Shown: in pieces, positions 1 to 41,000 of the stretch
Numbering within the stretch: the first letter of the stretch is position 1
Layout of the letters: each line of letters opens with the position of its first letter
From: Actinomycetes bacterium
GTDB lineage: Bacteria > Actinomycetota > Actinomycetes > JACCUZ01
DNA: 41,000 nucleotides
Direction: 5' to 3'
NCBI GenBank assembly: GCA_035489715.1
Contig: DATHAP010000119.1
Coordinates: 1 to 41,000 of the forward strand
The notes under the pieces: model-generated
What the model was told of the DNA's origin: nothing
The model's database searches: none
The model's input: the letters and a program-made list of their open reading frames with translations, nothing else
Made by a program: the position numbers and the translations under genes

Positions 1-6
1 TATGTG

Positions 7-17
7 TGACTCAGTCA
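7..17. repeat. Short palindrome at the left edge
   Basis: TGACTCAGTCA is an 11-base palindrome around a central C, in a stretch richer in A/T than the rest of the window. The 80 bases before the first gene hold no convincing coding sequence. It could be an operator or promoter part for a gene beyond the left edge. It is too short to rule out chance. Confidence 0.2.
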
Positions 18-80
18 TATGTCTAGGCAGTAGCGACCGCGGACGATTCGGTAACGGTCTGCCGACCGGTTCGCCCGGTA

Positions 81-980
81 TCACCCGTCCTGCACGTCAT
101 GTCGTCCGGTCCGGTGACGCTGTGCCGACAGCTCGACCGCCGAGAGCCACCACTCGGCGAAAGCCTTCCCGTCCACGGCCGTGACCGCGCGCCGGCCGAC
201 GCCGGTCGAGGCCACCGTCACGCCGGGCCAGTCCAGGGCGGTCGCGACCGTCAGCGGGTCGTGCAGGAAGTGCAGCAGGTCGTCGGGCAGGCCGGCATGC
301 GCCGCGGCCAGGGCGCCGTGGTCGCGCAGCGCGGCGTACTGCTCCGCCTGCCGGGCCAGGAGCGCGCCCACCCGCCCGGCCGCGCGCAGCCGAGGCAGGT
401 GCTCGGCCCGCACGGAGGTGCGCAGGGTGTCGGCGAGCGTGACCTGGGTGAGGTCGCCCGCCGCCGCGAGCACGGTGGCCGCGGCGTCCGGGTCGCCGGC
501 CATGTTCCAGTCCCGATCCGGGCCGTACGCCGGCAGGTCGCTCCCCGGGGGCCGCAGCCACCCACCCATGACGACGACCCGTGCCCCGCTGAGCAGCCCG
601 GGCTCGGTCCGCTCCAGCAGCGCCAGGTTGGTCAGCGGCCCGATCGCCACCACCGTCGCGCCGCTGCGGACCGACGCCGCGAGGAGCCTGACCGCGGCGC
701 CCGGTGGCGACGGGGCAGCCGGCAGGTCGGCCGGCCACAGCTGCGGCAGCGGGTCGATGCGGCGCTCGGTGAGCGTCGTCCCGGCGCCGGCGGCCACCGG
801 CACGTGGCCGAGCCCGAGCAGGTCGAGGACGTGCCGCGCGTAACCCGCCCGGACGCCACCCGGGTCCACCGTCGTGGTGATCGCGAGCAGCTCGGCGTCC
901 GGGCGGCCGGCCACCAGGGCGAGCGCGGCCAGGTCGTCGGGGTCGCCGCCGATGTCGGTGTCGACGTGCAGCCGGTGCAC
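81..980 (-). CDS. Inosine-uridine-type nucleoside hydrolase
   Basis: Predicted cytosolic N-ribohydrolase that splits nucleosides into base and ribose for purine/pyrimidine salvage. The N-terminus carries the family's calcium-binding Asp cluster, here DTDIGGDPDD at residues 7-16 (usual form DTDxGxDD). A central MGGW motif is followed by DWNMAGDPDAA, matching the conserved (E/D)xNxxxDPxAA segment that contacts ribose and calcium. About 299 residues, close to the usual 310. I chose the GTG at 980 because the Asp cluster begins six residues later and a TACGGT element lies six bases upstream with no Shine-Dalgarno, the pattern of a leaderless start; longer starts add a poor, Pro/Ala-rich leader. 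The gene is divergent from the thioesterase gene at 1042. Substrate preference cannot be read from the sequence. Confidence 0.88.
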   Translation of the reverse strand: MHRLHVDTDIGGDPDDLAALALVAGRPDAELLAITTTVDPGGVRAGYARHVLDLLGLGHVPVAAGAGTTLTERRIDPLPQLWPADLPAAPSPPGAAVRLLAASVRSGATVVAIGPLTNLALLERTEPGLLSGARVVVMGGWLRPPGSDLPAYGPDRDWNMAGDPDAAATVLAAAGDLTQVTLADTLRTSVRAEHLPRLRAAGRVGALLARQAEQYAALRDHGALAAAHAGLPDDLLHFLHDPLTVATALDWPGVTVASTGVGRRAVTAVDGKAFAEWWLSAVELSAQRHRTGRHDVQDG

Positions 981-986
981 CGGGCC

Positions 987-992
987 ACCGTA
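987..992 (-). promoter_or_regulatory. -10 element for leaderless nucleoside hydrolase
   Basis: On the minus strand TACGGT lies six bases before the GTG start, with no Shine-Dalgarno between. The TANNNT hexamer this close to the start codon is the known arrangement of leaderless actinobacterial mRNAs. No good -35 is visible. Confidence 0.5.
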
Positions 993-1041
993 GGCTCCGG
1001 CGCGCCGGCCGGGAGCGGCCCGTCCCGGCACGGGAGGCGTG

Positions 1042-1866
1042 ATGGCCGGCTTCGACGAGGCGACCGCTGTGCATGCCGCCGGACCCGGCGCGTTCGACGT
1101 CGACCTCGACGACGCGTGGAGTATCGGCGGAAAGCTCAACGGCGGCTATCTGCTGGCGCTGCTCGGCCGGGCCGCGAGCGCCGCGGTGGGCAGCGAGGGG
1201 CACCCGCACCCGGTCGCCGCGAGCGCGCACTTCCTGCACGCGCCGGACCCGGGGCCGGCCCGGGTCGAGGTCGCGGTCCTGCGGGCCGGCCGGACCCTCG
1301 CCCAGGTGCGGGCCTCCCTGCTCGCCGGCGGCCGGTCGTGCGTCGAGTCGCTGGTCACGGTGGGCGCCCTCGACGGCGCGACCTGGTGGGACGGCGTCCC
1401 GCCGGTGCAGCTCCCCGCGATCGAGCAGTGCCCCCGGCTGCCGGTTCAGGGGCCTGGCATAGAGGTCCCACTGATGGCCGTCGTCGCCGAGCACCTCGAC
1501 CCGGCGGTGATGGGCTGGGCGGTGGGACGCCCCAGCGGGGTGGGCGAGCTGCGCGGCTGGGCCGCCCATGCCGACGGCCGCGACCCCGACCCGGTCTCCC
1601 TGCTGATGTTCGTCGACGCGCTGCCGCCCGCGACGTTCGACCTGGGCAGCGCGGGCTGGGTGCCGACGCTCGAGCTGACCTGCCACGTCCGCGCGGTGCC
1701 GGCACCGGGCCCGCTCGCCATCCGTCAGCGGGTCCGCCACGTCGCGGGCGGCCGGGTCGACGAGGAGTGCGACGTCTGGGACTCGACCGGCCGGCTGGTC
1801 GCGACCGGGCACCAGCTCGCCGGCCTGCGGGTCACCGAGGGACAGGCACCGGCCGTCCCGCGCTGA
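1042..1866 (+). CDS. Acyl-CoA thioesterase-like hotdog protein
   Basis: Predicted thioesterase-family protein of the TesB-like type (two hotdog halves, about 274 residues). The N-terminal half has GAFDVDLDDAWSIGGKLNGG followed by a helix, the usual opening of the actinobacterial PF13622-type proteins, and an ASAHFLHAPDPG strand. The C-terminal half contains a GWVPTLELTCHVRA strand and ends in GRLVATGHQLAGL, the typical last strand. The ATG at 1042 is preceded by GGGAGG; a GTG immediately before it lies too close to that ribosome-binding site. The family hydrolyses acyl-CoA thioesters in lipid metabolism; the substrate here is unknown. Divergent from the nucleoside hydrolase and 31 bases ahead of a nitronate monooxygenase gene. 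Confidence 0.82.
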   Translation: MAGFDEATAVHAAGPGAFDVDLDDAWSIGGKLNGGYLLALLGRAASAAVGSEGHPHPVAASAHFLHAPDPGPARVEVAVLRAGRTLAQVRASLLAGGRSCVESLVTVGALDGATWWDGVPPVQLPAIEQCPRLPVQGPGIEVPLMAVVAEHLDPAVMGWAVGRPSGVGELRGWAAHADGRDPDPVSLLMFVDALPPATFDLGSAGWVPTLELTCHVRAVPAPGPLAIRQRVRHVAGGRVDEECDVWDSTGRLVATGHQLAGLRVTEGQAPAVPR

Positions 1867-1897
1867 CCGGCCACCCCGCTCGGCGCAGGATGGGCCC

Positions 1898-2974
1898 ATG
1901 TGGCGGACGACCGACCTAACCCGGCTGCTCGGCTGCGACGTACCGATCGTGCAGGCACCCCTCGGCGGTGGCCCGGGCACCGCCGAGCTGACGGCGGCGG
2001 TGGGCACGGCCGGCGGCTTCGGTGTCGTCGGCGGCGGCTACCTCGACCCCGACGACCTGGCCGACGTCCTGGCGCGCACCCGGTCGCTCACCGACCGCCC
2101 GTTCGGGGTCAACCTGTTCCTCGTTCCCCCGCCGCAGCGGACCGGGTCGGACGCCGCTCGCGCCGCCCTGTCCGGGGTCGCCGCCGACCTGGGTCTGGAC
2201 GTCGCCGTCCCCGAGGAGCCGCGCGGGCTGCCCGACCCGGTCGCCCAGCTCGAGGTGGTGCTGGACTCGGACGCCCGGCTGGTGACGTTCGCGTTCGGGG
2301 CGCCGTCGCGCGCGGTCACGACGAGGCTGCACGACGCCGGCCGGCTGGTGGGCGGCACCGCGCAGTCGGCGACCGACGCCCGCGAGCTGGCGGGGCTCGG
2401 CGTCGACGTCGTCATCGCCCAGGGGGCCGAGGCGGGCGGCCACCGGGGCGGGCTCCCTCGGGCGGCCGGGGCCGGCGACGTACCAGGCCTGCTGGCACTG
2501 CTCCCTGCCGTCGTCGACGCCGTCGACGTCCCCGTCGTAGCGGCAGGTGGCATCGCGGACGGCCGCGGCGTGGCGGCCGCCCTCGTGCTGGGAGCGCAGG
2601 CCGCGGCGCTGGGCACCGCCTTCCTCCGCACCCCGGAGGCCGGCACCGCGGCGGCCTACCGCCGGGCCCTCGCAGGCGCCGACGAGACGAGCACCGTGAC
2701 CACCAGTGCCTTCTCCGGCCGGGCCGCCCGCGGGCTGCCGAACGCCTACGTCCGGGCGTTCGACGGGGAGGCGCCGGTCGAGGTGCCGGACTTCCCTGTC
2801 ATGAACTACCTGAGTCGCCCGCTGCGCGCAGCGTCCGCCGCGGCCGGCACCGCGGAGGCGCAGTCCCTCTGGGCCGGCCAGGGCGTCGGGCTGGCCCGCG
2901 AGCTTCCGGCCGCGGAGCTCGTCGCGGCCCTGGTCGCCGAGACCGAGAACGCGCTCGCGCGCACGTGCCCCTGA
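1898..2974 (+). CDS. Nitronate monooxygenase (2-nitropropane dioxygenase family)
   Basis: FMN-dependent TIM-barrel enzyme predicted to oxidise alkyl nitronates such as propionate 3-nitronate, a detoxifying reaction in the cytosol. It opens with a strand ending in PIVQAPLGGG (16-25) and GGFGVVGGG (39-47). The signature QGAEAGGHRGG at 175-185 includes the conserved His182, followed by VPVVAAGGIADG and ALVLGAQAAALGTAFL, the phosphate-binding strands for FMN. At 358 residues it has the normal family length. The ATG start has no clear Shine-Dalgarno, but CAGGAT lies six bases upstream, possibly a variant leaderless -10. Some members of the family act as enoyl-ACP reductases (FabK), which I cannot exclude. 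Confidence 0.88.
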   Translation: MWRTTDLTRLLGCDVPIVQAPLGGGPGTAELTAAVGTAGGFGVVGGGYLDPDDLADVLARTRSLTDRPFGVNLFLVPPPQRTGSDAARAALSGVAADLGLDVAVPEEPRGLPDPVAQLEVVLDSDARLVTFAFGAPSRAVTTRLHDAGRLVGGTAQSATDARELAGLGVDVVIAQGAEAGGHRGGLPRAAGAGDVPGLLALLPAVVDAVDVPVVAAGGIADGRGVAAALVLGAQAAALGTAFLRTPEAGTAAAYRRALAGADETSTVTTSAFSGRAARGLPNAYVRAFDGEAPVEVPDFPVMNYLSRPLRAASAAAGTAEAQSLWAGQGVGLARELPAAELVAALVAETENALARTCP

Positions 2975-2992
2975 CCGCCAGGCTGTGCGGCC

Positions 2993-3397
2993 ATGACGAC
3001 CGAGATCGACGCCGTACGCCCTCAGGCACTGCACCACGACGTGCCCTACGCCTACGCCACGGTCGCGCCGGCCGGTCGGCTGGTCCTGACTGCGGGTGCC
3101 TGCCCGATCGACGCGGACGGCGTCGTCGTGGCCCCGGGTGACGTGGGCCGGCAGGCGGCCCAGGTCATGGCCAACCTGGAACTCGTCCTGCGTGAGGCCG
3201 GCTGCTCGGTCGGCGACGTGCTGCGCACCACGGTGTGGGTCGCCAGCAGCGACCGGGCGGACCTGGTCGACGCGTGGCAGGTGGTGCGCGAGACCTTCGG
3301 GACGTGGGACCCGCCGAGCACCCTGCTCGGTGTCACCGTGCTCGGCTTCCCCGGCCAGCTGGTCGAGGTCGAGGCGACCGCCGTCCGGCGGTCGTGA
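2993..3397 (+). CDS. RidA family protein (Rid/YjgF/UK114)
   Basis: Small cytosolic trimeric protein of 134 residues, the normal length. The family hydrolyses reactive enamines/imines formed by PLP enzymes or acts in related deaminase pathways. Visible family features are the YAYATVAPAGRLVLTAG opening strand, a helix NLELVLREAGCSVGDVLRTTVWV and a C-terminal strand GVTVLGFPGQLVEVEATAV. The canonical RidA ending IEIEAVA appears as VEVEATA, and the catalytic Arg seen in archetypal RidA before that strand is not obvious, so this may belong to a Rid subfamily other than RidA itself. It begins 18 bases after the nitronate monooxygenase and is probably cotranscribed. It ends four bases before the convergent VOC gene. 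Confidence 0.85.
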   Translation: MTTEIDAVRPQALHHDVPYAYATVAPAGRLVLTAGACPIDADGVVVAPGDVGRQAAQVMANLELVLREAGCSVGDVLRTTVWVASSDRADLVDAWQVVRETFGTWDPPSTLLGVTVLGFPGQLVEVEATAVRRS

Positions 3398-3400
3398 CGG

Positions 3401-3748
3401 TCAGATCTCCTGCACGAGCTCGTAGAGTCCGCCGTCAGGGGCGACGAAGTGCGCGTAGCGCTGCCGATCGGTCTGGCCGGGGTCGTCCACGTCGAGGCCG
3501 GCGGCGCGCAGCTCGCGCACCGCGTCGTCGAGGTCGGCGACGAGGAAGCCGATGGTGCGCGACGTGCCGCCGCCCGGCTCCCGCTCATCGGCCACGCCGA
3601 AACGTGAACCGTCGGGCAGGTCGAAGAGGTCGGCGTCCATCCCGGGGTCGGCGACCCTCGCCAGACCCAGCACGTCAGCGACCAGCGTCGTCATCTCCGC
3701 CCGGTGCGGCGTCGCCGTGCCGGCGAACACCAGACCCAGGATCTCCAC
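3401..3748 (-). CDS. VOC (glyoxalase/bleomycin-resistance fold) protein
   Basis: A single-unit VOC protein of about 115 residues. It begins VEILGLVFAGTATPHR, has a GFLVADLDDAVRELRAAGLDV strand-helix unit and ends in RYAHFVAPDGGLYELVQE, the typical final beta-alpha-beta-beta-beta module with a metal-ligand Glu near the end. The family covers glyoxalases, dioxygenases and drug-binding proteins; substrate unknown. The GTG at 3748 was chosen because it sits one base after the stop codon of the upstream small zinc-ribbon gene, implying translational coupling, and because the fold starts right there. An upstream ATG at 3778 has no ribosome-binding site and would overlap that gene. Confidence 0.8.
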   Translation of the reverse strand: MEILGLVFAGTATPHRAEMTTLVADVLGLARVADPGMDADLFDLPDGSRFGVADEREPGGGTSRTIGFLVADLDDAVRELRAAGLDVDDPGQTDRQRYAHFVAPDGGLYELVQEI

Positions 3749-3749
3749 C

Positions 3750-3944
3750 TCAGCGTCCCGCCGAGGGGGTGGCTGCATCCCGCAGCGCGAGCGCCGCGCC
3801 CTCGCAGCAGGGAGTGATCCACCGGCAGCGCACGCACTGCGAGTGAGAGGCGACCCAGACCTGCTCGGCCCCGCAGCGCGGGCACGGCTCCAGGCCGCCG
3901 CCGTCGTCGTCCGTGCCGGCCACCCGGCACCCGGTCTCGTCCAC
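3750..3944 (-). CDS. Small zinc-ribbon protein
   Basis: Predicted 64-residue protein. It carries CPRCG near residue 21, then CVRCRW and TPCCEG, giving two CxxC knuckles and an extra CC that could hold one zinc ion in a rubredoxin/zinc-ribbon-like fold. I do not recognise a named family. The GTG start at 3944 is supported by TACCGT six bases upstream (leaderless arrangement). Its stop codon is one base from the start of the VOC gene, so the two are almost certainly cotranscribed and coupled. A later GTG about eight codons in is possible. Function unknown. Confidence 0.6.
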   Translation of the reverse strand: MDETGCRVAGTDDDGGGLEPCPRCGAEQVWVASHSQCVRCRWITPCCEGAALALRDAATPSAGR

Positions 3945-3950
3945 CCGGCC

Positions 3951-3956
3951 ACGGTA
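3951..3956 (-). promoter_or_regulatory. -10 element for leaderless zinc-ribbon/VOC operon
   Basis: TACCGT on the minus strand lies six bases before the GTG start at 3944, without a Shine-Dalgarno. It fits a TANNNT leaderless promoter for the two-gene unit. Confidence 0.45.
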
Positions 3957-4033
3957 GGTCGCTTCCCCTCCCGACTGTGCGCTGCCGCACCGGACACGCC
4001 GGTGGGTGGTGTGTCGACGCACGGTCGAGCAGG

Positions 4034-5551
4034 TCAGACGCGGGCGTACTCGTCGTCGCGCTCGTCGCGCTCGTCGCGCTGGTCGCGCTCGTCCCGCGGG
4101 CCGGGCAGCGAGCCGGCATCCGCCGGGGCGCCGGCAGCGTGCGGGTCCGACATCGGCACCGTGCGCAGGAAGACGCCTCCGATGACACCCGCGGCGAGCG
4201 CCGCGACGGCGCCGGCCAGGAACGCCACCTGGTAGCCGCTGTTGAGCGCCGCGACCTGCTCTGTGCCGCCGGCGACGAGGTCGCCCGTGCGCCACGCAGC
4301 GAGGCTCGCGAGGACCGCCAGGCCCAGGGCGCCGCCCATCATGAACGAGGTGTTGACCACGCCGGACGCCAGCCCGGCGTCCTTCGGCTCGACCTCGCTC
4401 ATCGCGGACAGCAGCACCGGGTTGAAGGCCATGCCGGCGCCGATGCCCAGGAGCAGCATCGCGGGCAGCACGTCGGTGACGAACGTGCCGTCGACCGGGG
4501 CGCGGGAGAACAGCACCAGGCCGACCGACGAGATCGCCAGCCCGAGCGCCAGCGGCACCCGGGTGCCGAACCGCATGACCATCTTGGCGGACAGGCCGAG
4601 CGAGAAGGCCATCATGATCAGGTTGGACGGCAGGAAGGCCAGCCCGACCTGCAGCGGGTCGTAGCCGAGCACCAGCTGCAGGTAGAGCGCCGAGAGGAAG
4701 AACCAGGCGAACATCGCGGCGGCCCACAGGACGCCGACCACGTTGGCGACCGCCACGCTGCGAAGGCGGAACAGCGACAGCGGCACGAGCGGCGCCGCCG
4801 ACCGGTGCTCGATCACGAGGAAGGCGACGAGCAGCACGACGCTCACTGCGAGCAGCCCCAGGGTCTGCCTGCTGGCCCAGCCCGCCTCGTTGCCGTTGAC
4901 GATCGCGTAGACGGCGGTCATCAGGGCGGTCGTCACCGTGACCGCGCCGGCGACGTCGACCTTCGCCGCTCCCAGGCCCGAGCCGCCGGGCAGCAGCACC
5001 AGGCTGGCCGCGATCACTGCGACGCCCACCGGGATGTTGACCAGGAAGATCCAGTGCCAGTCGAGCAGGTCGGTGAGCACACCGCCGGCCAGCACCCCGA
5101 CGCTGCCGCCGCCGGCGCTGACGAAGCCGATGACCCCCATCGCCTTGGTGCGCTCGGCCGGCTCGGTGAACAGCGTCATCACGATCGAGAACGCGACGAC
5201 CGACACGACGGCGCCACCGAGCCCCTGGACCGCTCGCGCGGCGACGAGGAACGTCTGCGACGAGGCCAGGCCGCAAGCCAGCGAGGCCGCGGTGAAGAGC
5301 GTGAGACCGCCGACGAAGAGCCGACGGTGACCGAAGAGGTCGCCGAGCCGGCCGCCCAGCAGCAGGAAGCCGCCGAAGGTCAGCAGGTAGGCGTTGACGA
5401 CCCAGGCCAGCGAGGACTCGGAGAAGCCGAGGTCCTCGCGGATCGAGGGCAGGGCCACGTTCACGATCGTCGAGTCGAGGACGATCATCAGCGATCCGCT
5501 GCACAGGACGAAGAGGGCCAGCCAGCGGCCGCGGTGGTCGAGCTCGGTCAT
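4034..5551 (-). CDS. DHA2-type MFS drug exporter (EmrB/QacA-like)
   Basis: Inner-membrane proton-driven exporter of about 505 residues, consistent with the 14-helix DHA2 family. Visible landmarks are helix 1 with SLMIVLDSTIVNVALPSI (the DxTIVNVALP motif typical of DHA2), motif A as GGRLGDLFGHRRLFVGG after helix 2, and the motif C region GGSVGVLAGGVLTDLLDWHW in helix 5. The ATG at 5551 has GGAG six bases upstream; an earlier ATG would only add a polar leader. The C-terminus ends in an unusual charged tail, RDERDQRDERDERDDEYARV, made by a 9-base tandem repeat. It lies 122 bases downstream of a SigG-like sigma factor on the same strand. Substrate unknown. Confidence 0.88.
   Translation of the reverse strand: MTELDHRGRWLALFVLCSGSLMIVLDSTIVNVALPSIREDLGFSESSLAWVVNAYLLTFGGFLLLGGRLGDLFGHRRLFVGGLTLFTAASLACGLASSQTFLVAARAVQGLGGAVVSVVAFSIVMTLFTEPAERTKAMGVIGFVSAGGGSVGVLAGGVLTDLLDWHWIFLVNIPVGVAVIAASLVLLPGGSGLGAAKVDVAGAVTVTTALMTAVYAIVNGNEAGWASRQTLGLLAVSVVLLVAFLVIEHRSAAPLVPLSLFRLRSVAVANVVGVLWAAAMFAWFFLSALYLQLVLGYDPLQVGLAFLPSNLIMMAFSLGLSAKMVMRFGTRVPLALGLAISSVGLVLFSRAPVDGTFVTDVLPAMLLLGIGAGMAFNPVLLSAMSEVEPKDAGLASGVVNTSFMMGGALGLAVLASLAAWRTGDLVAGGTEQVAALNSGYQVAFLAGAVAALAAGVIGGVFLRTVPMSDPHAAGAPADAGSLPGPRDERDQRDERDERDDEYARV
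4053..4097. repeat. Five tandem 9-base repeats at the end of the MFS gene
   Basis: Five consecutive copies of a 9-base unit (TCGTCGCGC with small variations, plus-strand reading) encode the RDE/RDQ repeats of the exporter tail. Copy number changes here would keep the reading frame. Confidence 0.8.
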
Positions 5552-5673
5552 CGTGGTCTCCGGGTCAGGGTCGGTGCGAGAGCGTTGCTGCATATGCGAG
5601 AAGTGACCCTGCGGGCCTGCCGAACTCATCGGTCCGGCCGGACCGAGCAGTGCTGGCGGTGCCGTCGGTGCTG

Positions 5674-6690
5674 TCAGGCGTCGAGGTGCAGCGGCAGGCC
5701 GAACATCGGGTAGGAGGACGCGACGTCGAGGAAGAAGACGACGCCGCGCAGCCGCTGACCGTCAGGGTCGACGTCGAGCACCTGCAGCGACCAGGCGGAG
5801 AACCCGCCCTCGGGGTCGGGCTTGTACTGCGCGAAGGCCGGCGACCCGTTGGCCTGGACGGGCACCAGCTTGGATCCGTCGCAGCCGATGCCGGGGCCGA
5901 GGCACCACTCGACGATGTCGTCGTGGGTCTGCAGCCACAGGTCGAACGGCGGCATCGACCACGACGCGTCCTCCGCGAGCAGCGCGGTGAGCCGGTCCAT
6001 GTCGTAGGCCTCGAACGCCTCGACGTAGCGCGCGACGAGCGCCTGCTCGTCGGCGTCGAGCGGCCGCTTCTCCGTGTGGGGGTCGCCGCTGCTGGCCAGG
6101 GTCGCGCGGGCTCGTTGCAGGGCGGAGTTGACCGACGGGACGCTGGTGCCCAGCAGCTCGGCGACCTCGGCGGCCGGCCAGGCCAGCACCTCGCGAAGGA
6201 TCAGGACGGCACGCTGGTTGGGTGGCAGCAGCTGCAGGGTCGTGATGAAGGCCAGGCGCACGGTGTCGCGGAGCTCGGCGATCTCCGCCGGGTCGGCCGC
6301 GGACGGCACGACGCGGGCGTCAGGGACCGGCTGCAGCCAGACCGCTTCCGGCATCGGGGCGGGCAGCCCGTCCGCCGCGGGGCGGGCCGGACCCATGTCC
6401 ATCGGCAGGGCCCGTCGCTGGCGGCCGTCGAGCATGTCGAAGCAGACGTTGGTCGCGATCTTGTACAGCCACGAGCGCAGCGAGGAGCGCCCCTCGAAAC
6501 GCTCGGCCGCCTTCCAGGCGCGGACCAGCGTGTCCTGCACCGCGTCCTCGGCCTCGAAGGCCGAGCCGAGCATCCGGTAGCAGTAGCCGGTCAGCTCGAC
6601 CCGGTGGTTCTCGAGCGTCGCGTCGAGGTTTTTCAGCAGGGCTGGGCCCACCGGCGTGCTCTCCGGCGCCCCCGTCTCTGGAGTCGTCAC
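5674..6690 (-). CDS. ECF sigma factor, SigG-like with SnoaL-like C-terminal domain
   Basis: Extracytoplasmic-function sigma factor of about 338 residues, matching the TIGR02960/SigG-like type. Region 2 holds ELTGYCYRMLGSAFEAEDAVQ and the RSSLRSWLYKIATNVCFD core-binding/-10 segment. Region 4 holds LPPNQRAVLILREVLAW, AAEVAELLGTSVPSVNSAL and the -35 recognition helix. The last 120 residues form a SnoaL-like domain (YVEAFEAYDMDRLTALLAED, then MPPFDLWLQ and FAQYKPD) that in related ECF groups modulates activity, so no separate anti-sigma gene is expected. I chose the GTG at 6690 because TATGGT stands seven bases upstream with no Shine-Dalgarno. An ATG at 6702 is the alternative. A paralogue lies at 12229-13266. 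Target genes are unknown; the MFS gene downstream is a candidate. Confidence 0.87.
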   Translation of the reverse strand: MTTPETGAPESTPVGPALLKNLDATLENHRVELTGYCYRMLGSAFEAEDAVQDTLVRAWKAAERFEGRSSLRSWLYKIATNVCFDMLDGRQRRALPMDMGPARPAADGLPAPMPEAVWLQPVPDARVVPSAADPAEIAELRDTVRLAFITTLQLLPPNQRAVLILREVLAWPAAEVAELLGTSVPSVNSALQRARATLASSGDPHTEKRPLDADEQALVARYVEAFEAYDMDRLTALLAEDASWSMPPFDLWLQTHDDIVEWCLGPGIGCDGSKLVPVQANGSPAFAQYKPDPEGGFSAWSLQVLDVDPDGQRLRGVVFFLDVASSYPMFGLPLHLDA

Positions 6691-6697
6691 GCCCGCC

Positions 6698-6703
6698 ACC
6701 ATA
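6698..6703 (-). promoter_or_regulatory. -10 element for leaderless SigG-like gene
   Basis: TATGGT lies seven bases before the GTG at 6690 on the minus strand. It is the best match in the window to a leaderless TANNNT box and decides the start chosen for this sigma factor. Confidence 0.45.
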
Positions 6704-6762
6704 GGCCCGCCGGGCGACAGTGCGGCCACCGAGTATGTGCCCGGTCCGTCCCGGCGGCCGCG

Positions 6763-7407
6763 TCACGCGGCGACGTGCCGCCCGACCCACTCCGCGAGCG
6801 GGCGGACCGCCCGCCAGGCGTCACGTACCTCGTCCGCCGCGCGTGGCGTCGCCAGCCAGTCCGGCGCGCCGAACCGGCGAAAGACCATCAGGGAGCGGGC
6901 CCGCATCAGCTCGAGGCGGGGATGGTCGGCCGGCACCCCGCGCGGCCTGGTGGCGACCCGGTCGCCCTCGACGTCGAAGCCCGCTGCCTGGAGCCCCGCG
7001 ACCAGCCGCTGCAGCTCGCTGCCGACGGCCAGGGAGTCGACGGAGGCCCGGTAGCGCGCGATCTCGTCGGTGCCGTGCGAGCGCCAGCCGCCGCCGGCGA
7101 GCAGGCCCTCGGCGTCGACCTGGACGTAGAACCCGACACCGACGGTGTCCTCGCTGACCGGGACCAGCGCGCCCTGGTGGGTCTTGTACGGCGTCTTGTC
7201 CTTGCTGAAGCGCACGTCCCGGTTGGGCCGGAACATCTTGGCCGGGCCGAACTCGTCCTCGAGCCGGGCCAGCAGCGCGCGCATCGGGTCGCGGACCTCC
7301 GCCTCCCAGTCCGGCTTGTGCCGAGCCCAGTACTCCCGGCTGTTGTCCGCCTCCAGGCCGGCGTAGAGCTCGAGCGCGCGGTCGGAGAAGCCGGCGAAGC
7401 TGCCCAT
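6763..7407 (-). CDS. DUF2461 family protein
   Basis: Conserved protein of 214 residues of the DUF2461/TIGR02453 family, whose function is not known. Recognisable features are the N-terminal GFSDRALELYAGLEADNSREYW (the F..L..N..REWF-like signature), NRDVRFSKDKTPYKTHQGAL in the middle (the conserved RFSxDKxPYK motif) and a YVQVDAEGLLAGGGWR strand. Its length is normal for the family. The ATG at 7407 lacks a good Shine-Dalgarno; CAGGGT seven bases upstream may be a variant leaderless -10. It is divergent from the GNAT gene at 7540 and 72 bases upstream of the sigma factor on the same strand. Confidence 0.85.
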   Translation of the reverse strand: MGSFAGFSDRALELYAGLEADNSREYWARHKPDWEAEVRDPMRALLARLEDEFGPAKMFRPNRDVRFSKDKTPYKTHQGALVPVSEDTVGVGFYVQVDAEGLLAGGGWRSHGTDEIARYRASVDSLAVGSELQRLVAGLQAAGFDVEGDRVATRPRGVPADHPRLELMRARSLMVFRRFGAPDWLATPRAADEVRDAWRAVRPLAEWVGRHVAA

Positions 7408-7539
7408 GCGCACGACCCTGTCACGGCTGCGAGAAAGCGGTGGACGCGGCCGGTGGCGACGGCGATGGTCGGGGCGAGCCGCTGCCGCTGGGAGCGGCCC
7501 GCGGGACTGAGGGGCGGGACCTGAGGGAACGGAGCCGCG

Positions 7540-8451
7540 ATGACCTTCGACGTCCGGCCGATGGCCGACGCGGACCGCCCCGCTGTCGCCCGGCTGCTGG
7601 CCGAGACCACCCGCCAGTCCCCCGCCGGGGCCCGGCGGATCCTGGGGTACCTCGACCGGGTGACCCTGGTCCACCTGGTCGCGGTCGTCGACGGTCAGGT
7701 CGTCGGGCGCTCCGGCGTCGCCCGGCCGCCGATGCTGCCGGAGGGCACGGTCGCCCTCGGCGTCGGCGTCACCGCGCCGTCCCGCGGCCGGGGCGTGGGC
7801 GCGGCGCTGTTCGACCACGCGGCACGTGGCGTCCCGCCCGGCACCGGACGGGTCATGGGCTTCTCCGACGACCGGGACGACGCGGCCGTCCTCCCCTGGC
7901 TGGCCCGACGGCACTTCGAGGCGTTCCAGCACTCGATCGCCAGCGAGCTGGACCTGACCTGCTGGCAGCCGGACGCCCCGGCGCCGGCCGACGTCACCGT
8001 CCGGGTGGTCGACCCGCAGTCGACCCGCGACGACGAGGCGGTGGCCCGGCTGTACGTCGACAGCGACACCTCGCCGGAGGCCGACGAGATCGGCGAGACG
8101 ACCTGGTCGACCCAGCTCGACGCGGCGGCTGCGGGCGGGACGGGAGGCCGGCTGGTCCTGCTGGACGTGGCCGGGGTGCCGGTGGCCATGTCCCTGGCCC
8201 AGCAGGAGTCGGACACCGACTGGGAGGTGCACTACACGGGCGTGCACCCGTCGGCGCGCGGCCGCGGCCTGGCCAGGGTCGCGAAGGCCGCGCTGCACAA
8301 CGACCTGGTGCGGCTCGGCGCCACCCGCCTGGAGACGTACAACGAGGCGGGCAACGCCGGCATCCGGCACGTCAACGCCACGCTCGGCTACGTGCGGGTC
8401 AAGGGCGCACGGCGGCACCGGCGTGATCTGGCCGCGCACCCCCTCGCCTGA
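7540..8451 (+). CDS. Tandem GNAT acetyltransferase
   Basis: Cytosolic protein of 303 residues with two GNAT domains. The N-terminal copy (about 1-145) keeps the acetyl-CoA pyrophosphate-binding segment GVTAPSRGRGVGAALFDHA. The C-terminal copy (about 155-300) keeps GVHPSARGRGLARVAKAALH and ETYNEAGNAGIRHVNATLGY, a full motif A plus the N...N..M/I...LGY motif B. Such double-GNAT proteins are common in actinomycetes and resemble mycothiol synthase-like and antibiotic-modifying members. The substrate cannot be told. The ATG is preceded by a GGAG about six bases upstream. Confidence 0.85.
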   Translation: MTFDVRPMADADRPAVARLLAETTRQSPAGARRILGYLDRVTLVHLVAVVDGQVVGRSGVARPPMLPEGTVALGVGVTAPSRGRGVGAALFDHAARGVPPGTGRVMGFSDDRDDAAVLPWLARRHFEAFQHSIASELDLTCWQPDAPAPADVTVRVVDPQSTRDDEAVARLYVDSDTSPEADEIGETTWSTQLDAAAAGGTGGRLVLLDVAGVPVAMSLAQQESDTDWEVHYTGVHPSARGRGLARVAKAALHNDLVRLGATRLETYNEAGNAGIRHVNATLGYVRVKGARRHRRDLAAHPLA

Positions 8452-8483
8452 GCCGGCTGTCCGCGACGGGCGAACACCATGCG

Positions 8484-9479
8484 GTGGCGGACGCCGTCCG
8501 CCCGCGGTCTGCTGGAGCGGTGGAGCGACCGGGCGAGGGAGCGGGAGCCGACGCGGCGGCGGCCGCCGAAGCGGGTGCGCTGGACGCGTACTCCCGGGTG
8601 GTGACCGACGTGGCGGCCGCGGTCACGCCGCACGTCGCAGCGGTGCTCGTACGACGGGGTGCCGGATCCGGCGTGGTGGTGACCGACGACGGGTTCCTGC
8701 TCACCAACGCCCACGTCGTCGGGTCGTCGACGGGGGGCGAGGCGGCCTTCGCCGACGGCACCGAGGTCGGCTTCGACGTCGTCGGCTCCGACCCGCTCTC
8801 CGACCTGGCGGTGCTTCGGGCGCGCGGGGCCACCCCGCCGCCGGCCACCCTCGGCGACGCCGACGGGCTGCGGGTCGGCCAGCTCGTCGTGGCCGTCGGC
8901 AACCCGCTCGGCCTCGCCGGCTCGGTCACGGCGGGAGTCGTCAGCGGCCTCGGCAGGTCGCTGCCCACCCGCTCGGGCCGGGCCGGCCGGGTGATCGAGG
9001 ACGTGATCCAGACCGACGCGGCGCTCAACCCCGGCAGCTCCGGTGGCGCCCTGGCCGACGCCACCGGCGCGGTCGTGGGCATCAACACGGCCGTCGCCGG
9101 CATCGGGCTAGGGCTCGCGGTGCCGGTCAACGCCACCGCCCGCCGGATCGTCTCGTCGCTGATCGCCGAGGGCCGGGTGCGCCGCGCCTACCTCGGGCTG
9201 GTGTCGACCCCCACCCCGCTGTCCCCCGACGTGGCCGAGCGGCTCGGGGCCGGGCGCGCGCTGCGCATCGTCGAGGTCGTCGCCGGGGCGCCGGCCGACC
9301 GGGCCGGACTGCGGCCGGGCGACGTCGTCGTGACCGCCGGGCGGGCGCCGGTCAGCGACGCGCAGAGCCTGCAGCGCCTGCTGTTCGCCGACGCCATCGG
9401 CCGGCCGCTGCCGGTCACCGTGCTGCGCAACGGCGCGATGGTCGACGTGATCGCGGTGCCGGCCGAGCTCACCGGCTGA
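8484..9479 (+). CDS. HtrA/DegP-like serine protease with PDZ domain
   Basis: Trypsin-like protease of 331 residues. The catalytic triad is visible as His77 in LLTNAHVVG, Asp107 in DPLSDLAVL and Ser186 in NPGSSGGAL. The oxyanion region is intact. A PDZ domain follows (about 235-325) with IVEVVAGAPADRAGLRPGDVV. The family degrades or refolds damaged proteins, usually outside the membrane. Here the first 40 residues are Ala/Glu/Gly-rich and hold no signal peptide or membrane helix, so it may be cytosolic or its start may be misread. I chose the GTG at 8484, which has no good ribosome-binding site; no other in-frame start nearby looks better. It follows the GNAT gene after 32 bases. Confidence 0.85.
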   Translation: MADAVRPRSAGAVERPGEGAGADAAAAAEAGALDAYSRVVTDVAAAVTPHVAAVLVRRGAGSGVVVTDDGFLLTNAHVVGSSTGGEAAFADGTEVGFDVVGSDPLSDLAVLRARGATPPPATLGDADGLRVGQLVVAVGNPLGLAGSVTAGVVSGLGRSLPTRSGRAGRVIEDVIQTDAALNPGSSGGALADATGAVVGINTAVAGIGLGLAVPVNATARRIVSSLIAEGRVRRAYLGLVSTPTPLSPDVAERLGAGRALRIVEVVAGAPADRAGLRPGDVVVTAGRAPVSDAQSLQRLLFADAIGRPLPVTVLRNGAMVDVIAVPAELTG

Positions 9480-9482
9480 GAG

Positions 9483-9668
9483 TCAGAGGTTGCCGCCCGT
9501 GCCGTAGCTGCGGTCCTCCCGCTGGATGGGCGGGTCGCCCTTGCCGTCGAGCGAGCGATGCCCGCGGCCGTCGACGAGGGTGCCTTTCGGGTTGCGGCGA
9601 CGCAGCGTCCACAAACCCGACCCACAAACGCCGAGGACGACCAGGACCAGCAGGGCCACGATCTCCAT
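9483..9668 (-). CDS. Small membrane protein
   Basis: Predicted 61-residue protein with one N-terminal membrane helix (MEIVALLVLVVLGVCGSGLW), then a basic stop-transfer RRR and a hydrophilic tail ending RSYGTGGNL. GGAGG five bases before the ATG at 9668 strongly supports this start over an upstream ATG five codons earlier. I do not recognise a named family. It is convergent with the HtrA-like gene and divergent from the DUF2993 gene at 9737. Confidence 0.65.
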   Translation of the reverse strand: MEIVALLVLVVLGVCGSGLWTLRRRNPKGTLVDGRGHRSLDGKGDPPIQREDRSYGTGGNL

Positions 9669-9725
9669 GTCTGCCTCCAGCACCCCGAGGGCCGCCCGGG
9701 CGGGGCCGCCGGAGCGTACGCAGGT

Positions 9726-9731
9726 TACCGT
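9726..9731 (+). promoter_or_regulatory. -10 element for leaderless DUF2993 gene
   Basis: TACCGT lies five bases before the GTG start at 9737, with no Shine-Dalgarno. It matches the TANNNT arrangement seen at several other starts in this window. Confidence 0.45.
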
Positions 9732-9736
9732 TCCGG

Positions 9737-10417
9737 GTGCGCACGTTCGTGGTCTTCCTGCTCGTCCTGGCCGGCGCCGCGGTCGCCGGTGACCGGGTCG
9801 CCCAGCACCTTGCGGCTGGCGAGGCCGAGTCCCGCCTCGCCGACCACGGGCTCACCGACCCGCAGGTCGACGTCGGCGGCTTCCCCTTCCTCACCCAGCT
9901 GGCCGCGCGCGAGTTCAGCGACGTACGGGTGACGGCGTCGGTCCTGGACGTCGAGCAGGGCACGGCGCAGGACCTCGACGTCACGGCACGTGGTGTGGCC
10001 GCGCCGGCGGGCGGGGACGTGACCCTGGGCGAGGTCGAGGGAAGCGGGTTGGTGACGTACGACGAGGTGGTCGCCCGCGCCGGCGTCCCGGACCTGCAGA
10101 TGCGCGCCGGTGACTCGCCGGACACCGTGCGGATGACCAGCACGGTGCAGGTGCTGGGCGAGCCTGTCGACGTGGTCGCCACCAGCCGGGTCCGGGCGAC
10201 GGGGCGCACCGTCCGGGTCACCCCGCGGTCCTTCGAGCTCGCCGACGGGACGTCGGTCGGCGGCAGCCTCACCGCGACGCTGGCCGGCCGGCTCACCGTC
10301 GTCTACCCGCTGCGCGACCTGCCGGACGGCGTCACGGTGCGCGAGGTGCGGGCGACGGCCGACGGGTTCGAGGTCGCGGTCAAGGGTCGCGACGTGGTGC
10401 TGCGCGACCTGGGCTGA
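9737..10417 (+). CDS. DUF2993 (LmeA-type) phospholipid-binding protein
   Basis: Predicted exported or membrane-anchored protein of 226 residues. It begins with a hydrophobic signal/anchor (RTFVVFLLVLAGAAVAG), then a DUF2993 domain with GGFPFLTQLAAREFSDVRV, the hallmark of this family, and ends in GFEVAVKGRDVVLRDL. Mycobacterial LmeA, a family member, binds phospholipids and is needed for lipomannan maturation in the cell envelope; the same role here is an inference. The GTG start is supported by the upstream TACCGT. It is divergent from the small membrane protein gene. Confidence 0.82.
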   Translation: MRTFVVFLLVLAGAAVAGDRVAQHLAAGEAESRLADHGLTDPQVDVGGFPFLTQLAAREFSDVRVTASVLDVEQGTAQDLDVTARGVAAPAGGDVTLGEVEGSGLVTYDEVVARAGVPDLQMRAGDSPDTVRMTSTVQVLGEPVDVVATSRVRATGRTVRVTPRSFELADGTSVGGSLTATLAGRLTVVYPLRDLPDGVTVREVRATADGFEVAVKGRDVVLRDLG

Positions 10418-10478
10418 CCGTACGGCGACTGGCGGAATCGGCGGGGATGACCGCCGGCCAGGCGGGTAGGTGCCTGGC

Positions 10479-10736
10479 ATGACCCAGGAGACCTCGCACG
10501 ACCGTACGACGGGGCCAGGCGCTGCCGAGCTCGCCGACGACGACCTGCTGCGCGAGCTCGAGCACCTGCACGAGACCCGGCACGAGACCTTCCTGCACGG
10601 GTCCGAGTCGGCCCTGACGGCGCACACCCACCGGATGGAGGCGCTCGAGCAGGAGTACCTGCGCCGCAACCCGCGACGCGAGGTCGACCCCGACCGGTTG
10701 CGGTCGGGACGGCGGGACGACACCCAGGAGGGGTGA
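10479..10736 (+). CDS. DUF6158-like small protein
   Basis: Acidic, mostly helical protein of about 85 residues. The core LLRELEHLHETRHETFLHGS, then ALTAHTHRMEALEQEYLRRNP, resembles the actinobacterial DUF6158 family, whose function is unknown; the assignment is from memory of the family's appearance. The ATG at 10479 was chosen over a GTG three codons earlier. It lies four bases upstream of the basic protein gene, whose ribosome-binding site overlaps its last codons, so the two form a coupled pair. Confidence 0.7.
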   Translation: MTQETSHDRTTGPGAAELADDDLLRELEHLHETRHETFLHGSESALTAHTHRMEALEQEYLRRNPRREVDPDRLRSGRRDDTQEG

Positions 10737-10740
10737 CGAC

Positions 10741-11010
10741 ATGGCGACGACCAAGCAACGGGCAGCAGCCCGCAAGAACGTGAAGAAGGCGGCCGGCGCC
10801 GCCCGGGCGAAGAAGTCCATCGCGAACATGCCCAAGTCCACCCGGACCGCTCTCGGCAAGCAGGGCGCTGCGGTGGCGGCGCGCAAGCGCAGGGGCGGCA
10901 GCACGCCGAAGACGCGCGCCGAGCTCTACGAGATGGCCAGGCGGAAGGACATCCCGGGACGGTCCCGGATGGGCCGCGCCGAGCTTGCCAAGGCCCTCGG
11001 CACGAGCTGA
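10741..11010 (+). CDS. Small Lys/Ala-rich basic protein with SAP/Rho-N-like end
   Basis: An 89-residue, highly basic protein. The first half is rich in Lys, Ala and Arg (KNVKKAAGAARAKKS), like the DNA-binding tails of actinobacterial HU or Ku proteins. The second half, TPKTRAELYEMARRKDIPGR followed by SRMGRAELAKAL, has the helix-extended-helix pattern of SAP or Rho N-terminal motifs that bind nucleic acid. A nucleoid-associated or RNA-binding role is an inference. AGGAGG is placed seven to nine bases before the ATG, a strong ribosome-binding site, overlapping the end of the preceding gene. Confidence 0.75.
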   Translation: MATTKQRAAARKNVKKAAGAARAKKSIANMPKSTRTALGKQGAAVAARKRRGGSTPKTRAELYEMARRKDIPGRSRMGRAELAKALGTS

Positions 11011-11046
11011 CGACATCGCAGTCGCAGCGTTCTCGGACCTGGCTTC

Positions 11047-11394
11047 TCAGACCAGGAGCACGAGCACGACGGCAAGCGCGGCCGCGAGCAGGGTGCCGGC
11101 GGTGAGCACCGTCGTGACAGGTGCCCGCGGCAGGGGCCGCCCGTGCCGCATCGCCCGGTCGACGGCTCGCCAGCGCAGCCGCGCCGTCGCGGTGACCAGC
11201 AGCCCGGTCCCGACCAGCACCAGCCCCATGACCCGGCGCAGCCCCTCGTGCCCTACGTCCGGGAGGACGCCCACGACGGCGACCCCCGCGGCGAGCAGGG
11301 CCAGCGACGTGCGGACGTACGCGAGGTACGTCCGCTCCGCCGCCAGGCTCATCCGGTAGTCGGGCTCATTCTCTTCCTCGAGCTCTCCGGCCAC
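11047..11394 (-). CDS. DUF202 (YidH-type) membrane protein
   Basis: Small inner-membrane protein of about 115 residues with three predicted helices. EPDYRMSLAAERTYLAYVRT leads into helix 1 (SLALLAAGVAVVGVLP); EPDYRxxLAxERTxLAxxRT is the DUF202 signature. Two more helices follow (RVMGLVLVGTGLLVTATA and the C-terminal VLTAGTLLAAALAVVLVLLV). Function unknown. I chose the GTG at 11394 because a longer reading from ATG 11454 would run through the last codons of the PhoX relic. CACACT six bases upstream may be a weak leaderless -10. The start remains uncertain. Confidence 0.78.
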   Translation of the reverse strand: MAGELEEENEPDYRMSLAAERTYLAYVRTSLALLAAGVAVVGVLPDVGHEGLRRVMGLVLVGTGLLVTATARLRWRAVDRAMRHGRPLPRAPVTTVLTAGTLLAAALAVVLVLLV

Positions 11395-11410
11395 TCGTGC
11401 AGTGTGCCGC

Positions 11411-11617
11411 TCAGCCAGCCGTGCCGATACGGTGCCACGGTCCGGTGATGGCATAGACGTGCCCGGGGTGGAACAGGTTGGCGAACAGAGTCGACTTGTC
11501 GGCGGAGTAGGTCGGACCGGTCATCTCCCCGCTGCCGTCGCCGACCTCGTTGCGGGCCAGGAAGTAGGTCACCCCCTCCGCCGTCGCGCCGACCAGGTGC
11601 TGGCGGGTGCCGGCCGG
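11411..11617 (-). pseudogene. 3' relic of a PhoX/DUF839-type gene
   Basis: Directly after the TIGR03086 stop codon, and in the same frame, the minus strand encodes about 66 codons ending at a TGA at 11413-11411 with no start codon in a useful place. The peptide contains HLVGATAEGVTYFLAR, then EMTGPTYSADKSTLFANL and HPGHVYAITGPW. This matches the C-terminus of PhoX-type alkaline phosphatases/DUF839 beta-propeller proteins, whose usual ending is SEFAGATFSPDGRTLFVN...PG.T.AITGPW. Whole genes of this family have several hundred codons, so more than 80 percent of the 5' part is missing. Apparently the sigma/TIGR03086 pair, or the larger block with the HNH gene, replaced it. The relic has kept its reading frame, so the loss may be recent. 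Confidence 0.75.
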
Positions 11618-12232
11618 TCAGCCGTGGCGACCGAGGTGGCCCAGGAGCTGCTCGGCCGGACCGGCCTCGCGGCGTACCGCCACGGCGGGACCGAACCGGT
11701 GCGGACGGTCACCGTCGTCGACGAAGAGAAGTGCCGGCGCGAGCAGGGCGGCGGCGAGGGCGGACGGGATCGGCCGGTCGGCGCCGCACGCCCGCCCGAC
11801 GTCCCAGCCGTGCACGGCAACCTCGACGGCCCCCGCGACCGCGAGGATGCCGGCGGGCAGGCCGGCGTCCCCGACGGTGACCGCCGTTCGGCCGCGCGGG
11901 TCGGCCCACGCCCCCATCATCCGGCAGGCGCGGCTGCGCAGGGCGCCGACCGGGTCGGTGACGGGGTCGCCGTAGTCGGCGTCGGCCGTTGCGCCGGCGG
12001 AGAGGTCGAGGTGGCCCGCAGCGATCGCCTCGTGCAGCGTCCGCAGCGACTCGTCCATGTGCTGGAGCAGCCGGCGCAGGTCCCACCGGGCACAGGGCGT
12101 GGGAGCGGTCATCAGCGCCGGACCGACAAGGACGAGGCTGCCGAGCGTGTAGCCCATTGCGCGCTCGAGAAGCGCGAACCCCTCGCCCACCGTGGCCGGC
12201 AGCGCGACCGGGTGTGACGCGGAGGCGGTCAT
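11618..12232 (-). CDS. TIGR03086-type DinB-like metal-binding protein
   Basis: Cytosolic protein of 204 residues of the actinobacterial TIGR03086 family within the DinB/maleylpyruvate isomerase-like four-helix superfamily. It shows APTPCARWDLRRLLQHMDES (the conserved PC..W....L..H metal-site helix), a middle helix with a TAVTVGD strand and AVEVAVHGWDVGRACG, whose His is the usual last metal ligand. Its biochemical role is unknown; relatives bind zinc or use mycothiol. Its ATG overlaps the sigma factor's stop as ATGA (12229-12232), so the two are translationally coupled. Sigma factors of this SnoaL-containing type are often followed by such a gene. Confidence 0.85.
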   Translation of the reverse strand: MTASASHPVALPATVGEGFALLERAMGYTLGSLVLVGPALMTAPTPCARWDLRRLLQHMDESLRTLHEAIAAGHLDLSAGATADADYGDPVTDPVGALRSRACRMMGAWADPRGRTAVTVGDAGLPAGILAVAGAVEVAVHGWDVGRACGADRPIPSALAAALLAPALLFVDDGDRPHRFGPAVAVRREAGPAEQLLGHLGRHG

Positions 12233-13266
12233 GCGACCAGGGGAAGGCGAGCGGGCAGTCCGAAGGTGCCGAACAGGGTCGTGTCGAAGAACGCGGCGAC
12301 GTGCGAGATGCGGCCGTCGGTGACAGTGAGCACCTGCAGCTGGAACGGCTCCCAGGCGTCCTCACCGCGCAGGTAGACCGCGCAGGCGGGCTGGCCGCCG
12401 TTGGCGCGGGTCGGCAGCGTGAGCAGGTCGCCCGGGCCGGCCGGGCAGTGCTCGCCGACGAGGGTGCCGATGGCCTCGGCGCCGTGGTACCACGAGGTGA
12501 AGGGCGGCATCTCCCAGACCGCGTCGGCGGTGAACGCCGCGACGATGCCGCGCACGTCCTTGGCCTCGAGCGCGCGGACGTAGTGGTCGAGCAGGGCGCG
12601 CTGCGCCGGGTCGTCCGGCTCGACGACGTCGTCCTCGTGGACGTCCATCGCGTCGAGCTGGGCGCGGGCGCGCTGCAGGCTGCTGTTGACGGCCGCGACC
12701 GTCGTGCCGAGCATCTCGGCCACCTCGGCGGCCGGCACCTGCATCACCTCGCGCAGGACGAGGGTGGCCCGCTGGCGCGGCGGCAGGTGCTGCAGCGCGG
12801 CGACGAGCGCGAGCCGCACGGTGGACCGTGCGGTGACCACGGTGGCCGGGTCGTTGGGGTCGCCACCGACCATCGCGTCCGGGACCGGCTCGAGCCACAG
12901 GATCTCGGCCTGCTCCAGCGGGTCGGACGGGTCCGAGGCCGGCCCGCCGAGCCCTGTCGGGAGGGGGCGGCGGTTGCGGCTGTCCAGCGCGGTCAGGCAG
13001 GCGTTGGTGGCGATCCGGTAGAGCCAGGTGCGCAGCGAGGACCGTCCCTCGAAGCCGTGGTAGGACCGCCAGGCGCGCAGGTAGGTCTCCTGCACCAGGT
13101 CCTCCGCCTCGTGGACGCTGCCCAGCATCCGGTAGCAGTGGGCCAGCAGTTCCCGCCGGAACGGCGAGACGACCTCGAGGAACTCGTCGTCCGTCGATGC
13201 CGCCTGTGGTGCCCTCGATGCCGCCTGTGGTGCCGTCGATGCCGATGCCGACGTGGTCGCGGCCAT
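12229..13266 (-). CDS. ECF sigma factor, SigG-like with SnoaL-like C-terminal domain (second copy)
   Basis: ECF sigma factor of 345 residues, paralogous to the one at 5674-6690. Region 2: ELLAHCYRMLGSVHEAEDLVQ and RSSLRTWLYRIATNACLTAL. Linker with EILWLEPVPDAMV. Region 4: HLPPRQRATLVLREVMQV and AAEVAEMLGTTVAAVNSSL. The SnoaL-like domain (about 215-345) includes YVRALEAKDVRGIVAAFTAD and EMPPFTSWYHG. The N-terminus has an extra Ala/Pro/Gln-rich segment with two copies of APQAAS, made by a 21-base tandem repeat. The ATG at 13266 has GGGAGG seven bases upstream. It is coupled to the TIGR03086 gene by ATGA overlap. Targets unknown. Confidence 0.87.
   Translation of the reverse strand: MAATTSASASTAPQAASRAPQAASTDDEFLEVVSPFRRELLAHCYRMLGSVHEAEDLVQETYLRAWRSYHGFEGRSSLRTWLYRIATNACLTALDSRNRRPLPTGLGGPASDPSDPLEQAEILWLEPVPDAMVGGDPNDPATVVTARSTVRLALVAALQHLPPRQRATLVLREVMQVPAAEVAEMLGTTVAAVNSSLQRARAQLDAMDVHEDDVVEPDDPAQRALLDHYVRALEAKDVRGIVAAFTADAVWEMPPFTSWYHGAEAIGTLVGEHCPAGPGDLLTLPTRANGGQPACAVYLRGEDAWEPFQLQVLTVTDGRISHVAAFFDTTLFGTFGLPARLPLVA
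13194..13235. repeat. Two tandem 21-base repeats in the sigma factor N-terminus
   Basis: Two almost identical 21-base units (starting TCGATGCCGCCTGTGGTGCC on the plus strand) encode the doubled APQAAS(T/R) peptide near the start of the second SigG-like protein. Unit loss or gain keeps the frame. Confidence 0.8.
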
Positions 13267-13330
13267 GGCTGAGCCTCCCGGTGGTGGTCCGTCACGAGGT
13301 CAGACGGCACCGAGCCCCGGAACTCATCGG

Positions 13331-15031
13331 TCAGAACGGCGGAACGTCGGGAACGTCGGCGAGGTCGACGAGGTCGGCGAGGTCGGCGAGGTCGATCCGC
13401 TCGAGGACGGGTTCGACCGGGATGCGGTAGCTGCGCCCGGAGGGGTAGGTGATGCGCAGGTCTCCGGGGTCGCCGTGCGGGTCGGGTCGGATGGTGGTGT
13501 CGGTGAAGGTCTTGATGTCATGGTCGGGTCGGCAGCCGGCGTCGAGGTTGCCGGCCGCGGTGGGTCCGCGCGGGTAGTTGACCCGGTGGTCGATGTCGCA
13601 GCGGTCGGCGGGCATCCGGCAGCCCAGCCCCCGCCGGCAGTAGCGGTCGCGGGCGAGCACGTGGTCGAGCAGGTCCCGCGGTGGGTCGTGGGTGTCGACG
13701 GAGAGCTCGTCGAAGCGCCCGGTCCGCGGGTCGGTCAGCAGCCGGCGCCAGGTGCCCTCGCCGGCGATGCGGCGGGCGGAGTCGGCGGTGATCGGGCCGT
13801 GTCCGACCAGCTCGCCGGGCAGCTCGTCGACACCGAGCAGCGTGTCGATGCCGACCACGACCTGGATCTGGGGCCGCCGGCCCTGCCGCCTCGGCAGCCC
13901 TCGGGGCGCCCCTCGCCCGGCACGCGGCGCCGGGGACACCGCAACCGGCGTCGCAGGGTGGGCTGGGGCGGGGTCGGCGGACTCTGCCGGCACGTCGGGG
14001 TGGGTGGTGTCCTGGTCGAGGCCGCGGCGGCCGAGGTCGGCGAGCACGTCGGCACGCGCCTGGTCCAGGGTGCGGGTGTCGCCGGGTCCCTTCGACGCGA
14101 GGGCGGTGGCAGTCAGCCACGTGTAGAACCCCTCGATCGCGACCGGGTCGTCGAGCCAGGTGATGCCGCCCGCACCGTTGCTGGTCTCGAAGCGCTCGAC
14201 CGTCCGGTCCGCCTCGACCTGCCGGGCCCGCTTCTTTGCGGCGTCAGGGTCGACGGCGATGACCGCGCGGCGCAGCGAGTCGCGCAGCTGCCGGTAGGTG
14301 CGCCCGGCCGCGCCTGCCACCACCGCGGCGTCCACCCGGGCGGCTGCCGCGTCGTCGAGGGGGCGCAGCAGCTCCAGGACCATCCGGGCCTTGGGCAGGT
14401 CGAGGTCGCCGCGGGCCAGGGCCAGCCGGGTCTGCGGCACCCGCGCCAGCTCGGTGGCCTCGCTGACCCGGCGCATCGCCGAGCCCGGCGAGAGCCCCAA
14501 TGCGGCACCCAGCTCGGCGGCGGCCATCCGCTCGGCCTGCACCGCGGACTCCTTGTGGTGCGGCGCCCCGGCCGGGGTCACCCCGCGCCACCGTCCGGCC
14601 CGCGCGACGAGGGCGGCGGCAGCGTCCGCCTCGACCGACGCGGCCCATGCCTGTAGCCGGGCCGCCGCGCCCGCCAGCCCGACCACCATGTCGTCCGAGC
14701 ACGTCGCCAGGTCCACCTCGCCGGCCAACGCCGCCAGCAACACACCCGGCGCCGTCTGGTCGACCAGCCGCGCCGGCGGCCACTCCGGGCGAAACCCGTC
14801 GCCCAGGGCCGCCGCCGCGAGAGCGGCTGCCTCCCGGCCCGGGTCGGGAACCAGCGACAGCAGCACTTCCTCGGCGGAGGGCAACGGCTCCCGCGGCTCC
14901 CGAAAGGTGCCCCCGTCCGGGTCGAGCAGGCCGAGCGGGCCGCGCGGGCCGAGCGGGCCGAGCGGGTCCACGGACGGCGCGAGGCGCTCGGCCGTCGCCG
15001 CCCCCGTAGTCGTCGCCGCCGTGCGCGTCAT
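13331..15031 (-). CDS. DUF222/13E12-type HNH endonuclease-domain protein
   Basis: Protein of 566 residues of the actinobacterial 13E12/DUF222 family. The long helical DUF222 part spans about 100-400. The C-terminal HNH domain (about 455-500) shows RDRYCRRGLGC, CDIDHRVNYPRGPTAAGNL and CRPDH, with the DIDH/N/H metal site and Cys pairs intact. The family is multicopy in many actinomycetes; its role is unsettled, and mobile or DNA-repair functions have been suggested. Low-complexity repeats lie near both ends (PLGPLGPRGPLG and LADLADLVDLADVPDV). The ATG has AGGAG seven bases upstream, and a near-perfect LexA box lies 15 bases before the start, so SOS induction is likely. Mycobacterial 13E12 genes are known to be LexA-controlled. 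Confidence 0.88.
   Translation of the reverse strand: MTRTAATTTGAATAERLAPSVDPLGPLGPRGPLGLLDPDGGTFREPREPLPSAEEVLLSLVPDPGREAAALAAAALGDGFRPEWPPARLVDQTAPGVLLAALAGEVDLATCSDDMVVGLAGAAARLQAWAASVEADAAAALVARAGRWRGVTPAGAPHHKESAVQAERMAAAELGAALGLSPGSAMRRVSEATELARVPQTRLALARGDLDLPKARMVLELLRPLDDAAAARVDAAVVAGAAGRTYRQLRDSLRRAVIAVDPDAAKKRARQVEADRTVERFETSNGAGGITWLDDPVAIEGFYTWLTATALASKGPGDTRTLDQARADVLADLGRRGLDQDTTHPDVPAESADPAPAHPATPVAVSPAPRAGRGAPRGLPRRQGRRPQIQVVVGIDTLLGVDELPGELVGHGPITADSARRIAGEGTWRRLLTDPRTGRFDELSVDTHDPPRDLLDHVLARDRYCRRGLGCRMPADRCDIDHRVNYPRGPTAAGNLDAGCRPDHDIKTFTDTTIRPDPHGDPGDLRITYPSGRSYRIPVEPVLERIDLADLADLVDLADVPDVPPF
13355..13390. repeat. Four tandem 9-base repeats at the 3' end of the HNH gene
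   Basis: Four copies of GTCGGCGAG (one with a single change) encode the LADLADLVDLAD tail. The unit size matches the repeat tail of the MFS gene at 4053. Confidence 0.8.
14929..14964. repeat. Four tandem 9-base repeats near the 5' end of the HNH gene
   Basis: Four copies of GGCCGAGCG (one with a single change) encode the PLGPLGPRGPLG stretch just after the N-terminus. Confidence 0.75.
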
Positions 15032-15045
15032 CGGACCTCTCCTGA

Positions 15046-15061
15046 TCGAACGTATGTTCTA
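15046..15061 (-). promoter_or_regulatory. LexA (SOS) box before the HNH gene
   Basis: TCGAACGTATGTTCTA matches the actinobacterial/Gram-positive SOS consensus TCGAAC-N4-GTTCGA with one mismatch. On the minus strand a TAGAAT -10 hexamer (15061-15066) touches the box, so LexA bound here would block the polymerase. The start codon at 15031 follows after a Shine-Dalgarno AGGAG. Confidence 0.8.
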
Positions 15062-15066
15062 ATTCT
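15061..15066 (-). promoter_or_regulatory. -10 element of the HNH gene promoter
   Basis: TAGAAT on the minus strand overlaps the end of the LexA box by one base. It leaves room for a transcript leader of about 20-25 bases carrying the ribosome-binding site. No convincing -35 at the usual spacing. Confidence 0.5.
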
Positions 15067-15095
15067 AGCCGACCCGCAACCGTCGCACCAGATCT

Positions 15096-15317
15096 GTGCA
15101 CAGCTGCGCGGACCGGAACGCCGTCGGCTCCGGCGGTGTAAACAGGTGCAGCCCCGAGGACGGAGCGGCCGATCAGCACGGACCGCGACACGGCCAGCAG
15201 CGACGACCGATCTACCCCGACGCGTTGGGCGGCCCGTGGATCGCCACAGCGGCCGCGGACAGTGCGGAGCCGGTCCCAGAGTGGGCGGACGACGACCTGC
15301 TCACCAGCGCGCGCTGA
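15096..15317 (+). CDS. Doubtful short reading frame in the 15.07-15.44 kb gap
   Basis: The roughly 375 bases between the LexA box and the VOC gene hold no recognised gene. A 73-codon frame from GTG 15096 ends in PEWADDDLLTSAR. Its second half looks protein-like (DALGGPWIATAAADSAEP) but the first half is Cys/His/Arg-rich with poor codon use. No ribosome-binding site and no family recognised. It may be the tail of a decayed gene or chance. Confidence 0.22.
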   Translation: MHSCADRNAVGSGGVNRCSPEDGAADQHGPRHGQQRRPIYPDALGGPWIATAAADSAEPVPEWADDDLLTSAR

Positions 15318-15326
15318 CGGCGCGCT
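15306..15326 (+). terminator. Hairpin at the end of the 15.1 kb short frame
   Basis: AGCGCGC, a seven-base loop, then GCGCGCT forms a perfect 7-base-pair stem whose loop contains the TGA of the short frame. No T-run follows. It could be a weak terminator upstream of the VOC gene or a chance GC palindrome. Confidence 0.3.
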
Positions 15327-15439
15327 CCCCTCCAGGTCATACGTCCGCGGGCCGGTCGCGATGACTCCCGGCGGTCACCGTGGTCTATACCTGCAGACGA
15401 GGCACCGACCAGGCGCCCGCGCTCGGGAAGGACGACGAC

Positions 15440-15916
15440 ATGCCCTCCATCACGCCGTGCCTGTGGTTCGACACCCAGGCCGAGGACGCCGCCACGTTCT
15501 ACGTCTCGGTCTTCAAGAACTCGCGCATCGTCGCCACCACGCACTACGGGGAGGCCGGCCCGCGCGAGGCCGGGCTGGTGCTGACCGTGCAGTTCGAGCT
15601 GGACGGCCAGCAGTTCACGGCGCTCAACGGAGGCCCGGAGTTCAGCTTCGACGAGGCGATCTCCTTCCAGGTCGACTGCGCGGACCAGGCCGACGTCGAC
15701 TACTACTGGGACGCCCTCACCGCCGACGGCGGTCAGGAGGGGCCCTGCGGCTGGGTCAAGGACCGGTTCGGCGTCTCGTGGCAGGTCGTGCCCAGCGAGA
15801 TGGAGCGGCTGCTGGCCGACCCGGACCAGGCACGGGCGCAGCGCGCGATGGCCGCGATGCTCCGGATGACGAAGATCGACATCGAGGAGATCCGGCGCGC
15901 CGCCGACGCGGGCTGA
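15440..15916 (+). CDS. VOC protein, PhnB/PF06983-like
   Basis: Cytosolic protein of 158 residues. It opens ITPCLWFDTQAEDAATFYVSVF, has SRIVATTHYGEAGP, a central FTALNGGPEFSFDEAISFQV and then PCGWVKDRFGVSWQVVPSEM, the typical layout of the PhnB/3-demethylubiquinone-methyltransferase-like VOC family (despite the name, members are not methyltransferases). The C-terminus LLRMTKIDIEEIRRAADA is also conserved in this group. Function unknown. The ATG at 15440 has GGAAGG eight bases upstream. It lies 16 bases ahead of the decarboxylase gene. Confidence 0.87.
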   Translation: MPSITPCLWFDTQAEDAATFYVSVFKNSRIVATTHYGEAGPREAGLVLTVQFELDGQQFTALNGGPEFSFDEAISFQVDCADQADVDYYWDALTADGGQEGPCGWVKDRFGVSWQVVPSEMERLLADPDQARAQRAMAAMLRMTKIDIEEIRRAADAG

Positions 15917-15932
15917 CCGGGACAATGCCCGG

Positions 15933-17372
15933 GTGACCCCTGACCCGGACCGCCAGAGCTTCCACATGACGCCAGACGAGTTCCGGCGGCACGGCAAGGA
16001 GCTCGTCGACTGGGTGGCCGACTACCTCGAGCGGGTCGAGGAGTTCCCGGTGCTCTCCCGGTCGGTGCCCGGCTCGGTCCGGGCCGCCCTGCCGGCGCAC
16101 CCGCCGGAGCGGCCAGAGCCCTTCGCGGCGATGCTGGCCGACGTCGACGACGTGGTGCTTCCCGGGGTCACGCACTGGCAGTCGCCGTCGTTCTTCGCCT
16201 ACTTCCCGGCCAACTCCTCCGGCCCGTCGGTGCTCGGCGACCTGCTCTCGGCCGGGCTCGGCGTGCAGGGGATGCTCTGGGCGACCTCGCCGGCGGCGAC
16301 CGAGCTCGAGACGCAGGTCCTGGACTGGCTGGCCGAGCTGCTCGACCTGCCCCCGGCGTTCCGGTCCGACGGCTCGGGCGGCGGCGTCATCCAGGACAGC
16401 GCGTCGAGCTCGTCGCTGGTGGCGCTGGTCGCGGCCAGGGAGCGCGCGACCGGTGGTGAGAGCAACCGGTCGGGCGTACGTCCCGGCCTGACGGCGTACG
16501 CCTCCTCCCAGGCGCACTCGTCGGTGGAGAAGGCCGCCCGCATCGCGGGCGTCGGGTCGGCCGACCTGCGCACGGTCGGCGTCGACCCCTCGACCCTGGC
16601 CATGGACCCGGCAGCACTCGAGCAGGCGATGGCCGCCGACGTCGCGGCCGGCCGGCGGCCGTTCCTCGTCGTGGCGACGGTCGGCACGACCGGCACGACC
16701 GCGATGGACCCGTTGCGCGCGGTCGGGGAGGTCGCCCGGCGGTACGGCGCCTGGCTGCACGTCGACGCCGCCATGAGCGGGTCGGCCGCGGTGTGCCCGG
16801 AGCTGCGCTGGATGCACGACGGGCTCGAGCTCGCCGACAGCTACGTCGTCGACGCGCACAAGTGGCTGTTCACCAACTTCGACTGCTCGGCCTTCTACGT
16901 CGCCGACCGCGAGGCGCTGGTGTCCGCGCTCACGATCGTGCCGGAGTACCTGCGCAACACGGCCACCGAGTCCGGCGACGTCATCGACTACCGCGACTGG
17001 ATGGTCCCGCTCGGCCGTCGCTTCCGCGCGCTCAAGCTGTGGTTCGTCCTGCGGTGGTACGGCGCCGAGGGGCTGCGCCACCACGTCCGCCAGCACGTCG
17101 CCCTGGCCCAGGGCCTGGCCGCGTGGGTCGACGCAGAGCCGTTGCTGGAGCGGCTGGTGCCGACCCCGCTCAACCTGGTGACGCTCGCCCACGTCGACGG
17201 TGACGACGCGAGCCAGCGGCTGCTCGACGCCGTCAACGCCTCGGGCCGGGCCTACCTGACGCACACCCGGGTGCACGACCGGCTGGCGATCAGGGTGTCC
17301 GTCGGCGGCACCTGGACCGAGGCCAGGCACGTCGAGGCGCTGCAGGACCTGCTGCGCGAGGCAGCCGGCTGA
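15933..17372 (+). CDS. PLP-dependent aromatic-L-amino-acid decarboxylase family
   Basis: Fold-type I PLP decarboxylase of 479 residues, normal length. Landmarks: MTPDEFRRHGKELVDWVADY (12-31), the conserved N-terminal helix; PSFFAYFPA (86-94); SSQAHSSVEKA with His195, which stacks on PLP; HVDAA with Asp278, which pairs with the pyridine nitrogen; and VVDAHKWL with Lys310, the Schiff-base lysine. The family makes amines such as tryptamine, tyramine or phenylethylamine from aromatic amino acids; the exact substrate is not readable. The GTG at 15933 is preceded by GACAAT six bases upstream, possibly a leaderless -10; an ATG at 15966 is the alternative start. Cotranscription with the VOC gene is possible. 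Confidence 0.88.
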   Translation: MTPDPDRQSFHMTPDEFRRHGKELVDWVADYLERVEEFPVLSRSVPGSVRAALPAHPPERPEPFAAMLADVDDVVLPGVTHWQSPSFFAYFPANSSGPSVLGDLLSAGLGVQGMLWATSPAATELETQVLDWLAELLDLPPAFRSDGSGGGVIQDSASSSSLVALVAARERATGGESNRSGVRPGLTAYASSQAHSSVEKAARIAGVGSADLRTVGVDPSTLAMDPAALEQAMAADVAAGRRPFLVVATVGTTGTTAMDPLRAVGEVARRYGAWLHVDAAMSGSAAVCPELRWMHDGLELADSYVVDAHKWLFTNFDCSAFYVADREALVSALTIVPEYLRNTATESGDVIDYRDWMVPLGRRFRALKLWFVLRWYGAEGLRHHVRQHVALAQGLAAWVDAEPLLERLVPTPLNLVTLAHVDGDDASQRLLDAVNASGRAYLTHTRVHDRLAIRVSVGGTWTEARHVEALQDLLREAAG

Positions 17373-17375
17373 CCC

Positions 17376-17410
17376 GCGGGCTGACCAGGCAACTCTTCCC
17401 GCGTGGTCAG
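17376..17410. terminator. Inverted repeats between convergent genes
   Basis: The gap between the decarboxylase and the kinase genes contains two mutually exclusive inverted repeats: GCGGG with CCCGC (17376-17380, 17398-17402) and CTGACCA with TGGTCAG (17381-17387, 17404-17410). A bidirectional terminator is plausible, though there is no T-run. Confidence 0.35.
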
Positions 17411-17417
17411 TCGCCGG

Positions 17418-18806
17418 TCAGCTGTCGGGATGCCGCCGCGGCAGCGACACCCGCAGCACCGTCTCGGCCGGCCGCACCAGGATGCTGATCTGGCCGCCGT
17501 GCCGGTCCACGACCACCCGTCGGGAGATGTCCAGCCCGAGCCCGGTGCCCTTGCCGACGTCCTTCGTCGTGAAGAACGGCTCGAAGGCGTGGTCGCGGGT
17601 CTCGGGCGACATGCCCGAGCCGGTGTCCCCGATCTCGATGACGACGCCGTCGCCCCCGGGCCGGGTAGACACCCGAAGGGTCCCCGTGTCGCCCATCGCG
17701 TCGAGCGCGTTTGCCATCAGGTTGGTCCACACCTGGTTGAGCTCGCCGGCGGCCGCGTCGATCCGGGGCACGTCGTCGCCGTATTCGCGGACGACGGTCA
17801 CGCCGGGCGGGACCCGGTGGGCGAGCATCGCGAGCGTGCTCTCCAGCCCCTCCGCCACGTCGATCTGCTGCATCGACCCCCGGTCCAACTGGGAGTAGCT
17901 CTTCACGTCGGCGACCAGATCGGTGATGCGCCGGGTCGAGTCCTTGACCAGGTCGAGCATGGAGGCGGTGGACAGCGTGCCCGCCACCCACTCCAGGCCG
18001 GGCTCGAGCGCGTCGCCGAGCAGGTCGTCCATCTTCTCCAGCCATGCCACGTCGACCCCGTGGGCGGCCAGCGACGGCGCGATCGCCCAGTCGCGCCCGA
18101 CACCGTGCCGGCCCATCCAGTCGATGAGCTCGTCCTCGCGGCGGGCGGTGGCCAGCGCGTCGGGCCGCGACGTCGGGCGCGGCACGGCCAGCCGCAGCTC
18201 GTCCAGCGCCTGGTACTGCTCGGCGGTCATGCCGTGCGCGGCGAGGTGGGACAGCGCGGTGAGCAGGCCGGCGCCGGTCTCGCGCAGCACGTCGGCCGCC
18301 CGGGTCGCCGCCGACGCCGGGTTGTTGATCTCGTGCGCGAGCCCGGCGGCCAGCGTGCCCAGGGCGACCAGCGACTCGCGCTGCCGGGCCACGGACTCGA
18401 AGGCACGGGCCGAGTGGAAGACGCCCTCGAGGATGTGCTCGCCGAAGGGGAACCGCTCGGTCGACCAGCGGCGCAGCGCCGTGGAAGGCACCCGGAGCAG
18501 CCGGCCGGCCGAGAGGGCGCGGGCGGTGGCGAAGTAGACGCCGTGCGCGTCCCACGCCCGGAAGCCGCCGGCCCACTGGCCGGGGTGGTCCATGGTGCCC
18601 AGCCGGGTGTCCTCCCGACCCACCTTGCGCACCAGGTCCAGCGCGCCCTCGACCAGCATCCACCAGAAGTCGGCCGGCTCGCCGTCGTGGAACACCTCGT
18701 CACCGGGGGCGAAGCCGACCTCGTCGCCCAGGTCGACCAGCTGCTGCAGCTCCTCGTCGGACGTGCCCACGAAGAGGGGCAGCGCCCGGAGGTCGGAGAG
18801 CTGCAC
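17418..18806 (-). CDS. Histidine kinase with N-terminal cyclic-nucleotide-binding domain
   Basis: Soluble sensor kinase of 462 residues. Residues 1-115 form a CNB-like fold (LRALPLFVGTSDEELQQLVD, then PGDEVFHDGEPADFWWMLVEG). The phospho-acceptor is His158 in GLAHEINNPASAA. About 110 residues separate this from KDSTRRITDLVADVKSYSQL, a long insertion inside the dimerisation region. The ATPase domain has the N box LNQVWTNLMANALDAM, the G1 box IGDTGSGM and the G2 region FFTTKDVGKGTGLGL. No membrane helix. The GTG start at 18806 is two bases after the stop of the upstream receiver/thioredoxin-reductase gene, so the pair is coupled and that protein is the natural partner. The ligand of the CNB domain is unknown. 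Confidence 0.85.
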   Translation of the reverse strand: MQLSDLRALPLFVGTSDEELQQLVDLGDEVGFAPGDEVFHDGEPADFWWMLVEGALDLVRKVGREDTRLGTMDHPGQWAGGFRAWDAHGVYFATARALSAGRLLRVPSTALRRWSTERFPFGEHILEGVFHSARAFESVARQRESLVALGTLAAGLAHEINNPASAATRAADVLRETGAGLLTALSHLAAHGMTAEQYQALDELRLAVPRPTSRPDALATARREDELIDWMGRHGVGRDWAIAPSLAAHGVDVAWLEKMDDLLGDALEPGLEWVAGTLSTASMLDLVKDSTRRITDLVADVKSYSQLDRGSMQQIDVAEGLESTLAMLAHRVPPGVTVVREYGDDVPRIDAAAGELNQVWTNLMANALDAMGDTGTLRVSTRPGGDGVVIEIGDTGSGMSPETRDHAFEPFFTTKDVGKGTGLGLDISRRVVVDRHGGQISILVRPAETVLRVSLPRRHPDS

Positions 18807-18808
18807 GG

Positions 18809-20464
18809 CTACACCGTCGCCAGGTAGCGGTGGACGAGGTAGACCGACATCGCACCCTCGCCGACGGCGGACGCGACCCGCTTCATGGAGTCGAGCCGCA
18901 CGTCACCGGCCGCGAACACGCCGGGCACGCTGGTCTCGAGCGCGAACGGGGCGCGGGCGAGCGACCACGAGCCCTTGGCGGTGGTCAGCAGGTCCTGCCC
19001 GGTGACAACGAACCCCTTGTCGTCGCGCGCGACGTCACCGCCCAGCCAGTCGGTGCGCGGCGACGCGCCGATGAAGACGAACAGCCAGGAGGCCGCCACC
19101 TCCTCCTCACGGCCGGACGCCCGGTCGGCGATCGTGACCGCCTCGAGGTGGCCGTCGCCCCGGCCCCCGACGACCTCGGTGCGCAGCCGCACCTCCACGT
19201 TGGGCGTCTCGCCGATGCGCGCCACGAGGTAGCTCGACATGGTGTCCTCGAGGCCGGTGCCGCGGACCATCATGACGACCCGCTTGGCGTAGCGGGCCAG
19301 GTTGAGCACCGCCTGGCCGGCCGAGTTGGCCGCCCCGACGACGTACACCTCGTCGCCCTCGCACTGGACCGCCTCGCTCGCGGTCGCGCCGTAGTACACG
19401 CCGCGCCCGGTGAGCTCGGCGAGCCCGGGCGCCGCGAGCCGGCGGTAGGAGACGCCGGTCGCGACCACGAGGGCCCGCGCCTCGATCTCGGCACCGTCGT
19501 CGAAGCGCACGGCGCGCACCGGCCCGCGGACCTCGAAGGACGCGACGTCGCGCGCCAGCACCATCTCGGCCCCGAACCGCGCCGCCTGCGCGACCGCGCG
19601 GTGCGCCAGGTCGGCACCGGAGAGCCCGCGGGGGAAGCCCAGGTAGTTCTCGATCGAGGCGCTCTGCCCCGCCTGTCCCCCCGGCGCCTCGCGCTCGACG
19701 ACGACGGTCCGCAGGCCCTCGGACGCGGCGTAGACGGCGGCGGCGAGCCCGGCCGGGCCGGCGCCGACGATGCACAGGTCATAGAGCGGCTGCTCGGCGC
19801 GGGTGCGCAGGCCGAGCGCGTCGGCGACCGCCGACGTCGTCGGCGAGCGCAGCGGCTCGGCGTCGGGCACCAGGACCAGCGGCAGGTCCTCGGGCTGCGC
19901 CCCGGCCAGGTCGAGCAGCCGCCGGCCCTCCTCGTCGCGGTCGATGTCCAGCCACTGGTACGGCACGTGGTTGCGGGCCAGGAAGGTCTTGACGTCGTGG
20001 CTGCGCTCGGACCAGCGGTGCCCGACGACGCGCACGTCGGCGCCCTCGTCGAGGTGGGCCTGGCGCCAGTCGTCGAGCAGGTCGTCGACGACGGGGTAGA
20101 GACGCTCGGCCGGCGGGTCCCACGGCTTGAGCAGGTAGTAGTCGAGCCCGATGTCGTTGATCGCCCTGATCGCCACGTCGGTGTCGGCGTAGGCGGTCAG
20201 CAGGAGGAACTTGGCGTCGGGCACCTGGGTTCGCGCCTGCGCCAGCATCTGGATGCCGGTCATCTCGGGCATCCGCTGGTCGCTCGCGATCAGGGCGACC
20301 GGCCGGCCCTTGAGGGTCAGCTCGGCGATCAGCTCGAGCGCCTCGGCCCCCGACGTGACCCACACGACGCGGTAGTCGGCGCCGTAGCGCGACCGGAGGT
20401 CCCGGGTGATCGCCTGGGAGACGGTCGGGTCGTCGTCGACGGTGAGGATCGTCGGCTTCGTCAT
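18809..20464 (-). CDS. Receiver domain fused to thioredoxin-reductase-like flavoprotein lacking active-site cysteines
   Basis: Protein of 551 residues with three parts. Residues 1-130 are a response-regulator receiver with the acidic cluster D10-D12, phospho-acceptor Asp62 (ASDQRMP) and Lys113 (LLKPW). Residues 142-220 look like a glutaredoxin/thioredoxin fold, but the CxxC site reads S152-E-R-S155. Residues 228-551 are a thioredoxin-reductase-type flavoprotein with the FAD loop GAGPAG (234-239), GGQAGQSASIENYLGFP, the second nucleotide site VVGAANSAGQ and GVFAAGDVR. The usual redox CATC is G359-A-T-A362. Only two cysteines are present in the whole protein, neither in a redox motif. FAD and probably NAD(P)H binding are kept; disulfide reduction is not expected. 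CxxC-less reductases of this look are known in actinomycetes, usually with CNB domains. ATG at 20464; the kinase gene follows directly. Confidence 0.87.
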   Translation of the reverse strand: MTKPTILTVDDDPTVSQAITRDLRSRYGADYRVVWVTSGAEALELIAELTLKGRPVALIASDQRMPEMTGIQMLAQARTQVPDAKFLLLTAYADTDVAIRAINDIGLDYYLLKPWDPPAERLYPVVDDLLDDWRQAHLDEGADVRVVGHRWSERSHDVKTFLARNHVPYQWLDIDRDEEGRRLLDLAGAQPEDLPLVLVPDAEPLRSPTTSAVADALGLRTRAEQPLYDLCIVGAGPAGLAAAVYAASEGLRTVVVEREAPGGQAGQSASIENYLGFPRGLSGADLAHRAVAQAARFGAEMVLARDVASFEVRGPVRAVRFDDGAEIEARALVVATGVSYRRLAAPGLAELTGRGVYYGATASEAVQCEGDEVYVVGAANSAGQAVLNLARYAKRVVMMVRGTGLEDTMSSYLVARIGETPNVEVRLRTEVVGGRGDGHLEAVTIADRASGREEEVAASWLFVFIGASPRTDWLGGDVARDDKGFVVTGQDLLTTAKGSWSLARAPFALETSVPGVFAAGDVRLDSMKRVASAVGEGAMSVYLVHRYLATV

Positions 20465-20560
20465 GCGCTCGCTGCCGCCTCCGCCCCCGTCGACGTCGTG
20501 GTCCGTCCCCGGAGCGTAACCAGGCAGTCCGGCACCCGGAGGGCGTTCGGCGGGAGTCGG

Positions 20561-20566
20561 TACGGT
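20561..20566 (+). promoter_or_regulatory. -10 element for leaderless GNAT gene
   Basis: TACGGT lies six bases before the GTG at 20573 without a Shine-Dalgarno. The same hexamer at the same spacing precedes the starts at 980 (minus) and 33373 (plus). Confidence 0.5.
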
Positions 20567-20572
20567 CCCCCT

Positions 20573-21091
20573 GTGCCCGGTCCCGAGGAGCGCACCGACC
20601 GCCTCACCATCGAGCCGTTGCGGCCGCAGCACGCCGATGAGCTGCACGCCGCCCTCGCCGACCCTGCCGTGCACCGCTTCATCGGGACGAGCGGGCCGTG
20701 GACGGCGGAGGCGGTGCGAGCCCGCCTCGAGCGGGTGGCGGCCGGGCCGCCGGCGGGGTCGTCGGAGGTCTGGCTCAACTACGCCGTACGTCGCGAGGCC
20801 AGACTGGTCGGCCGGCTGGAGTCGACCGTGCACGGGCGGCTCGCCGAGATCGCCTACCTCTTCGACCCGGCCGTGTCCGGACGGGGCTACGGGACCGAGG
20901 CCGTGGAGTGGCTGCTCGGCCACCTCGCCCGCGAGCACGGGGTCACCGAGGCATGGGCGACAACCGACCCGGGCAACGAGGCGTCGGTCCGGCTGCTGCG
21001 CCGGACCGGCTTCGCGCAGGTGGACGAGGTGCACCCCGACGTGGGTTCCTACGACGAGGGCGACCGGGTGTTCCGTCGCCTGCTCGGCTGA
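20573..21091 (+). CDS. GNAT acetyltransferase, RimJ-type
   Basis: Cytosolic N-acetyltransferase of 172 residues. It begins ERTDRLTIEPLRPQHADELH, the typical RimJ/RimL-like opening, and has AEIAYLFDPAVSGRGYGTEA (acetyl-CoA loop SGRGYGTEA) and TTDPGNEASVRLLRRTGFAQ, the NxxSxxLxxxxGF motif. This group acetylates protein N-termini, aminoglycosides or small metabolites; the substrate is unknown. The start is supported by the TACGGT element six bases upstream. The upstream gap to the divergent receiver gene is 108 bases. Confidence 0.87.
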   Translation: MPGPEERTDRLTIEPLRPQHADELHAALADPAVHRFIGTSGPWTAEAVRARLERVAAGPPAGSSEVWLNYAVRREARLVGRLESTVHGRLAEIAYLFDPAVSGRGYGTEAVEWLLGHLAREHGVTEAWATTDPGNEASVRLLRRTGFAQVDEVHPDVGSYDEGDRVFRRLLG

Positions 21092-21108
21092 GCCCCGGCG
21101 GAGGACTG

Positions 21109-21465
21109 ATGGCCGACGCCGACGACGTACGCCGGATCGCGCTCGCCCTGCCGCACGTCGTCGAGATCGACAGCGACGGCTTCGACTTCCGGATCGGCAA
21201 CAAGGGCTTCGTCTGGTCGTGGCCGGAGCGCCGCCCCGGCCGGCCGCGGGTGATCCGGACCGACGTCGCGGTCCTCTTCGTGGGCGACGAGGCCGAGAAG
21301 CAGGCGCTGCTCCTCGGCGAGCCGGACGTGTTCTTCACCGCTCCGGGCTACGAGGAGGCGCCCCTCGTCCTGCTGCGGCTGGCCGCAGTGGACGAGGCGC
21401 GCCTCGCGGAGCTGGTCACCGATGCCTGGCGGATGCGCGCCCCGGCCGAGCTCGCCGGTCAGTGA
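21109..21465 (+). CDS. MmcQ/YjbR-like protein
   Basis: Small protein of 118 residues of the MmcQ/YjbR family (CyaY-like fold, suggested to bind DNA or act as a chaperone-like factor). It has DVRRIALALPHVVEIDSDG, FDFRIGNKGFVWSWPER and FFTAPGYEEAPLVLLRL, the family pattern in which YjbR members have F.T..Y.....LV.L. The ATG has GGAGG seven bases upstream. It begins 17 bases after the GNAT gene and overlaps the convergent MMPL gene by seven bases. Function unclear. Confidence 0.83.
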   Translation: MADADDVRRIALALPHVVEIDSDGFDFRIGNKGFVWSWPERRPGRPRVIRTDVAVLFVGDEAEKQALLLGEPDVFFTAPGYEEAPLVLLRLAAVDEARLAELVTDAWRMRAPAELAGQ

Positions 21466-23699
21466 GCCGCAGGAAGGACCCGGTCCAGCCAGCCGGGCAG
21501 CCACCAGTTACGCCGCCCGAGCACGGCCATCGTGGCCGGCAGCAGCACCGCCCGCACGATCGTGGCGTCGATCAGCACGGCGGCTGCCAGGCCGACGCCC
21601 ATCTGCTCGAACTCGATGAGGGACAGCGTCGCGAAGATGCTGAAGACGCCGATCATCACCGCTGCCGCGCTGGTGACGACCCCGGCGGAGCGGGTCACGC
21701 CCTGGGCCACCGCCTCGCGGGTGGGTGCGCCGAGCTCGTGCGCCTCGCGGATCCGGCTGACCACGAACACGTGGTAGTCCATCGAGAGGCCGAACAGGAT
21801 GACGAAGAGGAACAGCGGCACCCAGTCCACGACGAACCCGCTCGCCTGCACCCCGAGCAGGTCCGCGCCGACACCGTGCTGGAACACCAGGACCATCAGG
21901 CCGTAGGCCGCGCCGACCGAGAGCAGGTTCAGGGCGACCGCGGTCGCGGCGACCACCACCGACCGGAAGGCCAGCACCAGCACCAGGAAGCTCACGACGA
22001 GGACGAAGCCGAACACCAGCGGCAGGTGCGAGCTCAGCGTCGCGGTGAAGTCCGCCGACCCGGCGGTGTCACCGGTCACCGCGACCTCCGCCCCAGGCAG
22101 GTTCTCCTGCAGCGGCGGCACCAGCTCGTCGCGCAGGGTGTCCAGGCCCTGCTGCGCCTGCTCGCTGTTGAAGTCGCCCTCCATCGGCAGGTCGAGCGTG
22201 GCGGTGCGACCGTCCGGCGCGACGTCGACCGTCGCCTGCGCCGCGCCGGTGAACCGGCCGGTCCGGTCGGCGGCGCCGGCCAGGTCCCCCAGGGCGGCCC
22301 GGACCGCGGGCTCGTCCAGCGGCCGGTCGGCGCCGGACCACACCACGACCGTGTGCGCGAAGCCGGTCTCGGGGAAGGCGGCCGTCATGGCGTCGTAGGT
22401 GCGCAGCTCGGGGATGGAGCGCGGCAGCGAGTCCGCTCCCGACTCCCCCAGCCGCATGCCGAGCACGGGTGCCGCCAGGGCGAGCAGCGCCGCTCCGGCA
22501 ACGAGCATCGAGACCATCGGCCGGGCGAGCACCACCCGCATCACGGTCGGCCAGAACCGCCCCCCACCCGGCCGCCGGAGGCGGTGCAGGAGCGGGATCC
22601 GCGGCCGGTCCACCTTGTCCCCGAGCAGCGAGAGCACGGCGGGCAGGACGGTCAGCGAGCCGAGGACGGCGACGGCGACGACCAGCATGGTGCCGACGGC
22701 CATCGAGCTGAACACCGCGTTGCCGGCCAGCAGCAGGCCGGCCATGGCGACCACGACCGCGATGCCGGAGACGACGACCGCACGGCCGCTGGTGGCGGCG
22801 GCGATGTCGATGGCCTGCCGGCGGTCGGCCCCCTTGGCGCGCTCCTCGCGGGACCGGCGCACGTAGAACAGCGAGTAGTCGACCCCGACCGCCATCCCGA
22901 TCAGCAGGATGACGCTGCTCAGCGTGTCGCTGACCGGGAACAGGTGCGAGACCAGCGCGGCGAAGCCGATCGCCGTGGCCACCGCCGACAGGGCGAGCAG
23001 CACCGGGATGCCGGCGGCGAACAACGCGCCGAAGGTGAGCAGCAGGATGCCGAGGGTCACCGGGAGGCTGAGGGTCTCCGCGCGCTGGAAGTCGTCGGCC
23101 ACCGTCGCGTTGATGGCGTGGTTGATCGACGCGTCGCCGACCCCGGCGACGGTCAGGTCGCGGTGGGCCCGGGCGACGTCGGCGGTCGCCGCCTGCACCG
23201 CCTCGATGCGGGTGTCCGCCACGTCCTCGGCGGCGGTGCCGGTCGCGCCGTCGACGTCGAGGACGACAGGCAGCACGGCCGACCGCCCGTCGTCGGACCG
23301 GACGAGGGGCCCCACCCGGTCGACCTCCGGCAGCTCGACGAGCCGCTGTCGCAGGTCGCCGGCGACCTCGCGCGCCGCTGCCGGCGTCAGCTGCTCGCCG
23401 GACCGGGCCTGGAGCAGCACCCGCTCCGTGATGTCCGCTGGGTAGCCCGCCTGCTCGAGCTGGCGGTCGGCCCGGCCGGACTCGCCGGCGCCGACCTCTC
23501 CGTCGGTGAGGAGCCGGGTGCCGGCCGCGCCGCCGCCGACCACGGCGACCGCGACGAGCAGCAGCCAGAGCAGGAGTGCCTGCCAGCGGTGCCGGATGCT
23601 CCAGTGCGCGAGGCGCTCGGCGGCGCTAACCCGCCGGGTGGCGGTCGGGCGGGGATCGGCGACCCGCTGGCCGATCTCCGGCTTCGTGACGGTGCTCAT
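21459..23699 (-). CDS. MMPL/RND-type membrane exporter
   Basis: Inner-membrane transporter of 746 residues with the duplicated RND layout: one helix, a large extracytoplasmic loop, then five helices, twice. Both halves carry the GxxxDY proton-relay motif: GMAVGVDYSLFYVRRSREER in helix 4 and GLSMDYHVFVVSRIREAHEL in helix 10. Actinobacterial MMPL proteins export envelope lipids or drugs; without an MmpS partner or lipid-synthesis genes nearby the cargo cannot be named. The ATG has GGGAG about six bases upstream. It is divergent from a two-component system that might sense envelope stress; a regulatory link is an inference. Confidence 0.88.
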   Translation of the reverse strand: MSTVTKPEIGQRVADPRPTATRRVSAAERLAHWSIRHRWQALLLWLLLVAVAVVGGGAAGTRLLTDGEVGAGESGRADRQLEQAGYPADITERVLLQARSGEQLTPAAAREVAGDLRQRLVELPEVDRVGPLVRSDDGRSAVLPVVLDVDGATGTAAEDVADTRIEAVQAATADVARAHRDLTVAGVGDASINHAINATVADDFQRAETLSLPVTLGILLLTFGALFAAGIPVLLALSAVATAIGFAALVSHLFPVSDTLSSVILLIGMAVGVDYSLFYVRRSREERAKGADRRQAIDIAAATSGRAVVVSGIAVVVAMAGLLLAGNAVFSSMAVGTMLVVAVAVLGSLTVLPAVLSLLGDKVDRPRIPLLHRLRRPGGGRFWPTVMRVVLARPMVSMLVAGAALLALAAPVLGMRLGESGADSLPRSIPELRTYDAMTAAFPETGFAHTVVVWSGADRPLDEPAVRAALGDLAGAADRTGRFTGAAQATVDVAPDGRTATLDLPMEGDFNSEQAQQGLDTLRDELVPPLQENLPGAEVAVTGDTAGSADFTATLSSHLPLVFGFVLVVSFLVLVLAFRSVVVAATAVALNLLSVGAAYGLMVLVFQHGVGADLLGVQASGFVVDWVPLFLFVILFGLSMDYHVFVVSRIREAHELGAPTREAVAQGVTRSAGVVTSAAAVMIGVFSIFATLSLIEFEQMGVGLAAAVLIDATIVRAVLLPATMAVLGRRNWWLPGWLDRVLPAAH

Positions 23700-23850
23700 G
23701 ACGGCTCCCCTGCTGGCTGGTGCTGCGGACGGGCTCCAGCGTCCGTGCCACGGACGGCCGCGTCTCTGCGGGCAGCGGCCGAGTCGTGGTGGGGAGAACC
23801 CCCGGTCGGACCCGGCGGCCAGCCCGCTCGTGCCGGACCGACCGGGTCAA

Positions 23851-23856
23851 TAGCGT
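23851..23856 (+). promoter_or_regulatory. -10 element for leaderless kinase gene
   Basis: TAGCGT lies seven bases before the GTG at 23864 with no Shine-Dalgarno between, in the 164-base gap that also holds the MMPL promoter on the other strand. Confidence 0.45.
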
Positions 23857-23863
23857 TGTCGTC

Positions 23864-25105
23864 GTGCTGACCAGGTGGGTGCTCCGGCCGTTGCTGGAGC
23901 TGGGCTATCTCGTCGCCGGGCTGTTCACCGGCGTCGTGACGTTCACGCTGGTCGTCACCTCCCTGGCGCTGTCGGTCGGGCTCATGCCGGTCTTCCTGCT
24001 CGGCATCCCCGTGCTCACGGCCACCATCTGGCTGGTCCACGGGCTGGCCGCGATGGAGCGCGGGAGGGCCGCCGCGCTGCTCGACGTCGAGCTGCCCGGC
24101 CGGCCGCTGCGGGCGGTGCCCGAGGGCGGGTGGGTCCGGCGGACCTTCGTCCGCGCCCGCTCGGTGGAGTTCTGGAAGGAGGCCGGCTACTGCCTCCTCC
24201 TCCTGCCGCTCGGCACCGTCTCGTTCGCGCTCGTGGTGTCGTTCTGGTCGGCGGCGGCCGCCGGCATCCTCCTGCCGCTGTACGTCGACCGGCTGCCCGG
24301 TGACGAGGCGGTCAGCTGGCTGGACTGGTCGTCCACGGCGGAGGTCTGGGCGGGCGTCGCGGCCGGCGTGGTGATGCTGCTCCTGGCCCGCCTGCTCTCG
24401 GCCGCCTTCACCCTGGCGCAGGTGCGCCTGGCGCACGCGCTGCTGTCCCCCAGCGAGGCCGACGCGCTGCGGCTGCAGGTCACCCGGCTGACCGAGACCA
24501 GGGCCCGCGTCGTCGACGCCGCCGACGCCGAGCGGCGGCGCATCGAGCGCGACCTGCACGACGGGGCGCAGCAGCAGCTGGTCGCGCTCGCGATGAACCT
24601 CGGCCGGGCCAGGGCCAAGTTCGAGGACGACCCCCAGGGGGCGCGCGAGCTCGTCGACCAGGCGCACCAGGACGCCAAGGACTCGATCACCGAGCTGCGA
24701 AACGTCATCCGCGGCGTGCACCCGGCCGTGCTCACCGACCGCGGGCTCGACGCGGCGCTGTCGTCGGTCGCGGCCCGCTCGCCGGTGCCGGTGCGGCTCG
24801 ACGTCGACGTGCCGCAGCGCCCGTCGCCGACGGCGGAGGCCGTCGCCTACTTCGTGGTCAGCGAGGCCCTGACCAACGTCGCCCGGCACGCGCGGGCCAG
24901 GCACGTGGACGTGCACGTCGAGCGCGAGGGCGACCGACTGCTCCTGTCGGTCGCCGACGACGGTGTGGGCGGCGCGGCCGAGAGGCCCGGGAGCGGCCTG
25001 GCGGGGCTGCGCGACCGCGTGCAGGCCGTCGACGGCACCTTCCACCTGACCAGCCCGCCGGGAGGCGGCACGACGATGACCGTGGAGGTCCCGTGCGGGT
25101 CGTGA
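23864..25105 (+). CDS. NarL-type sensor histidine kinase
   Basis: Membrane kinase of 413 residues. The N-terminal 190 residues form a four-helix membrane sensor of the PF13796-like type (helices near 15-40, 43-60, 108-140 and 162-182). A linker coiled coil (198-220) leads to the HisKA_3 box ERRRIERDLHDGAQQQLVAL with His232. The ATPase domain shows EAVAYFVVSEALTNVARHA (N box), VADDGVGG and SGLAGLRDRV. The GTG start is supported by TAGCGT seven bases upstream; a longer reading would add a charged leader. The response regulator begins inside the kinase's last codons (13-base overlap), so they are coupled. The signal is unknown; this sensor type often responds to envelope stress. Confidence 0.87.
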   Translation: MLTRWVLRPLLELGYLVAGLFTGVVTFTLVVTSLALSVGLMPVFLLGIPVLTATIWLVHGLAAMERGRAAALLDVELPGRPLRAVPEGGWVRRTFVRARSVEFWKEAGYCLLLLPLGTVSFALVVSFWSAAAAGILLPLYVDRLPGDEAVSWLDWSSTAEVWAGVAAGVVMLLLARLLSAAFTLAQVRLAHALLSPSEADALRLQVTRLTETRARVVDAADAERRRIERDLHDGAQQQLVALAMNLGRARAKFEDDPQGARELVDQAHQDAKDSITELRNVIRGVHPAVLTDRGLDAALSSVAARSPVPVRLDVDVPQRPSPTAEAVAYFVVSEALTNVARHARARHVDVHVEREGDRLLLSVADDGVGGAAERPGSGLAGLRDRVQAVDGTFHLTSPPGGGTTMTVEVPCGS

Positions 25106-25746
25106 TCGCGGAGGACTCGGTGTTGCTGCGCCAGGGTCTCGTGCACCTGCTCACCGACGCGGGCATGGAGGTCGTCGCGGCGGTCGACGACGCCGACCGG
25201 CTGCTGCGCGTGGTCGACGAGCACCTGCCCGACATCTGCGTCGTCGACATCAGGATGCCGCCGACGCACACCGACGAGGGTGTGCGCGCCGCGCTGGTCA
25301 TCCGCGCGCAGCACCCGGACGTGTCGGTGCTGATGCTGAGCCAGTACGTCGAGGAGCGCTACGCCACCGACCTCATCGCGTCCCACACCAGCGGCTTCGG
25401 CTACCTGCTGAAGGACCGGGTCGCCGACGTCACGGAGTTCGTCGAGGCGGTGCGCCGGGTCGCCGACGGCGGCACCGCGCTGGACCCCGAGGTCGTGTCC
25501 CAGCTGCTCGTGCGGAGCCGGCGGGTCGATCCCCTGGCCGGGCTGACGCCCCGGGAGACCGACGTCATCCGGCTGATGGCCGAGGGCCGGTCGAACGCCG
25601 GGATCGCCGCCGAGCTCGTCGTCAGCGAGGGTGCCGTCGAGAAGCACGTGAGCTCGATCTTCACCAAGCTCGGCCTGCCGCCGGCCGAGCAGGACCACCG
25701 CCGGGTGCTGGCAGTGCTCCGCTGGCTGGACGGCACAGGAGAGTGA
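25093..25746 (+). CDS. NarL/LuxR-type response regulator
   Basis: DNA-binding regulator of 217 residues. The receiver domain (1-120) has E7-D8, phospho-acceptor Asp52 in VVDIRMPP and Lys in GYLLKDRV. The LuxR-type helix-turn-helix (about 150-210) shows LTPRETDVIRLMAEGRSN and AAELVVSEGAVEKHVSSIF. It is the partner of the kinase whose 3' end it overlaps. It starts with GTG and relies on translational coupling. Candidate targets are its own operon, the DUF4097 gene and the divergent MMPL gene. Confidence 0.9.
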   Translation: MRVVIAEDSVLLRQGLVHLLTDAGMEVVAAVDDADRLLRVVDEHLPDICVVDIRMPPTHTDEGVRAALVIRAQHPDVSVLMLSQYVEERYATDLIASHTSGFGYLLKDRVADVTEFVEAVRRVADGGTALDPEVVSQLLVRSRRVDPLAGLTPRETDVIRLMAEGRSNAGIAAELVVSEGAVEKHVSSIFTKLGLPPAEQDHRRVLAVLRWLDGTGE

Positions 25747-25751
25747 CGACG

Positions 25752-26576
25752 ATGTCCACCCAGGCTCCCGCCCCGCCCCGCCCGCCGGCCCGGACCAGCG
25801 GCCCCGGGGGCTCCGGCGGCCGCACCGCCCTGCGCATCCTCGTCGTCGCCCTCGGCCTGGCGGTCGTGGCCTGGAACGCGGTCGCGGTGGCCAGCCTGCT
25901 GTCCCGCGCGACCGAGAGCCGCGAGGCCACGTTCGGCGGCGTGAAGGTGCTCATGCTCGACCTCGGCTTCGAGGAGGTCGACGTGACGGGGTCGGCGTCG
26001 GCGGACGAGGTGACCGTGGACCGCGGTTGGCACTGGTCGCTGGGCGAGCCGGAGATCGTGACCCGTCAGGTCGGCGACCGGCTCGTCGTCGGGTCGTCGT
26101 GCCCCTGGACGCCCGGCCTCCCGTGCACCGGCTGGGTGCACCTGACCGTGCCCGCCGACGTGACGGTGACCGGTGGCGTCACCGACAACCACCTGACGCT
26201 GCGCGAGCTCACCGGCCCGGTCGACCTGTCCACGTCGGACGGCGGCATCACCGCGCGCGACGTCTCGGGACCTCTGCGGCTCACGTCCCGGGACGGGACT
26301 ATCGAGGGCTCCGGGATCCGGTCGGCCCGGGTCGAGGCGTCGACGTCGGACGGGTCGGTGCGGCTGGCCTTCGCCGACCCGCCACGGTCGGTGCGGGCCA
26401 CCTCGCGGGACGGTTCGGTGCAGCTGACGCTGCCCGACGACCGGACCGCCTACCACGTGACCGTGTCGACCAAGGACGGGTCGAGCGACGTCACGGTGCC
26501 GACCGACCCGACCGCCCCGCGGCGCATCACGGCGAGCACCAGCGACGGGGACGTCGACATCGCGTCAGCAGGCTGA
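25752..26576 (+). CDS. DUF4097-type beta-repeat membrane protein
   Basis: Membrane-anchored protein of 274 residues. A Pro-rich cytosolic head is followed by one helix (about 27-48), then an extracytoplasmic region of short beta-strand repeats with the recurring turns TSDGGI, SRDGTI, TSDGSV, SRDGSV, TKDGSS and TSDGDV, giving a solenoid-like fold. Such DUF4097/LiaF-like proteins often accompany two-component systems and can modulate the kinase; that role here is inferred from position. The ATG at 25752 was chosen over a GTG at 25743 because the AGGAG sits too close to the GTG. It follows the regulator by five bases. Confidence 0.83.
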   Translation: MSTQAPAPPRPPARTSGPGGSGGRTALRILVVALGLAVVAWNAVAVASLLSRATESREATFGGVKVLMLDLGFEEVDVTGSASADEVTVDRGWHWSLGEPEIVTRQVGDRLVVGSSCPWTPGLPCTGWVHLTVPADVTVTGGVTDNHLTLRELTGPVDLSTSDGGITARDVSGPLRLTSRDGTIEGSGIRSARVEASTSDGSVRLAFADPPRSVRATSRDGSVQLTLPDDRTAYHVTVSTKDGSSDVTVPTDPTAPRRITASTSDGDVDIASAG

Positions 26577-26584
26577 GCCAGGAG

Positions 26585-27262
26585 TCACCGCTCGGGCAGG
26601 TCGGGAAGGTCTGGCACGCCGTACCCGTCGGGCCACGGGGCGACGCACACCCGGTTGCCGGCCCGGTCGGCGAGGATCCAGCTCGCCGGCTCGTCGGTGA
26701 CCAGGACGACGCGGCCTCCCGCGTCGAGCGCTGCTGCCACCCGCGCCTCGGCCTGGTCGCGAGCCAGGGACACGTCGACGTGCATCGCGTGCCGGAGCGG
26801 CTTGCCCGGGTCCAGCTCCTGCATCCAGACCGTCGATCCGTGACCGAGCGGGTCGACGGCGTTGTCCTCGGCCAGGGGTGCGTAGCCGAGGACAGCACGC
26901 CAGAAGCCGACGTCCACGGCGTCGGGCACGGCAGCGATCGCCACCTGCACCTCCTGCACGGCCGCACGGTCGGCGGCCGCCCCGTGCGCCCGAGCGGCCG
27001 CCGAGACCGCCCGGGCCAGTGCGACGTGCTCCACCTCCAGCCGGAACACGCCGCGGGTGAGCCGCACGGTGAGACGCTCGTCCGCGATCGTCAGCAGGGC
27101 CCCCGAGCCCTCGAGGCCGGGGACCTGCGCGACCGCGTCGGCCAGCCGCGCCGCCTCGGCGAGCGACGCGACGCGGAACACCGCAGTCGCTCCGCCGTGC
27201 AGCACCACCCAGTCGTCAAGGCTCTCCGCGGCGAGGAACGCCCGCCACCCCTGCTCGCTCAT
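26585..27262 (-). CDS. PCD-like domain fused to VOC domain
   Basis: Protein of 225 residues. The N-terminal 95 residues have the pattern of pterin-4a-carbinolamine dehydratase (WRAFLAAESLDDWVVLHGGA, FRVASLAEAARLADAVAQVP, then LTVRLTR and VEHVALARAVSAAA). The catalytic HHPD segment expected after the second helix is replaced by LEGSGA, so dehydratase activity is unlikely. The C-terminal half is a VOC unit (VDVGFWRAVLGYAPLAEDNA, MHVDVSLARDQAEARVAAAL, ILADRAGNRVCVAPWP). Fusions of this kind are common in actinomycetes; function unknown. The ATG at 27262 has no Shine-Dalgarno and overlaps the stop of a 28-codon upstream frame as ATGA. It is convergent with the DUF4097 gene. Confidence 0.8.
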   Translation of the reverse strand: MSEQGWRAFLAAESLDDWVVLHGGATAVFRVASLAEAARLADAVAQVPGLEGSGALLTIADERLTVRLTRGVFRLEVEHVALARAVSAAARAHGAAADRAAVQEVQVAIAAVPDAVDVGFWRAVLGYAPLAEDNAVDPLGHGSTVWMQELDPGKPLRHAMHVDVSLARDQAEARVAAALDAGGRVVLVTDEPASWILADRAGNRVCVAPWPDGYGVPDLPDLPER

Positions 27263-27345
27263 CCGTGGACGGTCCGACCGGCGGGGACACGTGCAACGGG
27301 TCCCAGGTGGCGGCGAGAGTCGTCGGGTGCGGTCGCTGACGTCAT
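27259..27345 (-). CDS. Possible 28-residue leader peptide
   Basis: A short frame (MTSATAPDDSRRHLGPVARV, then PAGRTVHG) starts at an ATG with GAGAGGG six bases upstream and ends in a TGA that overlaps the ATG of the PCD-VOC gene as ATGA. Its codon use is less G/C-biased in the third position than real genes here. It could be a coupling leader peptide, since the downstream gene has no Shine-Dalgarno. No similarity recognised. Confidence 0.3.
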   Translation of the reverse strand: MTSATAPDDSRRHLGPVARVPAGRTVHG

Positions 27346-27386
27346 CTGCGCACCCTCTCGCGAAACCCCGCGGAGGCGTACGTCGC

Positions 27387-27707
27387 TCAGACCGGGCCCA
27401 GCAGCGACTCGTCCACCCACTCCTCGACCAGCGCCCACCGGCCGGGCCGCACCTGCGCGACGCGGACCACCCGGCCCTCCCATCCGCCGCCCACGGCGCG
27501 GCGCCACTCGACGAGCAGCCCGGCCCGCCGGGCGGTCGTGTCGTCGGCCGGGTCCGCCACCCAGCAGTGCCGGCCGGGCCCGCCGTCCGCCCCGGTGTCC
27601 GGGCCGCCGGACACGTCGGCAGCGTTGGGGGACCGGCCACGGACCGCGACCGGCACCGGGACGGTGGGGCGCGGTCGCGACATGCCACCCGCCATGCCGG
27701 CCAGCAT
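27387..27707 (-). CDS. Small SOS-controlled protein of unknown function
   Basis: Predicted protein of up to 106 residues. The N-terminal half is Pro/Gly-rich and looks disordered. The C-terminal half looks folded and conserved in style: GRHCWVADPADD, RRAGLLVEWRRAVGGGWEGR and VRPGRWALVEEWVDESLLGP. It resembles short actinobacterial hypothetical proteins that I recall near the imuB/dnaE2 mutasome genes, but I cannot name the family with confidence and no such gene is in this window. A perfect LexA box lies nine bases upstream of the ATG at 27707; GACGGT five bases before that ATG could be the -10. An ATG at 27683 is an alternative start. Confidence 0.6.
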   Translation of the reverse strand: MLAGMAGGMSRPRPTVPVPVAVRGRSPNAADVSGGPDTGADGGPGRHCWVADPADDTTARRAGLLVEWRRAVGGGWEGRVVRVAQVRPGRWALVEEWVDESLLGPV

Positions 27708-27716
27708 GGCACACCG

Positions 27717-27732
27717 TCGAACAGGTGTTCGA
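27717..27732 (-). promoter_or_regulatory. Perfect LexA (SOS) box
   Basis: TCGAACAGGTGTTCGA is an exact match to TCGAAC-N4-GTTCGA with perfectly symmetrical arms. It lies between the end of the M1 peptidase gene and the ATG of the small protein at 27707, both on the minus strand, so the small gene is the only reasonable target. Confidence 0.87.
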
Positions 27733-27758
27733 GCCCCCGCCGGAATCCGTCGAACGCC

Positions 27759-29177
27759 TCAGATCGCCGGGGTCGTCGGCGAGGTGAGCCACTCGGTGAG
27801 GAACGGCCGCAGGTCCTGGCCGGTGCGGGCGCTCAGCCAGGCGATGTAGTCGTCGCGGTCGACGCTCGCGTCGCGGTGGGTCTGCGGCCACTCGCGCAGG
27901 ACCTGGGCGAACAGCTCCGGCCCGAGGCGGTTGCCGAGGCGGTCCAGCATCAGGGCACCGCACAGGTAGACGCAGTCCTCGGCGAACTTGCTGGGATCGT
28001 AGGCGCCGGGCGGCCCGTCCGAGGCGCGCAGCTCACCGTCCACGTCGACCAGGAAGCCGCGCAAATCCGCCCACGTGGTCCAGCCGCGGGAGACCTGCCA
28101 GGAGAGTTCGATGTGCATCGCGAACGCCTCGTTGAGCCAGAGGTCCGGCCAGCTGTCCGGGGTGACCGTGTCGCCGTACCACTGGTGGGCGTACTCGTGG
28201 ACCAGGACGCTGCGGAAGCCGGGCCGGTCACGGACCAGCGGACGGCCCATCGTGAGCAGCGTCTGCGTCTCCATCGCCGACGCCCACGGCACCATCACCA
28301 CGCCGACGCGATCGAACGGGTACGGCCCGAGGCGCGCCTCCAGCCACCGGATCAGGTCCGGTGTGCGCCGCAGCTCCGGCAGCGCGCGCTGGTCGCGGCG
28401 GGGCAGCCAGTAGGTGATCGGCAGCCCGTGCGGCCCGCGGTCGCGGTAACGGACGTAGTCGCCGATGGCGATCGTCGTGAGGTACGACGCGGCCGGGCTG
28501 GCCAGGTGCCACCTCGTCACGGTGCGACCGTGCACGGTCTTGCGGTGGGTGAGCCGGCCGTTGAAGATCCCGACCATCCCGCGCGGCGCCGAGATGCGCA
28601 CGTCGTAGAACGCCTTGTCCGAGGGCTGGTCGTTGACCGGGTACCAGGTGAACGCCCCGAACGGCTCCTGCATCGTCCAGACCTCGCCGCGCCTGGTCGT
28701 CGTCCAGCCGCCCGTCTGCACGTCGGAGCGGGTGCTGGGCAGGGCGACCGGACGCGGGGTGCCGCGGTAGGCGACCACGAGGGTGTGCCGGCTGTCGGCG
28801 GCGAGCGGGCCGGTCCGCACGACCAGGTTCTTCCCGGGGTGGCTGAACGGCTTGCGCGCCCCGTCCAGCCGCACCGACCGCACCCGCAGCGGGTCGCCCA
28901 GGTCCAGCCGCACCCGGTCCTCGGCCACCGGGGCGCGGAACCGGATCCGGGCGGTGCCGGTGAGCACCTTGGCGGTCGGCGACCAGCTCAGCCGCAGGCG
29001 GTAGTGCAGGGCGTCGACGCCGGGGTCGCCCTTGGCCGGGTAGTAGGGGTCCTCGCGGGGGGTGGACACCGCGGCGTCGTCGCCGGCCGCGACGGCGCCG
29101 GCCGGCGCGCCCGCCCCCACGGCAAGGCCCAGGACGAGGGCCCCGGCCAGCGGCATCACCAGCACTGACCTGCGCAT
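27759..29177 (-). CDS. Secreted M1-family zinc metallopeptidase
   Basis: Exported aminopeptidase-like protein of 472 residues. A signal peptide spans about 1-31 (MRRSVLVMPLAGALVLGLAV then an Ala-rich cleavage region). The catalytic domain has the zinc site H327-EYA-H331 with Glu350 (WLNEAFA), that is HExxH-18-E. The exopeptidase GAMEN motif appears as SAMET (300-304). It is shorter than full aminopeptidase N and stops soon after the catalytic domain, like many actinobacterial secreted M1 peptidases. The ATG has GGAG five bases upstream. Substrates are unknown. It is divergent from the thioesterase at 29333. Confidence 0.9.
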   Translation of the reverse strand: MRRSVLVMPLAGALVLGLAVGAGAPAGAVAAGDDAAVSTPREDPYYPAKGDPGVDALHYRLRLSWSPTAKVLTGTARIRFRAPVAEDRVRLDLGDPLRVRSVRLDGARKPFSHPGKNLVVRTGPLAADSRHTLVVAYRGTPRPVALPSTRSDVQTGGWTTTRRGEVWTMQEPFGAFTWYPVNDQPSDKAFYDVRISAPRGMVGIFNGRLTHRKTVHGRTVTRWHLASPAASYLTTIAIGDYVRYRDRGPHGLPITYWLPRRDQRALPELRRTPDLIRWLEARLGPYPFDRVGVVMVPWASAMETQTLLTMGRPLVRDRPGFRSVLVHEYAHQWYGDTVTPDSWPDLWLNEAFAMHIELSWQVSRGWTTWADLRGFLVDVDGELRASDGPPGAYDPSKFAEDCVYLCGALMLDRLGNRLGPELFAQVLREWPQTHRDASVDRDDYIAWLSARTGQDLRPFLTEWLTSPTTPAI

Positions 29178-29207
29178 CTGTGCTCCGTTCCCCCGCCGTT
29201 GTCGGGC

Positions 29208-29255
29208 GACGCTGTGGTCGACGCTGTGGTCGACGCGGCGGTCGACGCGGTTGCC
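29208..29255. repeat. Four tandem 12-base repeats between divergent genes
   Basis: Four head-to-tail 12-base units: GACGCTGTGGTC twice, GACGCGGCGGTC, GACGCGGTTGCC. They lie between the start of the M1 peptidase and the thioesterase gene, where promoters would be. Each holds GTCGAC-like junctions. It could be an array of regulator sites or a slippage product. Confidence 0.6.
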
Positions 29256-29332
29256 GACGGTACTGGATGGACGACGCGGGGACGGCCCGTGCGGTTACCG
29301 CGCGGCGCGTGTCGATTCGTCAGACTCGGGTC

Positions 29333-29773
29333 ATGACGGTGGCCTTCATCCAGCAGTACCGGGCGCAGTGGCGCGACATGGACTTCAACCAGCACATGGC
29401 GAACTCCGCGTTCCTCGACTACGCGAGCAACACCCGCATCCTGTTCTTCGACTCGGTGGGCTTCACCGCCCGGACCTTCGCCGAGCTGCGCATCGGCCCG
29501 GTGGTCCTCGACGACCGACTGGTCTACCGGCGTGAGGTCCGCCTGCTCGAGCCGTTCACGGTCGACTTCCAGACCCTCGCGCTGTCGCCGGACAGTCGGC
29601 GCTTCAAGGTGCGCAACCGCTTCAGCACGGAGTCGCAGGGTCTGTGCGCCACCGTGGAGTCGGTCGGTCTGTGGTTCGACCTCGCCGGGCGCCGGCCGGT
29701 CAAGCCACCGGCCGAGCTCCAGCAGGCCTTCGGCAGCCTCGAGCGCGCCGAGGACTTCGAGGACTGGTCCTAG
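29333..29773 (+). CDS. Hotdog-fold thioesterase (4HBT-like)
   Basis: Cytosolic acyl-CoA thioesterase-like protein of 146 residues. It starts QQYRAQWRDMDFNQHMANSA, the 4HBT signature with the catalytic Asp/Asn region D-x-N-x-H-M-x-N, then FLDYASNTRILFFDSVGF and LVYRREVRLLEPFTVDF. These enzymes release CoA from acyl or hydroxyacyl thioesters; the substrate is unknown. CAGACT six bases before the ATG may be a variant leaderless -10. Its stop overlaps the end of the convergent beta-helix gene by four bases. Confidence 0.85.
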   Translation: MTVAFIQQYRAQWRDMDFNQHMANSAFLDYASNTRILFFDSVGFTARTFAELRIGPVVLDDRLVYRREVRLLEPFTVDFQTLALSPDSRRFKVRNRFSTESQGLCATVESVGLWFDLAGRRPVKPPAELQQAFGSLERAEDFEDWS

Positions 29774-31578
29774 GGAAACACCGTGACGTACTGTGGGACC
29801 CCGATCGCGTCGGTCGTGACGGCCCCGCCGGTGTCGTTGACCACGTGGTCGATGGTGCCGGCACCGAGGTTCACGGTCATGACGTGGTGCAGCCGGACCC
29901 CGTCGGTGACCGGGACCTCGAAGCCGTGGGCCGCGTGGATCGACGGGTTCACGTTGAAGTAGACGTAGCTGCCACCGCCCCAGAGCTCGTGGTCGGCCAC
30001 GTCGTCGGCGACCTTGTACGCGGCCCAGCCGAGGATGCCGTCGTGCTGGTAGGCCGCCTGGTCCGGAGGGTCGTAGGGCAGCTCGTTCTGGAACATGACC
30101 GTGCGGCCGCGCTCGCCGTTCCAGACCACGTTGTGCTGCTGGTAGTGCTCGACGAAGAAGCCGGTCGCGGTCACGTCGTCGCCGTTGACGACGACCCCGT
30201 TGCGCCCGGTGCTGGTCGTCCAGCCGTACGCCCCTGGGTTGCCGTGGTCGGCGCGCCACGCCCAGATGTGGTCGAGCAGGACGTTGTCGCTGTTGACCTC
30301 GAGGCTCGTCGTCGCCTTGCCCACGTGCGGGCCGCCCACCCGGAAGAACACGTCGCTCAGCGTTGTCGGGTTCGCGGCGCTCCCCCCGACCGCGTCCGGC
30401 GGACCGACCTGCATCAGGACCGGAGAGTTCTGGGGTCCGGCGTCGACCATGAAGCCGGCCAGGCTGACGCCCTCGGTGTCGCGCACCCGCACGGCGACCG
30501 ACCCGTTCTCGGCAGTCAGGGTGGCGAGTCCGATGCCGAGCACGACGCTGTCCGGCCGCTTGACCTCGACCGGCTTGTCGACGGAGTAGACCCCCGGTGT
30601 GAGCAGCAGGTTCTGGCCCATCGACACCTGCTTGTTCAGCGTCTTGACCGTGTCCGTGGGCCGGGCGACGTAGAAGTCGGACAGCGGGACGCTGCGTCCG
30701 GGCGTCGACCCGCCGGACCACGTGGTGCCCCGCGAGTCGGTCTGCGGGTCGGGCACGAGGACGTTCCAGGAGCCGTCGTCGTCGACGTACAGGTAGGGCT
30801 TCTCCCGGCTCACCGGCGTCGTCTCGAGCGTGGTGTACGGCGGGTCGGGGAAGGTGGCGTCGCTCGGCGCGCCCTCGACCCCGGCGAAGACCTGGTTCCA
30901 CACCGCGTTGGACCAGCCGCCGACCGAGCTGTCCCGCGTCAGCCACTGCTGCTGCGAGCCGTTGATGACGAAGGGGAGCGCGGAGTCGGCGACGAAGCCG
31001 CCGCTGGCGAACTGCGGCCCCGCCGTGCAGTAGTCCATCAGCGAGAGGTTGGCGCCGGTCACCTGGACCCGTCGCATGGGCGACGCCTGCGAGACCGCCC
31101 AGAAGTTCGCCGACGACCGGCAGCCGTCCTGGCCGGCCGCGTTCACGTTCAGGTGCAGGTTGGACAGCGAACGCCAGAAGTTGTTGAGGGCGATGCAGTA
31201 GTCCGGGGTGAGGCAGCGGTTGTAGACCTCGATCTTGCCGTTGATGACGACGTCGCCCGGGTCTCGTCCGAGCCCCGCCACCTAGGTGTAGTAGCCGACC
31301 CGGAACTGCAGCGGATGCTCCGCCGTGCCGTACGTCCCCGGCTTGAACAGCAGCGCCTTGCGCGCCGTGCCCATCTCGTCGTCGACCTGCGCCGCCGCCA
31401 CCGCGTCGACCGCGGCCTGGATCTCGCTCTGGGGCATGCCGGGGTCGAAGACGAGGACGTTCGGTCCGAGGTCCGGGTCCTCGGCTGCGCTCGCCGGTGC
31501 CTGTGCGACCGTGACGCCGCCCAGCGCCAGAGCGACCACGAGGAGAGCGCGAGCGGTGAGCGAGCGGTGCGACGGCAT
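29770..31578 (-). pseudogene. Secreted right-handed beta-helix protein interrupted by an in-frame TAG
   Basis: One gene of about 602 codons split by a single TAG at codon 99 (31282-31284), with no frame change. The first part starts at an ATG with AGGAGG about eleven bases upstream, has a signal peptide (ARALLVVALALGGVTVAQA, cleavage near APASA) and reads LVFDPGMPQSEIQAAVDAV, then ALLFKPGTYG and QFRVGYYT. The second part resumes at once with VAGLGRDPGDVVINGKIEVY and continues through a beta-helix to QYVTVFP. In related actinobacterial proteins the segment reads VGYYTxVAGLG with one residue at the TAG position, often Gln as I recall, so a CAG-to-TAG transition is the simplest cause. The family is secreted and carbohydrate- or matrix-related by fold; function uncertain. 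A rescue start at GTG 31281 would give a protein without signal peptide. Readthrough or a sequencing error are alternatives. Confidence 0.8.
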
Positions 31579-31778
31579 CGGCGACCGACCTCCTGCTGCG
31601 GGGCGACGCTGCCCCGGGTCCGGTTCCGTCCGGTACGGACGTCGATCGGACGCTACGCCCACTTCGTCGCGGGTCCATGGCGCGGCCCGACCCCCCCGAC
31701 GTCTCGCGGGTGACCGCGCCTGCCCCGTCATCCGCTTCAGGGGATGCCAGATGCGCTGCGCGGCGGGAGCGTTCTCGC

Positions 31779-32432
31779 ATGGTGCCCAGGCGCAAGGCCC
31801 GCCCGTCGTCGACACGCTCGCGACGTGCTGCCGTCGGGGCGTTGGCCGTCCTGCTCCCCACCCTGGCCCTGGGCGCGTGCGGAGGCGGCGACGGTCTGCC
31901 CGACGGCTCGTCGAGCACACGCCCCGGCGCCACGGCCTCCCGGTCGATCACCCCGCCGACCCTCAGCGTCAGCCCGACCCGGTCGCTGACGGCCTCCGCC
32001 GAGCGGACCCGCACCGATGACTCGACGCCGGCACCGACCGCTTCGGCGAGCCCGGAGGACGAGACGTCGTCGGGCGAAGCGCTGCCGACCACCGCGACCG
32101 CGACCCGGACCCAGACCGCGACCCAGACCCAGACCGCGACCCAGACCCGGACCGCAACCCAGACCCAGACGGCTACGGCGACGGCCACCAGGACCACCAC
32201 GATCACACCCTCGAGCACGCCCTCCTCGGAGCCGGCCGCCACGACGACGTCGGAGACGACCGCTCCGGCCTCCGAGGACCCCTCGGCCGAGGACGACGGG
32301 CTCAGCACCGCCGCGCTGGCGGCCCTTCTCGCACTCGGCGTCGGCGCCGTCGTGGCCTTGGTCGCCCTCCTCCGCCGGGGGAAGGGGTCGTCGGAGGACG
32401 GCAGCGGCGGGACGCCTGGTCCCGTGGGCTAG
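31779..32432 (+). CDS. Thr/Ser-rich lipoprotein with C-terminal membrane helix
   Basis: Predicted 217-residue surface protein. The signal peptide ends in a lipobox (LPTLALGACGGG), so Cys27 or thereabouts would be lipid-modified. A long Ser/Thr/Pro region follows, including a TATQTQ-type hexapeptide repeat, which is a likely O-mannosylation target. A hydrophobic helix AALAALLALGVGAVVALVALL and a basic RRGKG close the protein. Having both a lipid anchor and a C-terminal helix is odd: either the lipobox is not used or both ends are membrane-bound. The ATG at 31779 has GGGAG ten bases upstream. Function unknown. Divergent from the beta-helix gene. Confidence 0.7.
   Translation: MVPRRKARPSSTRSRRAAVGALAVLLPTLALGACGGGDGLPDGSSSTRPGATASRSITPPTLSVSPTRSLTASAERTRTDDSTPAPTASASPEDETSSGEALPTTATATRTQTATQTQTATQTRTATQTQTATATATRTTTITPSSTPSSEPAATTTSETTAPASEDPSAEDDGLSTAALAALLALGVGAVVALVALLRRGKGSSEDGSGGTPGPVG
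32090..32178. repeat. Imperfect 18-base tandem repeats in the lipoprotein gene
   Basis: Repeated units of the type ACCCAGACCCAGACCGCG encode TQTQTA/TQTRTA hexapeptides, about four to five copies. The repeat is likely to vary in copy number between strains. Confidence 0.75.
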
Positions 32433-32465
32433 GCGTGGTGGCCGGACCCGTGTCCGGCGGGGCGA

Positions 32466-32819
32466 TCACCGCGACGGGTCGTCCAGGAAGGAGGAGAGCC
32501 GGGCGAGGGAGCCGTCCCAGTCGGCGGCGAGCGCGGCCAGGTAGGACTGCGCCACCTTGATCGGCGCGGACCGGTGCCGGTAGAGGATCCGCCGGCCGCC
32601 GCCCGCGTCGCTGGTCACCAGGCCGGCCTCGGCCAGCAGGCCGAGATGCTTGGCGACCCCCTGCCGGGTGATGGCCAGCCGGCCCGAGAGATCGGTGGCC
32701 GTGCTCGGCCCGTGCTCGGCCAGCGACGCGAGGATCGCCCGGCGGGTCGGGTCGGCCAGCGCCGTGAAGACGCCGGCCGACACCTCCTCCGGGTCGGCGC
32801 GCAGCCGATCAGGCGGCAT
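32466..32819 (-). CDS. ArsR-family transcriptional repressor
   Basis: Winged-helix regulator of 117 residues. FTALADPTRRAILASLAEHG and the recognition region SGRLAITRQGVAKHLGLLAE are typical of the ArsR group that pairs with SRPBCC proteins. It has no Cys, so it is not a thiol metal sensor; regulation by a small molecule or by its partner is likely. It overlaps the SRPBCC gene by 11 bases and is translated from the same message. The paired palindromes upstream of the operon are its probable operator, giving negative autoregulation. Confidence 0.9.
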   Translation of the reverse strand: MPPDRLRADPEEVSAGVFTALADPTRRAILASLAEHGPSTATDLSGRLAITRQGVAKHLGLLAEAGLVTSDAGGGRRILYRHRSAPIKVAQSYLAALAADWDGSLARLSSFLDDPSR

Positions 32820-33243
32820 CGAGGTAGGCCACCAGCTCGCCGAGCTCGTGCTGCCAGCCCTCGGTGTTGCCCTGGTAGCTCGCCTCCAGCCACTCGTCCG
32901 GGAGCTGGGCGAAGCCGCTCTCGGTGACGGTGAGCCGGGTGCCGGAGCCGGTCGGCTCGAGGGCGAACTCGACGTAGGTCCGGCGTGGGTCGCCCTCGGG
33001 GGCGCCGGAGATCGTCCAGCAGTAGGCGAAGACCGACATCGGGTCGACCACCTTGACCTCGAGGGTCCCTTCGGCGTCGTGGTCGCCCCAGTACATCCGC
33101 ACGTCGTGGCCGGGGGCGACCTCTCCCTCGGCCTTGCTGCCGAACCAGCCGGTGAGCCCCTCGATGGTGGACAGGGCGCCCCAGACCTTCTGCTGGGGGT
33201 GGGCCAGGTCGAGGACGCGGGTGATGGTGTTCGGGATGGGCAT
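32809..33243 (-). CDS. SRPBCC (AHSA1-type) protein
   Basis: Protein of 144 residues with the START/Bet v1-like fold. It has NTITRVLDLAHPQQKVWGAL, then LTGWFGSKAEGEVAPG, and ends with LTVTESGFAQL and GWQHELGELVAYL, the usual AHSA1-type features. Such proteins bind hydrophobic ligands in a deep cavity. It is the first gene of a two-gene operon with the ArsR repressor, a very common pairing in which the ligand is usually unknown. The ATG has AGGAG six bases upstream and a clear promoter (33258-33306). Confidence 0.9.
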   Translation of the reverse strand: MPIPNTITRVLDLAHPQQKVWGALSTIEGLTGWFGSKAEGEVAPGHDVRMYWGDHDAEGTLEVKVVDPMSVFAYCWTISGAPEGDPRRTYVEFALEPTGSGTRLTVTESGFAQLPDEWLEASYQGNTEGWQHELGELVAYLDAA

Positions 33244-33257
33244 CTGCAGCTCCTATC

Positions 33258-33306
33258 GCAACTGATTGGTTGCTTCGACCTTAAGGCAACCAGTCAGTTG
33301 CGTCAA
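33258..33306 (-). promoter_or_regulatory. Promoter and twin operator of the SRPBCC-arsR operon
   Basis: On the minus strand TTGACG (33306-33301) and TAAGGT (33283-33278) are separated by 17 bases, a standard sigma-A-type promoter. Two 16-base palindromes, GCAACTGATTGGTTGC (33258-33273) and GCAACCAGTCAGTTGC (33286-33301), flank the -10. They are inverted copies of each other with one mismatch, and each has GCAAC/GTTGC arms. The distal one fills the spacer, the proximal one covers the transcription start. This is a convincing ArsR operator. Confidence 0.87.
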
Positions 33307-33360
33307 CCCTCTGCTGTGGCGAGTTCGGCCGGTCGCCCACGCCGACCGGGTGCCGGCCCC

Positions 33361-33366
33361 TACGGT
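33361..33366 (+). promoter_or_regulatory. -10 element for leaderless 28-residue gene
   Basis: TACGGT stands six bases before the ATG at 33373, with no Shine-Dalgarno. Identical hexamer and spacing occur before the genes at 980 (minus) and 20573 (plus). Confidence 0.45.
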
Positions 33367-33372
33367 GACGTC

Positions 33373-33459
33373 ATGTACTACCTGGGCGGCTTCGCCATCG
33401 GCATCGTGCTGGTCGTCGTGCTCGTCATGGCGGCGGTGAAGACGATGCGCAAGCGCTAG
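33373..33459 (+). CDS. 28-residue single-pass membrane peptide
   Basis: A 29-codon frame encodes MYYLGGFAIGIVLVVVLVMA followed by AVKTMRKR: one hydrophobic helix and a basic C-terminal end, the layout of a real small membrane protein with the C-terminus inside. Third positions are strongly G/C. The TACGGT element six bases upstream supports leaderless expression. No family recognised; function unknown. Confidence 0.5.
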   Translation: MYYLGGFAIGIVLVVVLVMAAVKTMRKR

Positions 33460-33508
33460 ACCGCGCCATGGTCAGCGGGCGGCCCGCGACCCCGGCCGAC
33501 TGCTCGCG

Positions 33509-34021
33509 GTGGCCCCGTTGCTGTGCACCTCCGGACTACGCGCACTCGAGACGGCGACCACGCCGCGCCCCGAGGACGTCGAACTGCTCGGCCGGGTGGG
33601 CGTGCTCGCCCCCCTGCCGCGGCTCACCCTCGAGCGGCTGGCCTGTGCCGCCGACCGGCGGGAGGTCGCGACCGGGGTCCCCGTGGTGCGCGAGCACACC
33701 ACCGGAGAGGAGTTCTTCGTCGTCGAGTCCGGCGCGATGGTCGTGCGCAGGGAGGCTGTGGACGTACGACGCCTGGTCCCGGGCGACGCCTTCGGCGAGG
33801 TGGCCCTGCTGCGCTCGGTGCCACGGACGGCAACCGTCCTCACGACCGCCCCGGGCGTGCTGCTGTCCCTGAGCCGGGAGGTCTTCGTCGCGACGGTCAC
33901 CGGGCACCGGCCCACCGACGCCGGCGCCGACGGGACCGTCTCCGAGCTGCTGGCGGCGGACGCCCGCCGCGGCTCGCCCGACCGTCCGCCTGCCCGGCGC
34001 CCGCCCCGGCCAGGAGGATGA
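33509..34021 (+). pseudogene. Orphan cyclic-nucleotide-binding domain, probably a transporter tail
   Basis: From GTG 33509 about 170 residues are encoded. Residues 25-135 form a CNB domain (LGRVGVLAPLPRLTLERLAC, GEEFFVVESGAMVVRR, VPGDAFGEVALLRSVPRTAT), with the phosphate-binding cassette kept. The lead-in RLLAVAPLLCTSGLRALE starts upstream of the GTG in the same frame. It looks like the linker after the last helix of MFS transporters that carry a C-terminal CNB domain. No transporter part remains upstream and there is no good ribosome-binding site. I read it as a truncated relic; a free-standing CNB protein is the alternative. Its Pro/Arg-rich end precedes a hairpin. Confidence 0.5.
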
Positions 34022-34024
34022 TCG

Positions 34025-34058
34025 GGCGCCGGAGCCCGGATGTCACATCTCCGGCGCC
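34025..34058 (+). terminator. Perfect 10-base inverted repeat before the sigma-factor operon
   Basis: GGCGCCGGAG, a 14-base loop, then CTCCGGCGCC. It lies four bases after the CNB stop codon and 18 bases before the sigma-factor ATG. There is no T-run, so it is either a GC-type terminator for the upstream frame or a regulator site in the sigma operon's promoter/leader. Confidence 0.5.
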
Positions 34059-34075
34059 GGCGGTGCTGTAGAGAC

Positions 34076-34696
34076 ATGGACCTGGTCGAGCATGCTCGAG
34101 CGGCGCCCGCGGCCGTCCTCACGGCCGACGGGGCGGGCGCGACCGAGGAGCGGGACGGGAGGACGAGCCGGGTGAGGATGCCGCGGTCCGCCGGCGACCC
34201 GGTGCGCGACGACCTGGCCGACGTCTTCCGGCGCGACTACCCGCTCGTCGTGGGCGTGGCCGCCCGGGTGCTCGGCTCACGGGACCTGGCCGAGGACGTC
34301 GCACAGGAGGTGTTCCTCGCCTTCGGACGCACCTCGGTGCCGGCCTCGGAGGCCCGCGGCTGGCTCTCGGTGGCCGCCGCACACACCGCGCTGAACGTCG
34401 TCCGGTCCGGGCGACGCCGCGTCGCCCGGGAGGAGGCGGCCGCCGTGCACCAGGACACAGTCGTGTCCGACGTGGCGGACACCGTGGTCACCCGGGAGGA
34501 GCGCCGGGCCGTCCGCTCCGCGCTCGGCCGGCTGCCCCGTACCCAGGCGGTCGCCCTCGTCCTCCGGCACAGCGGTCTGAGCTACGCCGACGTCGCCGCG
34601 GCGTTGGACCTGTCCCCCACGAGCGTCGGCACCACCGTGCGGCGCGCCGAATCCGCCTTGCGCAAGGAGCTGAACCGTCATGCGTCACCCGACTGA
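34076..34696 (+). CDS. ECF sigma factor
   Basis: Sigma factor of about 206 residues. Region 2 has DVFRRDYPLVVGVAARVLGS, AEDVAQEVFLAF and EARGWLSVAAAHTALNVVRS. Region 4 has LGRLPRTQAVALVLRHSGLS and YADVAAALDLSPTSVGTTVR. An N-terminal extension of about 40 residues is of low complexity; an ATG at 34178 could be the true start. The 3' end overlaps the anti-sigma gene by 17 bases. It probably reads its own operon and responds to a signal released by the zinc-type anti-sigma factor next door. Confidence 0.87.
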   Translation: MDLVEHARAAPAAVLTADGAGATEERDGRTSRVRMPRSAGDPVRDDLADVFRRDYPLVVGVAARVLGSRDLAEDVAQEVFLAFGRTSVPASEARGWLSVAAAHTALNVVRSGRRRVAREEAAAVHQDTVVSDVADTVVTREERRAVRSALGRLPRTQAVALVLRHSGLSYADVAAALDLSPTSVGTTVRRAESALRKELNRHASPD

Positions 34697-35789
34697 GGGC
34701 GCGCTGCGCCGCCTGCTCGACGACCCGGCCGGCGTCTCCGACGCCGACCGCCGGCACGTCGTCGACTGCCCGGAGTGCCTGGACGAGCTCGCCTCGGCGC
34801 GTGAGGACGCCGACCTGGTCGACGCCGCGCTGGCGACCGAGTCCGACCCGGACCTCGACGTCGCCGCTGCCTGGCGCCGACTCTCGACCGCGTCGAGCGC
34901 GTCGGCGGCGTCGGCTGCGTCGGCTGCCACCCCACCCGGCCAGACGTCCCGGCCGAGGGCGGCCCGGACCCGCGCGGCGCTGCGTCGTCCCCTCGTCGCG
35001 GCCCTCGCCGTCGGCGTCGTCCTGGCCGGTGCGGGCACCGCGGCGGCCAACGACTGGCTGCAGGTCTTCCGCACCGAGCGGGTGGCCCCGGTCAGCATCG
35101 CCCCCGGCGACCTCGTCGCGCTGCCCGACCTCAGCGCGTACGGCGAGCTCCGGATGACCGGCGAGCCGGACGTCCGCGAGGTCGCCGACGCCCAGGAGGC
35201 GGCCGAGCTCACCGGGCTCGAGGTGCCCGAGGTCACCGAGCTGCCCCGCGGGGTCAGCGGCCGACCCGTGCTCCAGGTGGGCGACGAGGTCAGCGCGACC
35301 TTCACCTTCTCCCGTGAGCGCGCGGCCCGGGCGGCCGCCGAGGCCGGCGAGGCGCTGCCGCAGCCCCCGCCGGGACTGGACGGGAGCTCGGTCCGGATGG
35401 ACGCGGGTCCAGGAGTGGTCCAGACCTGGTCGTCCGACGCCGGGGCACCCGCCCTGGTCGTGGCCCGCGCCGTGGCGCCGACGGCGTTCTCGTCCGGGGC
35501 CCCGTTCGAGAGCGTGCGCGACTACCTGCTGTCGCTTCCCGGCCTGCCGGACGACGTCGCCGCGCAGCTGCGCACGTTCACCGCGGACGGCTCCACGCTG
35601 CCGCTGCCCGTGCCGGCCGACGAGGTCACGACCTCGTCGGCGGAGGTGGCAGGCACACCGGCCACGGTGCTTCAGACCCGGGACGGGACGCTGGCAGCCG
35701 TCGTCTGGGTGGACGACGGCATGGTGACCGCGGTGGCCGGCTCGCTGGACGTCGACGAGCTGCTCGGCGTCGCGGGAGACCTGTCGTGA
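34680..35789 (+). CDS. Membrane anti-sigma factor with zinc-binding head
   Basis: Protein of 369 residues. The cytosolic head (1-70) carries H26-VVD-C30-PE-C33, the HxxxCxxC zinc anti-sigma (ZAS) motif, so it should bind the sigma factor encoded just upstream. An Ala/Ser linker (SASAASAASAA) precedes one membrane helix (about 104-123). The outer domain of some 240 residues is unlike common anti-sigma domains and includes VSATFTFSRERAARAA and VVQTWSSDAGAPALVVARAV; it may be the sensor. I recognise no family for that part. The ATG lies inside the sigma gene, and its stop overlaps the ABC ATPase start (GTGA), so all are coupled. Confidence 0.83.
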   Translation: MRHPTEGALRRLLDDPAGVSDADRRHVVDCPECLDELASAREDADLVDAALATESDPDLDVAAAWRRLSTASSASAASAASAATPPGQTSRPRAARTRAALRRPLVAALAVGVVLAGAGTAAANDWLQVFRTERVAPVSIAPGDLVALPDLSAYGELRMTGEPDVREVADAQEAAELTGLEVPEVTELPRGVSGRPVLQVGDEVSATFTFSRERAARAAAEAGEALPQPPPGLDGSSVRMDAGPGVVQTWSSDAGAPALVVARAVAPTAFSSGAPFESVRDYLLSLPGLPDDVAAQLRTFTADGSTLPLPVPADEVTTSSAEVAGTPATVLQTRDGTLAAVVWVDDGMVTAVAGSLDVDELLGVAGDLS

Positions 35790-36799
35790 GCGTTGCGGAA
35801 CGGCCCACCGCGGTCGACGCGGCGCGGCAGGCCGCGGCGGACGCGGTGGCCGGCCTGCCACCGGCGCCGGCCGTCTGGTGCTCGGGCCTGCGCAAGCGGT
35901 ACGGCCGCCAGCAGGCCGTGGAGGACGTGTCCTTCGAGGTCGGCCGCGGCGAGATCGTCGGGCTTCTGGGCCCCAACGGTGCCGGCAAGACCTCGGTGAT
36001 CAAGATGCTGCTCGGTCTGGTCCACGCCGACGGGGGCGAGGTCATGCTCCTCGGGCGACCAGGCGTCGACCCGTCCGCGCGGGCCCGGGTCGGCTACCTG
36101 CCGGAGCTCTTCCGCTACCAGCCGTGGCTGAGCCCGACCGAGGTGCTGAGCCTGCACGTCCGGCTGTCCGGGATCGGTGTGACCGCGGCGGAGCAGCGCG
36201 ACAGCCTCGCGCTGGTCGGCCTGGCCGACCGGGCGCACGACCGGCTGGGCGGCTTCTCCAAGGGGATGCAGCAGCGCCTCGGGCTGGCGGTCGCGTTGGT
36301 GGCCGGCCCGGAGCTGGTCGTGCTCGACGAGCCGACCAGCGCACTGGACCCGCTGGGGCGGGCCGACGTACGCGACATCGTGCTGAGCCTGAAGGAGCGC
36401 GGCGTGGCGGTGCTGCTCAACTCGCACCTGATCGGCGAGGTGGAGCGGGTCTGCGACCGGGTGGTCATCCTGGACCGGGGGGAGGTCGCCGCCTCCGGGA
36501 CGCTCGCCGAGCTGCTGGGTCAGCGCGAGCTGCACCTGCAGCTGAGCGACGTGTCCCCGGAGGCGGAGGCCCGGCTCGCAGCGACCGGCACGGTGGACCG
36601 GACCGGCGAGACCGCGGGCCTGTTCACCCTCTCGCTGCCGGCCGACGACGACGGGACGGCCGTCCCCGACCTGGTCCGCGACCTGGCCGCCCTGGGCGTG
36701 CGGGTGCACGCCGTCGAGCCGGCGCGGATAACTCTGGAGGAGCGCCTGCTCGGCATCCTGCGCGACGGCGCCGCGGCCCGGTCCGGTGACGCCCGATGA
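35786..36799 (+). CDS. ABC transporter ATPase
   Basis: ABC ATPase of 337 residues. Walker A GPNGAGKT (62-69), signature FSKGM (157-161), Walker B VVLDEP (178-183) and the switch His in NSHLIGEV are intact. The layout (C-terminal 90-residue extension with ITLEERLLGIL) is that of the DrrA/CcmA/NatA-like exporters or ABC-2 systems. The first 30 residues are an Ala-rich addition. GTG start overlaps the anti-sigma stop by four bases; its own stop overlaps the permease start as ATGA. It powers the permease encoded next. Confidence 0.92.
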   Translation: MSVAERPTAVDAARQAAADAVAGLPPAPAVWCSGLRKRYGRQQAVEDVSFEVGRGEIVGLLGPNGAGKTSVIKMLLGLVHADGGEVMLLGRPGVDPSARARVGYLPELFRYQPWLSPTEVLSLHVRLSGIGVTAAEQRDSLALVGLADRAHDRLGGFSKGMQQRLGLAVALVAGPELVVLDEPTSALDPLGRADVRDIVLSLKERGVAVLLNSHLIGEVERVCDRVVILDRGEVAASGTLAELLGQRELHLQLSDVSPEAEARLAATGTVDRTGETAGLFTLSLPADDDGTAVPDLVRDLAALGVRVHAVEPARITLEERLLGILRDGAAARSGDAR

Positions 36800-37656
36800 C
36801 GACCGCCCGCACCGTGCTTACCATCGCCGCGCTGACCCTACGCGAGGCGACCCGACGTCGGGTGCTGGTGGCGCTCTCCGTGCTCACCGTCGCCCTGATC
36901 GCGCTGAGCGGTTGGGGCTTCTCCCGCCTCGCGGCGGAGTCCGGCGGCAGCGCGCTCACCAGCGGCGAGGCCCGGCTGACGGCGTCCATCGTGCTCAACC
37001 TGGTGATGTTCGGCTTCAGCCTTATCGCGGCCCTGGGGACGGCCTTCCTGGCCGGGCCCACGGTGTCCGGCGAGACGGAGTCCGGCATCGCGCTGGCGGT
37101 GCTGGCCAGGCCGATCCGTCGCTCGGCCTACCTGCTGGGCAAGTGGCTCGGCCTGGCCGTCTTCGGCAGCGGCTTCGTCGTGCTCGCCGGTCTGGCCCAG
37201 TGCCTCGTCGTGCGCGCCACGACGGACTACTGGCCACCGGAGCCGGTGACCGCGCTCGCGCTGCTCGCCGCGCAGACCACCGTGCTGCTCACGCTGGCCG
37301 TGCTGCTCTCGACCGCCATCTCGCCGATGGCCTCGGGCGTGGTCGCCGTCGGCCTGTTCTGCACGACCTGGGTGGCCGGCGTCGTGGGGGGCGTCGGCGA
37401 GGGACTCGGCAACGAGGCAGTCGCCCGCGTCGGTGCCGTGTCGAGGGTGCTGCTCCCGACCGACGGCCTGTGGCAGGGGGCGATGCACGCCTTCCAGGAC
37501 CCGTCGGTGTTCGCGACGTTCGGCGGGTCGGACGTCGAGGCGTTCCCGTTCCTGAGCTCCTCGCCCCTCACCGTCGCCTACCTGGCCTGGGCTGCGCTGT
37601 GGGTGGCCATGGTCTGGGGGCTGGCGGCGACGTCCTTCGTGCGCAAGGACCTCTGA
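36796..37656 (+). CDS. ABC-2-type transporter permease
   Basis: Membrane protein of 286 residues with six predicted helices. It begins LTIAALTLREATRRRVLVAL, typical of ABC-2/NosY-like permeases, has SGETESGIALAVLARPIRRS between helices 2 and 3 (the conserved E..G......P..R coupling segment) and ends AATSFVRKDL. It is the partner of the ATPase whose stop it overlaps. The substrate is unknown. The 204 bases downstream, up to the CPBP gene, hold no gene I can support. Confidence 0.88.
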   Translation: MTTARTVLTIAALTLREATRRRVLVALSVLTVALIALSGWGFSRLAAESGGSALTSGEARLTASIVLNLVMFGFSLIAALGTAFLAGPTVSGETESGIALAVLARPIRRSAYLLGKWLGLAVFGSGFVVLAGLAQCLVVRATTDYWPPEPVTALALLAAQTTVLLTLAVLLSTAISPMASGVVAVGLFCTTWVAGVVGGVGEGLGNEAVARVGAVSRVLLPTDGLWQGAMHAFQDPSVFATFGGSDVEAFPFLSSSPLTVAYLAWAALWVAMVWGLAATSFVRKDL

Positions 37657-37860
37657 CCGCTGGCCAGGTGGGCCGCCCCGCAGCGGCGCGCTCAGCCACC
37701 GGGGTGACTCGGGGCGGCCCGGATCTCACCCTTGCCGGACGACGACGGGGCGGTGCCCGTGCCCGAAGGTGAGTCCGTGCTGGATGCCCGCGGCAGTGTC
37801 ACCACCCCGGCGTGAGCGTCTCCCGGTGCCGGGCCGAGCCGCGGGCGCCGCGGTGCCGCG

Positions 37861-38595
37861 ATGACGACGGCCGCCGCGGTCGCCCTCACCCTGCTGGTGA
37901 TGGTCGTCGTGAACGTCTGGGTCCACGTCGGACCACGCCGTGCGCACCCGGTGACCGGACCGCTGGCGGCTGCGCTGCTCCTCCTGGTGGGTCGGAGTGC
38001 GGGCCTGTCCTGGGCCGAGCTCGGGCTCGGCCGGGAGTCCCTGGTCAGGGGACTCGCGTGGGGAGGGGCGGCAGCCGGTGTGGTCGCGGTCGGCTACGCG
38101 GTCGGCGTGACCGTGCCGGCGACCCGCACGCTGTTCCGCGATACGCGCTACCGGGTCGGCCCGGGTTCGGCGCTCGCCATGGCCTTCGTGACGATCCCGT
38201 TGAGCACGGTCGTCTTCGAGGAGGTCGCCTTCCGGGGGGTGCTGTGGGGGCTGGTCGCCGCCGATCACGGGCCGTGGTGGGCGACCGGGGTCTCCGCGGC
38301 GCTGTTCGGGCTCTGGCACGTGCTGCCGGCACTCGACCTGCTGCAGACCAACCAGACCCTGCAGACCGACGGTGGCGGCCGTCGTCGGGTATGGACCGTC
38401 GTGGGCACCGTCGCGTTCACGACGCTCGCCGGCCTGGTGTTCGGCGAGCTGCGCCACCGGACCGGGAGCCTGTTGGGTCCGATGCTGCTGCACTGGGCGA
38501 CGAACGGCCTGGGCGTCCTGGCGGCGGCCAGGGTCTGGGCCCTGAGCCCGCAGCGGCCACCGGCCCGACGCCATCGCCCGTCATCCTCAGGGTGA
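37861..38595 (+). CDS. CPBP-family intramembrane protease
   Basis: Membrane protein of 244 residues with about seven helices and the CPBP (Abi/CAAX) glutamic protease motifs: E120-E121 and R125 in VVFEEVAFRG, F149 and H153 in FGLWH, and H211 and N215 in LLHWATNG. The family includes Rce1-type proteases and bacteriocin-immunity proteins; the function here is unknown. There is no good ribosome-binding site before the ATG. The C-terminus is a basic Pro/Arg tail. Confidence 0.87.
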   Translation: MTTAAAVALTLLVMVVVNVWVHVGPRRAHPVTGPLAAALLLLVGRSAGLSWAELGLGRESLVRGLAWGGAAAGVVAVGYAVGVTVPATRTLFRDTRYRVGPGSALAMAFVTIPLSTVVFEEVAFRGVLWGLVAADHGPWWATGVSAALFGLWHVLPALDLLQTNQTLQTDGGGRRRVWTVVGTVAFTTLAGLVFGELRHRTGSLLGPMLLHWATNGLGVLAAARVWALSPQRPPARRHRPSSSG

Positions 38596-38599
38596 CCGG

Positions 38600-38633
38600 G
38601 CACCGAGGCAAGCACCGGGGCAAGCACCGAGGG
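38600..38633. repeat. 12-base tandem repeat before the Abhydrolase_9 gene
   Basis: Nearly three copies of GCACCGAGGCAA lie just upstream of the ribosome-binding site of the gene at 38644. Could be slippage or a small regulator site. Confidence 0.6.
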
Positions 38634-38643
38634 AGAGGTCGTC

Positions 38644-40608
38644 ATGACTGCACGTGACTGGGTGGGGACCCCGCAGCAGGTGGGGCTGATGGCGGGTGCC
38701 GCCGTGGCTCCGGGGACGTTCGCCCGGTCCCTGTCCGAGCGCAGCTGGGCCGACCAGGGGCTGATCACCGGTCTGTCCGTCGGTTCGACGTACCTGGCGA
38801 CGGTGCTGGCCCAGGACGCGCTGGACATCGTGGGCGCCTCGGTCGGCGACCTCCTCCCGCTGCCGCCGGGGACCAGCAGGGAGCGCCGGCACCAGCTCGG
38901 GACGCTGGCCGTGAACCTCGCCGCGGTCCCGGTCGGTCTGGCCGCGACCCGGCTGCCCACGCGGGACGCCGAGCCGATCACGCGCAGCGCGACCCGGCAG
39001 CTCGGCTGGCGCCTGGGCGTGACCGGGCTGATGGGCGCGGTCCATGCCGCTGCCAGCGCCGGCACCGGCGCCGTGGCCGGTCGTGGGCGGACCGGCCGAC
39101 TGGTCGGTCGGATCCCGATGGCGGTCCCGGCCGGTCTCGGGCTCGCGCTCGTCATCGAGCGACGACGGCAGCGGGAGACGCCCAAGGAGCCGGGCGGCGA
39201 CTTCGCGCAGCACAAGCCGCTGCTGGGCCTGGCCGCCGCGGGCGGCGTCGTCGGTGCGTTGACCGCCGTGTCGTACGGGGAGTCCGCGCTCGCCGGACGG
39301 GTCGCAGCGGTGGCCTCGATGCGCGCCCACGGGTCGGAGCGGGCGTGGCGGCTGCTCACCCACGCGGGGACGCTCGCCGCCCTCGGGCTCGGCGTGACCC
39401 GGGTGTGGGGAGTCGGGATGCGCCGGATCGAGGCCGGCGCGTCCACGTTCGAGCCGGTGCTGGACGAGTCGGCGCGGGACCGGTTCACCGGGCCCACGAT
39501 CAGCGGCGGCCCCGGCAGCCTGGTCTCCTGGGAGTCGCTGGGCCGGGAGGGCCGCCGGCACGCGGTGCTGTTCGCCCGGCCGACCCCCCTGCCGTCGGGA
39601 GAGCGCCCCGAGGGGATGCCCGAGGGTGACTGGTCCATCCCGAGCGTCATGGGGGTGCCGGCGGTGGCCACGCCCATCCAGGTGTACGTCGGGGTCGACG
39701 CCGCGGACACGATCACCGAGCGGGTCGACCTGGCTCTGGCCGAGATGGACCGGACCGACGCCTGGAGCCGCTCCCTGATCGTGCTGATCTCGCCCACCGG
39801 CAGCGGGTACGTGAACTACATCGCGACCAACACGGTGCAGTACTTCACGCTGGGCGACTGCGCGACGGTGACCCTGCAGTACTCCAAGCGGCCCTCGCCG
39901 CTCTCCCTGACCAAGGTGGCCGGTGCCCGCGAGCAGAACCGGCTGCTCTGGACCCGCATCCTCGCGCGGCTGAGGGACGTCCCTGCGGCCGATCGACCCC
40001 GGGTCGTCCTCTTCGGCGAGAGCCTCGGCGCGCACACCAGCCAGGACGCCTTCCTGCACTGGGGCACCCTGGGGCCGCAGGCGCTGGGCCTGGACCGCGC
40101 CCTGTGGATCGGGACCCCGTCCGGCAGCAAGTGGAGCCACGAGGTCATGGGCGAGAACCGCTACGACGCGGATCCCGACCTGCTCGCGGTGGTCAACGAC
40201 TTCGGCCAGCTCGAGGCGCTCGGGGCCGAGCGCCGGAAGCGCCTTCGCTACGTGCTGCTCAGCCACGACAACGACGGGGTGACCAAGTTCGGAGCCGACC
40301 TGCTGGCCCGACGCCCGAGCTGGCTCGGCCCGGACCGCCCGTCGCACGGGGAGCTGCCACCGTTCAGCCCCCGGGGGATCCCTGCGTCGATGCGCTGGCG
40401 CCCGGTGACCACCTTCTTCCAGAGCCTGGTCGACATGAAGAACGCCCAGATACCGGGTGCCTACCGCGCCTTCGCCCACGACTACCGCCCGGACCTGCCC
40501 GCCGTGGTCCGCGAGGTCTACGACCTCCCGGTGACCGACGAGCAGCTCACCCGGGTGGCCACCGCCGTCCAGGAACGCGAGGAGATCCGCGAGAAGCTGT
40601 TCGGCTAG
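38644..40608 (+). CDS. Abhydrolase_9-type membrane alpha/beta-hydrolase
   Basis: Membrane protein of 654 residues of the actinobacterial Abhydrolase_9 type. The N-terminal half (about 1-260) contains several weak helices. The C-terminal catalytic half opens FTGPTISGGPGSLVSWESLG, a family signature, has IQVYVGVDAADTITERVDLA and the nucleophile elbow GES460LGAH. Following strands carry WIGTPSGSKWSHEVM and LLSHDNDGVTKFG, which would supply the acid and His. Family members are thought to act as lipases/esterases on envelope lipids; the substrate is unknown. GGGAGAGG eight bases before the ATG is a strong ribosome-binding site. Its stop shares the CTAG with the stop of the convergent transpeptidase gene. 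Confidence 0.88.
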   Translation: MTARDWVGTPQQVGLMAGAAVAPGTFARSLSERSWADQGLITGLSVGSTYLATVLAQDALDIVGASVGDLLPLPPGTSRERRHQLGTLAVNLAAVPVGLAATRLPTRDAEPITRSATRQLGWRLGVTGLMGAVHAAASAGTGAVAGRGRTGRLVGRIPMAVPAGLGLALVIERRRQRETPKEPGGDFAQHKPLLGLAAAGGVVGALTAVSYGESALAGRVAAVASMRAHGSERAWRLLTHAGTLAALGLGVTRVWGVGMRRIEAGASTFEPVLDESARDRFTGPTISGGPGSLVSWESLGREGRRHAVLFARPTPLPSGERPEGMPEGDWSIPSVMGVPAVATPIQVYVGVDAADTITERVDLALAEMDRTDAWSRSLIVLISPTGSGYVNYIATNTVQYFTLGDCATVTLQYSKRPSPLSLTKVAGAREQNRLLWTRILARLRDVPAADRPRVVLFGESLGAHTSQDAFLHWGTLGPQALGLDRALWIGTPSGSKWSHEVMGENRYDADPDLLAVVNDFGQLEALGAERRKRLRYVLLSHDNDGVTKFGADLLARRPSWLGPDRPSHGELPPFSPRGIPASMRWRPVTTFFQSLVDMKNAQIPGAYRAFAHDYRPDLPAVVREVYDLPVTDEQLTRVATAVQEREEIREKLFG

Positions 40609-41000
40609 CTCACGGCGGAGCCGGCGACCCACGTCGTCCACGGCACGTTCCACACGCCGCCGAGGCCGTTCCAGGTCTCCATCTGCCGTCCGGTCCCGCG
40701 GGTGATGATCGGGTCGCCCTCGCGGACCCGGTCGAAGACCCAGTGCGCCGCGGACAGCGTCAGGTTCGTGCAGCCGTGCGAGCGGTTGGCGATGCCGACG
40801 TAGGGGTTCCACGGCGCCCCGTGCAGGAACTCCCCCGAGCTGGTGATGCGCATCGAGTACGGCACGTCGAGGTCGTAGGCCTCCGAACCGGTGATGCCGA
40901 CGGTCGTCGAGCGCATGCGGTAGGACTCGTGGATGTCCATGATCACCTTGGTGCCGGACCGCGTGGTGAATCCGGCCTTGCCCATCGAGACACCGAACGT
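40605..41000 (-). CDS. L,D-transpeptidase (LdtMt2-like), C-terminal part
   Basis: The 132 codons up to the window edge give the C-terminal part of a YkuD-domain L,D-transpeptidase; the 5' part with signal peptide and Ig-like domains lies beyond the right edge. Visible: VSMGKAGFTTRSGTKVIMDI, ITGSEAYDLDVPYSMRITSS, GEFLHGAPWNP and the catalytic SHGCTNL with the nucleophile Cys and its His. The tail with WNGLGGVWNVPWTTW is typical of LdtMt2-like enzymes. It makes 3-3 cross-links in peptidoglycan outside the membrane and is the target class of carbapenems. No internal start is needed; the frame runs on past the edge. Confidence 0.92.
   Translation of the reverse strand, partial: TFGVSMGKAGFTTRSGTKVIMDIHESYRMRSTTVGITGSEAYDLDVPYSMRITSSGEFLHGAPWNPYVGIANRSHGCTNLTLSAAHWVFDRVREGDPIITRGTGRQMETWNGLGGVWNVPWTTWVAGSAVS

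Follow-up and report, generated by a model that had tools for sequence, protein, structure and literature searches.

A soluble histidine kinase and response regulator pair with a CxxC-less thioredoxin reductase-like output module in an Actinomycetes bacterium

Organization of the gene pair

The DNA analysed (the window) comprises 41,000 nucleotides of contig DATHAP010000119.1 from an Actinomycetes bacterium (GenBank assembly GCA_035489715.1). Two adjacent genes on its minus strand encode a response regulator (RR) and a histidine kinase (HK), in the order RR-HK. The RR gene (18809..20464; ATG at 20464, stop at 18809) specifies 551 aa and combines, according to its translation, Pfam and an AlphaFold2 model, a receiver (REC) domain, a glutaredoxin-like fold and a thioredoxin reductase (TrxR)-like FAD/NAD(P) module. 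The kinase gene (17418..18806) begins with GTG at 18806, 2 nt after the RR stop, and specifies a soluble protein of 462 aa, as judged by translation, Pfam, a structure model and hydropathy. Since the 19-residue hydropathy maxima are 0.88 (kinase) and 1.62 (RR), neither protein has a membrane helix. Translation and hydropathy thus bore out the original prediction as to the coordinates of both genes, the residue positions of SERS (152–155), GATA (359–362), Asp62 and His158, and the absence of a membrane helix from the kinase. PADLOC gave no defence-system match for the pair. Elsewhere in the window, a 566-aa open reading frame (13331..15031, minus strand) without Pfam match has a C-terminal stretch that is HNH-like by eye. 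Another such pair is present in the source genome (L097, contig C27), consisting of a kinase (5640–7106, minus strand) 43% identical to that of the window and part of an RR (7103–8008, minus strand) that runs into the contig end.

Domains of the response regulator

The REC domain (residues 1–135; 20060..20464) was matched by Response_reg over residues 6–117 (61 bits), and its acidic pocket is formed by D10/D11, D62, T90 and K113. In alignment A1 (45 rows), D10, D11, D62 (the phospho-acceptor, 20279..20281) and K113 are present in 45/45 rows and T90 in 44/45. The glutaredoxin/mycoredoxin-like domain (residues 138–226; 19787..20053) was not matched when the whole protein was searched against Pfam and was assigned by a profile search against the PDB, in which it matched mycoredoxin-1 Rv3198.1 (2lqo) with E=5e-9. 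It retains the cis-Pro loop, has lost CxxC and scores 16.9 bits with PF00462, below the gathering score of 22.9, so that it falls short of a glutaredoxin on both counts; PF00462 was matched weakly in 13 of 17 family members at E<=1. The TrxR-like module (residues 227–549; 18818..19786) was identified by Pfam (Pyr_redox_2, residues 228–537, 112 bits), by phmmer against TrxR structures (E 4e-43) and by Foldseek, using the modelled core (TrxR 5mh4, TMt 0.91). The AlphaFold2 model, built with family relatives (mean pLDDT 89), displays REC, glutaredoxin-like fold and TrxR core, and together with the Pfam and Rv3198.1 matches it confirms the domain fusion proposed earlier. The module probably binds FAD and uses NAD(P)H, as its sequence signatures and model indicate.

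None of the best-matching NCBIfam models reached its curated cut-off, with 214 bits for TIGR01292 (thioredoxin-disulfide reductase; cut-off 343) and 156 bits for TIGR03140 (AhpF; cut-off 503). A match to PHROG phrog_6397 ('ribonucleotide reductase large subunit', E 2.5e-65) is confined to the TrxR module and was set aside as misleading; the label looks wrong, or looks to refer to another part.

Loss of both CxxC pairs

At the glutaredoxin CxxC position the RR carries SERS (residues 152–155; 20000..20011), which in the profile alignment superposes exactly on CGYC of Rv3198.1, with WSxxS on WCGYC; A1 contains S152 in 38/45 rows and S or T at position 155 in 38/45. The TrxR CATC position is occupied by GATA (residues 359–362; 19379..19390), as seen from the alignment of GATAS with CATC of the source genome's own TrxR (L003). 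The redox-active CxxC at the FAD is therefore missing from the RR, and it occurs in 0 regulated relatives. Despite this loss, the FAD/NAD(P) signatures, including the FAD loop, are retained across the family. Glu364 (19373..19375), aligned with the Asp following CATC in TrxR, is invariant (45/45 rows), as are R401 (45/45) and Arg529 (18878..18880; 45/45), the latter standing where the RQ motif of TrxR has its Gln, which the CxxC-intact relatives and the source genome's TrxR keep at this position. E364 and R529 would correspond to residues that in E. coli TrxR take part in catalysis and contact the flavin. Two of the three Arg residues that contact the NADPH 2'-phosphate in TrxR appear not to be kept in the RR, so that NADH may be the electron donor, or there may be none.

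The original description of the RR as having no redox cysteines holds for both CxxC sites, and needs qualification as Cys231 and Cys368 are still present. That the RR still acts as a thioredoxin- or mycothiol-type disulfide reductase, by means of other cysteines (e.g. Cys368) or partner thiols, would be compatible with the presence of Cys368 in 64% of the relatives' rows and with the name trxB3 and polysulfide-induced transcripts (PMC9952706) of the Streptomyces coelicolor relative SCO7298. It is nevertheless very unlikely, because Cys368 has no conserved partner Cys, some family members contain one Cys or zero, and trxB3 is absent from the gene set overexpressed for H2S release. As every regulated member examined lacks both cysteine pairs, the function must be other than disulfide chemistry.

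Domains of the kinase

The N-terminal sensor domain of the kinase (residues 1–130; 18417..18806) is of the cyclic nucleotide-binding (CNB) type, with a cNMP_binding (PF00027) match at residues 32–113 (33.8 bits; gathering score 27.5). The predicted fold is thus real, but both cAMP-site signatures are gone in the window clade, in which the two phosphate-cassette residues (the Glu of GE and the Arg of PRxA) are replaced; the Chloroflexota and Acidimicrobiia kinase relatives retain GEM..L...PRxA. A cyclic-nucleotide ligand is therefore doubtful, and not supported, for the window clade and possible for the distant relatives.

The phospho-donor His158 (AHEINNP; 18333..18335) is invariant in alignment A2. 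HisKA (PF00512) matches residues 149–180 only, with 24.5 bits (Pfam cut-off 26.9), and is restricted to the first DHp helix because of an insert of ~100 residues (~181–283; 17958..18266), delimited by alignment and model. The second DHp helix follows at residues 284–310 (17877..17957), as placed by the model and by profile matches that start at 279–291, and HATPase_c at residues 355–457 (17436..17744; PF02518, E 9e-22). In the structure model (AlphaFold2 with family relatives; mean pLDDT 86), predicted helices of the insert (195–206, 217–233 and 239–248) cap an elongated hairpin. The insert matched no Pfam family and no PDB sequence, and it is conserved across phyla with the pattern DrEDeL..WL..hGV...W..Ap.L. 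The insertion flagged earlier as unusual is accordingly present, as a family-wide feature rather than a local oddity.

Distribution and phylogeny of the family

A GTDB scan recovered 79 loci in Actinomycetota, Cyanobacteriota, Chloroflexota, Bacteroidota, Pseudomonadota and Acidobacteriota. The search for REC-TrxR fusions beside CNB kinases suggested with the original prediction, combined with alignment of the CxxC positions, found 0 intact CxxC in GTDB rows spanning both sites. Since relatives from several phyla share the pair, both CxxC losses and the insert, a chance arrangement is excluded. A homologue 57–58% identical is present in six genomes from two genera of the window's class. In the tree, the 38 CxxC-less rows form a single clade (support 100/100), with CxxC-intact glutaredoxin (Grx)-TrxR fusions outside, and both pairs were therefore lost once, on the family stem; this excludes a recent local loss, the alternative raised at the outset. 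The replacement of catalytic residues might also be read as local degeneration, with the pair decaying toward a pseudogene, a notion that was rejected and is hardly credible in view of invariant columns across phyla, losses common to all relatives, open frames and the tree. The Grx(WCPDC)-TrxR(CATC) fusions of the wider sample (L113, L114 and L133–L139), in which no regulatory domain was detected, represent the intermediate form and are apparently catalytic cousins of the regulated family.

A sister branch contains the same CxxC-less core with an N-terminally fused CNB domain, and has neither receiver nor kinase. A CNB domain would thus feed the CxxC-less core either directly or by phosphate, with the core as the regulated part in both designs, which argues for the flavoprotein as a regulated output and against its being an input to the kinase. 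In Rhodococcus (L104, 3495–5230), a UBP-type zinc finger (zf-UBP) is followed by the CxxC-less core without any regulatory domain. Relatives from Pseudonocardiaceae and Streptosporangiaceae (L067, L068, L070–L072) have no same-strand kinase and share upstream genes resembling DJ-1/PfpI-type and thiamine-diphosphate enzymes.

Coupling of kinase and receiver

In a sample of 197 genomes of the phylum, 44 genomes contained the core, with 63 family matches, 27 of which adjoin a kinase of the window type on the same strand, mostly 18–57 nt downstream of the matched part. Most GTDB loci also have an adjacent kinase on the same strand at close spacing. Among the loci retrieved, the receiver residues D11, D62, T90 and K113 are all intact in 59/59 members with an adjacent kinase vs 7/20 without, the receiver being degenerate in 13/20 of the latter (p 2.9e-10, kinship ignored); the tested degenerate receivers form one clade (100/99), so that the correlation is confounded by clade. 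For this test, L091–L094 were left out as CNB-type (L085 is likewise CNB-type), and L108, which ends at the contig end, was scored intact from D62, T90 and K113. The coupling originally proposed is strengthened by these counts, and the intact receiver sites beside kinases lend indirect support to real phosphotransfer from His158 to Asp62. Among the orphan relatives without kinase are pseudo-receivers that have lost Asp62, Thr90 or Lys113 (L109, L115, L117–L129, L131 and L132). Three window-type kinases stand in tandem behind one RR at G125:C106:46915-51127 and G174:C1:1613700-1617897.

Flavin and NADH sensing has general precedent in signalling, and the flavoprotein part might accordingly be a sensor of NAD(P)H/NAD(P) or of the flavin redox state that alters phosphate flow and has no catalytic output. 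The loss of every CxxC relay and the retention of the cofactor-site signatures speak for such a sensor. The core, however, also occurs in CNB fusions without kinase, in kinase-less orphans with degenerate receivers and in the regulator-free L104, settings in which it cannot provide input to this kinase, and we regard a pure sensor as improbable.

Association with UBP-type zinc fingers

In many loci, zf-UBP genes adjoin the core. Genomes with the core carry zf-UBP in 34/44 cases, those without it in 12/153 (197 genomes; p 2.7e-19, kinship ignored). In Streptomyces fungicidicus and Tsukamurella tyrosinosolvens, the zf-UBP gene overlaps the kinase gene by 4 nt, giving RR-HK-UBP operons, whereas the window pair has no such partner gene. 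In S. angustmyceticus (L101, 180–5308), clpB, trxA, a UBP zinc finger and a CNB-TrxR-like gene lie in one row, which suggests a stress operon. The sole zf-UBP of the source genome (L096, contig C139, 1–1698, plus strand) forms, according to Pfam, the C-terminus of a membrane protein that resembles, by eye, a CPA1-type cation/proton antiporter. Being unlinked to the window pair and fused to an antiporter, it leaves the partner a proposition for the family and not for the window pair.

The module may instead have a structural or binding role in which the flavin is a prop. In its full form, this reading holds that the flavoprotein is catalytically inert and serves as a binding platform switched by phosphorylation, e.g. 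for a UBP-type zinc-finger protein, with a structural flavin. The adjacency and co-occurrence of zf-UBP genes and the joint loss of both redox centres speak for it; the invariant E364, R401 and R529 and the FAD loop suggest retained chemistry, and 10/44 core-bearing genomes lack zf-UBP. On balance, a mere platform seems unlikely.

Proposed mechanism

As originally predicted, the data support a soluble system of kinase and receiver that acts through a CxxC-less flavoprotein rather than through a transcription factor. The best explanation, to which we assign an even chance of being correct, is a stress-linked soluble TrxB-type two-component system in which phosphorylation controls a flavin/NAD(P)H module incapable of disulfide chemistry. 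The kinase would respond to an internal cue through its CNB-type domain, autophosphorylate at His158 and relay the phosphoryl group to the receiver at Asp62. The phosphorylated receiver, together with the dead glutaredoxin-like domain, may then change its position on the flavoprotein, and this movement might gate either the passage of hydride to FAD from NAD(P)H or the binding of a partner. As both CxxC relays are lost, electrons would have to pass straight from the flavin to an acceptor or partner that is not a disulfide; a UBP-type zinc-finger protein is one possibility. A physiological role tied to stress is suggested by the SCO7298 transcript data, which include induction by acid shock (PMC2631018).

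More broadly, and with slightly less confidence than an even chance would imply, the TrxB RR class and its CNB-fused sister may constitute a signalling and stress family built on a TrxR core that lost disulfide chemistry once, with CNB control exerted directly or via a kinase with a new helical domain inserted into DHp, and with a UBP zinc finger as the usual partner. If phosphorylation gates a CxxC-less flavoprotein, the system would be one of the rare cases in which a two-component pathway acts on redox metabolism instead of transcription. The value of the analysis lies in what holds for the whole family: both redox pairs were lost in its ancestor, CNB domains are used in two designs, receiver integrity correlates with the presence of the kinase, the insert in the kinase is conserved, and a zinc-finger protein is the proposed partner. 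The CNB-fused sister branch, the conserved insert and the zinc finger provide concrete handles for testing.

Comparison with known systems

Local novelty was not upheld, because REC-TrxR is already a named RR class: its occurrence in archaea has been described as 'Mycobacterium-like' (PMC5847659), and tables of RRs list 'TrxB' among their classes (PMC9953108, PMC9739842). The window pair has the features of this class, i.e. a REC domain with Asp62 fused to a Pyr_redox_2 output and an adjacent HK with a His158 box and HATPase_c, and it belongs to this widespread, almost unstudied group. The S. coelicolor pair SCO7298/SCO7297, catalogued as a TrxB-type RR-HK pair (PMC9739842), resembles it, compared by description, in that the RR carries a TrxR-type output and a classic kinase lies next to it, in RR-HK order; PMC9739842 gives no function for SCO7298 and no statement on CxxC. 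An RR class present in several phyla is named for an activity impossible for its members, and SCO7298 is already counted as a thioredoxin reductase in transcript papers (PMC9952706, PMC2631018). In RefSeq, relatives go under the names 'FAD-dependent oxidoreductase' and 'ATP-binding protein'; literature searches found no paper on the fusion under RefSeq-style names or on a UBP zinc finger with TrxR and no biochemistry for any family member, and a Deinococcus thiol-reductase review and Iyer 2006 contained nothing relevant. As far as we could find, new aspects are the universal CxxC loss in the regulated family and its single origin, the CNB-fused sister design, receiver integrity that tracks the kinase, the conserved kinase insert and the co-occurrence with zf-UBP, often in an operon.

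A relative on a Streptomyces plasmid is 58% identical to the window RR and has an adjacent kinase. The CNB-domain thioredoxin-disulfide reductase-like proteins (RefSeq name) of the sister branch share the Grx-TrxR core and the loss of both CxxC pairs, but have the CNB domain fused directly, without receiver or kinase. The Grx(WCPDC)-TrxR(CATC) fusions, the nearest CxxC-intact outgroup, have the same two-domain core but retain both redox pairs, with no regulatory domain found. AhpF (4o5q, 1hyu), the best whole-length Foldseek match by E-value, likewise joins a redoxin-fold N-terminal part to a TrxR core, but each of its two parts has a functional CxxC and its substrate is AhpC, whereas the window RR has no CxxC. 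TrxR-type ferredoxin-NADP reductases (YumC type) demonstrate that the TrxR fold can be functional without CxxC; compared with these, the window RR shows a weaker sequence match (5xhu, E 7.5e-12), is fused to a REC domain and ends at residue 551.
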